DNA of 64,000 bases. Source: Woeseia oceani. Lineage in GTDB: Bacteria > Pseudomonadota > Gammaproteobacteria > Steroidobacterales > Woeseiaceae. The stretch is taken from contig NZ_CP016268.1 in assembly GCF_001677435.1 (NCBI RefSeq), positions 2,903,001-2,967,000 on the forward strand, written 5' to 3'. The notes below the pieces were generated by a model. It was not told where the DNA came from, did no database searches, and saw nothing but the letters and a program-made list of their open reading frames with translations. Positions 1 to 64,000 of the stretch are shown here, piece after piece; positions within the stretch are counted from its first letter, which is position 1, and each line of letters begins with the position of its first letter. The translations under genes and the position numbers were made by a program.

Positions 1-386
1 GGGTCGATGACTATGCACAAGCCATCTTTCGTCTGCTCCGGAAGCTTCTGGTAATACGCCACGGGTTGTTTGGTCGTTTCATCGCGGTACATACCGAGAA
101 AGCCGACCCGCGCCGTCGGCGCCAGATCCAGTATGCCTTCCAGCATGCCTACACCGGCACGCAGTATGGGAACGACGACGAGGTCCTCTGCAATCACATG
201 ACAAGCAGCTTCCGCAATCGGCGTCTGTACGGTAACTTTTTCGACTTTTATTTCCTTCAGCGCTTCATAGCAAAGGAACATCGTAATTTCCGTCGCCAGT
301 TCGCGGAATTTCTTGTGGCCGGTCTCTTTGTTGCGTATCAACGCCAGCTTGTGCTGAACGAAAGGATGGGTAATTTCTTCGTGCAT
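1..386 (-). CDS. upp: Uracil phosphoribosyltransferase, 5' part (gene runs off the window)
   Basis: Converts uracil and PRPP to UMP in the cytoplasmic pyrimidine salvage pathway. The visible 128 codons start MHEEITHPFVQHKLALIR and contain the family's TEIT, PILRAGVGM and GMYRDETT segments. The window edge cuts the gene just after IVIDP, immediately before the expected PRPP-binding loop (family DPMLATGGS), so the catalytic loop itself cannot be seen. The ATG is the natural start for this family. The next gene on the same strand lies about 270 bases upstream, so upp probably has its own promoter. Recognition is firm; only the length is unknown. Confidence 0.93.
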   Translation of the reverse strand, partial: MHEEITHPFVQHKLALIRNKETGHKKFRELATEITMFLCYEALKEIKVEKVTVQTPIAEAACHVIAEDLVVVPILRAGVGMLEGILDLAPTARVGFLGMYRDETTKQPVAYYQKLPEQTKDGLCIVID

Positions 387-657
387 GGGTCGAGGCTCCT
401 TGTCGGCACCGAATTTCAAGGCGGATTGCGTGCGGCGATGCCTAAGTCAGGCCGGTGATTAACCCGCCTTTACCGCGAGCTCTCGTACTGACCGGCCACG
501 CAGGCGGGGTCGTGAGTGCTCAGTATATACCAGCAACCACACTGCCGTAGCGCACTGCAAAAGCAAGACGGCCTGACTACAATCACGCGGACTGACGAGA
601 CGCGCGTCAAAAGAAAACCGGGCTTACAGCCGTGTCAACGCGATCCGAACTACGCGA

Positions 658-1011
658 TCAACGCTCTGACCACAGTGCGTATTCGTTGCCACACGGGTCC
701 AGAAAATGAAAGCGGCGGCCGCCGGGAAAGGAGAATATTTTCTTGCTGATCCGCCCGCCTGCGTCGGTCACCCGTTGCACGGCCGCCTCAAGATCCTCAT
801 TGTAGAAAACGACCAGCACACTGCCGGCCGCAACTGTCGCCTGGCTTTCAGCGCGGTAAAAGCCTCCCGCGAGCCGGCCATCATTGAATGAACAGTAGTC
901 CGGCCCATAGTCTTCGAATGTCCAGCCGAACAGCGTTTTGAAAAACACCTGAACTGCAGCCGGATCGCGTGCAGGAATTTCGATGTAGTCGATCCTGTTT
1001 TCTCTGTTCAT
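658..1011 (-). CDS. VOC (glyoxalase/bleomycin-resistance fold) family protein
   Basis: A 117-residue single-module VOC protein of the short glyoxalase/dioxygenase-like type. It opens with IDYIEIPARDPAAVQVFF and closes with the typical strand FLDPCGNEYALWSER, whose Glu is a usual metal ligand in the fold. The first-strand His seen in glyoxalase I is replaced (IDYIEI), so a classical glyoxalase reaction is unlikely. The substrate cannot be read from sequence. It is the last gene of a long minus-strand series of small genes. A cytoplasmic location is inferred because there is no signal peptide. Confidence 0.85.
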   Translation of the reverse strand: MNRENRIDYIEIPARDPAAVQVFFKTLFGWTFEDYGPDYCSFNDGRLAGGFYRAESQATVAAGSVLVVFYNEDLEAAVQRVTDAGGRISKKIFSFPGGRRFHFLDPCGNEYALWSER

Positions 1012-1031
1012 ATTTATTCCCGGAACAATGC

Positions 1032-1478
1032 TCAGCTCGCTAAGGATTTGAGACGCAGGATCGGTCGCTCTGCGTGTATCGTCACGTCACCAAACTTTCC
1101 CTGCAACTCGTAGATGCCATCACCTGTACGCCGCAGCCCGTTGATTCGGCCGAGGCCCAGGCGGCTCGCCAAACCAGCAATGGCAGCTTTATCCGCTGTT
1201 CGGTTCGCAGCAACCAGGCGCACGCAATACGGGAACTCGAGAACTCCGGGCCGGATGCAAGCATCCTCGGAAGGCCGTGGCTCCTCATAAAACGGGTGTT
1301 GTGGAGCAAGGCATATATCGAGCTCCAGCAACAACGCTTCGCCGTTCACATGCCAGGACAACACGTACGAAGCCGTCAGGTCTACCGCCTTGAATTCGCG
1401 CAGAGCTGTCCAGTCTGTGGTGTCATCACTCATTGTAGGAACTTGTTGGTTGGTAGCGTCGTTCACCGTTTCAGTCAT
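1032..1478 (-). CDS. Conserved hypothetical protein (148 aa)
   Basis: I do not recognise a named family. The protein is soluble, with no signal peptide or membrane segment. The first 20 residues are polar and low in structure; the start could instead be the second Met at residue 16 (MSDDTTDW). The rest looks like a mixed alpha/beta or beta-rich domain (ASYVLSWHVNGEALLLELDICL) with a proline- and acid-rich loop in the middle and a C-terminal GDVTIHAERPILRLKSL strand pair. It sits 20 bases upstream of the VOC gene and 16 bases downstream of the OsmC gene, so it is probably co-transcribed with both. Confidence 0.75.
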   Translation of the reverse strand: MTETVNDATNQQVPTMSDDTTDWTALREFKAVDLTASYVLSWHVNGEALLLELDICLAPQHPFYEEPRPSEDACIRPGVLEFPYCVRLVAANRTADKAAIAGLASRLGLGRINGLRRTGDGIYELQGKFGDVTIHAERPILRLKSLAS

Positions 1479-1494
1479 TCCTGCTCATCGTCAC

Positions 1495-1956
1495 TCAGGA
1501 TACCGGTTCAACGCGTATTTCCGTGCGCACTGAGTTGGCGATAAAACATTGTTCGTGCGCTTCCTCGTGCAATGTCGCGATCAATTCACGTGATGGACTC
1601 GCGCCGCTGTACGACGCCTCCGGGAAAAGCACCACTTCGCTGACCATCATGCCGCCCCTTTCGTTCTTGCCCATTTTTCCGATCGCCCGATCAACGTAGT
1701 CATCGACCACGATGCCGCGTTGCACGGCGAGCGAGAGAAAAAACAACATATGACAACTCGCCAGAGACGCCACGTACGCTTCTTCCGGGTCAACGTTCTC
1801 GGCAACGGACATTGGTAACGGCACGATATGCGGTGAAGCCGAGGCCGGCACCACCGCGCCGCCATCAAAGAGCCACTCGTGAGCACGACTGTAACGATTA
1901 TCCACAAAGGGCTGGTCGCCACGGCGCCAATGTACGGTCGCGTTAAACCGTGGCAT
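1495..1956 (-). CDS. OsmC family peroxiredoxin-like protein
   Basis: OsmC/Ohr proteins reduce organic hydroperoxides with a pair of cysteines. Here the two expected cysteines are present: Cys68 in LASCHML and Cys137 in HEQCFIANSV, at normal spacing for a 153-residue protein. Asp/Glu-rich PEEAYVAS just before the first Cys is also typical of the subfamily. The protein is cytoplasmic. It lies in the minus-strand run between a cupin and a hypothetical gene, spaced by fewer than 20 bases on either side. The family is secure; the physiological substrate is not known. Confidence 0.9.
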   Translation of the reverse strand: MPRFNATVHWRRGDQPFVDNRYSRAHEWLFDGGAVVPASASPHIVPLPMSVAENVDPEEAYVASLASCHMLFFLSLAVQRGIVVDDYVDRAIGKMGKNERGGMMVSEVVLFPEASYSGASPSRELIATLHEEAHEQCFIANSVRTEIRVEPVS

Positions 1957-1975
1957 AGCGGTTACTCCTCATGCT

Positions 1976-2365
1976 CTAGTCACCTGGCTGTTGCCGGTTC
2001 TCGGTGCCTTCGCCGGGCGTGACAAACAACATCGTCGCCATTTCAGACACTTTCGCTGTGTGCCAGGTTCCCTTCGGCACCACCACGAATGCTCCGGCCT
2101 CGCTCAGAGAAACGCGGCGCTCTCCGCCGGCTTCGTGCAACAGCAAGTCGGCGCTCCCTGCGAGCAGGCAAACGATTTCATCGCCTTCCGGGTGTCGCTC
2201 CCAGGTCGGCCAGTCAGTGGTGAAACGGTACGCTGATATGAGCGAGTGACCGGCGAACGTACCGTAGCGTTTATCAAGGTCCTGCCAGAAGGTTTCATCG
2301 ACGGGTAGCACAGTGGCGGAAAGTTCGGGGTCGACCACCACAAAACTGGAAAAAAGATTCTGCAT
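1976..2365 (-). CDS. Cupin-domain protein
   Basis: A 129-residue single cupin beta-barrel. Motif 1 is degenerate (TDWPTWERHPEGDEIVCLLAGSADLLL, with the H..E part kept as HPEGDE). Motif 2 is GAFVVVPKGTWHTAKVSE with the usual PxGxxH. The His and Glu residues would bind a single metal ion. The C-terminus is polar. No fused domain indicates a reaction; cupins of this size range from dioxygenases to sugar-binding proteins. It belongs to the same minus-strand run as osmC and csaA. Confidence 0.85.
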   Translation of the reverse strand: MQNLFSSFVVVDPELSATVLPVDETFWQDLDKRYGTFAGHSLISAYRFTTDWPTWERHPEGDEIVCLLAGSADLLLHEAGGERRVSLSEAGAFVVVPKGTWHTAKVSEMATMLFVTPGEGTENRQQPGD

Positions 2366-2396
2366 GCCGGCTCCTTAGGCGAAGATTGGGCGTCTA

Positions 2397-2735
2397 TCAG
2401 GCTAACCGCACCCCATTCGGACAAGGCCGATCAGGTACCGCGAGTATCACACTACCGTCAGCCTGAATGAATCCGGTGACGAGGCATTCCGACATAAACG
2501 GTCCGATCTGTTTACGAGGAAAATTAACCACTCCCATCACCTGCTTGCCCACCAGTTCATCCAGCGTGTAGTGATCAGTGATTTGAGCAGAGGAACGGCG
2601 GATGCCGATCTCGTCACCAAAGTCGACGGTAAGCTTGTACGCTGGCTTGCGCGCTTCCGGAAAGGCTTCGGCCGCGACGATCGTGCCGGCTCGCAACTCC
2701 ACGCGTTCAAACTCTTTCCAGGTCAAATCAGTCAT
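2397..2735 (-). CDS. csaA: tRNA-binding / chaperone-like protein CsaA
   Basis: A 112-residue stand-alone EMAP/OB-fold (tRNA-binding) domain, the normal length for CsaA. Diagnostic segments are the FERVELRAGTIVAAEAFPEARKPAYKLTVDFG opening, RRSSAQITDHYTL, and VNFPRKQIGPFMSECLVTGF. CsaA acts as a homodimer that binds tRNA and assists protein export in some bacteria; the role in this organism is not known. There is no signal peptide. It is flanked by the cupin gene and marC-like gene on the same strand. Confidence 0.92.
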   Translation of the reverse strand: MTDLTWKEFERVELRAGTIVAAEAFPEARKPAYKLTVDFGDEIGIRRSSAQITDHYTLDELVGKQVMGVVNFPRKQIGPFMSECLVTGFIQADGSVILAVPDRPCPNGVRLA

Positions 2736-2764
2736 CGATCAAATCTCTTGGTGTTTTCCCGACC

Positions 2765-3391
2765 TTAAAACAAACCACTCTGCGCGAGGCCATCGAGTAC
2801 GAACTGCACAGCCAGTGCCGTCAGCAGCACACCCAGAATCCGGGTAATAACCTGCATCCCCGTTACGCCGAGGAAGCGCTGCAATTGGGTCGCCAGCAAC
2901 ATGCCAATCAAGGTCACGAGCAAGACCGCCAGCAATGCCAGCACAACTGCTGTCTGCAACAGAAAGTCACCTTGCGCATCGGACATGAGCAGAATCGACG
3001 CACCCATGGCGCCCGGCCCCGCGATCAACGGTGTCGCCAGCGGAAATACCGTGATGTCCTGACGGACAGTCGCCTCCTCGTTCTCCTCGGCGGTCGTGGA
3101 GGTTGCGCCGGACGATATCGCGAAAACCATTTCTATACCGATCAGCAGCAAAAGTATGCCACCGGCGATCCTCAGCGCCGGCAAGGAAATGCCCAATGTC
3201 GACAGTAGGAATTCACCCGCCAATGTGAAGAACACCAGTATGCCGGTCGCAATCAACGTTGCGCGCAGAGCGATACGCCGACGCATCCGCGGCGAGGCGT
3301 CCGCTGTCAGTGCCGCGAATACGGCCATGACGTCGGGCGGCCCTACGGTCGCAAAAAATGTCGCAAATGCGACAAACGCTGTCTCAATCAT
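2765..3391 (-). CDS. MarC family integral membrane protein
   Basis: A 208-residue inner-membrane protein with about six hydrophobic segments. The family hallmarks are FFATVGPPDVMAVFAALT near the N-terminus and FPLATPLIAGPGAMGASILLM in the middle. MarC proteins were once linked to multiple antibiotic resistance but have no settled substrate. A longer reading frame extends to 3451, but the Met at 3391 directly precedes the first transmembrane helix as in homologues, so I use that start. A polar glutamate-rich loop (residues about 95-115) separates the two halves. Confidence 0.88.
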   Translation of the reverse strand: MIETAFVAFATFFATVGPPDVMAVFAALTADASPRMRRRIALRATLIATGILVFFTLAGEFLLSTLGISLPALRIAGGILLLLIGIEMVFAISSGATSTTAEENEEATVRQDITVFPLATPLIAGPGAMGASILLMSDAQGDFLLQTAVVLALLAVLLVTLIGMLLATQLQRFLGVTGMQVITRILGVLLTALAVQFVLDGLAQSGLF

Positions 3392-3474
3392 TGTCTGTTC
3401 CCGGTCCGGACGCTGAAGCTTACTAGCTTCAGCGGTCACACCCAATGGCATTGTGGAATCCCGTGCGCCCCGGG

Positions 3475-4011
3475 CTAAAGTGATTGCTCGCGGCTGACGT
3501 AGAGGTTCAGCTGCGCTGCGTTGCCGGCCAGCGTCAGCCGCCGGTCGAAGCGCATACCCAGTCGCAAGAGCAAAGCATTTGAGGGCTCATTGTCCGGCGT
3601 CGCAAGCGCAAAAACCTGCTCAATATCAGGGTGATGCCGCGCTTGCCGAAGTACCAGTGCGGCCGATTCCGCCGCAAACCCCTGCCGCCGAAACGCCGGC
3701 AGGAATGCGAAACCAAGATCCGGCGCGTCCAGACCGGCGCGGCGAACCAGCCCGCAAATGCCAACCGCCACAGCATCTGTCTTGCGCTCGACGCGGTACA
3801 TGCCGTAGCCGTATTCCCGGTACCCGGGCGCAATACGCTCCGCTATATACGCCTCTGCGTCCGCGGCGGTACGCACGCCACGATCGCCGACATAGCGCAG
3901 GAAATCCGGGTCGTTCAAAACGGAATGAATGAGGTCGGCGTCAGCGCAGCTTAGTTCACGCAATACCAGCCGATCAGTTTCGCCAACAACCCGGCCAGCC
4001 TCTTTAGCCAT
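3475..4011 (-). CDS. GNAT family N-acetyltransferase (RimJ/RimL-like)
   Basis: A 178-residue acetyl-CoA-dependent acyltransferase of the RimJ/RimL type. The N-terminal GETDRLVLRELSCADADLI, the central LGFAFLPAFRRQGFAAESAALVL (acetyl-CoA pyrophosphate loop, here RRQGFA) and the ATPDNEPSNALLLRLGMRF segment are all in family order. The acceptor could be a protein N-terminus or a small molecule. The reading frame can be extended nine codons to a GTG at 4038, but the ATG is favoured. It is one of two GNAT genes in this minus-strand run. Confidence 0.88.
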   Translation of the reverse strand: MAKEAGRVVGETDRLVLRELSCADADLIHSVLNDPDFLRYVGDRGVRTAADAEAYIAERIAPGYREYGYGMYRVERKTDAVAVGICGLVRRAGLDAPDLGFAFLPAFRRQGFAAESAALVLRQARHHPDIEQVFALATPDNEPSNALLLRLGMRFDRRLTLAGNAAQLNLYVSREQSL

Positions 4012-4049
4012 TGCCTGGCGGTCGCACTGCGGGCACACCGCGCCCGGAT

Positions 4050-4256
4050 CTAGGGGTCACTGCTTCGCGACAGCGTGGTATCTGACGATGTGTCACCCGC
4101 CGCCTGCTGGCGCTGTTCCCGCTCCGCGATACGCTTCTGCACTATTTCCAGTTTGCGTGCATGGTCGCGCCGTTCGGAAGGCACTACGAAAACAAACCAG
4201 ACGGCGACAAAGAGCCCCATCGCGATCAGGAAACCGTATACCAACGTCCAATCCAT
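4050..4256 (-). CDS. Small single-pass membrane protein
   Basis: A 68-residue protein with one strong N-terminal transmembrane helix (about residues 6-27, LVYGFLIAMGLFVAVWFVFVV), followed by a basic and then coiled-coil-like cytoplasmic tail (HARKLEIVQKRIAEREQRQQAA) and a Ser/Asp/Thr-rich end. No family is recognised. It lies between the GNAT and another tiny membrane-protein gene on the same strand. Confidence 0.6.
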   Translation of the reverse strand: MDWTLVYGFLIAMGLFVAVWFVFVVPSERRDHARKLEIVQKRIAEREQRQQAAGDTSSDTTLSRSSDP

Positions 4257-4279
4257 GCTCCCCCCGATTTATCTAACGA

Positions 4280-4507
4280 TTAAAAAAGTGCGCGTACCAG
4301 CAATAACAAACCGAACACGCTCAACGGCAAACCGACAACCGCGCCGATCACGCTCATCGTCAGTGCCACGCCTGTCACCATCAAGGTCAGGCCCAATAAC
4401 GCGGCTACGACCCGGGTGCACAGACTGATAACAAAACCCAGCAAACGCCACAACAGCACGAACGGCAACAGCAATATCGGCGTGGATTTGTCAGTATCGT
4501 TGTTCAT
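4280..4507 (-). CDS. Small two-helix membrane protein
   Basis: A 75-residue protein, almost entirely hydrophobic after residue 10, with two or three membrane segments (LLPFVLLWRLLGFVISLC; VAALLGLTLMVTGVALTM; VVGLPLSVFGLLLLVRALF). The frame is open further upstream inside the SDR gene, but the ATG at 4507 is just 8 bases after the SDR stop codon and gives a compact protein, so it is the better start. Probably translated together with the SDR gene. Function unknown. Confidence 0.65.
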   Translation of the reverse strand: MNNDTDKSTPILLLPFVLLWRLLGFVISLCTRVVAALLGLTLMVTGVALTMSVIGAVVGLPLSVFGLLLLVRALF

Positions 4508-4514
4508 GCGGTTC

Positions 4515-5279
4515 TCAGCTACGTAAATACGAGGCGCCATTAACGTCGATGATCGCGCCGGTGGAAAACTCAGCGCCAGCGGATGCCAGAAACAACACGG
4601 CAGCCGCAACTTCCTCTGGCCGGGCAACCCGACCGAGCGGGCTTTGCGCCCGAATGGCGTCACCTGACTCGCCTTGCAGCGAGGCAGTCGCCATATCGGT
4701 CTCGACAAAACCGGGAGCAACAGCCGCTACGTAAATCTGTTTCGCTGCCAATGCGATTGCCAGTGATTGGGTGAGCGAGTTCAAAGCGGCCTTGCTCGCC
4801 CCGTAGGCGGGTGCGTCGGGCTCGCCCCGAAAGGCACCGCGGGACGTCACATTAATGATACGACCACCACCATTGGCCGCCATGTGCCGCGCCGCCGCCC
4901 AGCACACGTTAGCGGGGCCGGTCAGGTTGGTCGCCAGCGTTCGTTGCCATGCAGCCATCCAGTCGACCAACGCCGTATCCAACGGTGCGTGTGCCTCGAA
5001 AACACCGGCATTGTTAACCACGGTGTCCAGACCGGACAAATTGCGAATCGCCTGTTCGACAACGCGCAGGGAACCGTCAGTGGTCGCTACATCCGCTTTG
5101 ATCAGACAATGTCCAGCGCCAGCGAGCGACGCAAGTGCCTCCTCGGCGGCCACCTTGTTGCCGCGATAGTTCAGCGCGACCGTCGCCCCGCGAGCGGCAA
5201 ATGCCTGCGCAATGGCCCGGCCAATCCCGCGCGATGCGCCTGTTACCAGAACCTTGCGTCCGGCAAAGCCGTCACTCAC
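4515..5279 (-). CDS. SDR family oxidoreductase (FabG-like)
   Basis: A classical short-chain dehydrogenase/reductase, 254 residues, NAD(P)H-dependent. The cofactor loop is TGASRGIGRA (residues 13-22), NNAG is at 89-92, and the catalytic Ser146, Tyr159 and Lys163 (YGASK) are in place. The C-terminal AGAEFSTGAIIDVNGA segment is typical of 3-oxoacyl-ACP reductase-like members. The Arg after the first Gly motif and the Asn-Tyr-Arg-Gly after beta-2 suggest NADPH. No fatty-acid genes surround it, so the substrate cannot be inferred; it is not called fabG for that reason. Confidence 0.9.
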   Translation of the reverse strand: MSDGFAGRKVLVTGASRGIGRAIAQAFAARGATVALNYRGNKVAAEEALASLAGAGHCLIKADVATTDGSLRVVEQAIRNLSGLDTVVNNAGVFEAHAPLDTALVDWMAAWQRTLATNLTGPANVCWAAARHMAANGGGRIINVTSRGAFRGEPDAPAYGASKAALNSLTQSLAIALAAKQIYVAAVAPGFVETDMATASLQGESGDAIRAQSPLGRVARPEEVAAAVLFLASAGAEFSTGAIIDVNGASYLRS

Positions 5280-5313
5280 TGGGTAGACTCCAACGTTGCA
5301 GCCTGCTTTGCAT

Positions 5314-5775
5314 TCATAATTCCTTTATGTAGCGGAGCAGTTCCGGCGCGTATCCACAATGTTCGTATACTGCGCGGGCGCGGCGGTTACTTTCGATTAC
5401 GTGCAACGTCATCGCCTTTGCGCCGTGCCGCCGCGCGTTCAACTCGGCTTCAGCCAACAACGCTTTGCCCGCCCCGCTACCCTCCGCTTCGACCGCGACC
5501 ACGATCACCTCAAGGTGCGCACCCGGCTCATGGCTCAGCAGGTCCGGGCGCAACGTAGTCAGGGTCATGCCCACTATTTTCCCTGCAGAAACAGCGACCT
5601 GCACCAGGCATTGTGGCGCATCGCCGGCCAACCATTCGCGCAATAACGCGGCATCGCCGGTCCAAAGGTGTTCAGCTTTGCGGTGCGCCGGTATCTCAAA
5701 AGCGGCAAGCCGCGGCAAAAGCGCCAGCATCGCATCACCATCATCAGTTGTTGCATCCCGTATTTCTATACTCAT
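5314..5775 (-). CDS. GNAT family N-acetyltransferase
   Basis: A 153-residue GNAT protein. The core beta4-alpha3 segment LEVIVVAVEAEGSGAGKALLAEAELNARRHG carries the acetyl-CoA loop (EGSGAGKAL), and ESNRRARAVYEHCGYAPE is the usual C-terminal motif. The start ATG is preceded by a GGAAGAG ribosome-binding site. It is separated from the SDR gene by 35 bases. The acceptor substrate is unknown. Confidence 0.88.
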   Translation of the reverse strand: MSIEIRDATTDDGDAMLALLPRLAAFEIPAHRKAEHLWTGDAALLREWLAGDAPQCLVQVAVSAGKIVGMTLTTLRPDLLSHEPGAHLEVIVVAVEAEGSGAGKALLAEAELNARRHGAKAMTLHVIESNRRARAVYEHCGYAPELLRYIKEL

Positions 5776-5880
5776 CTCTTCCCTGGTTTATTGTCCCGAC
5801 TGAAAGGTCGCCGGACACGAATCACAAAGTGTACCCGAGCTATCCCCTGCTGTTTGCCACAGGCACTTCCCGGGGCAGTA

Positions 5881-6294
5881 TCACAGCCCGGTACGCAGCT
5901 CTTTGCGGATGACCAGCTTTAGACCAGACCAGGTTTCGTCTACGGCACAAACCTTGACGTCCACCAGCCCAAGCGGCAATGCGACTTCCCTGATCGTATC
6001 CTCGGTGATATCGGTGGCCACGCCCGATGCCCGCTTCGGCCATGACACCCAGATGCATCCGTTTTGCCGAATAACGGTGAGCAGAACCGGCAATGTGCGG
6101 CGCAGCTCGCGCTCCTCCCGAGTGAAGAAATGGCAAAGATCGACATCGGTTCGCAAACGCGTCGAGAATGTCACCCCGGCCGGCAACGGAGCCAGTAGTT
6201 GCTGGTAGTGTTCGGGCTCGTTCTTCAGGCGCACGCGCGCCCCTTCGCGAATGCCCAGCTTGCGAGCCAGCGGGGTTGCAGAATACCCAGCCAT
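5881..6294 (-). CDS. DUF3052-like protein
   Basis: A 137-residue soluble protein beginning MAGYSATPLARKLGIREGARV, the normal opening of DUF3052 members. ENEPEHYQQLLAPLP-like, CHFFTREERELRRTLP and GCIWVSWPKR segments follow in family order. The frame is open up to 6363, but that part overlaps the LysE-family gene's tail and does not match the family. Function of the family is not established. Located between a GNAT and a LysE-type exporter. Confidence 0.8.
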   Translation of the reverse strand: MAGYSATPLARKLGIREGARVRLKNEPEHYQQLLAPLPAGVTFSTRLRTDVDLCHFFTREERELRRTLPVLLTVIRQNGCIWVSWPKRASGVATDITEDTIREVALPLGLVDVKVCAVDETWSGLKLVIRKELRTGL

Positions 6295-6322
6295 AATCCG
6301 GCTTACGCGCCCGTTAGTTTGA

Positions 6323-6949
6323 TCATCGTTCGGCCACCAACAGTTTGATCGCCAGCCCGGCAAATACGGTGCCGGCTACCCGGTTCAAGATCCGTTGCGC
6401 GCTGCCCGAACGGCGCAGGACCGCACCGACCGAGCCTGCGAATATGGCAACAGAGCCGAACACGAGCACTGTCGCTACCGCAAAGACCGCGCCGAGAATC
6501 AGAATTTGCACCACCACGGAACCGCGTTCCGGACTGACAAACTGCGACAAGAAAGCCAGGAAGAAAATAGACACCTTTGGATTCGTCACGTTCATTACGA
6601 TTCCGCGCACATACAACTGCCGCAACGTCAGAGCCGGCTGCTCTTTGACCGTCAATGCGCTCGCGCCTGCTCTGAAGGCTTGCCAGGCGAGATAAAGCAA
6701 ATACAGGGCACCGGCAACCTTCAGCGCCGTGAACGCAACGGCTGATGTTTGAAAGATTACCGCGATGCCCAGCGCCACCGCTGTGGTATGCACGATAAGC
6801 CCGGTACACAGACCGGCCGTGACAATCAGGCCGGCACGGGCACCACCCAGTGCTGACTGGGTCAAGACAAAAATATTGTCCGGCCCCGGCGCAAGCGCCA
6901 GCAATACGCTCACTACAAAAAATGCACCAAGTACATCTATCGGGATCAT
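6323..6949 (-). CDS. LysE/RhtB family amino-acid or homoserine-lactone exporter
   Basis: A 208-residue inner-membrane exporter of the LysE family with about six transmembrane helices. The signature LALAPGPDNIFVLTQSALGGARAGLIVTAGLCTG is at residues about 17-52. FRAGASALTVKE marks the cytoplasmic loop, followed by a FLAFLSQFV segment. Members export amino acids or their analogues by proton exchange. No dedicated LysG-type regulator is adjacent, so the cargo is unknown. Confidence 0.9.
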   Translation of the reverse strand: MIPIDVLGAFFVVSVLLALAPGPDNIFVLTQSALGGARAGLIVTAGLCTGLIVHTTAVALGIAVIFQTSAVAFTALKVAGALYLLYLAWQAFRAGASALTVKEQPALTLRQLYVRGIVMNVTNPKVSIFFLAFLSQFVSPERGSVVVQILILGAVFAVATVLVFGSVAIFAGSVGAVLRRSGSAQRILNRVAGTVFAGLAIKLLVAER

Positions 6950-7146
6950 TCAACGGCACTCAGGTGGCCACGGTAGTTGCCACGCATCCTAGGGCAGTGC
7001 CGGGAAACGGGCAAATGGACCCCAGTAATAGTGTCGCTACGCAGGATCGCTACAGGTGTCATCCTTATTCGCTGGCTAGCACGGGCATTGCAGAGACCGT
7101 AACCGAACGGCCAGCCAGCGATCGGGGACAAACCCGGTCGCGACCG

Positions 7147-7743
7147 TTATTTCAACAATCGCGCTTCTGCATCGAGGGCCCGCTGCTCCGTTTCCACATC
7201 GAGCATGCTGCGCAATGTCGCCGTTAGCGGGTTATCCTCGGTGTAACGTTTGCCGTAGTGCAAGTTGAAGCGGTAGTCGAAGCCGTCCGGATTCTTTCCC
7301 TGGATATGCTGAAGTATGGTCTCCAGTTTATCGAGCCCTTTTGCCAGCCGCGCTTCAGCCGTTTCCGCACGCTCGTACTCATCCCACAGTCCGGTGATTT
7401 CCTCTTGCAGCCGGCCAGGCAGCGGCTCAAGCAACTGCAGAAGATCCCGACGCTCAGCAGCGGACTTATCCGGCATACCAACCTGTTCCGGCGCCGGGAT
7501 ATCACCGCTGATTGCTTCACCGAGATCGTGAATCAGGCAGATCTTGACCAGGCGAGAAAAGTTGATCTCGGGAAAGTGCTCCTCAACCAGCAACGCCATC
7601 ATGCACAAACGCCAGCTGTGTTCAGCAACACTCTCCAGCCGGCCTTCCGATGTATAACAATGCCGGATCGTATTCTTGAGTTTTTCCGTGCCACGCAAAA
7701 AATCGAGCAAGCCATTGAGTTCAGCAATATCCATGGCGTCCAT
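7147..7743 (-). CDS. HD-domain phosphohydrolase (HDDC2/YfbR-like)
   Basis: A 198-residue metal-dependent phosphohydrolase. The ligands are visible as His42 (AEHSW), His72-Asp73 (IHDLGE) and Asp138 (GLDKLE). The same layout is found in the HDDC2/YfbR 5'-deoxynucleotidase group, which makes nucleoside monophosphates the likely substrates. This is an inference from the family; no partner genes support it. The ATG at 7743 has a GGAG ribosome-binding site; a second Met three codons in is possible. Confidence 0.85.
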   Translation of the reverse strand: MDAMDIAELNGLLDFLRGTEKLKNTIRHCYTSEGRLESVAEHSWRLCMMALLVEEHFPEINFSRLVKICLIHDLGEAISGDIPAPEQVGMPDKSAAERRDLLQLLEPLPGRLQEEITGLWDEYERAETAEARLAKGLDKLETILQHIQGKNPDGFDYRFNLHYGKRYTEDNPLTATLRSMLDVETEQRALDAEARLLK

Positions 7744-7776
7744 ACTACTCCGGGCACTGCGATGACGAGTAGCCCA

Positions 7777-8034
7777 TCAGGTCAGATAGCGGTACACGAG
7801 CCAACCCAGCAGACCGAGCACAATGATAACGAGCTGGCGGCCGCCTGTACTTTCCTCGCGAAAGGCCTGATCTGCGCCACGTTGCGGATGTTGGCGAAGG
7901 TACGTATCAATCAAATCTTTGGCTTCTTTGAGTCCGAGATTGCGCTGCTCACGCAGGCGTTTGATCGCCTCCAGTTTACGTCCGGCACGTAACGCCTCCC
8001 GCACCCCCTGCGGCAGTTCATCCGTAGCCGTCAC
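7777..8034 (-). CDS. Ribosomal L7/L12 C-terminal-domain-like protein with a membrane anchor
   Basis: An 85-residue protein. Residues about 10-48 (VREALRAGRKLEAIKRLREQRNLGLKEAKDLIDTYL) match the alpha-helical core of the ribosomal protein L7/L12 C-terminal domain, including the GLKEAKDLID signature. It is followed by a polar linker and one C-terminal transmembrane helix (QLVIIVLGLLGWLVYRYL). Its GTG start overlaps the stop of the upstream gene (GTGA), which indicates translational coupling. It is not a ribosomal protein: the N-terminal dimerisation domain is absent. Function unknown; such proteins are annotated from the domain alone. Confidence 0.78.
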   Translation of the reverse strand: MTATDELPQGVREALRAGRKLEAIKRLREQRNLGLKEAKDLIDTYLRQHPQRGADQAFREESTGGRQLVIIVLGLLGWLVYRYLT

Positions 8035-8405
8035 GTGTCACCGCCGTCACTGCCCGTCGAACCGTAGGAATCGACCACGGCGATTTTGCCGATGATATGG
8101 GTGTTGAAGTTGGCCAGTTCTTCCGCCGGTATCCACAACTCAGCGTGCTGCGACCCGCCAACAACCTGTACCGCAAACTGCTCCAGGTAGTCGCTGTCGA
8201 CGTCAAAGCGAGTGACGAAGCCGGCCCCGCTGTCGCGTACATTCCAGTCCCGGGCGATTTGCCGGGCATAGTCCCTGTTGAGAACCGGGTAGAAGATCGG
8301 CTGTTCGGGCAGTCTTGGCGGAAAGGCGCTGAAATCGGCAGCCTCGATCAGGGCGAGTTCCTGCGGGCCCACCGGCCGGTAGAGTGTCGTCGTCTGGGGG
8401 CACAT
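8031..8405 (-). CDS. ADP-ribosylation/crystallin J1-type hypothetical protein
   Basis: A 124-residue soluble protein that opens TTTLYRPVGPQELALIE and continues with QPIFYPVLNRDYARQIARDWN and GGSQHAELWIPAEELANFN. These segments are shared by a family usually labelled ADP-ribosylation/crystallin J1, although no enzymatic activity has been shown to my knowledge. A GTG five codons further upstream is possible; the ATG at 8405 has a GAG-type ribosome-binding site. It overlaps the L7/L12-like gene by four bases. Confidence 0.7.
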   Translation of the reverse strand: MCPQTTTLYRPVGPQELALIEAADFSAFPPRLPEQPIFYPVLNRDYARQIARDWNVRDSGAGFVTRFDVDSDYLEQFAVQVVGGSQHAELWIPAEELANFNTHIIGKIAVVDSYGSTGSDGGDT

Positions 8406-8516
8406 GCGTTTTCTCGTCACAGCAGCGGCCTGACAGGCACCTCAAGCAGCGCTCAGGATAATTTACAACCTATTGACTAACAATGCTTTTCAGGCGGCAC
8501 ACTGCTCCCGACACTG

Positions 8517-9059
8517 TCAGCACAGGTCGGGCCTCAGGTCGACGAACACCGACACCTCACCGCCCTCTTCCATGTGCTCGTCCTCACCTTCGTAGAGACT
8601 CACAAGCCCGTGTTCATCGCAATGAAAACGACTGGAGCGCGAGCCAGCATCACCGCTTTGCACCGGCGCACCGAACTGCGCTTCAAGGTTGCTTGATAAC
8701 CGCTCGTAAGCGGCCGCCTGCTCATTCTGATTATTGACGGCGGCGAGATACCAGACACCGAGTGCCACATCACTCTCGTCGCAGGCAACTTCGATGAACA
8801 TTGGCAAGTCAAACACCGAACCGCGAAGCTCAGTGACATTGAGCATACCCAGCGTCTCCATATCCTGCTGGCGCTGGCCGACCACCTCAGCGCCGGCCTG
8901 CTGCTCCGCTCGCACGATAGCGCTGCACGTTGCATCCGCCGCGTAGCCACGAAATGTAAACACCGGCTTCGAACAGGCTGACAGCAAAACGCTAGTGATC
9001 AGCAATACCGATAGAAACAGTGCGCTACCGGAATTATTGCGAGTTTGGCTGAGCTTCAT
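8517..9059 (-). CDS. Hypothetical lipoprotein
   Basis: A 180-residue protein with a clear lipoprotein signal peptide: a hydrophobic stretch ending LLITSVLLSACSK, with Cys29 as the acylation site. The mature part is acidic, with four cysteines that could form disulfides. I recognise no domain. The frame runs open to 9392, but that extension overlaps the GFA gene and lacks coding character; the Met at 9059 sits directly before the signal peptide. Probably anchored in the outer or inner membrane facing the periplasm. Confidence 0.75.
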   Translation of the reverse strand: MKLSQTRNNSGSALFLSVLLITSVLLSACSKPVFTFRGYAADATCSAIVRAEQQAGAEVVGQRQQDMETLGMLNVTELRGSVFDLPMFIEVACDESDVALGVWYLAAVNNQNEQAAAYERLSSNLEAQFGAPVQSGDAGSRSSRFHCDEHGLVSLYEGEDEHMEEGGEVSVFVDLRPDLC

Positions 9060-9123
9060 AGCGTGATTATCCAAAGTTGTAAGGCTCGTACGACACAGGC
9101 AACCACAACCGGCTGCCAGTGAA

Positions 9124-9555
9124 TCAATCGGATTTCGCTGTGGACTCGCATCGGGGGTCATCGTCCCATTCGGCGAATTGCGGCAATGCATCGTCAATCT
9201 CGTACCACTTGGCTTTTGAGGCGACAAACTGATGGTAAGCCGGTGCGATACCCGCATCGTCATCCAGCACGCCGAGCGCGACGTAAGTGCTGCCCGCGAA
9301 ACTGCGATGCCGGGTAAAGAGCGTAACACCACAAGCGCCACAGAAGTGCTTATCCAGTTTGGCCGTTGCCGCGTAACGAACGATGCGCTCAAGGCCGGCA
9401 GTAACGTTCAGATTGCTGTCCGGCACCTCGCAGTACGCCGCAAATGCCGAACCTGTAAGCCGACGGCAGTGCGAGCAGTGACAATAGCCAATGTCGCGCG
9501 GCTCGGTGTCGAACGCGAATCGCACTGCCCCGCAATGGCAGCCGCCGGTACGCAT
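9124..9555 (-). CDS. GFA (CENP-V/glutathione-dependent formaldehyde-activating) domain protein
   Basis: A 143-residue zinc-binding protein of the GFA family. The cysteine pattern is Cys6, Cys8 (GGCHCG), Cys25, Cys27, Cys30 (YCHCSHC) and a later FCGACG pair, which coordinate structural and catalytic zinc in the family. Founding members were proposed to condense formaldehyde with glutathione, but most relatives have no tested activity. Its ATG overlaps the stop of the upstream small membrane-protein gene by one base (TAATG). Confidence 0.9.
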   Translation of the reverse strand: MRTGGCHCGAVRFAFDTEPRDIGYCHCSHCRRLTGSAFAAYCEVPDSNLNVTAGLERIVRYAATAKLDKHFCGACGVTLFTRHRSFAGSTYVALGVLDDDAGIAPAYHQFVASKAKWYEIDDALPQFAEWDDDPRCESTAKSD

Positions 9556-9806
9556 TACAGCCCGCGCGCCGTCAGTATGCCGAGGTTCTTGCTGGAACTG
9601 ATCACGATCAGGCCCACGACGATTAACAACGTGTTGAGCAAGGACATCGCCATGGCGCCTTCCGCGAACAGGCCGGACGATTGCCCGCCGCTGCCCATGC
9701 TCGCAACCACACCTGTGGTCAGAAGCAGCACGCCGGGCAGTGCCGTTGCAATAAGTGCAATACCGATAAAACGCCAGATCAGCGCGGCGAGAGTGTCTGC
9801 AGCCAT
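9555..9806 (-). CDS. Small two-helix membrane protein
   Basis: An 83-residue protein with two transmembrane helices (about residues 8-34 and 50-72) separated by a Gly/Ser-rich loop (VVASMGSGGQSSGLF). A strong AGGAGG ribosome-binding site lies 6 bases before the ATG at 9806, so the longer frame from 9836 is rejected. It is translationally coupled to the GFA gene. No family recognised. Confidence 0.7.
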   Translation of the reverse strand: MAADTLAALIWRFIGIALIATALPGVLLLTTGVVASMGSGGQSSGLFAEGAMAMSLLNTLLIVVGLIVISSSKNLGILTARGL

Positions 9807-9953
9807 TGTTACCTCCTGGTCAGTCTTCGCTGCCATTCTACTGCTAACAAAGGCCAGTGGCCCGCATCAGCAGGAAGGGGTCGGCAGAGCGAAGACTTGC
9901 AGGGTCACAGAATGTGGGCGGGAGCGCGCTGCTGCCACGATCGCCGCAACGGC

Positions 9954-10325
9954 TCAGACGTGCTGATCGATGAGGATCGGGTTGTCGTCCGGGTCGAGCA
10001 ACGTGAAGCTGGCTGGTCCGGTGCTGCTCTCGTCGGCCTCACTCGCCAGGCTAACCCCCTTGGCTTTGAGTGACTTTTGCAAAGACCGCACGTCGGTAAA
10101 CTCGTCCAGTGGCTCGGCTTGTTCATTCCAGCCCGGGTTGAACGTGAGAATGTTCTTGTCAAACATGCCCTGAAACAGCCCGATTGTGCAGCTCCCGTTG
10201 CGCAGCACCAGCCAGCCCTGCTCCTCATGACCACCGTGCACACTGAAACCCAGCTTCAGGTAGAAATCCTTTGAAGCCTGCAGATTTTTAACACTCAGGC
10301 TGATAGAAAAGTTTCCCAGTTGCAT
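9954..10325 (-). CDS. VOC family protein
   Basis: A 123-residue VOC-fold protein. The opening [23 protein letters not shown] and the closing [17 protein letters not shown] strands define the fold. The first-strand ligand position is Ser rather than His, so it is probably not a glyoxalase I. It is downstream of the LuxR and DUF4199 genes on the same strand, a grouping that suggests shared control. Substrate unknown. Confidence 0.85.
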
Positions 10326-10374
10326 GGCATCACCCCTGTCATTTTGATTAAAGACCCACTGCCTGGTACCCGGG

Positions 10375-10887
10375 CTAGTCCGCTCTCAGCACGGCGCTGT
10401 CTTTGAGTGCGAACGCCGCGATCAGGCTCATCAGCACACCGACCGGGAATATCTCGATGAAAGTGATCGGCAAACGCTGCCAGGGACTGGCGTACATGGC
10501 GCGCATCTTGTCCGTTTCCGCAACCGCTGCAGCGAGTTCAGCTGGCGACGCCCCGGCGGCCCGCTTGTCTGCCAGAATCGAGGCGATGTACTCATCGATG
10601 AATACGTAGTCGGTGACCGCAAGATAAAGCTCCCAGACCGCGACGTACACGACACTGGCCACGACCGTGATGCCAAGGCCGACAGCGAATGCCGTGCGGC
10701 GACGGATGATGCCGCCGAGCGCCTGGTCCCGGTGTTGTTTCACCGCGACGAAGATCACGCTGAAGGCGATCAGCATTATCAGGTACCCGAGCCAGACCGA
10801 CGCTACGCCGAGTTCGTAGCTGAGGGTACTGATGACAATGATCACCAGCCCCGTGATGATCCCGTAAATACCCGCCAGTTTGATCAC
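10375..10887 (-). CDS. DUF4199 family membrane protein
   Basis: A 170-residue membrane protein with four hydrophobic segments (about residues 5-28, 33-50, 66-90 and 143-165) and a polar region between helices three and four ([23 protein letters not shown]). This layout and the [17 protein letters not shown] opening match DUF4199. It follows the membrane-anchored LuxR regulator gene directly; the same neighbours occur together in other bacteria as far as I recall. That suggests a regulator-sensor or regulator-target relation, which is inference. Confidence 0.8.
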
Positions 10888-11007
10888 GCTGCACCTCCTG
10901 GTCCGCAGTCTGAATCGTGCCCGACACGGTACGCCGGGTCGTCACCCGTAGGGGTGATTTGGCGAAAATCACCCGAATTAGTGCCCTCAAACCGCCTCAG
11001 GTGCGAT

Positions 11008-11517
11008 TTACCCAACGAGCTTCAGCGAACGGGCCTTTTCCACGGCTTGCCCACGCCGGGCCACGTCGAGTTTCTGGTAGAGACTCTGCAGATGAGTCTT
11101 GACTGTGTTGACGGACACGAACAGCGCATCGGCTATCTCCTGGTTCGAGCGACCCTCGGCCAGCAAGGCCAGCACCTCCTGCTCACGGCGACTGATGCCA
11201 AGGTAGTTCAGAGCGGCGCTGTTAACACCGGTTGAGGTGCACGACCGGCGTCGGGTCAGCCGGTGACCGAGCCAAACACCCAAGCCGGTGAACAAGAAGC
11301 ACAGAACCACGACATAGATTTCAATCGGGTACCGCCGTGTCAAAAACTGCACTTCGAACCAGTCGAGCAGCATTGCACCGCCTGCCATCGCGGTGCCGTA
11401 ATACACGATGAGCTTCGTGCGCGGCGAGATTGCCCGGAGCCACCCGGAACCGGACAATCTCGTCAAACCGCGTGCGGCGCTGGCGGAGCGAGACGAGTTT
11501 CTGTCTGCAAGCGCCAC
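11008..11517 (-). CDS. Membrane-anchored LuxR-type transcriptional regulator
   Basis: A regulator with two N-terminal transmembrane helices (KLIVYYGTAMAGGAMLLDW and IEIYVVVLCFLFTGLGVWLG) and a C-terminal GerE/LuxR helix-turn-helix (LGISRREQEVLALLAEGRSNQEIADALFVSVNTVKTHLQSLYQKL). No receiver domain is present, so it is a one-component membrane-bound regulator. No ATG precedes the first helix downstream of the neighbouring gene's stop; possible starts are GTG at 11517 or TTG at 11466 and 11457. I report the GTG, and the true start is uncertain. It lies upstream of the DUF4199 gene. Confidence 0.8.
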   Translation of the reverse strand: MALADRNSSRSASAARGLTRLSGSGWLRAISPRTKLIVYYGTAMAGGAMLLDWFEVQFLTRRYPIEIYVVVLCFLFTGLGVWLGHRLTRRRSCTSTGVNSAALNYLGISRREQEVLALLAEGRSNQEIADALFVSVNTVKTHLQSLYQKLDVARRGQAVEKARSLKLVG

Positions 11518-11527
11518 CGCAATCGAA

Positions 11528-11920
11528 CTAGGCCAGCAAGGGCTGCAGATGCACAGCCGTATCAGTGAACTGCTCGAACGACACCGCCTTGCCGTCGGCA
11601 AACTTCCAGACATGCGCGTAAGGTGCCTTGAAGCTCTTGCCGGTCGCCTTGTACGTGGCGCTGTACTCGCCAATCACCACAACAGTGTCGTCGTTGGCAA
11701 TATACTCACGAGGTACAGCTGAAAAGCCGTGCCACTCCGTACCCAACCGTTTGAACACGTTCTCAAGCACCGCATCCGGTCCGATGGACACGCCGCCGTA
11801 GGGTCCACCCGCCGCCTCCGTCCAGTGTATGTCCTTGGCCATAACGCCCAGGACAGTCGGAATATCGCCCGTCGCAAACGCTGCGTAAATGCCCTTGGCA
11901 ATTTCTTCGTTGTTATTCAT
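11528..11920 (-). CDS. SnoaL/NTF2-like family protein
   Basis: A 130-residue NTF2-fold protein. The helix-rich opening NEEIAKGIYAAFATGDIPTVLGVMAKDIHWTEAAGG and the strand YAHVWKFADGKAVSFEQFTDT are typical of the SnoaL/ketosteroid-isomerase-like branch. A GGAAG ribosome-binding site is 9 bases before the ATG at 11920 and immediately abuts the alternative ATG at 11929, so the shorter form is chosen. Ligand and reaction are unknown. Confidence 0.85.
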   Translation of the reverse strand: MNNNEEIAKGIYAAFATGDIPTVLGVMAKDIHWTEAAGGPYGGVSIGPDAVLENVFKRLGTEWHGFSAVPREYIANDDTVVVIGEYSATYKATGKSFKAPYAHVWKFADGKAVSFEQFTDTAVHLQPLLA

Positions 11921-12007
11921 AGATGTCATCTTCCATTTTTCTTATCGTTGTAGGTGAAACACGAAACCGGAATTCCGCAAGGCCTCGTTACCAGCCGTGC
12001 CAGATTG

Positions 12008-12328
12008 TCAGACGGGCGTAGCCAGTTTGAGCCCGACGATGCCAGCGAAAATCAGACCGACACTGACCAGCCGTGCTGCATTGGTGGGCTCGTCGAACAG
12101 CACGATTCCGAGTAATACCGTACCGAGCGCGCCAACACCAACCCAAACGCTGTACGCAGTGCCAACCGGCAGAGATTTCATGGCCATGCCGAGCATCCAA
12201 AGGCTGACGGCCATGGCGAGTACCGTCCACACCGATGGCCACAGGCGACTGAAGCCTTCTGTGTATTTCAAGCCGATCGCCCAGGCGACCTCAAACAATC
12301 CCGCGATAACCAGAATTACCCAAGCCAC
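12008..12328 (-). CDS. gdx: Guanidinium exporter (SMR family, Gdx/SugE)
   Basis: A 106-residue small multidrug resistance protein with four transmembrane helices. It works as a dual-topology dimer exchanging guanidinium for protons. The essential membrane Glu13 ([17 protein letters not shown]) and the Gdx-type surroundings match guanidinium exporters better than quaternary-ammonium Qac pumps. The GTG start at 12328 gives the exact family N-terminus and has a GAGGA site 6 bases upstream. The leader (12350-12391) contains a guanidine-II riboswitch, which independently supports the substrate. Confidence 0.93.
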
Positions 12329-12349
12329 AGTACGTCCTCTTCGACAATT

Positions 12350-12391
12350 GGGGTCGTCCCCGATCAAGGGTGGAGCGGTGAGGTCGTCCTC
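12350..12391 (-). promoter_or_regulatory. Guanidine-II riboswitch (mini-ykkC)
   Basis: Read on the minus strand, two short hairpins with perfect four-base arms and identical ACGA loops follow one another: GAGG-ACGA-CCTC (12391-12380) and GGGG-ACGA-CCCC (12361-12350), separated by 18 bases. Two stems with ACGR loops are the definition of the mini-ykkC motif, which senses guanidine. The second hairpin ends 21 bases before the GTG of gdx, close to its ribosome-binding site. Control of translation initiation is therefore the likely mechanism. Confidence 0.93.
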
Positions 12392-12501
12392 ACTTCCGAA
12401 GGATGGCCGGCACGTGACAGCGCCAGCGATACACAACACACCAGGAGGCTACAACTTTTGAACCGCCATGGCACAACATTGGTCACCACGGAACCCTGCC
12501 A

Positions 12502-12858
12502 TCAGTTGAAGGTTGCCACAAAAGATGCGACCAGAATCAGGAAACTGATGAACGCGCCAATTGCAAACACAGCCAGCAACCTGCCGACGCTGAACCTGGC
12601 CGCGCGTTGCTCCGTTGCTGGCACCTGTGACTTGATGACGGCCACGACCAACGACACACAAAGCCCAACCCAGAAGACCGGCAACACCGAGGGCAGATCG
12701 CCAAAATTCGACGCTGACGCGCTGGCCGGCAACGCGGCGCACAAAGCGCAAGGAACTCGCCAGCGTGAGCGAGCCAGAATGCGAGTCGACCAAGAAATCA
12801 CGTTAGGCGACTGTGCGCTTAACGCCATAGCGCATGGATGTTCATTTTGCATAACCAT
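12502..12858 (-). CDS. Hypothetical membrane protein
   Basis: A 118-residue protein with two convincing C-terminal transmembrane helices (LPVFWVGLCVSLVVAVI and LLAVFAIGAFISFLILVASFV) and a cysteine-containing N-terminal half. The ATG at 12858 has a GGAG site 5 bases upstream and is preferred over the ATG at 12927. No family recognised. It is transcribed in the same direction as gdx but lies upstream of the riboswitch, so it is not under guanidine control. Confidence 0.6.
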   Translation of the reverse strand: MVMQNEHPCAMALSAQSPNVISWSTRILARSRWRVPCALCAALPASASASNFGDLPSVLPVFWVGLCVSLVVAVIKSQVPATEQRAARFSVGRLLAVFAIGAFISFLILVASFVATFN

Positions 12859-12927
12859 TTTCACTCCGGTCGCTGGACACGGCACAGTGGGTGCATTGTT
12901 TACAGCGCCATGCAGAGTTGCTGGCAA

Positions 12928-13683
12928 CTAGGACTGAACGTTCACGGTCGCTCCACTGCGCACAATAGCGGCACTCTTTGTTCTAAGCGCAACGCCGGCC
13001 CTGCCTTCGTTACTCTTCAGGACAGTCCGGATTACATTCATATCACGTGGCAGCTCGCGCTGGCTCATCGTCACCATGATGCAGCGCCGGGTGTCGTCAT
13101 GCACCTGGCACGTCAGTGAGTCGAGGACGATGTCCTTTGCCAGCCATTCGTTTTCGATAAAGCCGATTTCATCACATTCGACCAGAAAGTTGGGCCGGAA
13201 ACGCGCCGGATGAATGGTTGAATCGGGCAGCAGTGCCGTCAACTTTTTCAGCGTCGCGGTGGTCAGCATCTGCAGCGGCACACTGTCAAAGAACGCGCTC
13301 AGCCCGGGCTCGTACAGGAATGGTTCGCCCTCACCGTCCGTCGGCGAGGTCGGAAATTCGTGCTGTATCGTCGTGTTGTTTCCCGCGGAACGTGTAGTGA
13401 CCTGTCGCCCCAGCAACTCAGAGAGGCCACTCGCAGCCTCTGCCGAGCCGGCTGAAACGTCGCGACCGCACGGCAACGTGATCGTTACCGCATTCTCGCC
13501 GGTAGTCGCGCGGCACGTAAGCAGTTTCGGGTATCGCTTTGCGCTCAACGATACGCCGGTCTCCGCATCGACCACTGCCCATTGCCGGTCTCCCTGGATA
13601 CCAGCGGGGCCGACTTCCGCTTGCTTAAGCTGCTCCCCCTGCATGGACTTTACCGGGTACCGCCAGATTTCCGCTATCTTCAT
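12928..13683 (-). CDS. MOSC domain-containing protein
   Basis: A 251-residue protein with the N-terminal beta-barrel (MKIAEIWRYPVKSMQGEQLKQAEV) and MOSC domain found in molybdenum-cofactor sulfurase C-termini and in mARC/YcbX/YiiM-type proteins. The segment HPARFRPNFLVEC and the late RRCIMVTMSQ are in family positions; the Cys in RRC aligns with the conserved MOSC cysteine that binds molybdenum. It lacks the 2Fe-2S domain of YcbX. It probably handles Mo-cofactor-dependent reduction of N-hydroxylated compounds; the exact role is unknown. Confidence 0.88.
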   Translation of the reverse strand: MKIAEIWRYPVKSMQGEQLKQAEVGPAGIQGDRQWAVVDAETGVSLSAKRYPKLLTCRATTGENAVTITLPCGRDVSAGSAEAASGLSELLGRQVTTRSAGNNTTIQHEFPTSPTDGEGEPFLYEPGLSAFFDSVPLQMLTTATLKKLTALLPDSTIHPARFRPNFLVECDEIGFIENEWLAKDIVLDSLTCQVHDDTRRCIMVTMSQRELPRDMNVIRTVLKSNEGRAGVALRTKSAAIVRSGATVNVQS

Positions 13684-14083
13684 TCCTGTTTCCTGTTACG
13701 GCGGTTGGCCTGCGGCTGCAGCAAGCATTCAGCGCATCGTTCAGATTGGCGACCTGATCGCCACGGCAAGCGGCCATTGTACGTACGCACGCGCATCGCA
13801 TCACCCCTGGCGATATTGGTCACGCTGATCGGAATTGCGCAAGGCGGACTACAGCAGGGCCGTGACGCCCTGTTCGTGAGCTTGCCGAACGGTTTATGCG
13901 ACACTGGGCGCCTGGCGCGCACAGGCGGCTGAATTATCCGGCAGCAAACTAACCGGCCCCCTAGCTGGAACGTGCAGCTTGTCCGCAGCGGAATGTGCCG
14001 CCATGTGCTGCGCGGGTTTCGGGCCGGACACGATTGTCATCGCCTTCGCCAACGCAACTCAACCTGACAAGAGACCGTGACCT
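13684..14083. other. Intergenic region, 400 bp
   Basis: This separates the minus-strand MOSC gene from the plus-strand aminotransferase gene and should hold divergent promoters. A minus-strand frame of 80 codons (13680-13922) is present, but its composition is rich in Arg, Cys and Pro without any recognisable pattern, so I do not call it. I see no RNA gene or repeat. Confidence 0.5.
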
Positions 14084-15205
14084 ATGCATATCGAACCCTT
14101 TGCCGTCGAAATATGGATGAACGAATGGGAAACCCGCTGCGAATGGAATCTGGCCGAAACCTGCGTTGACAGCCTCACCCTGGGTGAACTGCTGGAACTG
14201 GCCGGCAAGGGTGAGTCGGAACTTTCGGGTCTGCTGTCAGTAAGGCTGGGTTATGGCGAGATCGACGGGTCGGAACGACTGCGCACAGCAATTTGCGCGC
14301 TGTACGACCGGCAGAAAACGGACAATGTCGTAGTCACCCACGGCACGATCGGCGCCAACATGCTGGTTCACAAAGCCCTCGTCGCTTGCGGGGAGCGCGT
14401 GGTCGCGGTGGTGCCAACCTATCAGCAGCACTACTCAATTCCGGCCAGCATCGGTGCTGACGTGCACACGCTCAAACTCCGCGAAGAAGACAACTTCCTC
14501 CCCGATCTCGACGCATTACGTGCGCTGGTCACTTCCGGCACCCGGCTGATAGCGATCAACAACCCCAACAACCCGACCGGCGCGCTCATGGACCGGTCGA
14601 TGTTGACGGAAATCGCTTCTATCGCACGCGCCGCGAACGCCTGGGTCCTGTGCGACGAGGTCTACCGTGGCACCGACCAAACCGGTTCCGGCATGACGGA
14701 TTCCATCGCTGACATCTACGAGAAAGGCATCAGCACGGCGGGCATGTCCAAAGCCTACGCGCTTGCAGGCCTGCGACTGGGCTGGATAGCCGCACCGCGT
14801 GAGGTGATCGAGGCGGTATCCATCCACCGTGATTACGACACCATTTCCGTCGGCGTGATCGATGACCATTTTGCTGCGTTGGCACTGGAACATCGCGACA
14901 AAGTGTTGGCGCGGAGCCAGTCCATCACCCGTGGCAACCTCGCGCTGCTCGAAGAATGGCTACACGGTGAACCCCGTCTGTCGTGGGTAAAACCGCGTTC
15001 CGGCACTACAGCATTGCTGAAATACGATCTGCCCATGAGCTCGCGAGAGTTCTGTGTCACTCTGCTCAAGGAAACCGGCGTCATGTTCACGCCGGGCTCG
15101 GCGTTTGATATGGAAGGCCATATCCGCATCGGCTATGCAAACGACCGGGCGATTCTGCAAGAGGGGCTCAGTCGTGTGTCCGGGTTCCTCCTGGCTCACG
15201 CGTAA
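14084..15205 (+). CDS. PLP-dependent class I/II aminotransferase
   Basis: A 373-residue fold-type I aminotransferase. The key residues are visible: AINNPNNPTG (158-167, cofactor/substrate contacts), Asp191 and Tyr194 (CDEVY), the Schiff-base Lys223 in MSKAYALAGLRLGW with Arg231, and a C-terminal substrate Arg in GHIRIGYAND. The overall resemblance is to the capreomycidine-synthase-like branch of aspartate aminotransferases. No biosynthetic neighbours point to a substrate. It is the first plus-strand gene after the minus-strand run. Confidence 0.88.
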   Translation: MHIEPFAVEIWMNEWETRCEWNLAETCVDSLTLGELLELAGKGESELSGLLSVRLGYGEIDGSERLRTAICALYDRQKTDNVVVTHGTIGANMLVHKALVACGERVVAVVPTYQQHYSIPASIGADVHTLKLREEDNFLPDLDALRALVTSGTRLIAINNPNNPTGALMDRSMLTEIASIARAANAWVLCDEVYRGTDQTGSGMTDSIADIYEKGISTAGMSKAYALAGLRLGWIAAPREVIEAVSIHRDYDTISVGVIDDHFAALALEHRDKVLARSQSITRGNLALLEEWLHGEPRLSWVKPRSGTTALLKYDLPMSSREFCVTLLKETGVMFTPGSAFDMEGHIRIGYANDRAILQEGLSRVSGFLLAHA

Positions 15206-15400
15206 CAGCACATTCTCCGTCCGCTGGCCAATGATGTTCAGCGCGGCAGTTCGGGACATTCACAGTCAACGAAAGCACTGGTGGCGTTACCACAAGATAC
15301 CCGCCGTGAATGCTGATCGGTGAAGTCTGACGATCAAGCGGAGCCCAAACCGCCGTAAACGGCCAAAGGCGGCTGCGGAAGACCGGTCAGATCACGAGCC

Positions 15401-15520
15401 CTATTCTTCTTTGTAATCCGGGCGCAATACCCCTTGCTCTTTCAGCGTCTTGATCAGCTTGTCCAACCTCACATAGGCAACAACACCCAGCAGGCCGAAC
15501 ACCAGTGCCGCATAAACCAT
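15401..15520 (-). CDS. Very small membrane protein (39 aa)
   Basis: An ATG at 15520 with a GAGGAAA ribosome-binding site opens a 39-residue protein with one transmembrane helix (YAALVFGLLGVVAYV) and a charged tail (RLDKLIKTLKEQGVLRPDYKEE). The layout suggests a small inner-membrane subunit or regulator. The longer frame upstream has no coding appearance. Family unknown. Confidence 0.5.
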   Translation of the reverse strand: MVYAALVFGLLGVVAYVRLDKLIKTLKEQGVLRPDYKEE

Positions 15521-15710
15521 TGCATTTCCTCGTTGCCAGTTTCGAATTCTGTAGTACGCCAAAAAGACTAACACTGACCGCAATCCCGCCAAACTCCTTT
15601 GGCATCCCGAAATCAAGACAGTGGATGGCCTTGGCTGCAATGCCGCAACACGCGCACACCGATTTCAATCGCTAACCGGCCGAGCGGCAGATCGCAGGGA
15701 ATAGCCCGAT

Positions 15711-16202
15711 TCAGGCCTTAAGTTCGTACAGGCTGATTGCTGTAATCTCCTCCCGCGACAGTGGCCGTCTCGCGAGAAAAATCGCAAACCAGATTGCTAC
15801 AAACCAGAACACCAGGTCGACGAACGATACGTAAGCCAAGCCGGTCTGAACATACTCCGCAAAATCATCACTGCCGATTACGTGCAGCGGCGATCGTCCA
15901 GCGCTCAAGATGGCCCGGATCACATTGCCGAGGACACAAGCCGCGATCGTGTACAGGGCAGCTGCCACCGCGAACCTCATCTGAATACCCCGCCCGAGAT
16001 ACTGCATTGAAAAGCCGATCACGATACCGATGCCAGCCGCCGCGAATCCGTACGAAAACGGCCATACCACGGTGGTGAGCCCGTAAGCAGTGGCAGCAAG
16101 CAGCATGGCAATTGCACCCACAATGAGCGCTGCCGCAAAGTTTTGCTCCGCCAGCAGCGCCTCTGCCAGTTCGTAATTCTTTTGTTTGTCTACTTGCTGC
16201 AT
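15711..16202 (-). CDS. Hypothetical four-helix membrane protein
   Basis: A 163-residue protein with a cytoplasmic N-terminal helix (QQVDKQKNYELAEALLAEQ) and about four transmembrane helices (residues about 22-43, 46-64, 76-98 and 121-145). It ends with a short cytoplasmic tail, RRPLSREEITAISLYELKA. The upstream context has no co-directional partner within 180 bases. I know no named family for it. Confidence 0.7.
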   Translation of the reverse strand: MQQVDKQKNYELAEALLAEQNFAAALIVGAIAMLLAATAYGLTTVVWPFSYGFAAAGIGIVIGFSMQYLGRGIQMRFAVAAALYTIAACVLGNVIRAILSAGRSPLHVIGSDDFAEYVQTGLAYVSFVDLVFWFVAIWFAIFLARRPLSREEITAISLYELKA

Positions 16203-16390
16203 TGGGGCCCGCCTTGGTAGCGAGATTAGCCAGGAGCGGCTTATACAAAATCACCCATAGACCGTCATGTTTCCGCCGGTAGCGGTCTGTAGCAAGCCGG
16301 CTACCGGGAATTCTAGCGAAAGCCCCCATTCAGGTACATAGAGGACTGTTCGACAATGACAACGTTACTGCGGCAGCGAACCGGTGACAG

Positions 16391-16885
16391 CTAATAAGCG
16401 CCCTTCGAATAGGTAAGCTCATAGCTGTGCGAGTAGACCTCGAAAATAAGGCCGAAAGGGTCTTCTACGTAGACCATCTTGTACGGCTTCTCGCCCGGGT
16501 AATATTCGCGAATAGGCATTCGCTGTTTGCCACCGTGCGCCACGATCTTCTTGACGAGTCCCTCGATATCCGGGTCCTGCACGCAGAAATGAAACGTGCT
16601 CGTCTTCCAGTATTCGAAATCTTTCGGCCGTTCGTTGTTCTTGAACTCGAAAATTTCCACGCCTATTCGGTCGCCAGTGGACATGTGCGCAATCTTGAAA
16701 GAACCCCAACCGCTACCGAAGACGTCGATACACATTTGTCCAATAGGTGTGTCCGATTCTTCGGTAATTACAGTTGGTTTCATGATTTGATACCAGCCCA
16801 TAACTGAACTATAGAATTCAACGGCCTTTTCAACGTCGGGAACCGAAATTCCGATATGTGAAAATGTTCGGGGATAGTTGTTCAT
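16391..16885 (-). CDS. VOC family protein (glyoxalase-like)
   Basis: A 164-residue VOC protein with His ligands in the expected places: FSHIGISVPDVEKAVEFYSSVMGW at the N-terminus and STFHFCVQDPDIEGLV in the second half, plus a closing Glu in FGLIFEVYSHSYE. The metal site therefore looks intact, unlike the other two VOC proteins in the window. The long aromatic tail (SHSYELTYSKGAY) is typical of a subgroup annotated as lactoylglutathione lyase-like. Substrate unknown. Confidence 0.87.
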   Translation of the reverse strand: MNNYPRTFSHIGISVPDVEKAVEFYSSVMGWYQIMKPTVITEESDTPIGQMCIDVFGSGWGSFKIAHMSTGDRIGVEIFEFKNNERPKDFEYWKTSTFHFCVQDPDIEGLVKKIVAHGGKQRMPIREYYPGEKPYKMVYVEDPFGLIFEVYSHSYELTYSKGAY

Positions 16886-17203
16886 GCTGACGTCACCTTG
16901 GTAAGTGTCATTTACGACTCAACGGACATAACGGTGAACGAAACGTGGATGGCCTGCGACGGCGTTCCGAAGAACGCATTGCCATCGTGTCCGCTGCTCA
17001 CCAGGGACCTATTCATACGATTTCGGCTCGATGTATAGCAGAGCTGGCACGGCTCCGGACTGGCTGTATCGGGTAAACGCACAGTACCACTACGCAGCAA
17101 CGCACGCCGATTGACGCGTCAAGACAAAGCTGGGTCTGGCGAAAAGTCAGAGACCAAGCGCTTTCCGGCCAGCGTGGCACATCAGCAAACCCCGCAAACA
17201 AGC
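16886..17203. other. Intergenic region
   Basis: No credible gene is seen here. The short frames on the minus strand are poor in hydrophobic residues and lack ribosome-binding sites. The stretch should contain the promoter of the VOC gene to its left. Confidence 0.4.
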
Positions 17204-17231
17204 AGGCCCCGGCGAACGATCGCCGGGGCCT
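17204..17231 (-). terminator. Strong hairpin terminator of the TonB-dependent receptor gene
   Basis: A perfect 12-base-pair GC-rich inverted repeat with a 4-base loop. It starts 28 bases downstream of the receptor's stop codon and is followed on the minus strand by a T-rich stretch (CTTGTTTGC). Confidence 0.8.
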
Positions 17232-17258
17232 GACTACTAACTACCAGCAAGTGATCAA

Positions 17259-20225
17259 TCAGAAGTCGATCGAAGCTCGCAGGCGAATTGCGCGCGGCAA
17301 CTGTGCATTGCGCGTTGCCAGGAAGGTCGGATCCGGATCAACAACACCGTCGGTCATGATCTCGTACACCCGGGTTGCATCCTGACTGTTGAACAGATTG
17401 AACACGTCCAAGCCGAACTGCGCCGTGTGACCGTTGAAATCGGTCGTGTAGGTTGCACTGACGTCCACGTCAAATATCCACGGTGTCCGCCCGAACTTGC
17501 CCTTCGGCAGGTACTCGAATTCGCGGTCCTGTGAAGTCCAGATGCCGTCGTTCGGGTCAATGCAATTGGCAACACAAACGTAGTTCATTTCCTTGCGGGT
17601 CTGTGAGTTGTACGGATTGCCATGCCCTCGCGCATTGATCGGACGACCCGAAGTCAACGACAGGTTAGTGCCGATGGTCAGTTTGTCGGTCAGCGCATAG
17701 GCACCGAAGGCTTTGATGGAATGACGTTGGTCATTGGGCAGATCTCCCCAGTTCGAGTTGATAAACATGACGTCATCACCTGACTCGGTCCAGCCTGGAA
17801 TATCATTGCCGGTATCCGAGTTCACACCACCTTCGTAGTTGCCGTAGCTGTGCGACCAGGTATACGACAAGCGCGTTGAATAAACGCCATCCCATTCCCG
17901 GTTGAAGACAAACTCAACAGCGTTGTAGCGGCGAGTCGGCGTAGCGCTGCCGATGGGATCGGGATTGCCGTCACCGTCGAGGTCGTAGCCGAACTGCTGT
18001 GCCCGACCCAGGTCAACCGTTACCGTTTCTATCGAACTGTCATCGCACTCGTTATCCACGGTGAGCGGCTGGCCGACATTGCCGAAGACCCAGCGGTCGA
18101 TTGAGCCACAACCCGGCACGTCAACGTTTACGTACATGTCTTCGATCGCATTTTTGAAACGCCGATGAATACCGCGAACGCCGAGGCTCCAGGTATCGGT
18201 CAGCATGCGTTCGTAACCGATGATGATCTCGTCCTGATGGCTGGCATCCAGATCCTGATCGACTTTGAAGCGCTGCTCGGCACCCAGGCCTTCACCGCTG
18301 CCGAACTCAACCACTGCACCGATTTGTTGGCCGTAGATCGGCGTGTAGTTGGTCAGCCCGTTGGACGTTGTGTTGGTATCGAGGCCGTTCAATGCGTAGT
18401 AAGTACGCGTATCGATGGTGCCGCCACCTTCACGCGCGGCCAGGCCATTGGCAATCGGGAAATAGTAGCGACCAACATTGGCAAACAGCTTGGAAGTACC
18501 CTGCCCGCCTATATCCCATGCCACGCCGAAACGCGGCGAGATCATGTCGTCAACCTTGATGAAGGAATCGCCCGCTGCGTCATCCGTTTCGAACTGGTCC
18601 CAACGCAAGCCGAGGGTTGCCGTAACATCTTCCGTAACGTTCCAGATATCCTCCAGGTACGCCGCCGACGTTCTGGCCTCAAAGATGCCACCGCGGATTT
18701 CGCGACGTTCCAAAACGTACTCGGTTACACCAGCCGGCACCGTTACGTTGTTCAAACTATCGCCCGGGGTTGTGTTGTTGAGTGTAAAATTTGCCTGCAT
18801 AGGGCCTACCGAAGCACGCCGCATGTTCGTTGTACGCAACTCCCGGTCGACGCCAAACCGCAACAGGTGGCTGTCGTTGAACTGGTACTCAGCGTCTATA
18901 CGCATGGCGTCACGCGAATTCACCCGTTTGTCATTGCGCAGCTGGGTTGTACAACCAATGTGCTGATCCACACCGGCGCGATCATCATAGACACGATTAC
19001 ATTCGGACGACGTATTGGTACGGCCGTCGTAGTTGCGTTCGTTCTCGCCATACAGCACTTTCAGAACAAGGTTGTCGCCGAAGAAACCGGTGTACGTCAA
19101 GGCCCAGTTGGTACCGCCAAGATCGGTAGTCTGGGTCTCTATGAGCGAGCCGGAGTCATAACGATCCGCCACGTCGGCCCGGTCGTCGGAGAATCCAAAG
19201 AACTCCAGCGAGTGATTGTCAGTGATGAGCCAGTCGAGCTTACCGCCCCAGGTCGCGGTGTCATCTTTGGAATCGCTGATTGAGTTGCCCGCAGTGTTGC
19301 CGGATTTCGATTCAACCAGTCGCGGTTCATACAGTGCATAGAAAAAGAGCTTGTCGCGGATGATAGGACCACTGGCATAGAAACTCGCACTGGTGGAACT
19401 CAGGTCATCGTCAGTGCGATTGATCAGGCGATTACCATCGCGATCAAAGAAGTCCTGACCGTCAGCACGAAACGCATCGGGCGTCGTATAAACATCGGCG
19501 CCGTAGTGGAATTCGTTGCCGCCTGACTTCAGAACAGCGTTAATAACGCCACCCGTGGTGCGGCCGAATTCGACGGAGTACCCGCCGGTCTTGACCTGGA
19601 ATTCTTTGAACATTGAAAACGGCACGTCGGAATAGCCAACGCCTGTTTCCACGTCACTGACGTTCAGTCCATTGATGAATACCGAGTTTTCGCCGACTGA
19701 CGAACCACCGAAAGAGATGCCGCCGAACGGTACGCCGGTCGTGACACCCGGTGCCAGCAAGGCAACCGAACCGGCAGTTCGGCCGATGGGAATTCGTTGC
19801 AGTTCGGCGAAATCAATATTCAGCGCCGACTCTGTTGAGGCCATATCCAACCCCGTCACCATTGAGGCCGTGACGACGATGTTGTCGATCGCGCCGCCAG
19901 TCAGAACGAGATCAACGGTCGTCGCACTGGCAATGCCGACGGAGATTTCTTCGATAACAGCATCACCAAATCCGTCTTTCGTGGCCGTCAGCCGGTAATC
20001 ACCAACGGGCAGTCGCGCGATGCGAAAGCGGCCGTCACTGGAAGCGCCAACACTACGCCGGTAGCCATTGGCAGTATTTTCGATGGTTACCGTGGCATTG
20101 GCCTGAGGCGAATTCGAACGATCTACGACGACGCCCGACACGCTACCGTCTGTGTTTTGCCCCCACACCAATCCTGGCAAGGCGACCAAAACAACGAGTA
20201 GCAGACGTGCAAATATTCCTTTCAT
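17259..20225 (-). CDS. TonB-dependent receptor with carboxypeptidase-like regulatory domain
   Basis: A 988-residue outer-membrane receptor. It has a signal peptide (about residues 1-22), a carboxypeptidase-regulatory-like beta-sandwich (about 28-110, GVVVDRSNSPQANATVTIEN), a plug domain (about 120-240, ending in TTGGVINAVLKSGGNEFH) and a long beta-barrel that ends in the aromatic LRASIDF expected by the Bam machinery. Such CarboxypepD_reg receptors import large nutrients, often peptides or oligosaccharides, with energy from TonB/ExbBD. No inner-membrane partner or polysaccharide enzyme is adjacent. A dyad 74 bases upstream may be an operator. Confidence 0.92.
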   Translation of the reverse strand: MKGIFARLLLVVLVALPGLVWGQNTDGSVSGVVVDRSNSPQANATVTIENTANGYRRSVGASSDGRFRIARLPVGDYRLTATKDGFGDAVIEEISVGIASATTVDLVLTGGAIDNIVVTASMVTGLDMASTESALNIDFAELQRIPIGRTAGSVALLAPGVTTGVPFGGISFGGSSVGENSVFINGLNVSDVETGVGYSDVPFSMFKEFQVKTGGYSVEFGRTTGGVINAVLKSGGNEFHYGADVYTTPDAFRADGQDFFDRDGNRLINRTDDDLSSTSASFYASGPIIRDKLFFYALYEPRLVESKSGNTAGNSISDSKDDTATWGGKLDWLITDNHSLEFFGFSDDRADVADRYDSGSLIETQTTDLGGTNWALTYTGFFGDNLVLKVLYGENERNYDGRTNTSSECNRVYDDRAGVDQHIGCTTQLRNDKRVNSRDAMRIDAEYQFNDSHLLRFGVDRELRTTNMRRASVGPMQANFTLNNTTPGDSLNNVTVPAGVTEYVLERREIRGGIFEARTSAAYLEDIWNVTEDVTATLGLRWDQFETDDAAGDSFIKVDDMISPRFGVAWDIGGQGTSKLFANVGRYYFPIANGLAAREGGGTIDTRTYYALNGLDTNTTSNGLTNYTPIYGQQIGAVVEFGSGEGLGAEQRFKVDQDLDASHQDEIIIGYERMLTDTWSLGVRGIHRRFKNAIEDMYVNVDVPGCGSIDRWVFGNVGQPLTVDNECDDSSIETVTVDLGRAQQFGYDLDGDGNPDPIGSATPTRRYNAVEFVFNREWDGVYSTRLSYTWSHSYGNYEGGVNSDTGNDIPGWTESGDDVMFINSNWGDLPNDQRHSIKAFGAYALTDKLTIGTNLSLTSGRPINARGHGNPYNSQTRKEMNYVCVANCIDPNDGIWTSQDREFEYLPKGKFGRTPWIFDVDVSATYTTDFNGHTAQFGLDVFNLFNSQDATRVYEIMTDGVVDPDPTFLATRNAQLPRAIRLRASIDF

Positions 20226-20298
20226 TTTTATCCCCCCCCAACAATGAAACAGGTTTATGGCTCCGCGAAGACCGACCGGAATTTGAACGTACGGAAAC

Positions 20299-20321
20299 TA
20301 ACATTACTTCCGTTAATGTTA
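20299..20321. promoter_or_regulatory. Operator-like inverted repeat upstream of the TonB-dependent receptor
   Basis: The arms TAACATTA and TAATGTTA are perfect complements separated by 7 bases, in an AT-rich patch 74 bases upstream of the receptor's start codon. The size and symmetry suit a dimeric repressor. No regulator gene sits alongside, so the link to the receptor is inference. Confidence 0.4.
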
Positions 20322-20544
20322 AACAGAAACCTGCTTGCGCAGCACTCGGTTTGGGCGCAATACAATTGGCCGGAAAAAGACTTATGCGATTGCGTTATGC
20401 ATACGGCACTACACTGTGATCATCAATCCACCCTCGCCGCAAGATTTCGGACCGTTTGCTACCCGGTTCACCTGCTGAGCAGCATTCTGCAACCGATCCT
20501 TAAGCTACGGCAGCTGCGCTGGCATGCCCCGTGCAAGCCGGTCG
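20322..20544. other. Intergenic region
   Basis: Together with the 5' leader of the receptor this makes a 319-base gap between two minus-strand genes. Apart from the dyad described separately I see no gene. The plus-strand frames here are short and lack coding character. Confidence 0.4.
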
Positions 20545-21201
20545 TCACTTAGTTGCCTGCCCACCCGTCGAAATAAGGGAAACGCCCGCTCGCACGCACG
20601 CTGGAGAGGCATAGCAGTAATAGCGCTTTCTTATTCTTAGGTACGCAACGTAGCCCAGGTGTGCGACGTTCAGCCGACGGCTGACGGCCAGTGACGGAAG
20701 ATTATCGACCGAGATGTACCAGACGACATTTCGTTGAATGCCTGCCGCCTGATCCGCGCACCGTCTTGCATTGGCCCTGGCTCTCGCCAGTCTCTTGCCG
20801 CGGTGATCCGGGTGGGTAAAGCTGGCGTAAGCGTAAGTCAGCGTGTCGGGAAAGGCGAATTCCAGGCCACTACGCGCCACTGTCGATCTGCCCGCATAGA
20901 ATTGATAGCCGACCAGCTGCGAGTCAAGCAGGTTCGCGAAACACCGGTCCCGCCGTACGAAGGCATTGGAGCGGTCATGCTCTGCACCCAGCAACTGCAA
21001 CCCACTGCGGTATTCATCCGCCGATACCTGCCGGGTCACGTACGGTTCGACGACCGGCGAATCCGTCGCTTCGCCCGATGCGGTTTCGACACGCATGATG
21101 TCAAAATCGACCAACCGCTGCAGGGCTCTGTGTGCATAGACACGCACGGTGCGGAACAACCCGTAGTGATTCAGGTAAAACGCAAGCCTTTCCCGGTTCA
21201 T
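20545..21201 (-). CDS. GNAT-like N-acetyltransferase
   Basis: A 218-residue protein with the acetyl-CoA-binding segment SFTHPDHRGKRLARARANARR in the second half, preceded by an amphipathic beta strand (LTYAYASF) and followed by NVVWYISVDNLPSLAVSRRLNVAHLGYV, the usual GNAT order. The N-terminal 90 residues are not typical and may bind the acceptor. The frame extends to 21378 without coding signs, so the Met at 21201 is used. A bacterial lipid- or amino-acid-acylating role is possible but unproven. Confidence 0.72.
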   Translation of the reverse strand: MNRERLAFYLNHYGLFRTVRVYAHRALQRLVDFDIMRVETASGEATDSPVVEPYVTRQVSADEYRSGLQLLGAEHDRSNAFVRRDRCFANLLDSQLVGYQFYAGRSTVARSGLEFAFPDTLTYAYASFTHPDHRGKRLARARANARRCADQAAGIQRNVVWYISVDNLPSLAVSRRLNVAHLGYVAYLRIRKRYYCYASPACVRAGVSLISTGGQATK

Positions 21202-21359
21202 TGTGGAGCCTGTTGGTGAGCACTCGACCTGAGATTGTTTTCGGTCTGTCGTTATTGCCGGATCTTTCTTTGCAGATACGGAACACCGGAGTTTCTGGTA
21301 CTTTGTCCGACTGCATGCCCGGTCAATCCAACCAAAATCGATGGGCGTCTCAGCATCGT

Positions 21360-21608
21360 TTATCTGGCGCTGCCCCACGGGGATGGCCGGGAAAATGTCG
21401 AAATATACAAGCCCTCGACCTTATCTCTGGCCCACTGGGTCTTGCGCAGGAATTTCAGTGACGATTTTACTGATGGATCAGTCTTGAAACAATTTACGTC
21501 GATTCTCTGTGCCAAGCCATCCCAGCCGTAATGTTCCACCAGTCTCGTCACCACGGTCGCGAGAGTAACGCCATGCAAAGGATTGTTTACCTGTTCAATG
21601 GTCATCAC
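21360..21608 (-). CDS. VF530 family (DUF2132) protein
   Basis: An 82-residue protein matching the small VF530 family across its length: [34 protein letters not shown], then [26 protein letters not shown]. Members are small helical proteins proposed to bind DNA. The start is one of two adjacent Met codons. The C-terminal [13 protein letters not shown] extension is slightly longer than usual. Biological role unknown. Confidence 0.88.
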
Positions 21609-21697
21609 TTACAGTGCACGGACAGCACGATAAGTGCTCATGGTCGAAAGCGGGACAATGCCCGTCGCGGCATGCAATGCCGGTTTCCGGATCCAAC

Positions 21698-21946
21698 TCA
21701 TCCCGCCTTACTCTCAGCTTTCTTAACGCGAATCTTATTGCCATCAACAGACGTGTTATTCAGGTTTTTCATTGCCGCTTTCGCGTCACCGACCTTCGGC
21801 ATCTCGACAAAGGCAAACCCCTTGGATCCGCCGGACGCTTTGTCTATCACCAGGTTGCAGGATTGCACCACACCGTATCCCTGAAACAGGGTTCTTAGCT
21901 CGTCCTCGGAAGTGCTGCGAGCAAGATTACGAATTATCAATTTCAT
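21698..21946 (-). CDS. RRM-type RNA-binding protein
   Basis: An 82-residue single RNA recognition motif, the length of bacterial and cyanobacterial Rbp proteins. RNP2 is LIIRNL (residues 3-8) and RNP1 is SKGFAFVEM (41-49), with the aromatic positions retained. The end is basic (KIRVKKAESK). Such proteins bind RNA and are often cold-inducible; here that is inference. It lies 90 bases upstream of the VF530 gene on the same strand. Confidence 0.92.
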   Translation of the reverse strand: MKLIIRNLARSTSEDELRTLFQGYGVVQSCNLVIDKASGGSKGFAFVEMPKVGDAKAAMKNLNNTSVDGNKIRVKKAESKAG

Positions 21947-22129
21947 GAGTTTTCAAACCATTGAGCGCCAAGTGAATGCGCAAGAGGACTTCACCCTGTT
22001 GCGTCCAGCCGCCAAATTCGCCGGGATTCGATACGTTCGGCTGGGGGCGACAATGGAAGGCAGTATGCATCAATAGTCGGCGACAGCGCACTGTTGCGCA
22101 GCCGCCCTTTGATAATCAGTACGGCAGTC

Positions 22130-22456
22130 TCAGTATTCGGCGTTCGGACTTTGTGACTTGCCCACTAAACGCGCGGCCTGCTCCGCACTGAATCCTTGGG
22201 CGATATGCCAGTCATAATCCATCCACGGGTGCATGTGATCCCATTTTTGAACCGCCTCCAGACCTTCCGCACCAGGTTTCCACTCGTACTCCGTGTGACC
22301 AATGCAATGAAACATGGGCAAGTCATTGACATGGCCTGCGTGGGTCATATCTTGCTGACACGGATCAGACTCCGCTGGCAACAGCCGGTGCGTGTTGCCC
22401 AGCAGCAAGACAGCAACACCCAGAATAGCGGATCCTGCGAAGACCTTCTTACTCAT
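22130..22456 (-). CDS. Hypothetical exported protein rich in His, Trp and Cys
   Basis: A 108-residue protein with an N-terminal signal or anchor helix (KKVFAGSAILGVAVLLLGN). The mature part carries two cysteines (DPCQQDMTHAGH; MFHCIGH) and many His, Trp and Met residues (KWDHMHPWMDYDWHIAQGF), which could bind a metal or heme; this is only a suggestion. A GGGAGGA site 6 bases before the ATG at 22456 fixes the start. The tail FSAEQAARLVGKSQ resembles short periplasmic helices. Confidence 0.65.
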   Translation of the reverse strand: MSKKVFAGSAILGVAVLLLGNTHRLLPAESDPCQQDMTHAGHVNDLPMFHCIGHTEYEWKPGAEGLEAVQKWDHMHPWMDYDWHIAQGFSAEQAARLVGKSQSPNAEY

Positions 22457-23032
22457 AACCAATCCTCCCGGACTTGAGTGCATTGAGAAGTAGATGCCTC
22501 TCACGGTCATTTTGGATGCAGGACTGCCTATTGATTCCCGGTTCTGTTGATCCCTTATGTCGCTTTGAGCGCCTGCGTTCGACTGCACAGCAGATATTCA
22601 GTCAGGCGTTTTCCGGCAAGCCACTCGCTCGGTTCCAAGAATCAAGAGAATGACACCCCGGTAGCTCAACCATGTTTCTTCGTCCATTGCTTCACTTCTG
22701 TGCTGGAGCCATTCGATCTTTCCTTGACGCAAACGCAATGGACCCGGTAAGGCGCAACACGATCACAAGACCGGCTGAACCTAATGCCAATCACGCATAA
22801 TCGCATGCATCGAACTTAGTATACTGCAGGGCAAGTTTCCGCCAGCATTAGATTAACGCGGTTCTTACCGGGCAAATTTCGTTTAGATCAGACGTCAGCG
22901 CAGCGCCGTGCAGCCACAACTGCAGAATGCGGAATTACTTACAGCCGCCATGCGGCTTGCTTGATGCCTGCCCGAATCGCGTACCATATGACCCAGACAA
23001 GAAGAAAGACAAGTACCCGCAGGAGAACAAGC
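22457..23032. other. Intergenic region between divergent genes
   Basis: A 576-base region with no recognisable gene; the short frames on both strands are Arg/Pro-rich and unsupported. It should contain promoters for the minus-strand exported protein and the plus-strand D-aminoacylase. Confidence 0.45.
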
Positions 23033-24670
23033 ATGCGAACAATCACCGCCTACCTCATAGCCCTGACTATGGTCGCTTGCGGTTCCGCGGAACCACCGCC
23101 GGCGACCGAGGGAGGAGGCAAGGTATTCGACATCGTGCTGTCCGGCGGCACCATCGTCGATGGTCTAGGCAAACCGCGCTTTGATGCCGATGTCGGCGTT
23201 AAGGACGGCCGCATCGTTGCGGTGTCCGGCACCGCGCTTGATGCCGGCGACGCCGAGGTCTTTGTCGATATCAGCGGCAAGGTGCTCGCGCCCGGCTTCA
23301 TCGACAACCATGCTCACGTGCAGACGACTATTCACGAGCACCCGCTGGCCGAGAACTTTACCCGCCAGGGCATCACGACGCTGATTGCCAGCCTGCACAG
23401 TGGCGACCAGCCATGGCCCCTCGACGACTATGCGAACTCCCTCGACGTTGCTGTGAACGTCGGCTTTTTCGCCGGGCACACATGGACCCGGCAGCAAGTA
23501 CTGGGCATGGCCAACCGGGCACCGGATCATGATGAACTGCAGGCCATGCGCGACCTCGTCGAACAATCGATGCAGCAGGGGGCACTCGGCCTGTCAACAG
23601 GATTGCTGTACGTGCCCGCTAACTACGCCGAAACGGAAGAAGTCATCGAACTCGCAAAAGTGGCGGCCCGCTACGGCGGTATCTACGTGACGCACATGCG
23701 CAATGAGGGGTCCGGGCTGCTCGACTCGGTTAATGAAACGATTCGCATCGCACGCGCGGCGAATATCCCGGCGCAAATCAATCATCACAAAGCCACCGGC
23801 GTTGCGCAGTGGGGGCAGTCGGAGCAAAGCCTCGCGTTGATTGATGAGGCGCGGGAGGACGGCATCGATATGATGCACGACCTGTATCCGTACACTGCTT
23901 CCAGCACCTCGTCAGCGGTCCTGTTTCCGCAATGGGTATTTGCCGGCGGCCGTGAAGAACTGAAGAAGCGCCTGAGCAACCCGGAGCTGCTGCCACAGAT
24001 TCGCGAGGAGATACGGCGCGTTTTTATGGTCGAGCGCACGGGCAACGACCTCAGTCGCCTGCAGTTTCGCGTCCTGCCGTCCGATCCGTCATACAACGGC
24101 AAGACGCTGGCTGACATGGCTGCCGATCGCGGACTGCCGAACAATGTCGAAACCGGCATTGATCTTGTTATCGAACTGCAGTTGAAGGGTGGGTTCTCGG
24201 CGATCTACCACGCGATGAACGAACAGGACGTGATCCGCATCATGCAACATCCGCTGGCCATGATCCAAACGGATGGCGACCCGGTGAGCTACGGCCAGGG
24301 CTTCCCGCACCCCCGCAGTTATGGCGCATTTCCACGCGTCCTGGGCCGTTACGTGCGTGAGCTCGGCGTACTAACGCTGGAAGAAGCAATCCGGAAAATG
24401 ACCTCAATGCCGGCGGACCAGTACAACCAGACCGAGCGCGGCCGTATCGTCGAGGGCGCTTATGCGGACCTTGTTGTCTTCGACCCCGAAACGATTCGCG
24501 ACACGGCGACCTTCATCGATCCGCATCGCTATCCGACCGACATCGACCACGTCATCGTCAACGGGCGCTTCGTTATTCGCGCCGGTGCACTGACCGGCGA
24601 GCGGCCGGGTGTCTGGATCAAGGGACCCGCGCGGCCAGAGCGCGCCGTGACTGAGAATTCGTCGCAATGA
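23033..24670 (+). CDS. N-acyl-D-amino-acid deacylase family lipoprotein (amidohydrolase)
   Basis: A 545-residue amidohydrolase-superfamily enzyme that would hydrolyse N-acyl-D-amino acids to D-amino acids. Cys16 in LTMVACGS is a lipobox, so the enzyme is membrane-anchored and outside the cytoplasm. The metal-binding FIDNHAHVQ (His93, His95), HMRNEGSG, NHHKATG and QTDGDPV segments are in family order. A GGAG ribosome-binding site precedes the ATG at 23033, which rules out the 24 upstream codons. A related paralogue is at 57484-59049. Substrate side chain unknown. Confidence 0.9.
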   Translation: MRTITAYLIALTMVACGSAEPPPATEGGGKVFDIVLSGGTIVDGLGKPRFDADVGVKDGRIVAVSGTALDAGDAEVFVDISGKVLAPGFIDNHAHVQTTIHEHPLAENFTRQGITTLIASLHSGDQPWPLDDYANSLDVAVNVGFFAGHTWTRQQVLGMANRAPDHDELQAMRDLVEQSMQQGALGLSTGLLYVPANYAETEEVIELAKVAARYGGIYVTHMRNEGSGLLDSVNETIRIARAANIPAQINHHKATGVAQWGQSEQSLALIDEAREDGIDMMHDLYPYTASSTSSAVLFPQWVFAGGREELKKRLSNPELLPQIREEIRRVFMVERTGNDLSRLQFRVLPSDPSYNGKTLADMAADRGLPNNVETGIDLVIELQLKGGFSAIYHAMNEQDVIRIMQHPLAMIQTDGDPVSYGQGFPHPRSYGAFPRVLGRYVRELGVLTLEEAIRKMTSMPADQYNQTERGRIVEGAYADLVVFDPETIRDTATFIDPHRYPTDIDHVIVNGRFVIRAGALTGERPGVWIKGPARPERAVTENSSQ

Positions 24671-24791
24671 TACCTGGCCCGGGTGCCTTGCTGGGCCGAT
24701 CGATGGTTACACTGGCGCCATCGTAGAAACCGCAAGCAACGCCCGGCCAGTCATGCGTCAGCGTAATACAGGAGACGCTCAATAGCGCAAA

Positions 24792-24833
24792 CTACGTGAT
24801 CTGTTCAGGCGTATGCCGTTTTCCCTTGCTCAT
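24792..24833 (-). pseudogene. IS3-family transposase OrfA, 5' remnant
   Basis: An ATG with a GAGGAGAA ribosome-binding site starts MSKGKRHTPEQIT, which matches the opening of IS3-family OrfA proteins (usually RHTPEQIVRKLREAE). A stop codon follows at once and no further similarity is seen, so only about 13 codons survive. Confidence 0.6.
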
Positions 24834-24838
24834 TCTGA

Positions 24839-25298
<460 letters not shown>

Positions 25299-25307
25299 AG
25301 TATTCAC

Positions 25308-25541
25308 TTAGTCCAGAAAGCGCTTAATTTTAAGTTCTTTCTTCCCAATCCCAGACGCCTCGTACCAGTGTATCTCAGCCCGCCGAGTCGAGCCATCGTC
25401 GAAACGGACCTCCGCAATGCCTTTGCGCTTCCGCCACCGCCCTTTTCCATAAGCACGTCTGAGCCGCTTAATCTCCCGGATGGCATTGCCAGTGGCAAAG
25501 GTTTCGGGACTCTCGATTCTGCCGACAATCTCAAACTTCAC
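25308..25541 (-). CDS. Hypothetical protein, first gene of cassette 3
   Basis: A 77-residue basic protein (KFEIVGRIESPETFATGNAIREIKRLRRAYGKGRWRKRKGIAEVRFDDGSTRRAEIHWYEASGIGKKELKIKRFL). It starts with GTG preceded by AGGTGAG, only 17 bases after the cassette boundary, as is normal for cassettes. Similar short proteins of unknown function are common in cassettes and other mobile contexts. The beta-rich pattern with RxxIHWYEA.GIG suggests a small barrel; no function is known. Confidence 0.72.
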   Translation of the reverse strand: MKFEIVGRIESPETFATGNAIREIKRLRRAYGKGRWRKRKGIAEVRFDDGSTRRAEIHWYEASGIGKKELKIKRFLD

Positions 25542-25558
25542 GGCTCACCTGAGAAGCA

Positions 25559-25688
25559 GCCTAACGGATGAGGTGTTGCAATGAGACCTTGAATCCACCC
25601 TCACCCTCACCCGCGCTTGACGCAGACCGCCTGGAGCGGCAGCGCAAGGCGGGCTGGGTCAAGGGACGGGTGCAGCGCATTGTTATAT
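25559..25688 (-). repeat. attC site between cassettes 2 and 3
   Basis: Bounded by ATATAAC (minus strand, 25688-25682) and GTTAGGC (25565-25559). The shared part (about 25612-25685) can fold into a long hairpin through CTTGAC/GTCAAG-type and CCGCCT/AGGCGG arms. It carries an extra CCCTCA direct-repeat stretch that makes it longer (130 bp) than its neighbour. Confidence 0.85.
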
Positions 25689-26246
25689 CGCTTCTTCTCG
25701 GAGTTCGGCCTGAAGCACAGAAAGCCCCTTTGCTAGTTTCTGATCGCGGTTAAGCGAAGAAAAATCCGGAAACCATTGATATGCCACCTTCCACACTTCC
25801 TCGGCTTCTTCCTTTTCCGACCAGTTCTCGTGCCATGAGGCAATGAACCAGAGTTGAAAGACGGACATTTCAATAGATAGTTTTCGTTCGCTCTTGGCTG
25901 CGGTCAACAACTCTCCCCAATTTAGCGAAGCAATGAATAAGAGGATCTCCGTTTCCTGTGCGTCAAATTCAAGCACTCCATCGGGATCGGAACGAGCGTG
26001 CTTGAAGAAGTTCTGCGCCCGACGTGCCAAATCAAAGAACTCGCGTTTTGTTAAGCCGCTGTCAACAGCAATTTTATTCTCCCAAGAACCGTCTTTACCG
26101 GAGATTTCGGCTAAATCGCAAAGGACTATTGAAGCAGCACCTACGAGCGTATGGATAGCAACTGAATCGAAGCCACTAAATAGAAGTCGAACAGCGGAAT
26201 TCAACTGTCGCTCTGCCGCCTCAATCTTGGATATACGATGAACCAT
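25683..26246 (-). CDS. Hypothetical protein of cassette 2
   Basis: A 187-residue soluble, helix-rich protein: MVHRISKIEAAERQLNSAVRLLFSGFDSVAIHTLVGAASIVLCDLAE at the N-terminus and TKREFFDLARRAQNFFKHARSDPDGVLEFDAQETEILLFIASLNW in the middle. Proteins with the same opening (SKIxAAERQLNxAIRLFF...AIHTLAxAA) are frequent in integron cassettes and have no known function. The frame extends into the attC, so the ATG at 26246 is chosen; an upstream GTG within the cassette is possible. The stop TAA is inside the attC inverse core ATATAAC. Confidence 0.75.
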   Translation of the reverse strand: MVHRISKIEAAERQLNSAVRLLFSGFDSVAIHTLVGAASIVLCDLAEISGKDGSWENKIAVDSGLTKREFFDLARRAQNFFKHARSDPDGVLEFDAQETEILLFIASLNWGELLTAAKSERKLSIEMSVFQLWFIASWHENWSEKEEAEEVWKVAYQWFPDFSSLNRDQKLAKGLSVLQAELREEAI

Positions 26247-26320
26247 TCTTCGATGGGCCTTAAAGGTTCTCCTGCCGACGATGTAATGCGAAACTGCGGC
26301 CACGCAAATGGCTGGCAGCG

Positions 26321-26417
26321 ATATAACGTCTAAGCTCACACGCACTTGACGCAGGCCGCCTGGAGCGACAGCGCAAGGCGGGCTGGGTCAAGTGACGGGT
26401 GCAGCGCAATGTTAGGC
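26321..26417 (-). repeat. attC site between cassettes 1 and 2
   Basis: A 97-bp site bounded by GCCTAAC (minus strand, 26417-26411) and GTTATAT (26327-26321). About 74 bases of its core match the other attC with five mismatches. The arms CTTGACgCAGgCCGCCT and AGGCGGgCTGgGTCAAG pair as an extended hairpin with extrahelical bases, as attC sites do. Confidence 0.87.
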
Positions 26418-26750
26418 ATCAGTGCGGTCCATTTTTTGTATCTTCTCCACCTCAACCAGTTCCGCTGTGCCAGTGAGCCGACTTGCTTCGCAAATTTCCC
26501 AGCAGAACCCTGGCACAAACAAAGACTCATCTTTCGAATAGATTATGAACTTACCTTCCGCTACGCAGGATTCTCCGGGCTTCAGAATCTCACGATCCTT
26601 GAAGTATAGCGCCCCCATAAACACTTCATTCCTACGCCCGGGAATTCGGTGATTCGGTCGAACACCGTTCTTGTATCCTGGCCTACCAGCCATCCGCGTC
26701 GCGTCCAGAGTGACTTTGATCGTCGCGGACATTGTCGAACCTGGCTCCAT
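26412..26750 (-). CDS. EF-Tu domain-III-like hypothetical protein of cassette 1
   Basis: A 112-residue protein with a beta-barrel pattern: MSATIKVTLDATRMAGRPGYKNGVRPNHRI, then GALYFKDREILKPGESCVAEGKFII, then FCWEICEASRLTGTAELVEVEKI. The layout resembles the third domain of translation factor EF-Tu (GYRPQF..., PG, FxIREGxRTVGxGxV). Without GTPase or tRNA-binding partners its role is unknown. It starts 11 bases inside the cassette and its stop lies in the attC inverse core. Confidence 0.7.
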   Translation of the reverse strand: MEPGSTMSATIKVTLDATRMAGRPGYKNGVRPNHRIPGRRNEVFMGALYFKDREILKPGESCVAEGKFIIYSKDESLFVPGFCWEICEASRLTGTAELVEVEKIQKMDRTDA

Positions 26751-26985
26751 GATTGGTGATGCCTAACTATAAGTAGTGCGCAAAAGTGTGGGATGTAAAT
26801 GTGTGAAAAAGGCAATTTCGCGGGGTGTTGGCATGGGCAAGCCTCTGATTAGCTTACAGGTGCGGATTGATATATTGCGTATAAAGCGGATGAAGAAATT
26901 GCGCGCGTAGTCATAATCTCTGACCTAGTCACGGACGTCAATTCAAACATGTGGCACGTATCGGCCCTGAGGCCATTCAACGCCG

Positions 26986-28173
26986 TCAATTCCCCGGTGA
27001 CATCTCCCGGTCCCAGTTCAACACGCCGTGTTTTTTCAGTACCCGCATCAGATCGTCCAGCGGAATCGCTTCGCGTTTCCCACGTGAGCTTTCGACCGTC
27101 GTTGCCTTGAAGATGGCGTTATAGATCGCTTCCTCGGTTGCTTCTACCGTTGCGGCAAACAACGGTGACATTGCTTCGTTGGTTAACGATGGCGCAACAA
27201 ACGGCTCCATGCCTTCGCGCGGTCGACGTACGTCCGGGTTTGTCGAGAATGCGATTACGTAATCACCGGACCCGTTGCTCGCGAACGAGCCGGTTCGTGC
27301 CAGCCCCATCATTGCGCGTTTGGCGACGCGGTCCAGGGCGCGTGCTGTCAAGGGCGCGTCTGTCGCCACCACCATCATGATTGAACCATCTTCCTGGCGA
27401 TCATCAACACCTTTCTTTTCGAGCTGGGCTCGGTAGGAATACTGGCCCAACTCGCGCCCAACCGGGGCACCGTTCATGGTCAGCACGCCACCAAAGTTTG
27501 TTTGTACCAGCACGCCAACGGTGTAACCGCCCAGCGATTGGGGCAGTAAGCGAGAGCTGGTTCCTATGCCGCCTTTCCAGGCGAACGCCTGTGTTCCCAC
27601 ACCGGCACCGACACTGCCCTCCGCTACCGGGCCGCTGCTCGCGGTGTTGAGTGCTTCGTAAACTTCATCATGGCCTATGACGTCAGCCCACATGTTGTTG
27701 ACGGCACCGTCGTTGGTTTCACCCACCACCGGGTTTACCGTGTGCTCGCCCATACCCGGTTGTTCGTAAACCCATTCTTTCAGCGCGTTGGCCGCACTCC
27801 ATACGCACAAGGTGCAGGTCAGCAATACCGGTGTTTCAAGCTCACCGAACTCCTGTATCTGGGTTGCGCCCACCAACTTGCCGTAACCGTTGCCAACGTA
27901 CAGCCACGCTGGTACCGGGTGTGTATACAGATTGCCGGGGCCGGGAATGATCGCGGTGACACCCGTTCGTATGTCGTCACCTTCGATCCTGGTTGAGTGA
28001 CCAACCCGGACGCCTTCAACATCGGTGATTGCATTCAGCGGACCGGTAGGCAGTACGCCCACCACCAGACCCGCTTCCCGCGCGCGGGGTCGTTCCTCGG
28101 CAACCGCAAGCGATGCCGTGCAAACAGCGACCGTAACAACGACCGCGAGCTTCAGAAATTGAATTGGGTGCAT
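26986..28173 (-). CDS. P1 family peptidase (DmpA-type, S58), exported
   Basis: A 395-residue N-terminal-nucleophile aminopeptidase of the DmpA group, which can cleave L-aminoacyl amides and D-amino-acid esters or beta-peptides. A Sec signal peptide covers about residues 1-25. The predicted autoproteolysis site is Gly263-Ser264 in EDGSIMMVVATDAPL; Ser264 becomes the nucleophile of the beta subunit. Asn226 in QTNFGG and the GETNDGAVNN loop are at the family positions. It lies just beyond the cassette array and downstream of the DUF5916 gene on the same strand. Confidence 0.92.
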   Translation of the reverse strand: MHPIQFLKLAVVVTVAVCTASLAVAEERPRAREAGLVVGVLPTGPLNAITDVEGVRVGHSTRIEGDDIRTGVTAIIPGPGNLYTHPVPAWLYVGNGYGKLVGATQIQEFGELETPVLLTCTLCVWSAANALKEWVYEQPGMGEHTVNPVVGETNDGAVNNMWADVIGHDEVYEALNTASSGPVAEGSVGAGVGTQAFAWKGGIGTSSRLLPQSLGGYTVGVLVQTNFGGVLTMNGAPVGRELGQYSYRAQLEKKGVDDRQEDGSIMMVVATDAPLTARALDRVAKRAMMGLARTGSFASNGSGDYVIAFSTNPDVRRPREGMEPFVAPSLTNEAMSPLFAATVEATEEAIYNAIFKATTVESSRGKREAIPLDDLMRVLKKHGVLNWDREMSPGN

Positions 28174-28240
28174 GGAGATTCCCGGTAGCAGTGTAAAGCT
28201 GCACCTTAGGGTCTCGTGCGAGGGCTGGCAAGCCCGAAGA

Positions 28241-28264
28241 CCCGGCTGCCGAATGGCAGCCGGG
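28241..28264 (-). terminator. Hairpin terminator of the CBM9-like/DUF5916 gene
   Basis: A perfect 10-base-pair inverted repeat (CCCGGCTGCC/GGCAGCCGGG) with a 4-base loop, starting 11 bases beyond the stop codon at 28275, with a short TCTTC tail on the minus strand. It separates this gene from the P1 peptidase gene. Confidence 0.7.
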
Positions 28265-28274
28265 ATTCATTCGA

Positions 28275-30515
28275 TCAGTTGAAGACGTCGAAAATGTGGC
28301 TGTACTTGAGAATGAACTCGCGACCGACGGGCGGCGCGCCGATGCCACGATCGTCCACTTCGTTGTACACAAGGTACAGTCCGGAGTTGGCCGACTGCAG
28401 CCAGGAGAACCGCAGGTTGGTACCGACCACATCCCTGCTGTCGTTGTACTGCACCAGCGCCTGCAACAACATCTTGGGCGTAAATGAATACGACAAGCGC
28501 AGTCGCGTCAGGTTGACCTGGAAATCACCGTTCGCGACAGGCAGGTCGAAATCGTTGTACTGCATTGACAGCTCGGAACTGAAGCGCTCTCCCACGCGGT
28601 ATTTCAACGTCGGCTCCAGTGTCACCCGGTCGCCGCCGAAACGGCCGCCGATTACGGTTCGAACGTTCGCACTGAAAGGCGCACTTTGATCTGTCATGAC
28701 AACAATCTGGGCTTCACGATGGTCGTAGGTTCCCGGCAATACCGTTACCCCCGGCACGATATCGAAGGGATCCTTAACCCCTGACTTCGTGAAGTTCATC
28801 CCGGTGTGCACTTCGAAACCGCTCTTCCATTCCCAGTGCGAATCCACGTGCAGATATCCGGTTTCCTGGAAACCCTCAAAATCCCAGTAGCCGTTCCACG
28901 AGATGTGTGGCCGTATCTCCAACAGTCCCCACATATCATCCGGACGGATCCGGCGCATGATGTTTGCGTTGCCTTTGCGGTATTCACTGCGCGACAAAAA
29001 GCCCACTTCCGGGTTAAAGCCTTCTCTGACTTCCGTGTACCCCATGCCCATGTTGTACTCAGCGGAATCGTAGGCACCGCTCACGGAATAGGCCGTTTCA
29101 CGGCCTTCCATACCCGGTGTCGCGGTCGCCGCGGCCCAGCCCTGCAACAACAAATTGTCACCGATACCCCAACGGCCATCGATGGCATAGGTCTGGTTTT
29201 CATCGGTACTGCTGTCGCCGGTAATACTGCCATCGCCATCGCGGTTCACGATCAGGAAACCTACCGATGAACGGTTAGCCAGTTCCTGATTCACCCGCGC
29301 AACCGTGAAATTATTCGCGGGTGCGACACCGTCCAAGCCGTCGGCAGCCATGTGCAGGAAGCCGATGTTGGTGCTGCTGCCAACCTTGCCGGACAGACGC
29401 ACGCCACCATCGATCGGCAATGGTATGCCGCCCGGACCCACGCCGATGCGACGACTAAAGAACAACTCGACCTGTTCGGAATTTCCGACCGAGAACTGGC
29501 CGGCATTTTCGAGGAAGAACGGCCGCTTCTCCGGGAAGAACAAACTGAAGCGGTCCAGGTTGACCTGTTGTTCGTCCGCTTCCACCTGCGCAAAGTCCGT
29601 ATTGTAAGTAGCGTCGAGCGTCAGGCTGGGGGTAATTGAGTACTTAAGATCGAAGCCAAACTCCTGGTCCGTCTCAGTGCCTGACAGCATTCCGCCGCGT
29701 GCGGCTTTACCCAGTATGTAAGGCGTGACTTTCAGGTTGCGCTGCGGCGGCGGATCAATGCCACTGACCGTGCCTGCTTCTGACACGCGATAGAGCGTGC
29801 GCTGACGGGACAACGGCGCCCAGAACGCCACTTCATTGTTGCGCCGGATATTGCGCTGGAAGTTAAAGCCCCAGTCCTGAGCGTCACCCGCGGAATAGCG
29901 CAAAGTCCGGAACGGGATTTCAAACTCCGCACTCCAGCCGATATCCGAAATCTTTGCACTGACCTTCCAGCTCGCATCCCAGTTCAGATTAAAACCACCG
30001 CCACCGGTCGACGTCTGGCTCGAGCCTTCTTTGGTGACCTGGCCGTCATACTCAAGACCCGCCGGGTTGGTGCCGAACACGAAACCGTTCTGTCGGTCAC
30101 GCATGCCGTCGATCAGAATCTGGAAGCTGTCAGTGTTGTCGAGCTCGGAGTCGCGGCGGCTGTCGGAAACGATAATGCCGGCCGGATTGTCGTCGTATGC
30201 CACCATGCCGATGTACAGGGAATCGTCGGTGAAACCGATGAACACTTCCGTCTTCTGGCTGGCTGGCTGGCCCTCGGCCGGCTGTATCTGCCAGAAATCA
30301 CCCGTTGGAACCACGTTGCTCCAGGCCGGGTCGTTCAGCACGTCGCCGTCAAGCTGCGGCACAGTGGCCAGCGGGTACGCCTGGCTGTTCGGCCGCGGCG
30401 ACGAAGGCCCGGCGGTTTGTGCCTGGCTCATGCCCGTCGCTACCAACAACAGTGCACCCAGCCAACTCCCTCGCGACCTGGCGCGCTTCTCAGATTTCTT
30501 CACTTTTACCCCCAT
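28275..30515 (-). CDS. CBM9-like / DUF5916 outer-membrane protein
   Basis: A 746-residue exported protein. After a signal peptide (about residues 15-35, WLGALLLVATGMSQAQ) comes a carbohydrate-binding-module-9-like beta sandwich (about 45-215, LDGDVLNDPAWSNV, DNTDSFQILIDGMRD) and then the DUF5916 region, rich in alternating beta-strands that probably form an outer-membrane barrel to the C-terminus. Function of the family is unknown; it is common in proteolytic aquatic bacteria. The ATG at 30515 has an AGGA site. Confidence 0.85.
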   Translation of the reverse strand: MGVKVKKSEKRARSRGSWLGALLLVATGMSQAQTAGPSSPRPNSQAYPLATVPQLDGDVLNDPAWSNVVPTGDFWQIQPAEGQPASQKTEVFIGFTDDSLYIGMVAYDDNPAGIIVSDSRRDSELDNTDSFQILIDGMRDRQNGFVFGTNPAGLEYDGQVTKEGSSQTSTGGGGFNLNWDASWKVSAKISDIGWSAEFEIPFRTLRYSAGDAQDWGFNFQRNIRRNNEVAFWAPLSRQRTLYRVSEAGTVSGIDPPPQRNLKVTPYILGKAARGGMLSGTETDQEFGFDLKYSITPSLTLDATYNTDFAQVEADEQQVNLDRFSLFFPEKRPFFLENAGQFSVGNSEQVELFFSRRIGVGPGGIPLPIDGGVRLSGKVGSSTNIGFLHMAADGLDGVAPANNFTVARVNQELANRSSVGFLIVNRDGDGSITGDSSTDENQTYAIDGRWGIGDNLLLQGWAAATATPGMEGRETAYSVSGAYDSAEYNMGMGYTEVREGFNPEVGFLSRSEYRKGNANIMRRIRPDDMWGLLEIRPHISWNGYWDFEGFQETGYLHVDSHWEWKSGFEVHTGMNFTKSGVKDPFDIVPGVTVLPGTYDHREAQIVVMTDQSAPFSANVRTVIGGRFGGDRVTLEPTLKYRVGERFSSELSMQYNDFDLPVANGDFQVNLTRLRLSYSFTPKMLLQALVQYNDSRDVVGTNLRFSWLQSANSGLYLVYNEVDDRGIGAPPVGREFILKYSHIFDVFN

Positions 30516-30691
30516 AAATCCTGCGCCGGGGATGGCGCAGGCCGTCAATTCAAAAGCTCATTAGTTAGCAAACCGGCCAGACCGACATCCGGCGAACCGC
30601 ACGGCTCGTGCAGATCTGACAGGATACATGACGAACGGTTCGCAAAAACCCGGAATAATCAGTTTCAAATGAACGAATTGCGTCGTTGCGG

Positions 30692-31693
30692 TTAATCGGT
30701 CTTGAGCAATTCGCTATAACCGAACAAACCCGCCGAGCCGCCGGTGTGCACGAACACCACGTGCCTGGCGCCAGCCAGGACACCGTTCTGGATCTGATCG
30801 ATCAGGCCGGCCAGCCCCTTGCCGCTGTACACGGGATCGACCAGCAACCCCTCAAGACGGGCGATCAGCAGCACGGCCTCGTTCATGGCCTCGGTCGGCA
30901 CGCCGTAACCCGGTCCGACGTAGTCGCAATTCGCGATGACATCGGCGCGCTTCACAACCCCCGGCGCACCAACATACTCGGCCGTTTCCATCGCCAGCTT
31001 GTAGACCTTCTCTTCCTGCAATTCTTTTGGCGCGTTCACGCCGATACCGAGCAACGGAATGCCGCTGTGGGTTGCTTTCAGCCCGACAATCAAACCCGCC
31101 TGCGTGCCGGCACTGCCGGTCGCGTGCACGATGTGGTCGACCGGCAAGCTGGCGCTGTTCGCCTGCGACATGATCTCCAGCGCGCAATCGATGTAGCCCA
31201 GTGCGCCGATCACGTTCGAGCCACCGCCGGGAATGATGTATGGCGTCTCACCTTGCGCCCGCAGCTGCTCAGCAACAGCTTCCATTTCGGCGTTCATGTC
31301 GCTGCCCTTCTCTACTTCGCGAATGCGCGCGCCGTAAATCCGGTCCAGCAGGACGTTGCCCGAGTTCTTGTAGGATTCCGGCGCATCGCCGACACGCTTT
31401 TCGAAAACCAGGTCGCAACTCATACCCAGTTTGCAGGCCGCGGCGGCGGTCTGCCGCGCATGGTTCGACTGCACTGCGCCCTGCGTGATAATTGCCGTGG
31501 CTTTCTTGTCGATCGCATCGGCCATCAGGAATTCGAGCTTGCGGGTCTTGTTGCCGCCGGTACCCAACCCCGTGCAGTCATCGCGTTTCACGTAAATGTC
31601 CGGGCCACCGAGGTGTTTACTCAAGTGCGGCAAATGCTCCAGTGGAGTCGGCAGGTGAGCCAGGGAAACGCGGGGGAAACGGGATAAGAGCAC
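30692..31693 (-). CDS. D-cysteine desulfhydrase / ACC-deaminase family PLP enzyme
   Basis: A 333-residue fold-type II PLP enzyme. The cofactor Lys49 is in [12 protein letters not shown], and the [15 protein letters not shown] segment (about 76-90) contacts the substrate. The RDD..GLGTGG arrangement fits D-cysteine desulfhydrase (D-cysteine to pyruvate, ammonia and sulfide) and the closely related L-cysteate sulfo-lyase (CuyA). Sequence alone does not decide between them. It is 14 bases downstream of the Asp/Glu racemase gene, which favours a D-amino-acid role. Confidence 0.87.
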
Positions 31694-31707
31694 AGATAGT
31701 TCCTCAA

Positions 31708-32436
31708 TTAGTGTGTAAGTTGAGCGCGCAACGGCGACTCGCCCAGCGCGAGGCTGACCGTACGTCGTGCAAGTTCGTCAGTGGATGATATGAGCGGCAC
31801 AGTCACCTGCTCTTGCTTCAGGACCAGCGGGATCTCAGTGCAACCGGCAATGATGGCATCCGCGCCCTGTTCGACAAGTCGTCGGGCAACCTCGGCCATC
31901 CCGGCGGAAACCGCGCTGCTCTGATCGCCGGCTTTGACGCGATCAATGAGCGCCATCGTTTCTGTCCGCAGGTCGCCTTCAATCGGCAGCGGGACCAGCC
32001 CGGCGCTCTCCAGCGCGTCCTGGTACAGCGCCGCGTCCAGACACGCCGGTGTTGCCATGATGCCGACCTTGCGAACGTTGCCCTGACCCTCGGCAATGGT
32101 CCGCACGGTCACATCAATAATATTAATAAACGGAATGGAAATGCGTTGCAAAGCACGATCCAGCCAGCCGTGCGCCGTGTTGCACACGAGTACCAGAAAG
32201 TCGGCACCGGCGGCTTCCAGCCGTTCCGCCATCTGCGCGAGGTTTTCGCGAATGCGCGCGTCATCTTCAACCGATGCATTCTGCCGGCTGGGTACTTTGG
32301 GGTCATGATCGACCAGCATGCGGATATGATCCTGATCGCGTTCAGCGGGCGTCAGGGCGATGACCTTGCGCATGAAGTCGAGCGTGGCATCCGGACCCAT
32401 TCCTCCGAGTACACCGACGGTTTTTTCCTTGCTCAA
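31708..32436 (-). CDS. Aspartate/glutamate racemase family protein
   Basis: A 242-residue cofactor-independent racemase. The two catalytic cysteines lie in [11 protein letters not shown] (first half) and [12 protein letters not shown] (second half), the pseudo-symmetric arrangement of the family; [17 protein letters not shown] at the start is also diagnostic. It interconverts L- and D-aspartate or glutamate in the cytoplasm, or a similar substrate. It is co-transcribed with the D-cysteine desulfhydrase-like gene. Confidence 0.9.
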
Positions 32437-32759
32437 CGGTTTCCCTTCCTTATCACTTCACTGTTAGCCGCAAACGCTGACAACACTCTCAACGCATAAA
32501 ACACGATAGTGTGTTAGCAGCTGTTTCTTGCCGACCGGTAGCCCGGTCGGGACCGGCATTGTCGCTCGCCGTGCCGCTAACGGCCAGCGCTTCCGATAAT
32601 ATTCGCGGTTGCCGAGGTTGCACGATGTGCACGGCATTGCACAAACGGCTTGCGGTTCACAGCCTGAAAAGGCCGTGTTATTGGCCGGCAGATCGTATAG
32701 CATCTTTGCCGATCTGCTGCGGGCAAGCTTATCCCGCAGTGCCACGAAGGGCAGTCATC
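32437..32759. other. Divergent intergenic region
   Basis: A 323-base stretch between the minus-strand racemase gene and the plus-strand exported-protein gene. The open frame on the plus strand through this region has cysteine-rich, non-coding-like translation. I see no regulatory RNA. Promoters in both directions are expected. Confidence 0.4.
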
Positions 32760-33257
32760 ATGATTACAAGAGCAACGACTTTCGCCTTGTGCCTGCTGGT
32801 TTGCGCGGGCAGCCCGACGGCAGCACAAGAGAACATCGACCAGCGCTCTTATAATCTGGGCATTATCGGCGGCTTCGCCGAAATCGTCAGACTCGGGGTC
32901 AAGAAACTCGCACTGAGTGAGGTGATGACGCCCGACGACATGGACGCCATGCTGGACGACGCGAAAATCGTGGCCCGGCGCAACAAAGTGCGTTTGTACC
33001 GCGAACCCGAACTGATCGTTACCGATCTGTACCCGGCCGACGTCGCCGAGGGCAAAGACGTGCTGCTCATTTACACCGGCAACACCTTGCAGGAATACCT
33101 GGACCTCAAAGCAGACAAAGACCTGCTCATTGCCAGTGACAGCTACCGGGGTAAGGCCCGCCGGGAAATTGCGGTCCGGTTTGGTCAGTTGCTGAGTTAC
33201 CCGCAGGCCGTCATTGACGAACTGATCGCGCAACAAACCGGCGGCGATGCCCAATGA
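32760..33257 (+). CDS. Hypothetical periplasmic protein, partner of the exported D-amino-acid oxidase
   Basis: A 165-residue protein with a Sec signal peptide (ITRATTFALCLLVCAGSPTAAQ) and a mature part rich in charged helices (EIVRLGVKKLALSEVMTPDDMDAMLDDAKIVARRNKVRLYRE), then a beta/alpha stretch (VLLIYTGNTLQEYLDLKADKDLLI). I recognise no family. Its stop overlaps the start of the D-amino-acid-oxidase gene (ATGA), so the two are translated together and probably work together in the periplasm. Confidence 0.72.
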   Translation: MITRATTFALCLLVCAGSPTAAQENIDQRSYNLGIIGGFAEIVRLGVKKLALSEVMTPDDMDAMLDDAKIVARRNKVRLYREPELIVTDLYPADVAEGKDVLLIYTGNTLQEYLDLKADKDLLIASDSYRGKARREIAVRFGQLLSYPQAVIDELIAQQTGGDAQ

Positions 33258-34396
33258 CGTCGCGCCGCACACTCCTGCAATCACTCGCTGCCCTGCCACT
33301 CGTTGGCGCCTGCGCAGGCCCGCGTATTTCGAGCCAGCAAAACTACACGCCATCGGGTCTGCCCTTGCACCGGGTGCTCGTATCTCCGGATCGCGTCGTA
33401 CGCGTCGTTACGGGTCTGCGACCATACCGTCCGACGGGGTTCGTGGTACGGGCTGAGAAGTTGGGCGACAAGGCCATCATTCACAATTACGGCCACGGCG
33501 GCGGAGGTATCACGCTGTCGTGGGGAACCTCGCACATGGCGCTGGAGCTGGCCATGCAAAGCGAGCAACGGCGCTGTGCAGTACTGGGGTGCGGCGCCGT
33601 CGGCCTTGCCAGTGCACGCCTGCTGCAACGGCATGGCTGGGATGTAACGATTTACGCCAGGGACCTGCCGCCGGAAACCACCTCGAACATCGCGGGCGCG
33701 CAATGGTCGCCCGCTTCACTGTATGACGATGGTTTTGATGATCCGCGGTTCTTCAATGACCTCGGCATTGCCATGCGGCATTCCTACCGCGAATTTCAGC
33801 ACCTGGTTGGCAGGCACTACGGCGTTAGCTGGGTCAGCAACTACGTATTGTCCGACCAACCGCCAACCGGCGGCGACATACACTCCCGCTACCCGGACAT
33901 GTTCCCGGAACGGCGGGCGCTGACGGCGATGCAACACCCTTTTCCCGCTAAGCACGGGCTGCATTTCGACACGATGTTCATCGAGCCGCCGGTGTACCTG
34001 CCAGCCATCATGCACGACTATCACGCGGCGGGCGGGAAAATCACCATCCGCAATTTTCAGGACAAACAAGAGCTGTTGACGCTGGACGAGCAGGTCATCA
34101 TCAATTGCACCGGGCTTGGCTCCCGCAATCTGTTCGATGATCAGGACCTCATACCGGTGAAAGGCCAACTGGTGGTGCTGAAGCCGCAAGCGGATATCAA
34201 CTACCTGATGATCAAGCGCGGCATTTACATGTTTCCACGCCAGGACGGCGTGCTGCTGGGCGGAACCTTCGAGAAGAATGAATGGTCACTGACGCCTGAC
34301 CCGGCCGCCACCGCACGCATACTCCGCGAACACGCTGCGTTCTTCCGCGAGATGGACGACCCGTGGGCATCGCCCTGGGACAGCTCGGCGGCGTAA
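33254..34396 (+). CDS. Circularly permuted D-amino-acid oxidase, exported lipoprotein
   Basis: A 380-residue FAD enzyme of the D-amino-acid-oxidase (DAO) family with its blocks in an unusual order. The parts normally found at the C-terminus (GLRPYRPTGFVVRAE, 54-68, and IIHNYGHGGGGITLSWG, 75-91) come first; the Rossmann FAD motif (GCGAVG, 112-117) and TTSNIAGAQW follow. The protein ends with IPVKGQLVVL and LLGGTFEKNEWSLTPDP, the segment normally preceding the GLRP block. A twin-arginine-type start (SRRTLLQSL) with a lipobox at Cys20 predicts folding in the cytoplasm and export. Probably oxidises D-amino acids to keto acids in the periplasm. Confidence 0.87.
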   Translation: MTSRRTLLQSLAALPLVGACAGPRISSQQNYTPSGLPLHRVLVSPDRVVRVVTGLRPYRPTGFVVRAEKLGDKAIIHNYGHGGGGITLSWGTSHMALELAMQSEQRRCAVLGCGAVGLASARLLQRHGWDVTIYARDLPPETTSNIAGAQWSPASLYDDGFDDPRFFNDLGIAMRHSYREFQHLVGRHYGVSWVSNYVLSDQPPTGGDIHSRYPDMFPERRALTAMQHPFPAKHGLHFDTMFIEPPVYLPAIMHDYHAAGGKITIRNFQDKQELLTLDEQVIINCTGLGSRNLFDDQDLIPVKGQLVVLKPQADINYLMIKRGIYMFPRQDGVLLGGTFEKNEWSLTPDPAATARILREHAAFFREMDDPWASPWDSSAA

Positions 34397-34492
34397 CACC
34401 ACGCGAATTCGAACCTTGATGAGCGGCATCAGTGCTCATCAATGTACACGTTTGAAGATTCGTGCTGCGAATCGAACTGACCGGGGAATGCA

Positions 34493-36097
34493 ATGAGAAA
34501 ATACCTGCTATTGACCTTGTTCATGCTCGGCGGCTGTGCGAGCTCCATGAATCACACTGGACACGCCGGCATGAACATGGGCGGCAGTGACGAGCCCAGC
34601 GCGTTTCTCGACCCTATCGAGCTGTACCCGGAAATGCTTGGCGAGTACTCGCGCCCGATTTCCAGTAACAACGCCACAGCACAGGCCTATTTTGATCAGG
34701 GCATGCAATTGCGTTACGCCTACGCTGTTGATGCGGCAGCACGTTCGTTTCGCGCCGCATGGGCAGCCGATCCGAATTGCGCCATTTGCTACTGGGGCGA
34801 AGCCTGGTCACTCGGCTCGTATCTGAATGGCGCGAAGTCCGCGGCCAAAGCACCGTACGCGCTTGCTGCCGCGCAAAAAGCGGCTGAGCTGCGCGCTCAT
34901 GCGAACCCCGTTGAGCGGGCATTGATCGATGCGATTCAGGTCTGGCACATCAATAATTACGACCCGGCAACACGCCGCAATGAAGATCAGAAATTTGCTG
35001 ACGCCATGGCAGACGTGCACAAGCAATACCCGAATGATCTCGACGTTACCGCGGTTTACGGTGCCGCGCTGTTCCTGCTCGAGCCACGTCGCGGCACACG
35101 GGCAATGGACGACCCCAGCGTGATGCACCTGCACAAGATTTTGGAAGGTGCCCTGGCGCAGGACCTCACCCATCCGGGGGCCTGTCACCTGTATATCCAT
35201 GCAACGGAATCCACGGTGCGCCCGGATCTCGCGCTGCCGTGCGCCGAGCACCTCGGCAACGCCATACCCGGCGCGAGCCACATCAATCACATGCCCTCGC
35301 ACACCTGGAATGAAATCGGCCGGTGGGGTGATTCAGTGCGCGCCAACACGCAGGCCTGGCACTCGGACCTGAAAGCGGCAGCGGGTAAGGGCGTCGCCAT
35401 TTACGAATCACACAACCTGCATATGTTGCTGTTTGCCGCGTCATTCGATGGCCAGGGTGCGGTAGCAACCCAGGCCGGCAAGGACTACGCAAAGATCACC
35501 GGCAACACGATGTACGAAGTGCTGACGCTGATCCGCTTCGGTCGCTTTGACGAAGTCCCCGGCATCAGCGAGCGACCGCAGGAACCGGTCGCAGCTGCAT
35601 TGTGGGATTTCGCACAGGGTTACGCGGCCTTGCGTAACGGCGATAGCCGACAGGCGAAAAGCTTGCACAGCAAAGTTCGACGCTACGTCGAAACAACGAA
35701 TGACACGTTCCGTTTCCACCCGGCCAGCCAGGTAGTCGGCACGGTGGCGCACATACTCGAAGGCGAGATACTCCGCGCCGAGGGTAATCTCGACGGCGCG
35801 ATCAACGCGTTCCAGGCCTCGGCCAGCGTCGAGGATGCAATGGAGTACGACGAGCCGGAGCCACTGCCCTTTGCGGCCCGGCACTGGCTTGGTGCCGCGC
35901 TGCTGGAAGCCGGCCGGAATGCTGAAGCTGAAGCCGCTTATCGCGCAGAGCTTGCGGACCACCCGCACAATGGCTGGTCACTGTTTGGACTCAAGCAGGC
36001 CCTGGCCGCGCAAGGCAAGAGCGACCCGGAGGTGGATGCCGATTTTGAACAAAGCTGGGCACGGTCCGACGTCTGGATCCAAAGCTCGCGTTTCTAG
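34493..36097 (+). CDS. Tetratricopeptide-repeat lipoprotein
   Basis: A 534-residue protein with a lipobox (FMLGGCASS, Cys15). The mature part has TPR-like helix pairs: AQAYFDQGMQLRYAYAVDAAARSFRAAWAADPNCAICYWGEA near the N-terminus and RHWLGAALLEAGRNAEAEAAYRAELADHPHNGW near the C-terminus. Between them, HMPSHTWNEIGRWGDSV and GACHLYIHATEST are His-rich and conserved in similar proteins. It probably scaffolds protein contacts at the membrane; the partner is unknown. Confidence 0.85.
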   Translation: MRKYLLLTLFMLGGCASSMNHTGHAGMNMGGSDEPSAFLDPIELYPEMLGEYSRPISSNNATAQAYFDQGMQLRYAYAVDAAARSFRAAWAADPNCAICYWGEAWSLGSYLNGAKSAAKAPYALAAAQKAAELRAHANPVERALIDAIQVWHINNYDPATRRNEDQKFADAMADVHKQYPNDLDVTAVYGAALFLLEPRRGTRAMDDPSVMHLHKILEGALAQDLTHPGACHLYIHATESTVRPDLALPCAEHLGNAIPGASHINHMPSHTWNEIGRWGDSVRANTQAWHSDLKAAAGKGVAIYESHNLHMLLFAASFDGQGAVATQAGKDYAKITGNTMYEVLTLIRFGRFDEVPGISERPQEPVAAALWDFAQGYAALRNGDSRQAKSLHSKVRRYVETTNDTFRFHPASQVVGTVAHILEGEILRAEGNLDGAINAFQASASVEDAMEYDEPEPLPFAARHWLGAALLEAGRNAEAEAAYRAELADHPHNGWSLFGLKQALAAQGKSDPEVDADFEQSWARSDVWIQSSRF

Positions 36098-36109
36098 GCC
36101 ATGAAGAAA

Positions 36110-36135
36110 GCCGACGCTCCAGGTGGAGCGTCGGC
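36110..36135. terminator. Bidirectional hairpin terminator between convergent genes
   Basis: A perfect 11-base-pair stem (GCCGACGCTCC/GGAGCGTCGGC) with an AGGT loop. The minus strand has a T-rich tail (TTTCTTC). It lies between the TPR lipoprotein gene and the NHL-repeat gene and can serve both. Confidence 0.78.
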
Positions 36136-36221
36136 CGTACGACCCTCTGTCTCAGAAACGTCTCAGCGGCACACGGGCCTGGCGCCGGTCGTTGGCCTGC
36201 CGCCGTTCCTGATCATGCGCC

Positions 36222-37241
36222 TTATTCTGTAGGCATGACCCACTTCAGACGCTCGTATTTGCGCAATTGTTTCGGCCCCACTTCGGCGCCGTAAATATTG
36301 CCGTCCTTGTCCACCGCAACGCCTTCGGCCGCCGTGGTGCCACCGGTCTGCGGGTCAGGTTGCAGCGGATCAGGAATGAAGTAACGCACCCATGCGTCAT
36401 GCACGCTGCCAATGCGTATGCCGCGCTTCCATCCCCAGTTGCCCGACCAGATCACGTGCGATTCCGAATCGGCGGCATACAGCATGTCGTCTTTGTCGAT
36501 ATACAAGCCACTTGGACGGCCGAACTGGGTCCAGGTCGCGAGGTGCTTGCCGTCCTGATCGAAGATCTGGGTGCGGCTGTTGCCACGATCACCAACGAAC
36601 AAGCGGCCCAGTGAATCCATCGCCAGCGCGTGCGGGTCACGGAACTCGCCCGCTTCAGCGCCGGTCGTGCCCCAGGTCTTGATGAAGCGACCACGTGAGT
36701 CGAATTTTACAATTCGATTATTTCCGCCAGAACCGTGCCCATCGGCCACAAAAATATCCCCATTTGGGGCTACCAGCACGTCCGAGGGCTGATTGAACTC
36801 GTCCGGCCCATCACCCGCGACACCTGCCTTGCCAAGGCGCATCAGTTCACGACCGTTCTTGTCGAACTTGATGACCTGGTGTCCGCGATTGCCCTCGCCG
36901 CGGGCATCCGTGATCCAGACGTTGCTGTCCTTGTCGACGAATATGCCGTGCGGCCAAACGATCATGCCGGCACCGAAGGTCTTGATGAGGTTGCCGTCGC
37001 GGTCGTAGTGCAATACCGGGTCGACATCGTCTTTACCCACGCAACTGTTCTGGCCGCAGCGTTCCGCTACCCAGATCGTGTCATCCGGGCCGACGAAGAC
37101 CGCGCTGGTCGAGCCCCATTCACGGCCTTCCGGCAGTTTGGCCCAGCCATCGACCGGTCGGTACGGATGTTCCTGCGCCCAACTGCAAACCGGCAAGCTG
37201 CACGCGGCGACTAACAACAGTGTGCTTAGTTTCTTGTACAT
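36222..37241 (-). CDS. NHL-repeat beta-propeller protein (alpha-amidating-lyase-like), exported
   Basis: A 339-residue protein with a Sec signal peptide (about residues 1-22) and several NHL repeats (VWPHGIFVDKDSNVWITDARG; FNQPSDVLVAPNGDIFVADGHG; FRDPHALAMDSLGRLFVGDRGN), typical of a six-bladed propeller. Bacterial relatives are labelled peptidyl-alpha-hydroxyglycine alpha-amidating lyase-like, but activity is not proven. An AGGAG site precedes the ATG at 37241. It is the last gene of a set with two exported peptidases. Confidence 0.87.
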   Translation of the reverse strand: MYKKLSTLLLVAACSLPVCSWAQEHPYRPVDGWAKLPEGREWGSTSAVFVGPDDTIWVAERCGQNSCVGKDDVDPVLHYDRDGNLIKTFGAGMIVWPHGIFVDKDSNVWITDARGEGNRGHQVIKFDKNGRELMRLGKAGVAGDGPDEFNQPSDVLVAPNGDIFVADGHGSGGNNRIVKFDSRGRFIKTWGTTGAEAGEFRDPHALAMDSLGRLFVGDRGNSRTQIFDQDGKHLATWTQFGRPSGLYIDKDDMLYAADSESHVIWSGNWGWKRGIRIGSVHDAWVRYFIPDPLQPDPQTGGTTAAEGVAVDKDGNIYGAEVGPKQLRKYERLKWVMPTE

Positions 37242-37292
37242 GGTTTCTCCTGCGGAGCGGTGAATGCTGCACGTGACCAAACCACGACAGCG

Positions 37293-39323
37293 TCAATTGC
37301 GGGCCTGGATAACGTCGATCGATGCCAAAGCATCAAGGTATTCGCGAACGATCTCGAGCGGCACCGGCCCGAGCTCGGCGGTAAGCCAGTTGCGTATTTC
37401 ACTGACACTGCGACTGCCGTCGACAAGGTTCAGTGCCTCGTAGGCATACTCACCGCCACTGCCATGGCTGCCCGTAAAACGTGGCAGGCGCAATTGCGCG
37501 TAACGTTCGCTACCCAGTTCATCGCTGATATAAGAATAGCCGAACGCGTGCATCGGGCCGCGGACATCCGGGCTGCGTACAAAGACGGTCGCATCCAGTA
37601 TGTCGGGTGTCGCCTCAGGCACATCCAGCAGCGCCTGCAGGCTCGCCAGGAACGCCAGCGTGCTGTAGCGGTCAACATCGTCGACCGCCGCGAACGAGGA
37701 GATACTTTCCAGTTTGGCGCGCTCCACGTCGAAATGAATATGCGCGACAGCGGCGGCGTCAGACGGGCTTAGTGGTTCCAACCGGCGCAGCAGTCCGGCG
37801 CTGCGGTCCAGCGCATTGCGGCGCAGCAATGCGGTCAGTTCCGGCGTGTCATCAGCATCCAGATCAGCGAGGATCAAGGCCGTTACGGCACCTATGAACG
37901 CAGCGCGCTTCAGTTTGGTCGGGTCTATGTTGGCTGCCAGATCGAAGTTGGTGTGTATATAACGATCCGGCCAGTCGTGCAGGTACAAACCGGGTATGCG
38001 GAAACTGCCCTCGCGAAACACGTCGTGGTCGCTGCCCATGTCGAGGCCTTCCATCAACGCCAGCAGTGGCTCTTTGCCACCTTCCGGCGCAACCAGCGGA
38101 AACCGGACTGTCGCGCCGCTGGCATAAGCCTCGGTTTCTTCGTTGACGAAATGCCCTATCTCGAAGCCTATGTCGCTGATGAACGTTGGCAAACTGATCG
38201 GTCCGCCGGAAATCCGGAAGACGGACTTGGTCACCGGACCGCCGCCAACCATGTCCATGTGAATATTCGCTTTGATGCGGGACGGGTCATCGTGTTCGCT
38301 TAGGAACATGATGCTGCCTTCGATTTCGGCCGGCCACAGGAAACGAATTGTGCGCGCGGGACGGGCGACGATGTCCGCGTCAATCAAGGCCTGCAACGTG
38401 CGCGCGACTTCGAGTATCGACACACAACCGGAAGCGTTGTCGTTCGCACCCGGTCGCGGATGATCGAGGTGGCAGGTAAACAGTATCTCTTCTTTGCCGA
38501 GCAGCTCATCGGCACCATCAATCGCGGCCTCCGCAAATCGGTACTTGCCGTTCGTGTGCCTGGCGTCGACCTTCGCGTGCAAGCGGATGTCTTCGCCTCG
38601 TTGCAGACGGGTTTGCAAAGCGCGGGCTTCAGCGAGGCTGATCATGAAGCCAAAGGAACGCGTTACCGGAAAGCTGCTCAGATGTCCCCAGCGCACCAGC
38701 CGCTCATCCTCACGCCACCAGGCCGAGCGCTGGTTCGGCGCATACGAAACGATACCGGCCGCGCCGAGCTCGCCCACCGCACGCTCAACGACCGTGCCGG
38801 GTTGACTGGAAGTCAGCACCAGTTTGCCGCGCAGGTCCTTGCCTGCGTAGTCCGCAGCGGTCGTCCCTGCGCCAATATCAATAAGCGACGCGGTCGCTTC
38901 GCCGGACAGGCTGTCTTGAGCAAGGCCAAGCGGCACGGCCTCCCAGTTCGCCAAACGACGTACACGCACGTCGGTGTCAGCGTCTTTGCCGAGTTCCCAC
39001 AGTTCGGCGAACTGCACATCCCAGATGGGTCGGGAACGTTGCGTGCCATACATCGTGCGGCCGTCAGCGGCGAACTCTGCGGTACCAACTTCGTCCAGGC
39101 CGTAGACTTTCAGCCGCTGCAGCACATGGTCGGTTGCTTCGCTGAACTGGTGACCGGAGCGCATGCGGTGCTTGAGCGTAATGAAATCCAGATTTCGTTT
39201 CGCTTCTTCGCCCGAGACCTCGGCGGCGACAGCGGCCAGTGTCTGTTCATCCAGCAACAGACGGATATCGGCCTCAGCCGACAATGAAACCAGGCTTAAC
39301 GCGACGAGCAGTAGGCGCGGCAT
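37293..39323 (-). CDS. M28 family zinc peptidase, exported
   Basis: A 676-residue exported aminopeptidase-like protein with a short signal peptide (residues 1-18). A PA-like insert (about 155-245, LRGKLVLTSSQPGT) precedes the M28 core, whose zinc ligands can be read: HLDHPRPGANDNASGC (His, Asp), EIEGS (Glu), MDMVGG (Asp) and LYLHDWPDRYIHT (His). The C-terminal third is a longer helical extension than usual. It releases N-terminal amino acids from peptides. Only 12 bases separate it from the M24 gene upstream. Confidence 0.88.
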   Translation of the reverse strand: MPRLLLVALSLVSLSAEADIRLLLDEQTLAAVAAEVSGEEAKRNLDFITLKHRMRSGHQFSEATDHVLQRLKVYGLDEVGTAEFAADGRTMYGTQRSRPIWDVQFAELWELGKDADTDVRVRRLANWEAVPLGLAQDSLSGEATASLIDIGAGTTAADYAGKDLRGKLVLTSSQPGTVVERAVGELGAAGIVSYAPNQRSAWWREDERLVRWGHLSSFPVTRSFGFMISLAEARALQTRLQRGEDIRLHAKVDARHTNGKYRFAEAAIDGADELLGKEEILFTCHLDHPRPGANDNASGCVSILEVARTLQALIDADIVARPARTIRFLWPAEIEGSIMFLSEHDDPSRIKANIHMDMVGGGPVTKSVFRISGGPISLPTFISDIGFEIGHFVNEETEAYASGATVRFPLVAPEGGKEPLLALMEGLDMGSDHDVFREGSFRIPGLYLHDWPDRYIHTNFDLAANIDPTKLKRAAFIGAVTALILADLDADDTPELTALLRRNALDRSAGLLRRLEPLSPSDAAAVAHIHFDVERAKLESISSFAAVDDVDRYSTLAFLASLQALLDVPEATPDILDATVFVRSPDVRGPMHAFGYSYISDELGSERYAQLRLPRFTGSHGSGGEYAYEALNLVDGSRSVSEIRNWLTAELGPVPLEIVREYLDALASIDVIQARN

Positions 39324-39335
39324 AAAAGGCTCCTG

Positions 39336-40679
39336 TTATTGTTTCGCCGGATCTCGCGGTATGAGTAGCAATGAGGTTTGCCGACCGTCGATGTACCAGG
39401 TGCTGGTACCGTCAAAGAATGCGTCTTCTTCCAGTTTGATACGCACGGGCTTGCCCCAGGATGGAACATCGGACTCGGCATACAGTTCAACTGAGTACGC
39501 GGTGTTCGGGTACATCGGGTAATCACCACCGCCGGGTACACCGCCTTGCTGGTCCCACATGCCGATCGTGGTTCCCGCTGCATGGCCATGGTAGCCAATT
39601 GGGTGAGTGTAGATCGACGGCGTGATGCCTTCGCGTTTCGCCTGCGCGAGCGGACGCGCGAGGATGTCATTGCCGCTTCTGCCGGTGACGAAATTGCCGG
39701 TCAGGATATCCTGCAGGCGATTGCCATTTTTCAATGCGTCCCGCAATTCCTGCGGCGCTTCCGTTTCACCGGGGCGCAGTACGTAAGCGTGTTGCTGCGT
39801 GTCCGTATTCAAACGCAGATAAGTGATGCCGAAATCAACGTGCAGCAGGTCGCCGGGTTGAATGACGTCATCATCGTGACGCGCAAGGATCTCACTCTTG
39901 GCATCAATCACCGGCTGTTCGGCGCGTTGTATGGAGACGGACGGGTGAAACCAGGTCGTGAGCTTCAATTCGCGAATGCGTTCGCGGTACCACCAGGACA
40001 CATCGTTGGTGGTGGTCACGCCCGGCGTAATAACCGCGTCTGACAAACCTTCGGCAAGAATCTCGTGCGCGATGCGCACAATGTGCGGGTAAACAGCCAT
40101 CTCCGCCGCACTGCGGGTTTCCAGCCAGCCAACTGCCAGGTTTTCGGCGGAAACTATGCGCGACCGCAGGCGTTCCGGCAGTGCACGACTGAACAACTGG
40201 TATTCGGTGTGCGTAAGTCCGTCGGCCAAACCAAACGTATCAGAGTAATTGAGGCCGATTTTTTTCGGGTTACGTTCTGCAATGAGTTCGGCGAGGCGCT
40301 TCCACTGATCACCGTGCAGTTCCTTGTCCCAGGCCGCGGTGAATCGTTCGCCTACCGCATAGCGCGCAACAGCCAGGGTTTCCAGTGGCTGCCCTTCACC
40401 TTTGTCGTGCACCAGCAGAATGGTGCGGCGACGTGCCGCGTGCCAGGTGGCCGGCAGGAAGGTACGGATCACCGGGTCTTCGTTGTATTCGCGGGAGATG
40501 ATGATCCACATGTCGATACCGGCGCGCCGCATGAGGCCCGGCAATACCGTTTGAATCCGGTCATCCAGCAAACGGTCGATTACGGCCGCACGCTCACGCA
40601 TGGGCAAAACCTGTGCATCCGCTAACGCCGTGGAACTGGCGGCAAGGAACACGAGAAGACTCAAAGCGATGGTTCTCAT
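39336..40679 (-). CDS. M24 family metallopeptidase (Xaa-Pro aminopeptidase-like), exported
   Basis: A 447-residue protein with a signal peptide (about residues 1-20), a creatinase-like N-terminal domain and a pita-bread M24 domain. The metal ligands are found in LLHVDFGITYLRLNTDTQQHAYVL (Asp pair), YHGHAAG (His) and TAYSVELYAES (Glu). The ATG is preceded by AGGAAA. It would remove residues before proline. It forms an operon with the M28 and NHL genes. Confidence 0.88.
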   Translation of the reverse strand: MRTIALSLLVFLAASSTALADAQVLPMRERAAVIDRLLDDRIQTVLPGLMRRAGIDMWIIISREYNEDPVIRTFLPATWHAARRRTILLVHDKGEGQPLETLAVARYAVGERFTAAWDKELHGDQWKRLAELIAERNPKKIGLNYSDTFGLADGLTHTEYQLFSRALPERLRSRIVSAENLAVGWLETRSAAEMAVYPHIVRIAHEILAEGLSDAVITPGVTTTNDVSWWYRERIRELKLTTWFHPSVSIQRAEQPVIDAKSEILARHDDDVIQPGDLLHVDFGITYLRLNTDTQQHAYVLRPGETEAPQELRDALKNGNRLQDILTGNFVTGRSGNDILARPLAQAKREGITPSIYTHPIGYHGHAAGTTIGMWDQQGGVPGGGDYPMYPNTAYSVELYAESDVPSWGKPVRIKLEEDAFFDGTSTWYIDGRQTSLLLIPRDPAKQ

Positions 40680-40863
40680 AAGGATTTCCTGACGAGGGAG
40701 TTAGTCGGTCTGCGCAGCAATTGTGCCGCCCCGCACAACAATGAGCAAAAACTTACCGTCGCGACTGAAACCAATTGCACGCCGGTGACGGTTGATTCCC
40801 GTTGGCGGAACGCCGACAGTAATGCGGACATGGCCAGCAACAAGGGCACAGGGGGAGGATACG

Positions 40864-41358
40864 ATGAAGTGGTGGACAGTGCTTGCTGGTGTCTTTGCAC
40901 TGACCAGCAGCGTGAATGCAGCCGGTATCGACGGCGCTTATGATCGGGTTTCCTTGATCAATGTGCGCACGGGTGAATTCCCGGAAGCGGCAAACCGTGT
41001 CGGCCTGCTGATCTTCGGCCAGGGGCATTACGCCATGTTGACCATGAATCCCGACCGCCGCGTACTGTCACGCGACGCAGCAAAATCCTTACCCGCTGCG
41101 GAGAAAATCAGCTACCTGGAAGAATGGCTGGATATCAACGCGCACAGCGGACGCTACGAAATCGATGGCGACACATTGCGCTGGTACCGCGAGTTTTCCG
41201 AAGACCCGCGGGAAGTCGGCAGTACAACTTCGTTGCAGTGGCGTACTGATGGCGACTTGTTAATACTGTCATTCACATTGGGCAACGGTGATCGCTACGA
41301 CTGGACCTGGCGCCGCCGGTCAGCCGCTGAAGCTACAGCCGACGACGACTCAAAGTAA
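40864..41358 (+). CDS. Hypothetical exported protein (lipocalin-like)
   Basis: A 164-residue protein with a Sec signal peptide (KWWTVLAGVFALTSSVNAAG) and a beta-rich mature part (GAYDRVSLINVRTGEFPE, GLLIFGQGHYAMLTM, SGRYEIDGDTLRWYREF). It resembles lipocalin-like domain proteins, which is a weak assignment. A GGGGGAGGA site before the ATG at 40864 decides the start and excludes the 24 upstream codons. It diverges from the M24 gene. Confidence 0.72.
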   Translation: MKWWTVLAGVFALTSSVNAAGIDGAYDRVSLINVRTGEFPEAANRVGLLIFGQGHYAMLTMNPDRRVLSRDAAKSLPAAEKISYLEEWLDINAHSGRYEIDGDTLRWYREFSEDPREVGSTTSLQWRTDGDLLILSFTLGNGDRYDWTWRRRSAAEATADDDSK

Positions 41359-41500
41359 TTGGTCATTATTTTGCCTGCCTGGCACCGAACCGTTGCACTC
41401 GAGCGGTGGTGAGCCAAGTGCTAAGCAAGCTGTACTGTTCCCAGCAGTGATTGCACGACACGGCAGTACTGAAAGTGCTCGATGCAATACGACAAACTCG

Positions 41501-41845
41501 TCAGTCTTCCACGAACGATTGCAAACGCGACAGTGCGGCATCCCATTGGCCTGAAACCCGGTCCATGTACGCGCGTAGTTCGTCCAGCGGCTCGGCGACA
41601 AATTCGAAACGGCTCTCCCGCCCCTCACGATAACTTTTCACCAGCCCGGCATTTTCCAGCACGCGCAGGTGTTTGGTGATTGCCTGACGCGTCAATGGTC
41701 TGCCATGCGCGAGCTGCGCAATCGAGTGCGAACGTCCGTCGCACAACTGGGAAACCAGTTCCAGCCGGGTGACATCCCCAAGCGCTGCAAACACAGGCGC
41801 CTGCGCGCCATGCCCAGCCGCGTGATGTTTATTCCGGTTCTGCAA
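41501..41845 (-). CDS. ArsR family winged-helix regulator (SRPBCC partner)
   Basis: An approximately 114-residue regulator. PVFAALGDVTRLELVSQLCDGRSHSIAQLAHGRPLTRQAITKHLRVLENAGLVKSYREGRESRFEFV is the ArsR DNA-binding domain. No metal-binding cysteines are present in the usual ArsR positions, so the signal is probably not a metal. No ATG gives a suitable start; TTG at 41845 and GTG at 41794 are candidates. The start overlaps the upstream SRPBCC gene. Such regulators normally control their neighbouring SRPBCC gene. Confidence 0.8.
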   Translation of the reverse strand: MQNRNKHHAAGHGAQAPVFAALGDVTRLELVSQLCDGRSHSIAQLAHGRPLTRQAITKHLRVLENAGLVKSYREGRESRFEFVAEPLDELRAYMDRVSGQWDAALSRLQSFVED

Positions 41846-42281
41846 CGTGGTTCGCAATATTCTTGATCTGCGCTGCCCAGCCACCGTCGTTCATCCGCCA
41901 TGCCTCATCGCGGCGGTGCGCCGGAATCTTGTCAAAACCCGACTCTGTGATCGTCAACAAGGTTCCGTTTGTGGAGGCTTCCAGAGAGAACTCGACCAGC
42001 GTTGGCGTCTCCCCTGAATAGTCGGTATCGGCATCAACGGCATAGGGATGCCACGTGTAGGAGAACAAGCGGTTGGTGTCCATTTTTTGCACTTGTACTT
42101 CAAGGACCAGGTGTTCGAATCCTTTGATCGTCAGTTGGCCACTGTTCGTTTGGCCAACGGCAAAGGGTCGTTCCAGACTGACACCAAACCAAGCCCCAAA
42201 TTCCGCGTGGTCCGTCAGCGCCCGCCACACGCGGGCAACCGGCGCGTTGATATCCAGTGTTTTTACGATACTGTTTTTCAT
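41829..42281 (-). CDS. SRPBCC (START/Bet v1, AHSA1-like) family protein
   Basis: A 150-residue protein of the helix-grip fold: KTLDINAPVARVWRALTDHAEFGAWFGVSLE, then LFSYTWHPYAVDADTDYSGETPTLVEFSLEA and the closing helix DEAWRMNDGGWAAQIKNIANHV. It binds a hydrophobic ligand or acts as a chaperone-type module; the ligand is not known. It is transcribed ahead of, and overlaps, the ArsR-family gene, so they are coupled. Confidence 0.87.
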   Translation of the reverse strand: MKNSIVKTLDINAPVARVWRALTDHAEFGAWFGVSLERPFAVGQTNSGQLTIKGFEHLVLEVQVQKMDTNRLFSYTWHPYAVDADTDYSGETPTLVEFSLEASTNGTLLTITESGFDKIPAHRRDEAWRMNDGGWAAQIKNIANHVAEPE

Positions 42282-42401
42282 ATTCGCAGCCTCCAGGTTG
42301 CATATTATTCAGCAGCCAGCGGAAATGCAACCATTTTGTTGCGGATCAACAAGTAGATATTCGCAGCGCAGCTGCCGGTGCAGTGAAACCGCGGTTCTAA
42401 C

Positions 42402-43448
42402 TCAATGACGGCGTTTGAGATCGATGCTTTGCTGCACGACGCGAGCGAACTGCTTTTCGCGATGGCGCTGGTCGGCCAGCGAAGTGGTGTGGCGGGCTTC
42501 CTCGCGCAACAGTTTGCGGTAGTTGCGCAAGCGGCGTTCATCCAGGGTGCCCGCTGCGATGGCCGCCCGCACGGCGCAGCCGGGTTCGTTGTTGTGTTCA
42601 CAGTCGCGAAACCGGCAGTTGTCGGCCAGCGACGCAACATCCGCAAACACGGCGCTTAGCGCATCATCGAGCTGCGCTACTTTCAATTCGCGCATACCGG
42701 GAACATCAAGCAACAAACCACCGCCCGGCAAGCGATGCAATGAACGAAAACTGGTGGTGTGCCGGCCCTTGGCATCGTGCTCGCGTATCGCACCGGTATC
42801 GAGCACAACCTGACCGGATAATGAATTGACGATCGTCGATTTGCCGACACCGGAAGATCCAACCAGTGCGACCGTCATCCCTTTGCCGACCCAGGCCAAC
42901 ACGCCTTGCAAGGATTTCATATCGTGTGAATTCACGATTTCCACCGGCAAATGCGCGCCAATGGCGCGCACCCGGTCCCGGTAAGCATCGGCATCTTCGA
43001 CGAGATCCGCTTTGGTCAATACGAGTACCGGCTCGACGCCCGCTTCTGCCGCGAGCGCGAGATAGCGTTCAAGGCGTGACTCGTTGAACTCATCGTTGCA
43101 GGAAGTCACGATGAACAGCGTATCGATATTGGCGGCTATCAGTTGCACATCGATCTTGCTGCCGACGGCGACCCGTTTGAAAACGCTCTTGCGTTCCAGC
43201 AAACGCTGAATCTTGTCACGGGCCTCGTTGAGTACCACCCAGTCACCGACTGTCGGCCGCTCTTCTGCCGGCAAGTTGAACCACGAACCGCCGAGCGCGT
43301 AGCGACGTTCATCACGACCATCGTGTGCGACAACGCCGGACCGTTGCACCTCGGTGACGCGTGCCAGTGCAGCGTGTTCCAGTTCCCGCTCGTTGAGCTG
43401 TCGGGTAAAAAACGGGGCGAGGCCAAGGTCGGCAAGTTCAGGGGTCAC
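42402..43448 (-). CDS. rsgA: Ribosome small-subunit-dependent GTPase A
   Basis: A 348-residue circularly permuted GTPase that helps late maturation of the 30S subunit. The OB domain (N-terminus), G4 (LTKADLV), G1 (LVGSSGVGKSTIVN), G3 (DVPGMREL) and the zinc-finger cysteines (CRFRDCEHNNEPGC) appear in the permuted order G4-G5-G1-G3 that defines the family. The GTG at 43448 gives the correct N-terminus (TPELADLGLAPFF) and has an AGGA site; the frame upstream to 43532 is not used. Essential cell function, no local operon. Confidence 0.94.
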   Translation of the reverse strand: MTPELADLGLAPFFTRQLNERELEHAALARVTEVQRSGVVAHDGRDERRYALGGSWFNLPAEERPTVGDWVVLNEARDKIQRLLERKSVFKRVAVGSKIDVQLIAANIDTLFIVTSCNDEFNESRLERYLALAAEAGVEPVLVLTKADLVEDADAYRDRVRAIGAHLPVEIVNSHDMKSLQGVLAWVGKGMTVALVGSSGVGKSTIVNSLSGQVVLDTGAIREHDAKGRHTTSFRSLHRLPGGGLLLDVPGMRELKVAQLDDALSAVFADVASLADNCRFRDCEHNNEPGCAVRAAIAAGTLDERRLRNYRKLLREEARHTTSLADQRHREKQFARVVQQSIDLKRRH

Positions 43449-43555
43449 GGGTCCTACTCCGCAGGCAGAGGGATGGATTATGACGGCTCTGTAATGAACG
43501 TGCGCGCTCTCGATTGATTTTGCCGCTTGCAAACAACGCGATTGACGACAGATTT

Positions 43556-43577
43556 TATGTCGATTAGTCTAGACATA
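43556..43577. promoter_or_regulatory. Operator-like dyad overlapping the arsR start
   Basis: TATGTC (43556-43561) and GACATA (43572-43577) are perfect complements separated by 10 bases; the last base is the A of the arsR start codon. The position and size suit self-repression by ArsR. Confidence 0.55.
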
Positions 43578-43927
43578 TGGACATACAAAATGCACTGACC
43601 GCGTTTGATGCGCTCGCGCAAGAGACACGACTGCAGGCCATACGACTATTGGTTCAGGCGGGACCGGAAGGTACGTCGGCCGGCTCCCTCAGCGACTCGC
43701 TCGGCATACCGCACAACACGCTGTCCTTTCACCTGAACCACCTATCCAATGCCGGCCTCGTGACCTCGCGCAAGCAAGGGCGTTCGATCATCTACAGCGC
43801 CAACTTCGGAGTCATGCGCGACCTGATCGGCTTCCTGGTATCCGATTGCTGCAGTGCCGATACGGCCAGTATGCGCCTGGACAAAAAGTCCGGCTGTTCG
43901 GTAATCGAACTTGCCGGATGCTGTTAG
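43577..43927 (+). CDS. arsR: ArsR family metalloregulator
   Basis: A 116-residue winged-helix repressor: FDALAQETRLQAIRLLVQAGPEGTSAGSLSDSLGIPHNTLSFHLNHLSNAGLVTSRKQGRSIIYS. Vicinal cysteines occur near the C-terminus (DCCS at about 92-93 and GCC at the end) with another Cys in SGCSVIE, which fits As(III) sensing by the C-terminal type of ArsR. It probably releases the operator on binding arsenite. Its gene is 40 bases upstream of the arsI-like gene. Confidence 0.88.
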   Translation: MDIQNALTAFDALAQETRLQAIRLLVQAGPEGTSAGSLSDSLGIPHNTLSFHLNHLSNAGLVTSRKQGRSIIYSANFGVMRDLIGFLVSDCCSADTASMRLDKKSGCSVIELAGCC

Positions 43928-43967
43928 ACAACCTTGCAAGAATTTAAATCTGAGTGGAGAGACCGAC

Positions 43968-44438
43968 ATGAAACGACTGCATCTGCACATAGGGGTCAGC
44001 GACCTTGAACAAGGCGTACGCTTTTACAGCGCGCTCTTTGGCAGCGAACCCGTCAAGCTGAAAGAGGACTATGCGAAGTGGATGCCGGACGATCCCTGCG
44101 TTTCTCTGGCCATTTCAACTCGGGTCGGCAGCCGCGGCATTGATCACCTCGGTGTACAGGCGGAAACCGAACAGGAATTGCAGGAACTGCGAACACGCCT
44201 GCAGGACGCCGATATGGCGGCATACAATGAAGGCGATGCTGTCTGCTGCTATGCGCATTCTGACAAGACCTGGGTGGACGATCCCGCCGGCATGCCTTGG
44301 GAGGTCTATCGCACCATGGCGGATGCACAACTGTTCAACGGCGAGCAAAAAACCGATGCCCCGTGTTGCACGCCGGAAACCAAAGGCCAGCCCGGGTGCT
44401 GCACGCCGTCACCGCAAACCGCGGGCTGCTGCAACTAG
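43968..44438 (+). CDS. arsI: ArsI/CadI family C-As lyase-like metalloenzyme
   Basis: A 156-residue type I extradiol-dioxygenase-fold protein that cleaves the C-As bond of trivalent organoarsenicals such as methylarsenite. The Fe ligands His7 (LHIGV), His60 (IDHLGV) and Glu112 (PWEVY) and the vicinal As-binding Cys93-Cys94 (AVCCYAHS) are all present. The Cys-rich tail (APCCTPETKGQPGCCTPS, GCCN) adds three further pairs and may capture the arsenite produced. The preceding arsR supports this assignment; no arsenite pump is nearby. Confidence 0.9.
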   Translation: MKRLHLHIGVSDLEQGVRFYSALFGSEPVKLKEDYAKWMPDDPCVSLAISTRVGSRGIDHLGVQAETEQELQELRTRLQDADMAAYNEGDAVCCYAHSDKTWVDDPAGMPWEVYRTMADAQLFNGEQKTDAPCCTPETKGQPGCCTPSPQTAGCCN

Positions 44439-44538
44439 CGAGCGGCCGCTGAGATCGCCGGGCATGACACACTGAGCGTGATCCGTGCCCGGCGTCCACA
44501 GAAATTCCACCCCTTAAGAGCATGCTCAGCTGCAGCGA

Positions 44539-44571
44539 AGAGGCGCGAGGCTGTCGAGCCGGCGCGCCTCT
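44539..44571 (+). terminator. Possible terminator hairpin
   Basis: AGAGGCGCG and CGCGCCTCT are perfectly complementary with a 15-base loop. It is 100 bases downstream of arsI and followed by a pyrimidine-rich stretch. A second dyad, CGCCGGGCA/TGCCCGGCG (44456-44494), lies just upstream. Confidence 0.45.
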
Positions 44572-44706
44572 CCTTGTCCAGATGGAGACGTGTTAATTCT
44601 CACCTCCTGACCTTTGATGCGGTACACAGCAGCCATTAATCCGCAATTTTCATCGGAGTGCGGGCGTGGCTGGGCTATGATTGCCGCAACTGCAAAGGGG
44701 GAAAAA

Positions 44707-46386
44707 ATGACACGAGTAACTCTTCTGATAGCCCTTGCCGCCCTGTTCGCGGCCTGTTCATCCGACGAGCCGCAACAACCGGCTACTGCATCACCCGCCA
44801 ACAACACAGCCCCGGCAGCGGCACCGATCGCCGCCGTCGACGATGCTGAGACCGAAACCGCAAGCGTCCCGCCGCTCACCGGACTCAAAGCAGAACTCGC
44901 CGCACACGTGGAAAGCAATGCGAAACTTACCCAGGAAATCGTCGACAGTTTGTTCTCGTTCTCCGAGCTCGGCTTCCAGGAATTCGAAACGCAGCGCTAC
45001 CTGACGAAAATACTCGAGGACAACGGCTTTACCGTTGAGACCAACATCTCCGGGCTGCCCAGCTCGTGGTGGGCCACCTGGGGCAGCGGCAGCCCGGTGA
45101 TCGCGCTCGGCTCCGATGTCGACGGCATTCCGAAGTCGTCGCAACTACCCGGTGTTGCCTACCGCGAACCAATGATTGAAGGCGCTCCGGGTCACGGCGA
45201 AGGCCACAACTCTGGCCAGGCTGTGAACATCACAGCAGCGCTGGCCGTCAAGGAAATAATGGAACGCGAAGGCATGCCAGGCACGATAGTGCTGTGGCCA
45301 GGCATCGCGGAAGAAGTACTGGGTTCCAAAGCCTGGTTCGCACGCGATGGCCGTTTCAATGGCATCGACGCCGTGTTGTTCTCCCATGTTTCGAGCAATA
45401 TGAGGGTCGGCTGGGGTCAGACCACCGGCACGGGTCTCGTTTCCGTCGAGTACACCTTTGACGGTGTCGCGGCGCACGGTGCCGGCGACCCGTGGCGCGG
45501 ACGCAGTGCACTCGATGCCGTCGAGCTGACCAACATCGGCTGGAATTTTCGCCGCGAACATTTGCACCCGCTCGGTCGTTCGCATTATGTGATTGTCGAC
45601 GGCGGCGACCAGCCGAACGTAGTGCCGTCCAAAGCAACCGTGTGGTATTTCGTGCGGGAAATTACCGCCGAGAAAATTCGCAGCAATTTTGCGACGCTGC
45701 AGCGCATTGCTGAAGGCGCCGCCATGATGACCGACACGACCGTCAACCGGCGTATCGTCGGTGCCGCGTATCCACGGCACTTCAACCGACCCATCGCCGA
45801 AGCCATGGACAAGAACATTCAGGCCGTCGGCTTGCCGGAATGGACGGAAGACGATCAGACCTACGCGCGCGCGTTGCAAAAACTGATGGAAGCCGACGAG
45901 ATCACCGGACTGGCGACTGAGCTGCCCGGCATCGCAACACCGCTTGAAGAACCGCAGTCCGGCGGCTCCGACGACATCGGCGACGTATCCTGGAACGTGC
46001 CTACGATCACCCTGCGATTCCCTTCCAATGTCGACAACCTGCAGTTCCATCACTGGTCGAGCTCCATGGCCATGGCCACACCCATAGCGCACAAGGGCGC
46101 CACGGCCGGTGCCAAAGTCATGGCGGCGACGATGCTCGATCTGCTGCAACAACCGGAATTGGTCAACGATGCGTGGCGCTACTTCAAGGAAGAGCAATCG
46201 GCGGGCGAAGTGTACGAATCCTTTGTTGGCCCGAATGACGAGCCGCCCATCGAGAAAAATGCGGCGATCATGGATGAATACCGCGACCGTCTGCGGGAGC
46301 TTTACTACGACCCCGAACGCTACGACACCTACCTCGAGCAACTGGGCATCAATTATCCGCAACTCGTGAAACCGACCCAGCCCTGA
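44707..46386 (+). CDS. M20 family amidohydrolase lipoprotein (AbgB-like)
   Basis: A 559-residue metal-dependent amidohydrolase resembling the AbgB subunit of p-aminobenzoyl-glutamate hydrolase. A lipobox (LFAACSSD, Cys17) indicates membrane anchoring outside the cytoplasm. The M20 segments are visible: SPVIALGSDVDGIP, GEGHNSGQAVN, WPGIAEEVLGSKAWFARDGRF (catalytic Glu) and a dimerisation domain with HPLGRSHYVIVDGGDQPNVVPS. It is not paired with an AbgA gene. The arginase-fold gene follows in the same direction. Confidence 0.88.
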   Translation: MTRVTLLIALAALFAACSSDEPQQPATASPANNTAPAAAPIAAVDDAETETASVPPLTGLKAELAAHVESNAKLTQEIVDSLFSFSELGFQEFETQRYLTKILEDNGFTVETNISGLPSSWWATWGSGSPVIALGSDVDGIPKSSQLPGVAYREPMIEGAPGHGEGHNSGQAVNITAALAVKEIMEREGMPGTIVLWPGIAEEVLGSKAWFARDGRFNGIDAVLFSHVSSNMRVGWGQTTGTGLVSVEYTFDGVAAHGAGDPWRGRSALDAVELTNIGWNFRREHLHPLGRSHYVIVDGGDQPNVVPSKATVWYFVREITAEKIRSNFATLQRIAEGAAMMTDTTVNRRIVGAAYPRHFNRPIAEAMDKNIQAVGLPEWTEDDQTYARALQKLMEADEITGLATELPGIATPLEEPQSGGSDDIGDVSWNVPTITLRFPSNVDNLQFHHWSSSMAMATPIAHKGATAGAKVMAATMLDLLQQPELVNDAWRYFKEEQSAGEVYESFVGPNDEPPIEKNAAIMDEYRDRLRELYYDPERYDTYLEQLGINYPQLVKPTQP

Positions 46387-46473
46387 ACGGGTTTCCGCTG
46401 AAACGGTGGCCCCGGCAGACTGAATACGTAATATCTGCTACCGGGTACATTCTTCTGGACGGGGGGACGGAGC

Positions 46474-47433
46474 ATGAAACGCCTGTTTTTTGCAGTACTG
46501 GCTGGCCTGATCGTCGCGGCACCGGCATTGGCCGATACCGTGAAACTGGATGTCATCAAGCAACCGTACAGCGGCTCGCGCAACGTGCCGGAGTTGTCCA
46601 TCAATCCGGATTACATTCATGCCGCGGGTCTTGAGCGACTGATCTCCGGCTGGGGCGGTGAGCTGGTGCGGCCCGTGCAGGATATCCGCCTGACGGCTGA
46701 ACAGGATCGCCAGTACGGCGAATGGAACCGACTGGCGCTGGCGAATGCGAACTTCGCCGAACGTGTGCGCGAGACCCGAGCCGACGATGTACTGACCGTC
46801 GGGCTGGAAGCCAACTGCAACGGTTTGCTCGGCATGCTGGCCGGCCTGAAGTACGACGGCAATGGCAATGAGCAGCGGGTCGGACTCGTGTTCATCGATG
46901 CACACGGCGATTTCAATATCCCGGAAACCACCCTCTCGGGCATGCTCGGTGGCATGCCGGTCGCCATCGCTGCCGGCCACGCATTGCACAACGTGCGCAG
47001 GACCTCGGGCCTGACGGATGGCTTGCCGATGGAACACATCCTCTGGGGCGGCGTTCGTGATCTTGACCCACTGGAAGCCGATCGTTTTCGCGAATACGAA
47101 GTGGCGCAATTCTCGGTCGATGACGTCCGCAAGCTGTCGTCCGCTTTGCGCCAGCGCATGGATGAACTGGCGGCACGGGTTGATGTCATATACGTGCATA
47201 TCGACATGGACGTGCTTGACCCGGACGAAGTGCCCGGCCATGGCCTGCGGGTTGCCGACGGACCTACCAGCAAGGAATTGGCGGGCGCCATGACGCTCAT
47301 GTTTGAAAACCCGAAATCAGTAGCACTGGGCATCGCATCGACACCGGCCGGCCCTCTGGACCCGCACGGCGTCAGCCGGCAGGCGGCTCTCAACCTGATC
47401 GAAGGCGCCATCAAAGGCGTGCAGGCCCGCTAG
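46474..47433 (+). CDS. Exported arginase/agmatinase-fold protein
   Basis: A 319-residue ureohydrolase-family protein with a Sec signal peptide (KRLFFAVLAGLIVAAPALA). Metal motifs IDAHGDFN and VHIDMDVLDP are intact. The N-terminal metal motif (GGDHS in arginases) reads GLEANCNGLLG, with the His replaced by an Asn-Cys pair, a known variation. The substrate may therefore not be arginine. A periplasmic ureohydrolase is unusual. The GGAG site upstream of the ATG is clear, and the neighbours are exported proteins too. Confidence 0.85.
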   Translation: MKRLFFAVLAGLIVAAPALADTVKLDVIKQPYSGSRNVPELSINPDYIHAAGLERLISGWGGELVRPVQDIRLTAEQDRQYGEWNRLALANANFAERVRETRADDVLTVGLEANCNGLLGMLAGLKYDGNGNEQRVGLVFIDAHGDFNIPETTLSGMLGGMPVAIAAGHALHNVRRTSGLTDGLPMEHILWGGVRDLDPLEADRFREYEVAQFSVDDVRKLSSALRQRMDELAARVDVIYVHIDMDVLDPDEVPGHGLRVADGPTSKELAGAMTLMFENPKSVALGIASTPAGPLDPHGVSRQAALNLIEGAIKGVQAR

Positions 47434-47451
47434 ACAAACGGGATAAACCTT

Positions 47452-47967
47452 ATGAAATATTTGTTCGCTACGTTACTTGCCGCACCCGTATTCGCCATTG
47501 CCGGCAACCCGGGCGATGCCTATCAATGGACCCTGGAAATGCTGCAGGACAAAGCGACCTACCAGACAGTAGCGGTACTGCACCAGGAGTCGAGCAACAC
47601 GATTGGCGATGAATACGCAATGAAGCAAGTGCACCCGCGGCTGGAGTTTCGCTGTGTGCCGAATTCCGATCCCGGCATTAAAGTGCGTATCGACTGGCGG
47701 CGTTTCATCTCGTCATTCAACACCGAAGTGCAGTTCGCGGCGGACGACAAAGATCCCGTCACCGTAAAGCTCGGTGTTGATCGCTCTAACAAGATCACGC
47801 ATACCAGTGATGCTGCCGATGATGCGATGCTCATCGACTACCTCAGCCAGCAATCGGCACTCAAAGTAACGGTGACGCCGTACTCCGAGGTGCCGGTGAG
47901 CGTGAACTACGTTCTGGATGGACTCGCCGGGCAACTTGCGGCACTCGGCGAGAGCTGCGGCAGCTAA
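47452..47967 (+). CDS. Hypothetical exported protein
   Basis: A 171-residue protein with a short signal peptide (KYLFATLLAAPVFAIAGNP). The mature part contains two cysteines (EFRCVPNSD and GESCGS) and a beta-rich pattern (VRIDWRRFISSFNTEVQFAADD). Similar exported proteins are described as type VI secretion-like or VasI-like on the basis of RIDWRRFI-type strands; I regard this as weak. It follows the arginase-fold gene by 18 bases and overlaps the convergent reductase gene by four bases. Confidence 0.65.
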   Translation: MKYLFATLLAAPVFAIAGNPGDAYQWTLEMLQDKATYQTVAVLHQESSNTIGDEYAMKQVHPRLEFRCVPNSDPGIKVRIDWRRFISSFNTEVQFAADDKDPVTVKLGVDRSNKITHTSDAADDAMLIDYLSQQSALKVTVTPYSEVPVSVNYVLDGLAGQLAALGESCGS

Positions 47968-49007
47968 TCCTCGACGCCGAGCCGTTCGTGCATGATCGGG
48001 CTGGTCGTCGTGTACTGCACGTGCACTTTGCGGTCCGGCTCGAGTCGTTGCTTGATCGCAAATGCGGCCAGTGCTGCCTCATGGAATCCGCACAGGATCA
48101 GTTTCTTCTTGCCCGGGTACTGATTGATATCGCCTACCGCGTAGACACCGGGTATCGAGGTTTCAAACTTCTCGGTATCGACATTGATCGTCTTGCGGTT
48201 GATGTCGAGACCCCAGTCGGCAATCGGGCCAAGTTTTGGTGCGAGACCAAAAAAGACCAGTGCATTCTGAACCGCAACGGTTTGTGCATCACCACCTTTG
48301 ACCTGCACGGTCAGTGAGCTCATCACCCCGTTTTCTTCTTCGATGGCCGTAACTTTCGCATTCTCGATGACATCGACCTGCCCTGCCGTCTGCAGCTCGC
48401 GCAACCGCGCCACTGATGCGGGCATGGCCCGGTACTCGTCGCGACGGTGGATCAGCGTGATGTGCCGCGCGACACCTTGCAGCGCCAGTACCCAGTCGAG
48501 CGCGGAATCGCCACCGCCAAGAATCGCAATATCGCGATCCTTGTATTGCTGCGGGTCCTTGACGCTGTAGTGCAGGGAGACACCGGCGCAGGCTTCTGCG
48601 CCCTCGGCGCGCAAAGCGCGTGGCTGAAACGAGCCAACGCCGCCGGCGATCACCACCGCTTTGGCAGAAAACTGCTTGCCTTTGCTCGTCGCCAGCACAA
48701 AGCTGCCGTCATCCTGAACCGCCAGTTCGGTGACTTCTTCGCCGAGATTCATGCCGCAGCCAAACGGCTCGATCTGTTTCAGCAGGTTCTGGGTCAGCTC
48801 GTCGCCGGTGCACACCGGGATGGCCGGAATGTCATAGATGGGTTTGTCCGGGTACAGCTCGCTGCACTGCCCGCCCGGTCGCGGAATGGAATCAATAATT
48901 TCGGCTTTTAACCCGAGCAGTCCGAGTTCGAAAACCTGAAACAGCCCGCATGGGCCTGCGCCAACAATAACAACATCCGTACTGATCACCCGCCGCTCCT
49001 GAAACAT
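47964..49007 (-). CDS. Ferredoxin/flavodoxin-NADP+ reductase, type 2 (thioredoxin-reductase-like)
   Basis: A 347-residue FAD/NADPH enzyme of the type found in Bacillus YumC. The FAD motif GAGPCGLFQVFELG is near residue 16 and the NADPH motif GGGDSALDWVLAL lies mid-protein. The redox-active CxxC of thioredoxin reductases is absent, which separates it from TrxB. The C-terminal AVGDINQYPGKKKLILCGFHEA segment is typical. It supplies or receives electrons from ferredoxin in the cytoplasm. Confidence 0.9.
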   Translation of the reverse strand: MFQERRVISTDVVIVGAGPCGLFQVFELGLLGLKAEIIDSIPRPGGQCSELYPDKPIYDIPAIPVCTGDELTQNLLKQIEPFGCGMNLGEEVTELAVQDDGSFVLATSKGKQFSAKAVVIAGGVGSFQPRALRAEGAEACAGVSLHYSVKDPQQYKDRDIAILGGGDSALDWVLALQGVARHITLIHRRDEYRAMPASVARLRELQTAGQVDVIENAKVTAIEEENGVMSSLTVQVKGGDAQTVAVQNALVFFGLAPKLGPIADWGLDINRKTINVDTEKFETSIPGVYAVGDINQYPGKKKLILCGFHEAALAAFAIKQRLEPDRKVHVQYTTTSPIMHERLGVED

Positions 49008-49056
49008 TCACGCGGACCGGGTGCCCGCGCCGAGAAATGCAGGGCGGGATGATACC

Positions 49057-49088
49057 ACCAGAGCCGGGCCGTCTCGCCCGGCTCTGGT
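49057..49088 (-). terminator. Hairpin terminator downstream of the Ig-repeat gene
   Basis: A perfect 13-base-pair stem (ACCAGAGCCGGGC/GCCCGGCTCTGGT) with a 6-base loop, 7 bases beyond the stop codon of the gene ending at 49095. No long T run follows. Confidence 0.65.
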
Positions 49089-49094
49089 GACTGA

Positions 49095-51920
49095 TCAGGG
49101 GATCGTGCGACTGACCGGGTTCGAATAACCGCTTTCCATGCCTGCCGCATTCAATGCCGTGCTGACAAACTCGTAGGTGCCCGGCGCCAGGTTCTCGACA
49201 ACGTAAGTCGTCAGGCCAGGGTTATTGATCGTCACCGAGTTGTCGTAGTTCCCTGATGTCGTTCCCCAATAGATGCGGTAACCACTCAGATCCACCAGCG
49301 GCGTGCCGTCGGTATTCAGGCTCGGCGCCGCCCAGGTCAGGGTCGCAGACCCCAGAGTGATGGCGTCAACGGCAATCGTAAACGGACCCAGTGTTGCGCT
49401 GTCCTCTCCGTCACTGACGGTAATGCTGATACCGGAGTAAACACCCACGTCGGCGGCTGACGGCGTACCACTCAGTTGCCCGTTGCTGGTATTGAAGTTT
49501 ATCCAGCCCGGCGCACCGCTGATGCTGAACGTCAGGGCATCGCCATCGGCATCACTGGCTGTTGGCTGAAAACTGTAGGACGAATCGACGAGTACGGATG
49601 CTGCCGGACTGCCGGAGATGACCGGTGCGTTGTTCGCCGCGGCCGCTTCAACGGTGATTGCAAAACTCGGCAGACTGGCAGTGGCATCACCATCACTGAC
49701 AGAAATTGCGATTCCTGCATAGGTGCCGGCGTCGCCCGCAGCGGGTGTACCACTTAGTGTCCCTGTCGTCTGGCTGAAGGTAGCCCAGGACGGCCGCCCA
49801 ACAATGCTGAACGTCAAGGCATCGCCGTCGGCATCGCTGGCGGTCGGGCGGAAGCTATAGGCTGACCCCGCTTGCACGGTCGTCGACGGATTGCCGGAAA
49901 TGACCGGCGCATTGTTCGCAGGCGCCGCCTCAACGGTAATCGTAAAACTCGGCAGACTTGCGCTGAGCTCGCCGTCGCTGACAGAAATTGAAATTCCGGC
50001 GTAATTGCCCGCGTCGCTCTCAGTCGGCGTGCCGGTCAAGGCTCCCGTCGACGGACTGAATGACGCCCACGACGGCCGGCCACTGATACTGAAAGTCAGT
50101 GCATCGCCATCGGCATCGCTGGCCGACGGCCGGAACGAATACGCTGTACCGGCCTGCACGCTGGCGGCCGGAGCGCCGCTGATTTGCGGAGCCCGGTTGG
50201 GCACGGTGATTTCTTCAACCGTGATACTGAATGCCGCGAGACTCGCAGAGGCGGTAGCGTCACTGACCGTAATCACGATATTCGCGTACGAACCGACGTC
50301 GGAATTCGACGGTGTGCCCGTCAATCGACCGGATTGGGTATTGAAGCTGGCCCATGCTGGCAGATTGCTGACACTGAACGTCAATGTGTCACCATCGGCG
50401 TCCGCGGCATTCGGCGTAAAGTCATAGGTATTGCCCGCCACCAGGCTGCTGGACGGCGTACCGCTAATCGTCGGTGCCGAATTGCTGATACCTGCTTCAA
50501 CGGTGATCGTGAATGCAGGCAAACTGCTGACTGCTTCGCCATCCGATACGCTGATAGAAACACCCGGCGTACTGCCGATATCGTTTTGGCCCGGAGTACC
50601 ACTCAGGCGGCCCGTCGCGCTGTCGAATTCGGCCCACACCGGTCGCCCCGCGACCGTGAATGTCAGCGTGTCGCCATCAGCATCGCTGGCAGTAGGAATG
50701 AAGTTGTAAGCAGCGCCGGCGCCGATACGGGTTGTGGGTTGGCCGCTGATGACAGGCGCCGAATTGTCACTCGGGACGGTGCCGGTTCGAAGTATCAGGT
50801 TGATCGCGTCCAGTTCGCTGGCCGATGCACCCGCAATGGCTATCAGACTGGTGTCGATATCCGCTTGCGCAGAACCGGACAATGCTGCCCGAACTGCCGC
50901 GCCGTTCATAAGCGGACGCAATTCCGCGACTTCATCACGCAAAGTCGCAATGGCCGGTGAAGGCTGCATGTACTCCGCTGCCAACAGGCCAATACGCATC
51001 GACTCCAGCATGCCCGTTGTCAGCGGCAAGTCCGCCAGTGCCGGGTTCGGAGTGCCATCAAACACCTGGGTAATCGCGTCCTGTATACGCCCCATCGCAT
51101 CGGTGCCGAAGACCCGCAACTGGTTTCGCCCGGCCTCAAGTGATACCTGGGCCAAAGCCACCGCGAACACGGCGGATACGCGATTGTCAGTGCGCGAACC
51201 ACCGCGACCGTCAAGCACGCCGTCAATCAGGTCGGAACCGACACTGGTGACCACCGAATTACCGGTAGCCGAACGGCCGGAAGCCACCAGGGCGTCGCGG
51301 GTACGACGCACGGCTTCGCCCAGAGTCTCGGACGCTCGCACAATTTCCGCAACGTTTGATTCATCAAACGCGGCTTCCATCGTTGTCGAGTTGCCCAGCG
51401 TACTCAGACCGCTGTTCAGCTTCAGGTGCACCGTACGCAACGCGCTGTCCATATTCGCAGCATTAACGCCACCGCTCATGTCGGTCGCAATTTCGAAAGC
51501 GATCGTTGTAAACGGGTTGAGGTTCGCTACCGACGCAGTGGATGATGATCGGACAAAACTTTTCAGTTCAAAATCCGGGCTCGTCAGCGTAACCAGATCA
51601 GTACCACCCAGGCCCAGCAATGTCAGCGGGTAGTCGCTGGCAACGGTTGCGACTTCGACGTCAAAGTCGGCGTTGGCGTCGCTCATGACCACACCCAGAC
51701 TCGTGCCATCGTTGGCAAGCACGCGAATTTCGGCGTTGGTTACCGGGCCATCACCGACGCTGCCGCTGATCCGGTGCGAACTCGTGATCTCGCCACTGCT
51801 GTTGCCATTGTCCGTGGCCTGATCGGCTTCACCGCTAGGCAAACAACCGGTCAGTGCCAGCAGCGCTGACAATACAACTGCGTAGCGTTGAACAAGCCGC
51901 GCATGGGGTTTCGGGTACAT
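49095..51920 (-). CDS. Surface lipoprotein with five tandem Ig-like repeats and a C-terminal FN3-like domain
   Basis: A 941-residue lipoprotein (LLALTGCLPS, Cys26). After an Asp/Ser-rich linker comes a small beta-sandwich (HRISGSVGDGPVTNAEIRVLAND), a helical Ala/Ser-rich region, then five repeats of about 93 residues (about 388-852), each with APxISGxP..Y.F.P.ASDADGDxLTFS....ASF...TG.L.GTP (putative Ig/cadherin-like). The last about 90 residues are fibronectin-III-like (GYRIYWGTTSGNYDN). DADGD motifs suggest calcium binding. The leader contains a c-di-GMP riboswitch, so it is probably a biofilm adhesin. Confidence 0.87.
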   Translation of the reverse strand: MYPKPHARLVQRYAVVLSALLALTGCLPSGEADQATDNGNSSGEITSSHRISGSVGDGPVTNAEIRVLANDGTSLGVVMSDANADFDVEVATVASDYPLTLLGLGGTDLVTLTSPDFELKSFVRSSSTASVANLNPFTTIAFEIATDMSGGVNAANMDSALRTVHLKLNSGLSTLGNSTTMEAAFDESNVAEIVRASETLGEAVRRTRDALVASGRSATGNSVVTSVGSDLIDGVLDGRGGSRTDNRVSAVFAVALAQVSLEAGRNQLRVFGTDAMGRIQDAITQVFDGTPNPALADLPLTTGMLESMRIGLLAAEYMQPSPAIATLRDEVAELRPLMNGAAVRAALSGSAQADIDTSLIAIAGASASELDAINLILRTGTVPSDNSAPVISGQPTTRIGAGAAYNFIPTASDADGDTLTFTVAGRPVWAEFDSATGRLSGTPGQNDIGSTPGVSISVSDGEAVSSLPAFTITVEAGISNSAPTISGTPSSSLVAGNTYDFTPNAADADGDTLTFSVSNLPAWASFNTQSGRLTGTPSNSDVGSYANIVITVSDATASASLAAFSITVEEITVPNRAPQISGAPAASVQAGTAYSFRPSASDADGDALTFSISGRPSWASFSPSTGALTGTPTESDAGNYAGISISVSDGELSASLPSFTITVEAAPANNAPVISGNPSTTVQAGSAYSFRPTASDADGDALTFSIVGRPSWATFSQTTGTLSGTPAAGDAGTYAGIAISVSDGDATASLPSFAITVEAAAANNAPVISGSPAASVLVDSSYSFQPTASDADGDALTFSISGAPGWINFNTSNGQLSGTPSAADVGVYSGISITVSDGEDSATLGPFTIAVDAITLGSATLTWAAPSLNTDGTPLVDLSGYRIYWGTTSGNYDNSVTINNPGLTTYVVENLAPGTYEFVSTALNAAGMESGYSNPVSRTIP
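49365..50760 (-). repeat. Five tandem in-frame repeats of about 280 bp
   Basis: Direct repeats encoding the Ig-like modules. The third to fifth copies are the most similar, including at the nucleotide level (GCATCGCCATCGGCATC recurs on the plus strand), a sign of recent duplication or gene conversion. Confidence 0.75.
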
Positions 51921-52002
51921 TCGTTCGCTCCTGCCAGAGGCTGACAGGCAAACCGAATTATGTTGAAACGCTGGCTCGTGGGAATCACGAGACCGGTAGG
52001 TG

Positions 52003-52020
52003 AGAGGCTATGTCGCCTCT
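52003..52020 (-). promoter_or_regulatory. Leader hairpin between the c-di-GMP aptamer and the Ig-repeat gene
   Basis: AGAGGC and GCCTCT pair across a 6-base loop, in the leader 83 bases before the start codon. No T run follows, so if it is part of the expression platform it would act at another level than simple termination. Confidence 0.4.
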
Positions 52021-52059
52021 AAAGCTGAATACGCGCCCTTCCGGGCTCTGCGCATCTTG

Positions 52060-52152
52060 TCCTACTGGCAACCCCGCTGTCATAGGTAAAAACCTTTAGA
52101 CCGGTGGCTTTGCGTCCCAACTTTTCAGTTGGTTTGCCCTTATCAGTGACTG
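52060..52152 (-). promoter_or_regulatory. Cyclic-di-GMP-I riboswitch (GEMM-I aptamer)
   Basis: On the minus strand the order of conserved blocks is AGGGCAAACC, GGGACGCAAAGCC, CCGGTCTAAAGG, TATGACAGCGGGGTTGCC, followed by CAGT that can pair with CACTG before the aptamer (P1). These are the defining GEMM-I blocks: the GCAAACC / GGGACGCAAAGCC arm with a GNRA-like tetraloop in between (CTGAAAAG) and the GCGGGGTTGCC arm. It is transcribed towards the Ig-repeat lipoprotein gene, with about 140 bases between aptamer and start. Confidence 0.93.
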
Positions 52153-52475
52153 GCTAAATTTAGTTACTGAATTTTATAAAACAGACTTCGTCGTCTACTA
52201 CTTACTGCTGATGTCGGCCAATCTACCAGAAGGTTTTAGAAAAAAAACCTGTCTCAGAATCGCGACGTAGCAAATTATGTGACAATGCATAGCACACGAT
52301 ATGTTCAATAACCGTCGCAATCCGCGGACAAACTCACCACAGTCCGCGCTACCCGGCACACTGCAAAACTTAACAGGAACGGTAACTTGCAATTGTTTCC
52401 AAGAATCGACGAAAGGGAACATGAACCAGCATCAGCGCTGCGTTATGCAAAATCGCATTGCCGATTTTTTTTCGT
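52153..52475. other. AT-rich divergent promoter region
   Basis: This holds the promoter of the riboswitch-led Ig-repeat gene (minus; TTTTATAAAATTC just upstream of the aptamer is a candidate -10 region) and of the plus-strand oxidase. A 74-codon minus frame at 52198-52422 is judged spurious. Confidence 0.45.
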
Positions 52476-53765
52476 ATGAAAAGAAAATTTCCTGCCTATC
52501 AAAACCGATGCGGCTGGAATTCGCTGCTCGACGCGCAAACTGTCGCTACAACGCTCAAGGAAAAGCACGAAAGTGACCTTGTCATTGTAGGTGCAGGATA
52601 TACCGGCGTCGCCGCCGCGCGACGATACGCAGAGTTGTTACCGACCGCAAACATCACGCTCCTCGATGCAAGCCGCATCGGCGAAGGCAATCCGGGACGC
52701 AACTCAGGATTCCTGCTCGAAGTAGCGCTTGCCAATGATGTAGACACCGCCAACATGGATCGCCTGCGACGTTGCAATGCTTTGTTAGGTCAAACGATGC
52801 AACAGTTGGCCAAGGACGCCGCGTCCGCGCCGAGAGACTGTCAGTTGCTACGCGCCGGTACTTATCGTGCAGCGGCCGGCGAGATTGGCCGTGCTGCCTT
52901 GCGCAAATACCGGGCATTTCTCGAAACCGCGGGTCTGCCCGTCGAAACATTATCTCGCGAACAATTGCAGGAACGTATCGGCACGCGTTTCTACGGGAGC
53001 GGGCTCTACTCGCCGCATTGCTACCTCGTGCAGCCCGCCGCGTTGATTCGCTCACTGGTCGAAAAACTGCCGACTACGGTTTCAGTTTTCGAAGAATCTC
53101 CCGCGATCAAAATTGAAGCCGTTGGCAATGGCTGGCGTGTAACCACGCCTCAAGGCCACGTTACGGCCCCCACAGTTTTTCTTGCCAACAACGCATTCTG
53201 CAAATACCTCGGCGTCGGTGCGTCCCGCATCACCGCGATGTACACCTATGCGGCGCTCACTGCCCCCTTGCCCGATACCGACCTCGCTAATTGCGGCAAG
53301 GACCCGCAATGGGGTTTGTTGCCAGCGCACCGGCTGGGCAGCACCTTACGCAAGACGCTGGATGGCCGACTGCTGGTCAGAAGCCTTTACGGTTACGAAC
53401 GTGAATCGAACAACGAGCTGATCGCGAAAAGACTGCGCGCCGCACTCTTGCGCCGCTATCCCGCGCTGACAGACGTAGCGTTCGAGTCGGTTTGGTCAGG
53501 AGCGACCGGTTTCACTTACAACGGTGCGCCGTTGTGGGGACAGGTCAGGCGTGGCTTGTTCGTTTCCGCCGGCTGCAACGGTGGCGGGGTCGTCAAAGGC
53601 AGCTTGTTCGGCAGGCTGCTGGCTGAACATGCACTTGAGATGGAAACGCCTGACATGGCTGCGTTGTTCGGCAATGCGAGCTGGATGCCACCGGAGCCAT
53701 TGCGAGCACTCGGCTTTTCGATAATCGCGGGTATTGAGCGCCATCGCGCCCGCGACGAAGTGTAA
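52476..53765 (+). CDS. FAD-dependent amine/amino-acid oxidase (DAO family, PuuB-like)
   Basis: A 429-residue flavoprotein. The dinucleotide motif LVIVGAGYTGVAAARRYAEL is about residue 35; GEGNPGRNSGFLLEV follows as in gamma-glutamylputrescine oxidase and other DAO-family enzymes that oxidise secondary or D-amino acids. The C-terminal WSGATGFTYNGAPLWGQVRRGLFVSAGCNGGGVVKGS segment is the FAD-binding end in normal (non-permuted) order. It starts at an ATG without a strong ribosome-binding site. The NhaC-type gene follows. Confidence 0.85.
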   Translation: MKRKFPAYQNRCGWNSLLDAQTVATTLKEKHESDLVIVGAGYTGVAAARRYAELLPTANITLLDASRIGEGNPGRNSGFLLEVALANDVDTANMDRLRRCNALLGQTMQQLAKDAASAPRDCQLLRAGTYRAAAGEIGRAALRKYRAFLETAGLPVETLSREQLQERIGTRFYGSGLYSPHCYLVQPAALIRSLVEKLPTTVSVFEESPAIKIEAVGNGWRVTTPQGHVTAPTVFLANNAFCKYLGVGASRITAMYTYAALTAPLPDTDLANCGKDPQWGLLPAHRLGSTLRKTLDGRLLVRSLYGYERESNNELIAKRLRAALLRRYPALTDVAFESVWSGATGFTYNGAPLWGQVRRGLFVSAGCNGGGVVKGSLFGRLLAEHALEMETPDMAALFGNASWMPPEPLRALGFSIIAGIERHRARDEV

Positions 53766-53820
53766 GCAGAACGCTTTTGGTGTAACTTCTTTCGCAATAA
53801 CAACGATCCGGGGGGAAGTC

Positions 53821-55227
53821 GTGGAAGAAACCGTCGCCGTAGGCGCGTGGTCACTATTACCTGCCGCCGTTGCCATCATTCTCGCCTTCGTTACCCGCAA
53901 TACAGTCTTCTCATTGGCCGTGGCCTGCCTCGTTGGTGTATTCATTGCCGGCGAAGGCCTGATGGGCTTCCCCAACCTGCTGAAGAATGCGCTGGGCACA
54001 ACGGCGTTCTCGTGGATCTTTCTGCTCGAATTGTTTATCGGTGTAACGATCGCCTTTTTTCAGCGCACCGGCGCTATCCGTAATTTCTCCGCCTGGGTCG
54101 AAAGCTGCAACATGACCCGGGTCCGCGTGCAGCTGTCCGCCTGGGTGATGGGCATGTTCGTGTTTTTCAGCGACTACTTCAGTCCGTTGTTTGTCGGCTC
54201 GACGATGCGCACCTTGTCCGACCGCTTTCGGATCTCGCGCGAGAAGCTCGCCTACATCGCCGATTCAACGTCTGCGCCCGTCAGCGTCATAGTGCCGATT
54301 ACCGGCTGGGCCGTATTTATTGCCGGCCTGATGATCGGCATGGGCCCTATCGCCGATGACGCGGATGCCATGCGAGTTTTCATAAACGCAATTCCGTACA
54401 ACATTTACGCAATCCTGGCGGTCGTCATGGTTGGTGCAATCGCGGCGCGCATCATTCCCGAATTCGGCCCAATGAAAACGGCAGAAACTCGTGCCGAGAA
54501 CGAAGGCAAAGTGCTGCGTGACGGCGCACAACCACTCATGAGTCGTGAGCTGACTGACATCGAACCGTTCGAGGGTATCCGTACCAGCCTGTTCTGGAAT
54601 TTCGTTCTGCCGGTTCTCATAGTTATCGGTGTCGGCATCGGTTCCTTCGTCGTGACAAAGTCGGCACTGACGATGGAAGCGTTTCTGTTGTCGTCAGTCG
54701 TTGCTGCGACGGTCATGCGCATTCAAGGCGTACCGCTGGCTGACATCATGGAAACGGCAATGAACGGCATCAAGGGCGTAATGCCGGCCATTATCATTCT
54801 GGCCTTTGCGTATGCGCTGAATGAATTGTCCGCGAACCTGCACACGGCCGAGTTCATCGTCGCACAGACAGAAGGCTGGCTGACGCCTGGCTTGCTGCCG
54901 GCACTGACGTTTTTGATTGCCGGCATCATTGCGTTCTCGACGGGCACCTCCTGGGGAACCTTCGCAATCATGATGCCGATTGCTGTACCGCTCGCATTCA
55001 CGTTCAGCGGTCAGGAACTGTCGCCGGTCGTTTACGCAACGGTTGCAGCAATTGCCGGCGGTGGCGTATTCGGCGATCACTGTTCGCCGTTGTCGGATAC
55101 TTCCATTCTCGCCTCAACCGGTGCAGCGTCGGACCACATCGACCACATCAAAACCCAAATGCCTTATGCGATGGTCGTTGGCGGAATCAGTGTTGCCGCC
55201 TATCTCGTGCTCGGCGCAATGTTTTAA
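53821..55227 (+). CDS. NhaC family Na+/H+ antiporter-like transporter
   Basis: A 468-residue inner-membrane transporter with about 11-12 hydrophobic segments. Family motifs include FFSDYFSPLFVGSTMRTLSDRF, ADSTSAPVSVIVPITGW, FSTGTSWGTFAIMMPIAVPL and GGGVFGDHCSPLSDTSILASTGA. NhaC relatives exchange Na+ for protons or carry organic solutes (lysine, malate-lactate). A GGGGGGAA site 5 bases before the GTG at 53821 fixes the start; the ORF upstream overlaps the oxidase gene. It may serve the substrate of the adjacent oxidase. Confidence 0.87.
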   Translation: MEETVAVGAWSLLPAAVAIILAFVTRNTVFSLAVACLVGVFIAGEGLMGFPNLLKNALGTTAFSWIFLLELFIGVTIAFFQRTGAIRNFSAWVESCNMTRVRVQLSAWVMGMFVFFSDYFSPLFVGSTMRTLSDRFRISREKLAYIADSTSAPVSVIVPITGWAVFIAGLMIGMGPIADDADAMRVFINAIPYNIYAILAVVMVGAIAARIIPEFGPMKTAETRAENEGKVLRDGAQPLMSRELTDIEPFEGIRTSLFWNFVLPVLIVIGVGIGSFVVTKSALTMEAFLLSSVVAATVMRIQGVPLADIMETAMNGIKGVMPAIIILAFAYALNELSANLHTAEFIVAQTEGWLTPGLLPALTFLIAGIIAFSTGTSWGTFAIMMPIAVPLAFTFSGQELSPVVYATVAAIAGGGVFGDHCSPLSDTSILASTGAASDHIDHIKTQMPYAMVVGGISVAAYLVLGAMF

Positions 55228-55238
55228 GCGGCGACGTC

Positions 55239-56714
55239 TCAGGACCGAAACATATCAACGTCTTCATCCTGGCTGTGCTGAGTCAGCAATGACACGACGA
55301 CCAATGTTGGCAAGCCCACCAGCCAACCCATGTAAGACGCGGCAATCTCGAACGGCTCGCCGCCACTGGCGACGACGATGGATTCGTAGATCGCCCACAA
55401 TACCGCCGAACCGCCGCCTGCCAGCATGCTCCAGAATGCGCCTTTGGCGGTAGTGCCGCGCCAGAACAACAGACCCAGCATCGGAAAGAACAGTCCCGCC
55501 GCACCGAACGTGTAGGCGTAAAGAATCAGCTCCAGAACATTCGGTACCAGGTAGGCGATGCCGACCGCGAGCACGCCGAGCACCAAAGTCGCCGTGCGCG
55601 CGACCTTTACCAATTGGGCACCGCTTGCCTGCGGATTGAACTGCTTCTTGTAAATGTCATTGGTGAAGATGGCGACGGGCCCGATCAGCGCGGAGTCCGC
55701 CGACGACATAACAGCCGCTATGTATGCCGCAATAACGATGCCGGCGATGCCCACCGGCAGCAACTGCATGATCACCGTTGGCGTGGCAAGCTCCGCGTCC
55801 TGCAGATCGGGAAACAACATCCGCGCGATCATGCCAATCAGGGTGCTGCCGACGGCAAACAATGGCCATTCGATCGGAACGCCGGTAAGAAAGAACGCGC
55901 GTCTTGCCGTGCGAACGTCACGTGCTGCAACGATGCGTTGCATGGCGGCAATGGAAATGAACCACACCGGGAATATGGCGAAGAACCAACCCAGAGCCTG
56001 CTTCCAGCTCACCGCGGTCCAGTCAATCATCGATGCGGTGTCCGGATTGGATTCGAAGTGTTCAACCATCGCGCTCCAGCCGCCCACTTCGTACATGCCA
56101 ATAGGCACGGCAATAAAGACGATCCCGACCAGCAAGATCAGCATCTGAAAAACGTCTGTGTAAATGACGGCCTTCAAACCACCCAGTGCGGTGTAGGCAA
56201 GAATGATGGTGCCGGACAGCACAACCGACAGCGTCAAATTCAGGTTCATCGTCACCTGCAGCAACTTGCCACCGGCGATGATCTGCCCGCCAACAAACGT
56301 AAACCAGGCCAGTCCGACAACCACGGCTGCCAACAGCCCGGTACGCCGATCAAACCGTGCTTCAAACAGGTCGCCGGTGGTCAGGCCGCTGACCCGGTCA
56401 GCCCAGCGTTTGACCTTCGGCACCATCAGAAACGACACCATGACCACACTGAGACCCGAAATCGCGATCAGCCAGGAGCCGGATATGCCGAGCGTGAAGC
56501 CGAGTCCGCCCATCGCGATACTGAAACCACCACCCAGGTCGGTCGCCGCTGTCGTGGAGGTCGACTGCAACAGGTTCATGTTCCGGTCCGCGGCCAGAAA
56601 AGATTCCGCTTCGCCCTCACCTTTTTCCGTTCGCGCAACGCGTATGCCGATCCAGATAAGGATCAGGAAATAGATACCGATGGCAACGTAGTCAATCAGG
56701 TGCAGTGTAGTCAT
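55239..56714 (-). CDS. Sodium:solute symporter family transporter
   Basis: A 491-residue SSS-family transporter with about 13 transmembrane helices. LTTGDLFEARFDRRTG, YTALGGLKAVIYTDVFQMLILLVGIVF and YIAAVMSSADSALIGPVAIFTNDIYKKQF are family signatures; the last includes Na+-site serines. The ATG at 56714 has a GGGGGA site. It is the last gene of an operon whose earlier genes encode a peptidase, a D-aminoacylase and an M23 peptidase, so the cargo is likely an amino acid or small peptide product. Confidence 0.9.
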   Translation of the reverse strand: MTTLHLIDYVAIGIYFLILIWIGIRVARTEKGEGEAESFLAADRNMNLLQSTSTTAATDLGGGFSIAMGGLGFTLGISGSWLIAISGLSVVMVSFLMVPKVKRWADRVSGLTTGDLFEARFDRRTGLLAAVVVGLAWFTFVGGQIIAGGKLLQVTMNLNLTLSVVLSGTIILAYTALGGLKAVIYTDVFQMLILLVGIVFIAVPIGMYEVGGWSAMVEHFESNPDTASMIDWTAVSWKQALGWFFAIFPVWFISIAAMQRIVAARDVRTARRAFFLTGVPIEWPLFAVGSTLIGMIARMLFPDLQDAELATPTVIMQLLPVGIAGIVIAAYIAAVMSSADSALIGPVAIFTNDIYKKQFNPQASGAQLVKVARTATLVLGVLAVGIAYLVPNVLELILYAYTFGAAGLFFPMLGLLFWRGTTAKGAFWSMLAGGGSAVLWAIYESIVVASGGEPFEIAASYMGWLVGLPTLVVVSLLTQHSQDEDVDMFRS

Positions 56715-56755
56715 GCGTAGTCCCCCGCGTCGCAACCCGATTCAGTCACGCGCCT

Positions 56756-57487
56756 TTATTGTTTTTTGCGACCATCGAGCGCGACGGCCGACACCGCCGG
56801 AAAAAAACACGCCGGATTGGGTGACAGCCCGAGCCAGTACGCCTGTTCGCTGGCGCAGGCCACTCCCGGAAAGTCTTTGCCAAGGCCCAGCAAGTCCAGT
56901 ACCAGTTGAAAGTGCAGGTGCGGCGGCCAGTTGCCGTTGCCCGGCGGTGCGCCGACAGTGGCTATTGATTGCCCTGCCGTTAGTCTCTGCCCAGGCACAC
57001 AGGTAGCGAGGCATTCCGGCCCCAGGTGACCGTACAGCGTAAAAAATGGCTCGCCCTCCGGCGTTGCATGCCGAATTACCAGCAACGGTCCGTAGTCAAG
57101 TTCAGCCGTATTGTTGGCAACGATTTCGACCACGCCGTCCAGTGGCGTGCAAACCGGCGTGCCCGCTGCGCAAAACACATCGATGCCCATGTGTACCGTG
57201 CGCCGCTCCTCGCCATTGCCGGCAAAGTTATCGTTGTTGTACAACGCACGGTGTTCGCCCCAACGCCCGTAAGCACGAGTGGCGTTGTTGCGTTGCATAA
57301 AAGCATCGACCAGTTCGCTGAAGCGTTGTACATCCAGACCGTCCAGTGACTGCCCGAGCGCCACGCTACCCGCGCTGAGATCAAGCACGATCGAAGCGCC
57401 AATATCGCTGATAACCGCAGCGGGGCGCAGCTGCTCACTGTTAAGCCAGTGAGCTATCGTCGTGGCCTCGACGCGGGCAGATTTCAT
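56756..57487 (-). CDS. M23 family metallopeptidase domain protein
   Basis: A 243-residue protein with a LysM-free M23 fold. The zinc ligands are HMGIDVFC (His and Asp) and the HLHFQL end motif, with YGHLG between them. M23 enzymes cleave peptidoglycan peptide or glycyl bonds, but in proteins without a signal peptide, as here, the target is uncertain; the similar domain also occurs fused to aminotransferases. Its ATG overlaps the D-aminoacylase stop (ATGA), indicating coupling. Confidence 0.85.
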   Translation of the reverse strand: MKSARVEATTIAHWLNSEQLRPAAVISDIGASIVLDLSAGSVALGQSLDGLDVQRFSELVDAFMQRNNATRAYGRWGEHRALYNNDNFAGNGEERRTVHMGIDVFCAAGTPVCTPLDGVVEIVANNTAELDYGPLLVIRHATPEGEPFFTLYGHLGPECLATCVPGQRLTAGQSIATVGAPPGNGNWPPHLHFQLVLDLLGLGKDFPGVACASEQAYWLGLSPNPACFFPAVSAVALDGRKKQ

Positions 57488-59049
57488 GTGCTTTCGGGCT
57501 TCAGGACGCGGCCGGCGCGAACACCGGCGAGCTTGCCGTTCTCCCGCGCGACCACACCGTTGACCAGCACCAGGTCAAAACCTTCCGCCAGTTGCAGTGG
57601 CTCCGGATAGGTTGCTCGGGCATGCACATTCTGTGGATCGAACAGGATCAGGTCGGCACGCTTGCCTTCCGCAATCAGTCCGCGATCCGTGATCTTGAGC
57701 AAGCGAGCGGGAAACGAAGTCATTTTGGCCACCGCCTCTTCGAGTGTCAGAACCTCGTTCTGCAAAACATAGTCTTCGATGATTTTGGCGAACGTACCGT
57801 GGCCACGCGGATGAAACCCGGTCGGACTGCCGTCCGAACAGACACCAACCCACGGACTGTCCAGCAAGCTCGTTTGCAGCTCTTCGTTCATGACGAAATA
57901 CGCGCCGGAAGCGCCGTTCGGCCCGATGATGTCGATCAGCACGTCCTCAAACGGCAACTCCAGTTCGAAGGACAATTCAGCCAGCGTCTTGCCGGTCCAC
58001 GGATCAGTGCCCAACAAGGTCGACTCCGGCCCGTTTCTTGCTGCCACCCGATTGCGCAGGTATTCCTCGAGTTCTTCACGACGGTCGGCTTTGGCAAACT
58101 CAAACTGCTCACGGGTCTTCGCCCAGACCGGGAAGACGATGCCTATCCCGGTGTAGCTGGCGGTGTACGGGTACATGTCGGCGGTGACATCAATGCCGTC
58201 CGCACGTGCCGCTTCGATGATGCCAAGAATCTCGGCGGCTCGCGCACTGCCTTTGCCGTACACGGACTTCAGGTGCGAAATGTGCACCCGTGCATGACGT
58301 CCCTGCTCCAGCAGTTCGGCGATGGAATTCTCCAGCTGATCGTCATCTTCATTGCGCATGTGGCTCATGATCACGCGGTCGTACTTGCCGACGACCTGCG
58401 CCAACACCACCAGCTCTTCCTCGCTCGCGCTAAGTCCCGGGTTGTATTCCAACCCTGTGGTCATGCCGAACGTGTGCGGCATGGCCGCCTCCAGCATCTT
58501 GAGCATGCGCGCCATCTGTTCCGGCTCTGGCCACGGGTTGCGGCCCGCGCCAGCGCGCTCGCGCAACGTGCCGTGACCGATGAACATCGCTAGGTTGGTG
58601 CCCATGCGTTTCTGGTCGACTTCATTGAGCCAGACGCTGAGCTCCTCAACATCGGGGCTGCTGCCATCCTGTCCCAGCGAGATTGTCGTGACACCCATGG
58701 CGAGGAAGTTTTCCATCTCGGGAGTCTCGAGCGGATTGCCGTGCGAATGCAGGTCGATGAATCCCGGTGCGAGTACGCGACCGCCGGCGTCAATGCGGCG
58801 CACGATACGCGGGTCCTTGGCAGCGAACGCAGCATCGCCAACGAAAACAATCGTGTCGCCAACGACCACAACATCCGCTGCCACGGCAGCCGTGCCGCTG
58901 CCATCTATGACTTGCGCGTCTTCGATCAAGATATCTATAGAGCCGTACTGCGGCAAAAAGGGTTCTGCAGCGGGCTGACAACCAGACATCAATACGAAGG
59001 CAGTCAGGCTCACGCAGAGCGCGCGCGCCGTAATCCTGGTGGTCATCAT
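57484..59049 (-). CDS. N-acyl-D-amino-acid deacylase family lipoprotein (amidohydrolase)
   Basis: A 521-residue amidohydrolase. A lipobox (FVLMSGCQPA, about Cys24) predicts a membrane-anchored periplasmic enzyme. Family motifs appear in order: FIDLHSHGNPLE (metal His pair), SLGQDGSSP, HMRNEDDDQ, HISHLKSVYGKG and CSDGSPTGFHPRGHGTF. A paralogue of the enzyme at 23033-24670, but clearly diverged, so their acyl or side-chain preferences may differ. Its start lies 3 bases after the S9 peptidase stop. Confidence 0.9.
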   Translation of the reverse strand: MMTTRITARALCVSLTAFVLMSGCQPAAEPFLPQYGSIDILIEDAQVIDGSGTAAVAADVVVVGDTIVFVGDAAFAAKDPRIVRRIDAGGRVLAPGFIDLHSHGNPLETPEMENFLAMGVTTISLGQDGSSPDVEELSVWLNEVDQKRMGTNLAMFIGHGTLRERAGAGRNPWPEPEQMARMLKMLEAAMPHTFGMTTGLEYNPGLSASEEELVVLAQVVGKYDRVIMSHMRNEDDDQLENSIAELLEQGRHARVHISHLKSVYGKGSARAAEILGIIEAARADGIDVTADMYPYTASYTGIGIVFPVWAKTREQFEFAKADRREELEEYLRNRVAARNGPESTLLGTDPWTGKTLAELSFELELPFEDVLIDIIGPNGASGAYFVMNEELQTSLLDSPWVGVCSDGSPTGFHPRGHGTFAKIIEDYVLQNEVLTLEEAVAKMTSFPARLLKITDRGLIAEGKRADLILFDPQNVHARATYPEPLQLAEGFDLVLVNGVVARENGKLAGVRAGRVLKPEST

Positions 59050-59051
59050 GA

Positions 59052-61097
59052 CTATTGGGCACTCCCGTTTCGGTCACTGCGGTAGCGTGCAAACCAGGCA
59101 AGGATGTTGTCGACTTTCGCAATCAACCGCGATGGCTTGCCCGCGATACCGTGCGGCGAGCCCGGCACGCGAATCATCATGGCATCCACCTTTCTCAGCT
59201 TCAGCGCCTGATAGAACTGTTCAGTTTCCGAGATAGGTGTTCGCTGATCTTCCTCGCCGGTCAGGAGCAACGTTGGTGTATTCACATTGCCAACCAGCGA
59301 CAGCGGCGAACGCTGCCAGTAGTGTTCCGGCTCTTCCCAGGGCATGCCCGGAAACTGGTATTGAATCTGGTAGATCGACGAGTCGGCCGTCAACGTCTTG
59401 GATACCCAGTTGATCACCGGCTTCGCAACCGCCGCCGCTCGAAAGCGATCGGTAAGTCCAATTGCATAAGCACTGGCGATGCCGCCAGCGGAGCCGCCGG
59501 TAATGAACAGGTTGTCAGGATCAATGAAGCCCCGCTCGATCAGCGCGTCGATGCCCGACATGTGATCGGCAAAGTCCTCTTCGCTCGAGTATTTGTACTG
59601 CAACAGCAAACCAAAGTCTTCGCCGTACGACGAGCTGCCGCGGTGATTGTCGTAAAAAACCACGTAGCCTTCCGCCGCGAAACGTTGCATCTCGGCCGAA
59701 AATTGCGGCCCGTACACCAGGTGCGGGCCGCCGTGAATTTCCAGTATCAGCGGGTATTTTTTCGCCGGATCGAAATCCGGTGGCGTCAGGTACCAGCCTT
59801 GAATCTGTTGATCGTCAAAGGACGACGCATAGTTGATCTCATGCACCTCAGCCAGATTGCGGTTGGCCAGCAAGTCATCATTCAATGCAGTCAGTATTCG
59901 CGGACCGCGGCGCGTCACTACGGCCACGTCCGCCGGCCGGTACGCTGTGCCGCGGGTATAGACGATCGTGCCATTGTCCGACATTGAATAGGCACCGCTG
60001 GTGTAAGGCCTGCCGAGCGTGGTCCCGCCGAGATCGCTGGCGATGGCTGTCACCTCGCCATCGAGCGATACGCGCGCCAGTATTCTTGCGCCGCGATCGT
60101 CGTAGCTGATGACGAGACTCCGCCCGTTGGCCGCCCACACCGCACTGTTGACCGAGCGATCGAGCCGCCCTGTAACGGCCCTGTCATTGCCGCCATCCAG
60201 ATCCATGACATGCAGGACCGTATTGCGGTACGGCACCCGCTCGCTGTGCTGGTACAAATAGGCAATGCGCCGGCCATCCGGCGACAACTGCGGTGCCGAT
60301 TCATCGCCCGCCCGATCGGTGACTTGTTGCAGCTCCCCGTCAGCCAGCGTCACGGACCAGAGGTCTCCCTCCAAAGGCTCGAACTCCCAGTCGGGATTGC
60401 GGTTTGCTGAAAAAAAGATGCGATCACTGCCCGGCGACCACGACAACGGTCCCGTGTGATTGAAGTCCCCACTGCTTAGTTGCCGCGGTGTGCCGCCATC
60501 AGCCGGAACCACGAACACATGGTCATGCGCGGGTTCGATAAAGCCCTCACCGTCGCGCCGGTAAGTGACACTGTCGATCGCTTTGACCGGTTCCGACCAC
60601 TCAGCGCCTTCCGGTTTCGCCGGCGGTTTGGCGAGCGCCTGGGTGTCCTTCTTGACCGGCATGACAAAGGCGAGCAAACGGCCATCCGGTGACCAGCTCA
60701 GGGCCGAAGGGCTTTCCCGCAACGTCGTCAACAGTGCCGTCCGGTTGCTCTGCAACCAATGCACGTAAATGCCGGTACCGTGCCTGGTGCCGCGCAACCA
60801 CGCGATACGGCGGCCATCCGGCGACCACAACGGTGAACTGGCGCTCTCAATGCCGGACAACAGTGGTCGCTGTTCACCACTGGCAATGTCGATCAACCAG
60901 AGATTCGAGCGCGTGGAATCCGACATGATGTCGTTCGAGCGACGCTCGTACACCAGTTGCGTGCCGTCCGGCGAAATCAGGGGATTGTTCGCGTACTCAA
61001 GGTCAAAGACATCTTCGGACGTGAAACTGCCGGGCGCCGCGTTGGCGACACCCAGTGCGAAAACAAACGTAGCAGCGATGGAAAACAGTTTAGTCAT
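59052..61097 (-). CDS. S9 family prolyl oligopeptidase, exported
   Basis: A 681-residue serine peptidase with a Sec signal peptide (about residues 1-20). The first about 400 residues form a WD40-like propeller (repeats such as SPDGRRIAWLRG, SPDGRLLAFVMP, SPDGRRIAYLYQ). The alpha/beta-hydrolase domain carries the triad: GGSAGGIAS (Ser), TGEEDQRTP (Asp) and VPGSPHGIAG (His). It cuts short peptides. It leads the peptide operon. The ATG at 61097 is used; the extra 13 codons upstream have no support. Confidence 0.92.
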   Translation of the reverse strand: MTKLFSIAATFVFALGVANAAPGSFTSEDVFDLEYANNPLISPDGTQLVYERRSNDIMSDSTRSNLWLIDIASGEQRPLLSGIESASSPLWSPDGRRIAWLRGTRHGTGIYVHWLQSNRTALLTTLRESPSALSWSPDGRLLAFVMPVKKDTQALAKPPAKPEGAEWSEPVKAIDSVTYRRDGEGFIEPAHDHVFVVPADGGTPRQLSSGDFNHTGPLSWSPGSDRIFFSANRNPDWEFEPLEGDLWSVTLADGELQQVTDRAGDESAPQLSPDGRRIAYLYQHSERVPYRNTVLHVMDLDGGNDRAVTGRLDRSVNSAVWAANGRSLVISYDDRGARILARVSLDGEVTAIASDLGGTTLGRPYTSGAYSMSDNGTIVYTRGTAYRPADVAVVTRRGPRILTALNDDLLANRNLAEVHEINYASSFDDQQIQGWYLTPPDFDPAKKYPLILEIHGGPHLVYGPQFSAEMQRFAAEGYVVFYDNHRGSSSYGEDFGLLLQYKYSSEEDFADHMSGIDALIERGFIDPDNLFITGGSAGGIASAYAIGLTDRFRAAAVAKPVINWVSKTLTADSSIYQIQYQFPGMPWEEPEHYWQRSPLSLVGNVNTPTLLLTGEEDQRTPISETEQFYQALKLRKVDAMMIRVPGSPHGIAGKPSRLIAKVDNILAWFARYRSDRNGSAQ

Positions 61098-61172
61098 GCA
61101 CAAACCCTTGAGTAGTAAGTCAACAGGCTGAACCAAAACGCATCTGCGCTTATCCGGCCGACAGAATGTCGT

Positions 61173-61538
61173 TCAACCTCGTAAATAGGTGTCACTCTTG
61201 TTCAGCCAGTCATCACGACGTGGTGCCCACATGTCGATCTCTTCGACATCGCCGATGCACAGCGCTTCGTGCGGAAGGTTTGCCGGAATAACGACGACTT
61301 CACCCGGGCCGACGTCGCGAACGTCAGCGCCATCGGCACCGAAGCTAAAGCGCATGACACCGGCAACGACCTGCGTGATCTGCTCATTGTGATGACTGTG
61401 GCGCGGCACAAGAAAGCCGTCCTTGAACCAGATTCGGGCAAGCGTCATCAGCTCGCCGGTGATAATGCGTCGTTGCATCATCGGATTGACCGTTTCCAGC
61501 GGTACGGTATCCCACCGCACCAGTTCAGCCGTTGCCAT
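61173..61538 (-). CDS. Cupin-domain protein
   Basis: A 121-residue single cupin. Motif 1 is LVPRHSHHNEQITQVVAGVMRFSF with HxH and Glu, motif 2 is PGEVVVIPANLPHEALC with the final His, so the metal site is complete. DMWAPRRDDWLN at the end is common in this group. A GGGGGG site lies 6 bases before the ATG at 61538, favouring it over the ATG at 61544. Substrate unknown. It is upstream of the S9 peptidase gene. Confidence 0.87.
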   Translation of the reverse strand: MATAELVRWDTVPLETVNPMMQRRIITGELMTLARIWFKDGFLVPRHSHHNEQITQVVAGVMRFSFGADGADVRDVGPGEVVVIPANLPHEALCIGDVEEIDMWAPRRDDWLNKSDTYLRG

Positions 61539-61613
61539 GTTCATCCCCCCGCAGAAATGTGCGCCTTGCCCGGCGCGACTAGACTGACATTCTGGCCACT
61601 GAACGGCAACCGC

Positions 61614-63458
61614 CTATTCCGCCGGCAGCCGCAGACCGATCAGCAACGGGTCATGATCGGCGGCGCGCCAGGGGGTATCCGGCTCGAACAAGGCCGGGTC
61701 GCGAGCAAACTCGAGGTTGTAGTCGTACAGCGGGGCCTCATCCGCATTGATATGCCATTCAGCGGCACCGCTGACATACGGAGCGAGAGCCGGCGTCGCG
61801 AAAGCATGATCGAGGGCTCCTGACTCGCCCCTGTAAACCAGCGACCAGGCGCCTTCGCCGACGTACTCGCGAATGAGGTTTGTCAGTCCGCCCTCCTCCA
61901 TTGCCCTGATCGGGTCTTCCTTCATGTAGGCGTTGAAATCCCCGATCGCCAGCGCGAACGGATTGCCGCTGCCGGTCGGATCCGAGGCCAACCAGTTGAC
62001 CAGCGCCTGGGCCGCGCGTGTGCGACTTAGATTGCAATTGGCCTGGCCGTCACCGCGGTTCGGGTCGTTGTCCGTATCGCAAGGCGAACCCTTGGACTTG
62101 AGGTGCGCAACGGCGACCGTAAAAGCCGCACCGCCTTGCCTGGCTCGAAAACTCTGCGCCACAACGGGTCTGTTCCGGTTGTCGTCGAAGCCAGGATCAA
62201 TGCTGCGATCGAGGACGGCGAAATCACCGGCGGTTTCCACCGTATCCGACCGGTAGATCAGTGCCACCTGAATGGCATCCCCGCCCACTACGCCGGTGCG
62301 TATCGCAGCCCAGCCCGGCTGGCGTTGATTCAGAGCCGCCAGCAGGTCGTCCTGCGACGCACCGGCTGAGTTTTCCAGCTCCATCAGGCCGACGATGTCC
62401 GCGTCGAGTGCGTTGATGGCCGCTGCTGTCTTGGCTCGTTGCCGCTCAAGCTCCGCCTCCGAATCCGCACCACGGCATCCGTCTTTTTGTACCGGCCCAC
62501 AGACCGCTTTACCGCTGTCTGTCTGAGCGAAGTAATTCAGCACATTGAAACTCGCTATTACGAGGTCGCCACCGACATCCGGTCTTGCCGGACGAGGATT
62601 GCGATTGATGAACACCGGCTCGGTCACGGGCAGCAAACGCCAGGCCTGCATGCCGTTGCCGCCATTGCCTCGGCTGTAGCGCAGCACACCGGACAACGCT
62701 TGCAGCTCATCGCCTACCCGTAATGGAAAACCCGGCGCGAAATCACCATTGACGTATTGAATTGGCTTTGGGTTTTGCTCGGCACTGCCGTCATCGAGCA
62801 ACAGTGAGCGCGCAGCACGTTTCAGGCCATGCGCTTGATAGCCGGCGGTATCGGGGCGATTGCCGGAGGTAAACTGCATCTCTCGGGGCTCGGTCGACAG
62901 CAGCAGCTCGCCGTAGCGCTCAAGTCCGTGCAGGTCCTGCACGTACAGTGGGTGTCCTAATGTTACCGGCATGCCTTCGTACGCTTCCAGATCGGCGACA
63001 GGAATGCTGTCGTCATTGAGAACAGTCCGTGCAACCGGGAGTTTGAGCGACGTGTAACGCACTTCGCCACGTCCGACAATCCGTACCGACTCAGCTACGA
63101 TTTGCGTCTCGCCGAAATACTCGCTCACTTTGCCAGCCACCTGCACGCGATTGCCGAGCGCGACGTCAACCGTGTCTGCATTGCGGTCAAAAACGAATAC
63201 GCCATCGGACGACAGCGGATCGCCATCAGGTTCGTCATTCAGCAGAAAGAAGCCGCCCAGAGACCGAACAGTGTCAGCATCGTCATCCTGAAAGTCGCCG
63301 CTAACGATGCCGCTCACGGTAAGCAACTGGCCGACATAGGGACTCTCGGAACCGGTGCCCTGCACGGCAGACGGCGACAAGGTTTCACTGTCAGCCGCAT
63401 CCGGCGTGCAGCCGCCAAGCAACGCACTGATTAGCAAGATTCGAACGTACAAACGCAT
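61614..63458 (-). CDS. ExeM/NucH family extracellular endonuclease lipoprotein
   Basis: A 614-residue extracellular DNase. A lipobox ([10 protein letters not shown], Cys17) anchors it. The N-terminal OB-fold-like region (about 35-150, [33 protein letters not shown]) precedes an endonuclease/exonuclease/phosphatase domain (about 290-612) with [37 protein letters not shown] and [11 protein letters not shown] metal and catalytic motifs. ExeM homologues degrade DNA in biofilms or for phosphate supply. It is separated from the cupin gene by 75 bases. Confidence 0.9.
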
Positions 63459-63715
63459 GCTGGCACCTCATCGACCCGCAGCAGGATCCGGGGATGTTCT
63501 TATACCATGCGATGGTGATAAACCGACCCCGCCTTGCGATGCGCGGACGGTCCTGTATAGAGTGTGCACAGCAGCGAACGCCGGTAATTCTCCGTACGGA
63601 ATGCACCACGACCCGGCAAAATGCCGGTACCCCTGCGCGTGCCGACACGGGCTCAGCAACGGCTGACCTCCGATTACCACACCGCGCCACAGCACCGCTT
63701 TACGGGAAGAGTCGC

Positions 63716-64000
63716 ATGACAAAATTCCAGTTCCAAAACCGCAATGGTCAGAATTTAACGGCAAACCTCGAACTGCCGCCCGGTGGTCAGTGGCAAACGA
63801 CGGCGTTGTTCGCGCATTGCTTCACTTGCTCGCGCAATATCAAGGCAGCGCGGAACATTTCGCGCTCCCTCGCCGAGGTCGGCTTCGCCGTGTTGCGCTT
63901 TGATTTCACCGGGCTGGGTGAAAGCGACGGCGACTTTGCCGACACCACGTTTTCCAGCAATCTCGATGACCTGGAAGATGCCGCCGAATGGTTGTCCGCC
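63716..64000 (+). CDS. Alpha/beta hydrolase, 5' part (runs off the window)
   Basis: 95 codons are visible: [20 protein letters not shown], then [64 protein letters not shown]. These are the opening strands and oxyanion region of an alpha/beta hydrolase; the [10 protein letters not shown] signature is typical of the version fused to a C-terminal OsmC domain. The Ser nucleophile and any OsmC part lie beyond the window edge. The ATG is preceded by GGGAAGAG. Confidence 0.85.

Follow-up and report, generated by a model that had tools for sequence, protein, structure and literature searches.

D-amino-acid oxidase (DAO) is among the most studied flavoenzymes, with work on it extending over biosensors, cephalosporin processing and neurobiology. 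Together with D-aspartate oxidase (DASPO), it falls under the Pfam family DAO (PF01266), represented among solved structures by 6rkf, 1dao, 1c0i and 7ct4, and the classical linear order, in which the GGxGxT block is C-terminal, is present in all four solved chains shown as alignments. Glycine oxidase ThiO, the C-terminal domain of MnmC and D-amino-acid dehydrogenase belong to the same larger flavoprotein superfamily. The window analyzed here, a stretch of 64,000 nucleotides from Woeseia oceani (contig NZ_CP016268.1), encodes a protein that shares with DAO and DASPO the Rossmann FAD motif, the TTSxxAG, NC[TS]G, GQ, YxxP and LGGT motifs and, by sequence, also the G[LF]RPxRP motif with its carboxylate Arg and the NYGHGG.G block. 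It differs from them in carrying the last ~50 residues of the classical chain first and in beginning with a Tat-type lipoprotein signal.

The portions of open-access PubMed Central text that were searched yielded no description of a DAO permuted in nature; the screen presented in PMC4432964 counts 54 circular permutations, and the stem 'permut' is absent from the passages of PMC5169069 consulted. A naturally permuted branch reveals at which points the DAO fold can be cut and joined, may offer export-ready scaffolds, and points to D-amino-acid oxidation outside the cytoplasm, the site of cell-wall turnover and of secreted D-amino acids. It also represents a coherent family hidden under the annotation 'FAD-dependent oxidoreductase'.

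The gene for this protein (Table 1) is a single open frame and gives the only match in its own 4.06-Mb, one-contig genome; the coordinates and the 380-residue frame proposed in an earlier note, which was made from the letters of the window alone, were borne out. Read from the N-terminus, the chain presents RR (residues 4-5), Cys20, GLRPYRP (54-60), NYGHGGGG (78-85) and WG (90-91), with NYGHGGGGITLSWG covering residues 78-91, and continues with GCGAVG (112-117), TTSNIAGAQW (142-151), YMFPR (325-329), LLGGTF (334-339), the last helix region and the end of the protein.

Table 1. Features of the permuted DAO gene and its neighbors in the window
Feature	Position	Strand	Basis
Peptidase family S58; homologue beside DAO in locus L061	26986..28173	-	Neighborhood clustering
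DUF5916 protein; homologue beside DAO in L061	28275..30548	-	Neighborhood clustering
PLP enzyme, CuyA (D-cysteate sulfo-lyase) by NCBIfam; also in L061	30692..31693	-	532 bits, cut-off 450
Amino-acid racemase, CuyB (cysteate racemase) by NCBIfam, divergent from DAO; also in L061	31708..32436	-	259.7 bits, cut-off 190
Small, probably exported protein, no Pfam or NCBIfam match, ATGA-coupled to DAO; conserved before DAO in L061	32760..33257	+	Pfam/NCBIfam, sequence
CDS, circularly permuted DAO-family protein, 380 aa	33254..34396	+	PDB and Pfam matches; single genome match
Residues 1-20, putative twin-arginine signal SRRTLLQ, ending in lipobox-like VGAC with Cys20	33254..33313	+	Sequence; R4/R5/C20 conservation; TatC in genome
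Residues 49-91, DAO C-terminal block at the N-terminus, R56 on pig Arg283, NYGHGGGGITLSWG	33398..33526	+	PDB match, rotation test, block model
Residues 92-106, helix tail and junction of old C-terminus to old N-terminus	33527..33571	+	Spacing against classical proteins; best rotation points
Residues 107-340, Rossmann strand and GCGAVG, TTSNIAGAQW, substrate domain, Y325, LLGGTF; classical internal order	33572..34273	+	PDB/Pfam matches, alignments
Residues 341-380, last helix region (ARILREHAAFF) and new C-terminus, without a GGxGxT block after it	34274..34393	+	Translation, block model

Both parts of the chain find their counterparts in DAO, in crossed order. In a phmmer search against PDB chains, the top match is human D-aspartate oxidase 6rkf (whole E 9e-32), which is aligned in two stretches, with query residues 104-359 on chain residues 11-266 and query residues 49-100 on chain residues 280-334. 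Pig DAO (1dao) is crossed likewise (107-345 on 2-248; 46-95 on 273-325), with R56 paired with R283 and G83 with G313; the same crossing is seen with Rasamsonia DAO (7ct4), and the second stretch is weak (6.9 bits) with 1c0i. Across the 17 listed DAO/DASPO chains, it is always the query core, beginning at residue 101-109, that the best stretch places on the chain start. Pfam DAO also matches in two stretches (122.7 bits, E 3.2e-35, cut-off 27.9), so that Rossmann part, substrate domain and C-terminal block are all matched within the family. No NCBIfam model reaches its cut-off for the window protein: the best, ThiO, scores 65.4 of the 250.8 bits needed, with 32.1 of 174.2 for the MnmC C-terminal domain and 29.7 of 383 for D-amino-acid dehydrogenase. 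The claim of the earlier note that the C-terminal blocks of DAO precede the Rossmann motif stands on the crossed PDB matches, the two-stretch Pfam match and the rotation test described below; its limits for the moved block needed a small correction, since homology starts near residue 49 instead of 54 and the junction falls at about 95-110.

The rotation test compares window residues 21-380, by global alignment, with six plasmid-borne classical DAOs of actinomycetes (L059 and L086-L090), each cut to begin at the Rossmann strand. These proteins have the same blocks, show 27-30% core identity to the window protein, keep the classical order in all six cases, and lack a signal in the three with annotated starts. 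The mean global score is 215.5 in native order and 297.3 at the best rotation (start 110), against a median rotation of 222.1, and scores of 293-297 are obtained at starts 95, 100, 102, 104, 106 and 110. When the moved block is shuffled 200 times, the mean is 212.2 (sd 4.8, maximum 230.2); the gain from rotation exceeds chance. A local-HMM rotation scan gave no information, since its best local piece leaves the moved block out of account; the global alignment with shuffles took its place.

AlphaFold models based on four alignment rows, for the full and the trimmed protein, have a mean pLDDT of 49.9 (pTM 0.53) and 55.4 (pTM 0.61), values that make them too weak to superpose. Foldseek, queried with such a weak model, returns DAO or D-aspartate oxidase entries at ranks 1-33, among which 4qfc and 4qfd are presumably human DAO. 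VIA-align, given the second weak model, places an unrelated Rossmann protein first (Z 9.6), followed by 4qfc (Z 9.3, rmsd 8.1), and its list mixes DAO with unrelated Rossmann proteins.

Permuted DAO is not confined to the window. Among 60 genomes, its own and 23 others contain a strong match (E 2.7e-31 or better), the tally of 28 of 60 being reached only with four weak generic matches (E 9.9e-5 to 8.3e-4). Identity to the window protein in alignment A1, which is without L023, is 63% for the homologue in genome G006, 56% for L002 and 39-46% for the rest. At a limit of E 1e-20, a sample of 274 genomes of the class yields its own genome only, and a sample of 398 genomes of the phylum yields 20 including its own, 18 of them outside the class. 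Plasmid records with permuted DAO come from Bradyrhizobium, Rhizobium, Niveispirillum, Kozakia and the actinomycete Nonomuraea, with a broken copy in Mesorhizobium; outside the phylum, permuted DAO was found in plasmid records only. A scan of genome contigs gave one locus, and further scans of viral contigs gave none beyond those first found. On the latter contigs, labelled viral, permuted DAO (L032, L033) lies beside genes judged by eye to resemble those of phage terminases, and these may be prophage edges.

Fifty permuted proteins, the window protein included, could be read whole or nearly so and were counted; L024 and L025 (truncated where their contigs end), L034 (the same protein as L033), L054 (broken frame), L026-L029 (weak generic matches) and L091 (broken) were dropped beforehand, and L032 was retained though its last part is out of frame. 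A block model, built from the same permuted and classical sets and hence informative about placing and not about the match itself, locates the block within the first 40% of all 50 chains and within the last 40% of six of six classical proteins. None of the 50 has a second block copy above 5 bits. Other proteins with the permuted order, which the earlier note had suggested searching for, therefore exist in number, and two of the three findings it had named as fatal to its reading, a duplicate of the block at the C-terminus and a frame error, did not appear: in the window as in its relatives a single open frame carries the order, with three copies broken (L054, L091 from Mesorhizobium and the C-terminal end of L032). 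Those few broken copies are what an artefact by frameshift, misassembly or a misaligned homologue could appeal to. The chance of this is practically negligible, given that the window gene is one open frame in a one-contig genome and that the same order recurs in 50 proteins, whose sources are genomes, one genome-contig locus, two contigs labelled viral, and plasmids from Alphaproteobacteria as well as from one actinomycete.

A tree built from the core only, with the moved block excluded (60 rows, 269 columns), places the 50 permuted proteins on one side of a branch with support of 100/99, which is present in 100% of 200 bootstrap trees; on the opposite side are seven classical bacterial rows, including the six actinomycete proteins, and three eukaryotic rows. 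Two classical rows in this unrooted tree are long-branched and four have an odd letter make-up, and L100 was omitted, its NYAHGG lying outside the pattern used. As no root was inferred, the tree shows one change and not its direction; the presence of the classical order among eukaryotes and across the wider superfamily of flavoproteins suggests that it is ancestral. The exchanged ends, the homology of both blocks, the lack of a second copy and the single origin together describe a natural circular permutation, and the occurrence of the rearranged form in many other bacteria makes it look like one old inherited event. As far as these sequences indicate, permuted DAO makes up a widespread family whose examined rows share one origin, which goes beyond what the earlier note had seen. 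A classical-DAO profile run on 200 genomes of the phylum found five genomes at E 1e-25 or better, that of the window included, with all five places in permuted genes, and no classical form was seen in those 200 genomes at that limit.

In the proposed rearrangement, the last 50-60 residues of an ancestral gene, comprising the strand with the carboxylate Arg and the FAD-contacting GGxGxT helix, would have been put ahead of the Rossmann strand, and the old C-terminus would have been fused to the old N-terminus with little or no extra linker. In an alignment to classical DAOs, the new ends fall after the last helix and before the GLRP strand. In the 50 permuted proteins, WG is separated from the first glycine of the GxGxxG motif by 19-24 residues (median 20; window 20); in classical proteins with annotated starts, the two free ends together amount to 17 (L087), 18 (L090), 23 (L089), 32 (L101) and 50 (L100). 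A join with little or no linker appears to fit if the ancestor was compact like L087, L090 or L089, whereas 32 and 50 do not fit; the three compact proteins also agree with 'one cut and one join', as the arrangement was first described. Fusion of two genes, with a separate fragment gene upstream, instead of duplication and truncation would leave an identical end result, and no intermediate of either kind was seen. It is nevertheless unlikely, because three of the five classical proteins, with their ends joined, would give a spacing close to that of the junction and because the one copy in two CDS, from a Mesorhizobium plasmid, breaks its frame inside the Rossmann motif and not at the junction. 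That copy (L091, 4923-5986), annotated as two CDS, was for the same reason rejected as a natural split.

The predicted export signal is well conserved. Counted singly, R4, R5 and C20 are found in 24 of the 25 close homologues (window included), which accords with the twin-arginine signal and lipobox described in the earlier note. The protein combines an RR motif, a hydrophobic stretch and a lipobox-like Cys with a TatC encoded in its own genome, and the motif and its conservation lend support to the predicted export; the Gly at lipobox position -2 is not the commonest residue there. A Tat lipoprotein signal at the new N-terminus, in the window protein and most relatives, would let the folded, FAD-loaded enzyme cross by Tat and, judging from the motifs, be held by a lipid anchor facing the periplasm. 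By pattern search, RR and lipobox occur together in 40 of the 50 permuted proteins, RR only in four and neither in six. In L047 both elements appear if the gene is read from further upstream, and in L060 the RR sits before the annotated start; L033, L051, L055 and L056 have neither element and L060 has none at its likely start, so that one branch is mostly without a signal, with L052 of the same branch having RR. Export as the driver of the permutation is an idea weakened by these five proteins, which lack a signal at their likely starts, with loss of the signal being possible. Export thus appears separable from and not tied to the permutation, a point the earlier note had not reached.

Invariant in all 50 permuted proteins are R56, P57, H77, Y79, G80, H81, G82, G85, W90 and G91 of the moved block and G112, G114, G117, S144, C285, G287 and G304 of the core. 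Pig R283 is taken here as the substrate-carboxylate Arg, with R56 as its counterpart, and this position is Arg in 50 of 50 members. Against pig DAO, a clear counterpart is present for only one of two active-site Tyr, which we take to be Y224 and Y228: HMMER pairs Y325 with Y224, and the YxxP strand suggests, in our reading, Y228. Y325 is Tyr in 40 of the 50; the ten proteins without it (L044-L050, L053, L057 and L058) are all ten rows of one clade (support 100/100). This clade, which has lost the YxxPR Tyr and mostly the LGG motif, may have a different chemistry on account of those losses.

Taken with the family, the conserved Arg and Tyr make D-amino-acid oxidation the most likely activity of the window protein, which in the periplasm would convert a D-amino acid to the imino acid, and this to the keto acid and ammonia. 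The preferred reading, to which we assign a probability of roughly 0.85, is that the protein belongs to a permuted DAO/DASPO branch of one origin, is probably Tat-exported and lipid-anchored, and likely oxidizes a D-amino acid.

The surroundings of the window gene (Table 1) are shared with one other genome, G006, whose locus L061 holds the nearest homologue and a lipoprotein-like homologue of the small exported protein; the racemase, the PLP lyase and that small protein flank the permuted gene in both, and G006 is the one other genome in which this D-amino-acid neighborhood was seen. CuyB and CuyA, adjacent at 30692-32436 (-) and again in L061, are a probable cysteate degradation pair, and peptidase family S58 includes the D-aminopeptidase DmpA. 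Among 27 stretches clustered by neighborhood, no further sharer of the racemase, DUF5916 or S58 clusters was found besides L061; the simple ORF picking used there missed the CuyA gene of the window and the DAO of a few loci, so that shared neighbors may be undercounted. The CuyA and CuyB neighbors and the DASPO best match only suggest D-cysteate or D-aspartate as the substrate, and neither is claimed.

Relatives of the window protein have neighbors of another kind. In genus g12, six of eight sampled genomes carry permuted DAO, and in each of the six one copy precedes, at a distance of 2.9-3.0 kb and in the same orientation, a methylamine-dehydrogenase (MADH) light chain; locus L067 shows the run DAO, MADH-like heavy chain, MauE, MauD, light chain and CxxCH protein, its heavy and light chains scoring under the NCBIfam cut-offs. 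Permuted DAO heads this operon-like, MADH-like run in L067 (7563-12444) and in L062 (2179-7590). In Kozakia baliensis, only 5 bases separate the permuted gene from the cytochrome c gene that follows it. The MADH and cytochrome c links concern relatives at 42-47% and 32% identity, respectively, and not the window. The neighbors of relatives favor an oxidation of amino substrates that would take place in the periplasm, and combined with the D-amino-acid neighbors of the window gene they suggest a periplasmic D-amino-acid oxidase or dehydrogenase.

The second of these options, a permuted, exported D-amino-acid (or amine) dehydrogenase that passes electrons from reduced FAD to periplasmic cytochrome c or a similar carrier and not to O2, is possible, if tentative. 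It draws on the Kozakia gene pair, the g12 genomes and the L067 run, but the window has no such neighbor, no MADH light chain was found in its genome, the scores of the L067 chains stay under their cut-offs, and O2 reactivity is the rule among solved DAO relatives. The MADH link, moreover, is that of one genus: 17 genomes have a light chain, 12 of them with a strong permuted-DAO match, and the two genes lie close in six and apart in six, the remaining five being without a strong match. It is very unlikely that the protein is no amino-acid oxidase but an exported flavoprotein whose role is to assist or mature a partner, such as the small exported neighbor or, elsewhere, an MADH-like quinoprotein. 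The ATGA overlap with the exported-protein gene, the MADH-like neighbors in g12 and the loss of Tyr in 10 of 50 proteins speak for such a role, against which stand the carboxylate Arg in 50 of 50, the Tyr in 40 of 50 and the racemase and D-amino-acid PLP lyase that adjoin the gene. A more far-reaching scenario, in which one ancient permutation founded the lineage, the new N-terminus made room for the Tat signal, and the resulting membrane-anchored periplasmic D-amino-acid dehydrogenases feed electrons into a cytochrome c or quinoprotein chain and largely replace classical DAO in the phylum, is speculative and rather doubtful.

Several further observations concern the genes around permuted DAO in relatives. 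Divergent from the MADH-like run of L067 is a gene for a 628-residue flavoprotein-like protein with RR near its start (5556-7442, -), and its cluster mate in L062 (7234-9078) matches NAD_binding_8. On the rhizobial plasmids of L055, L060 and L091, the permuted gene adjoins a thiamine-pyrophosphate enzyme gene, and in two of these three it also follows a gene for an FAD-binding oxidoreductase.
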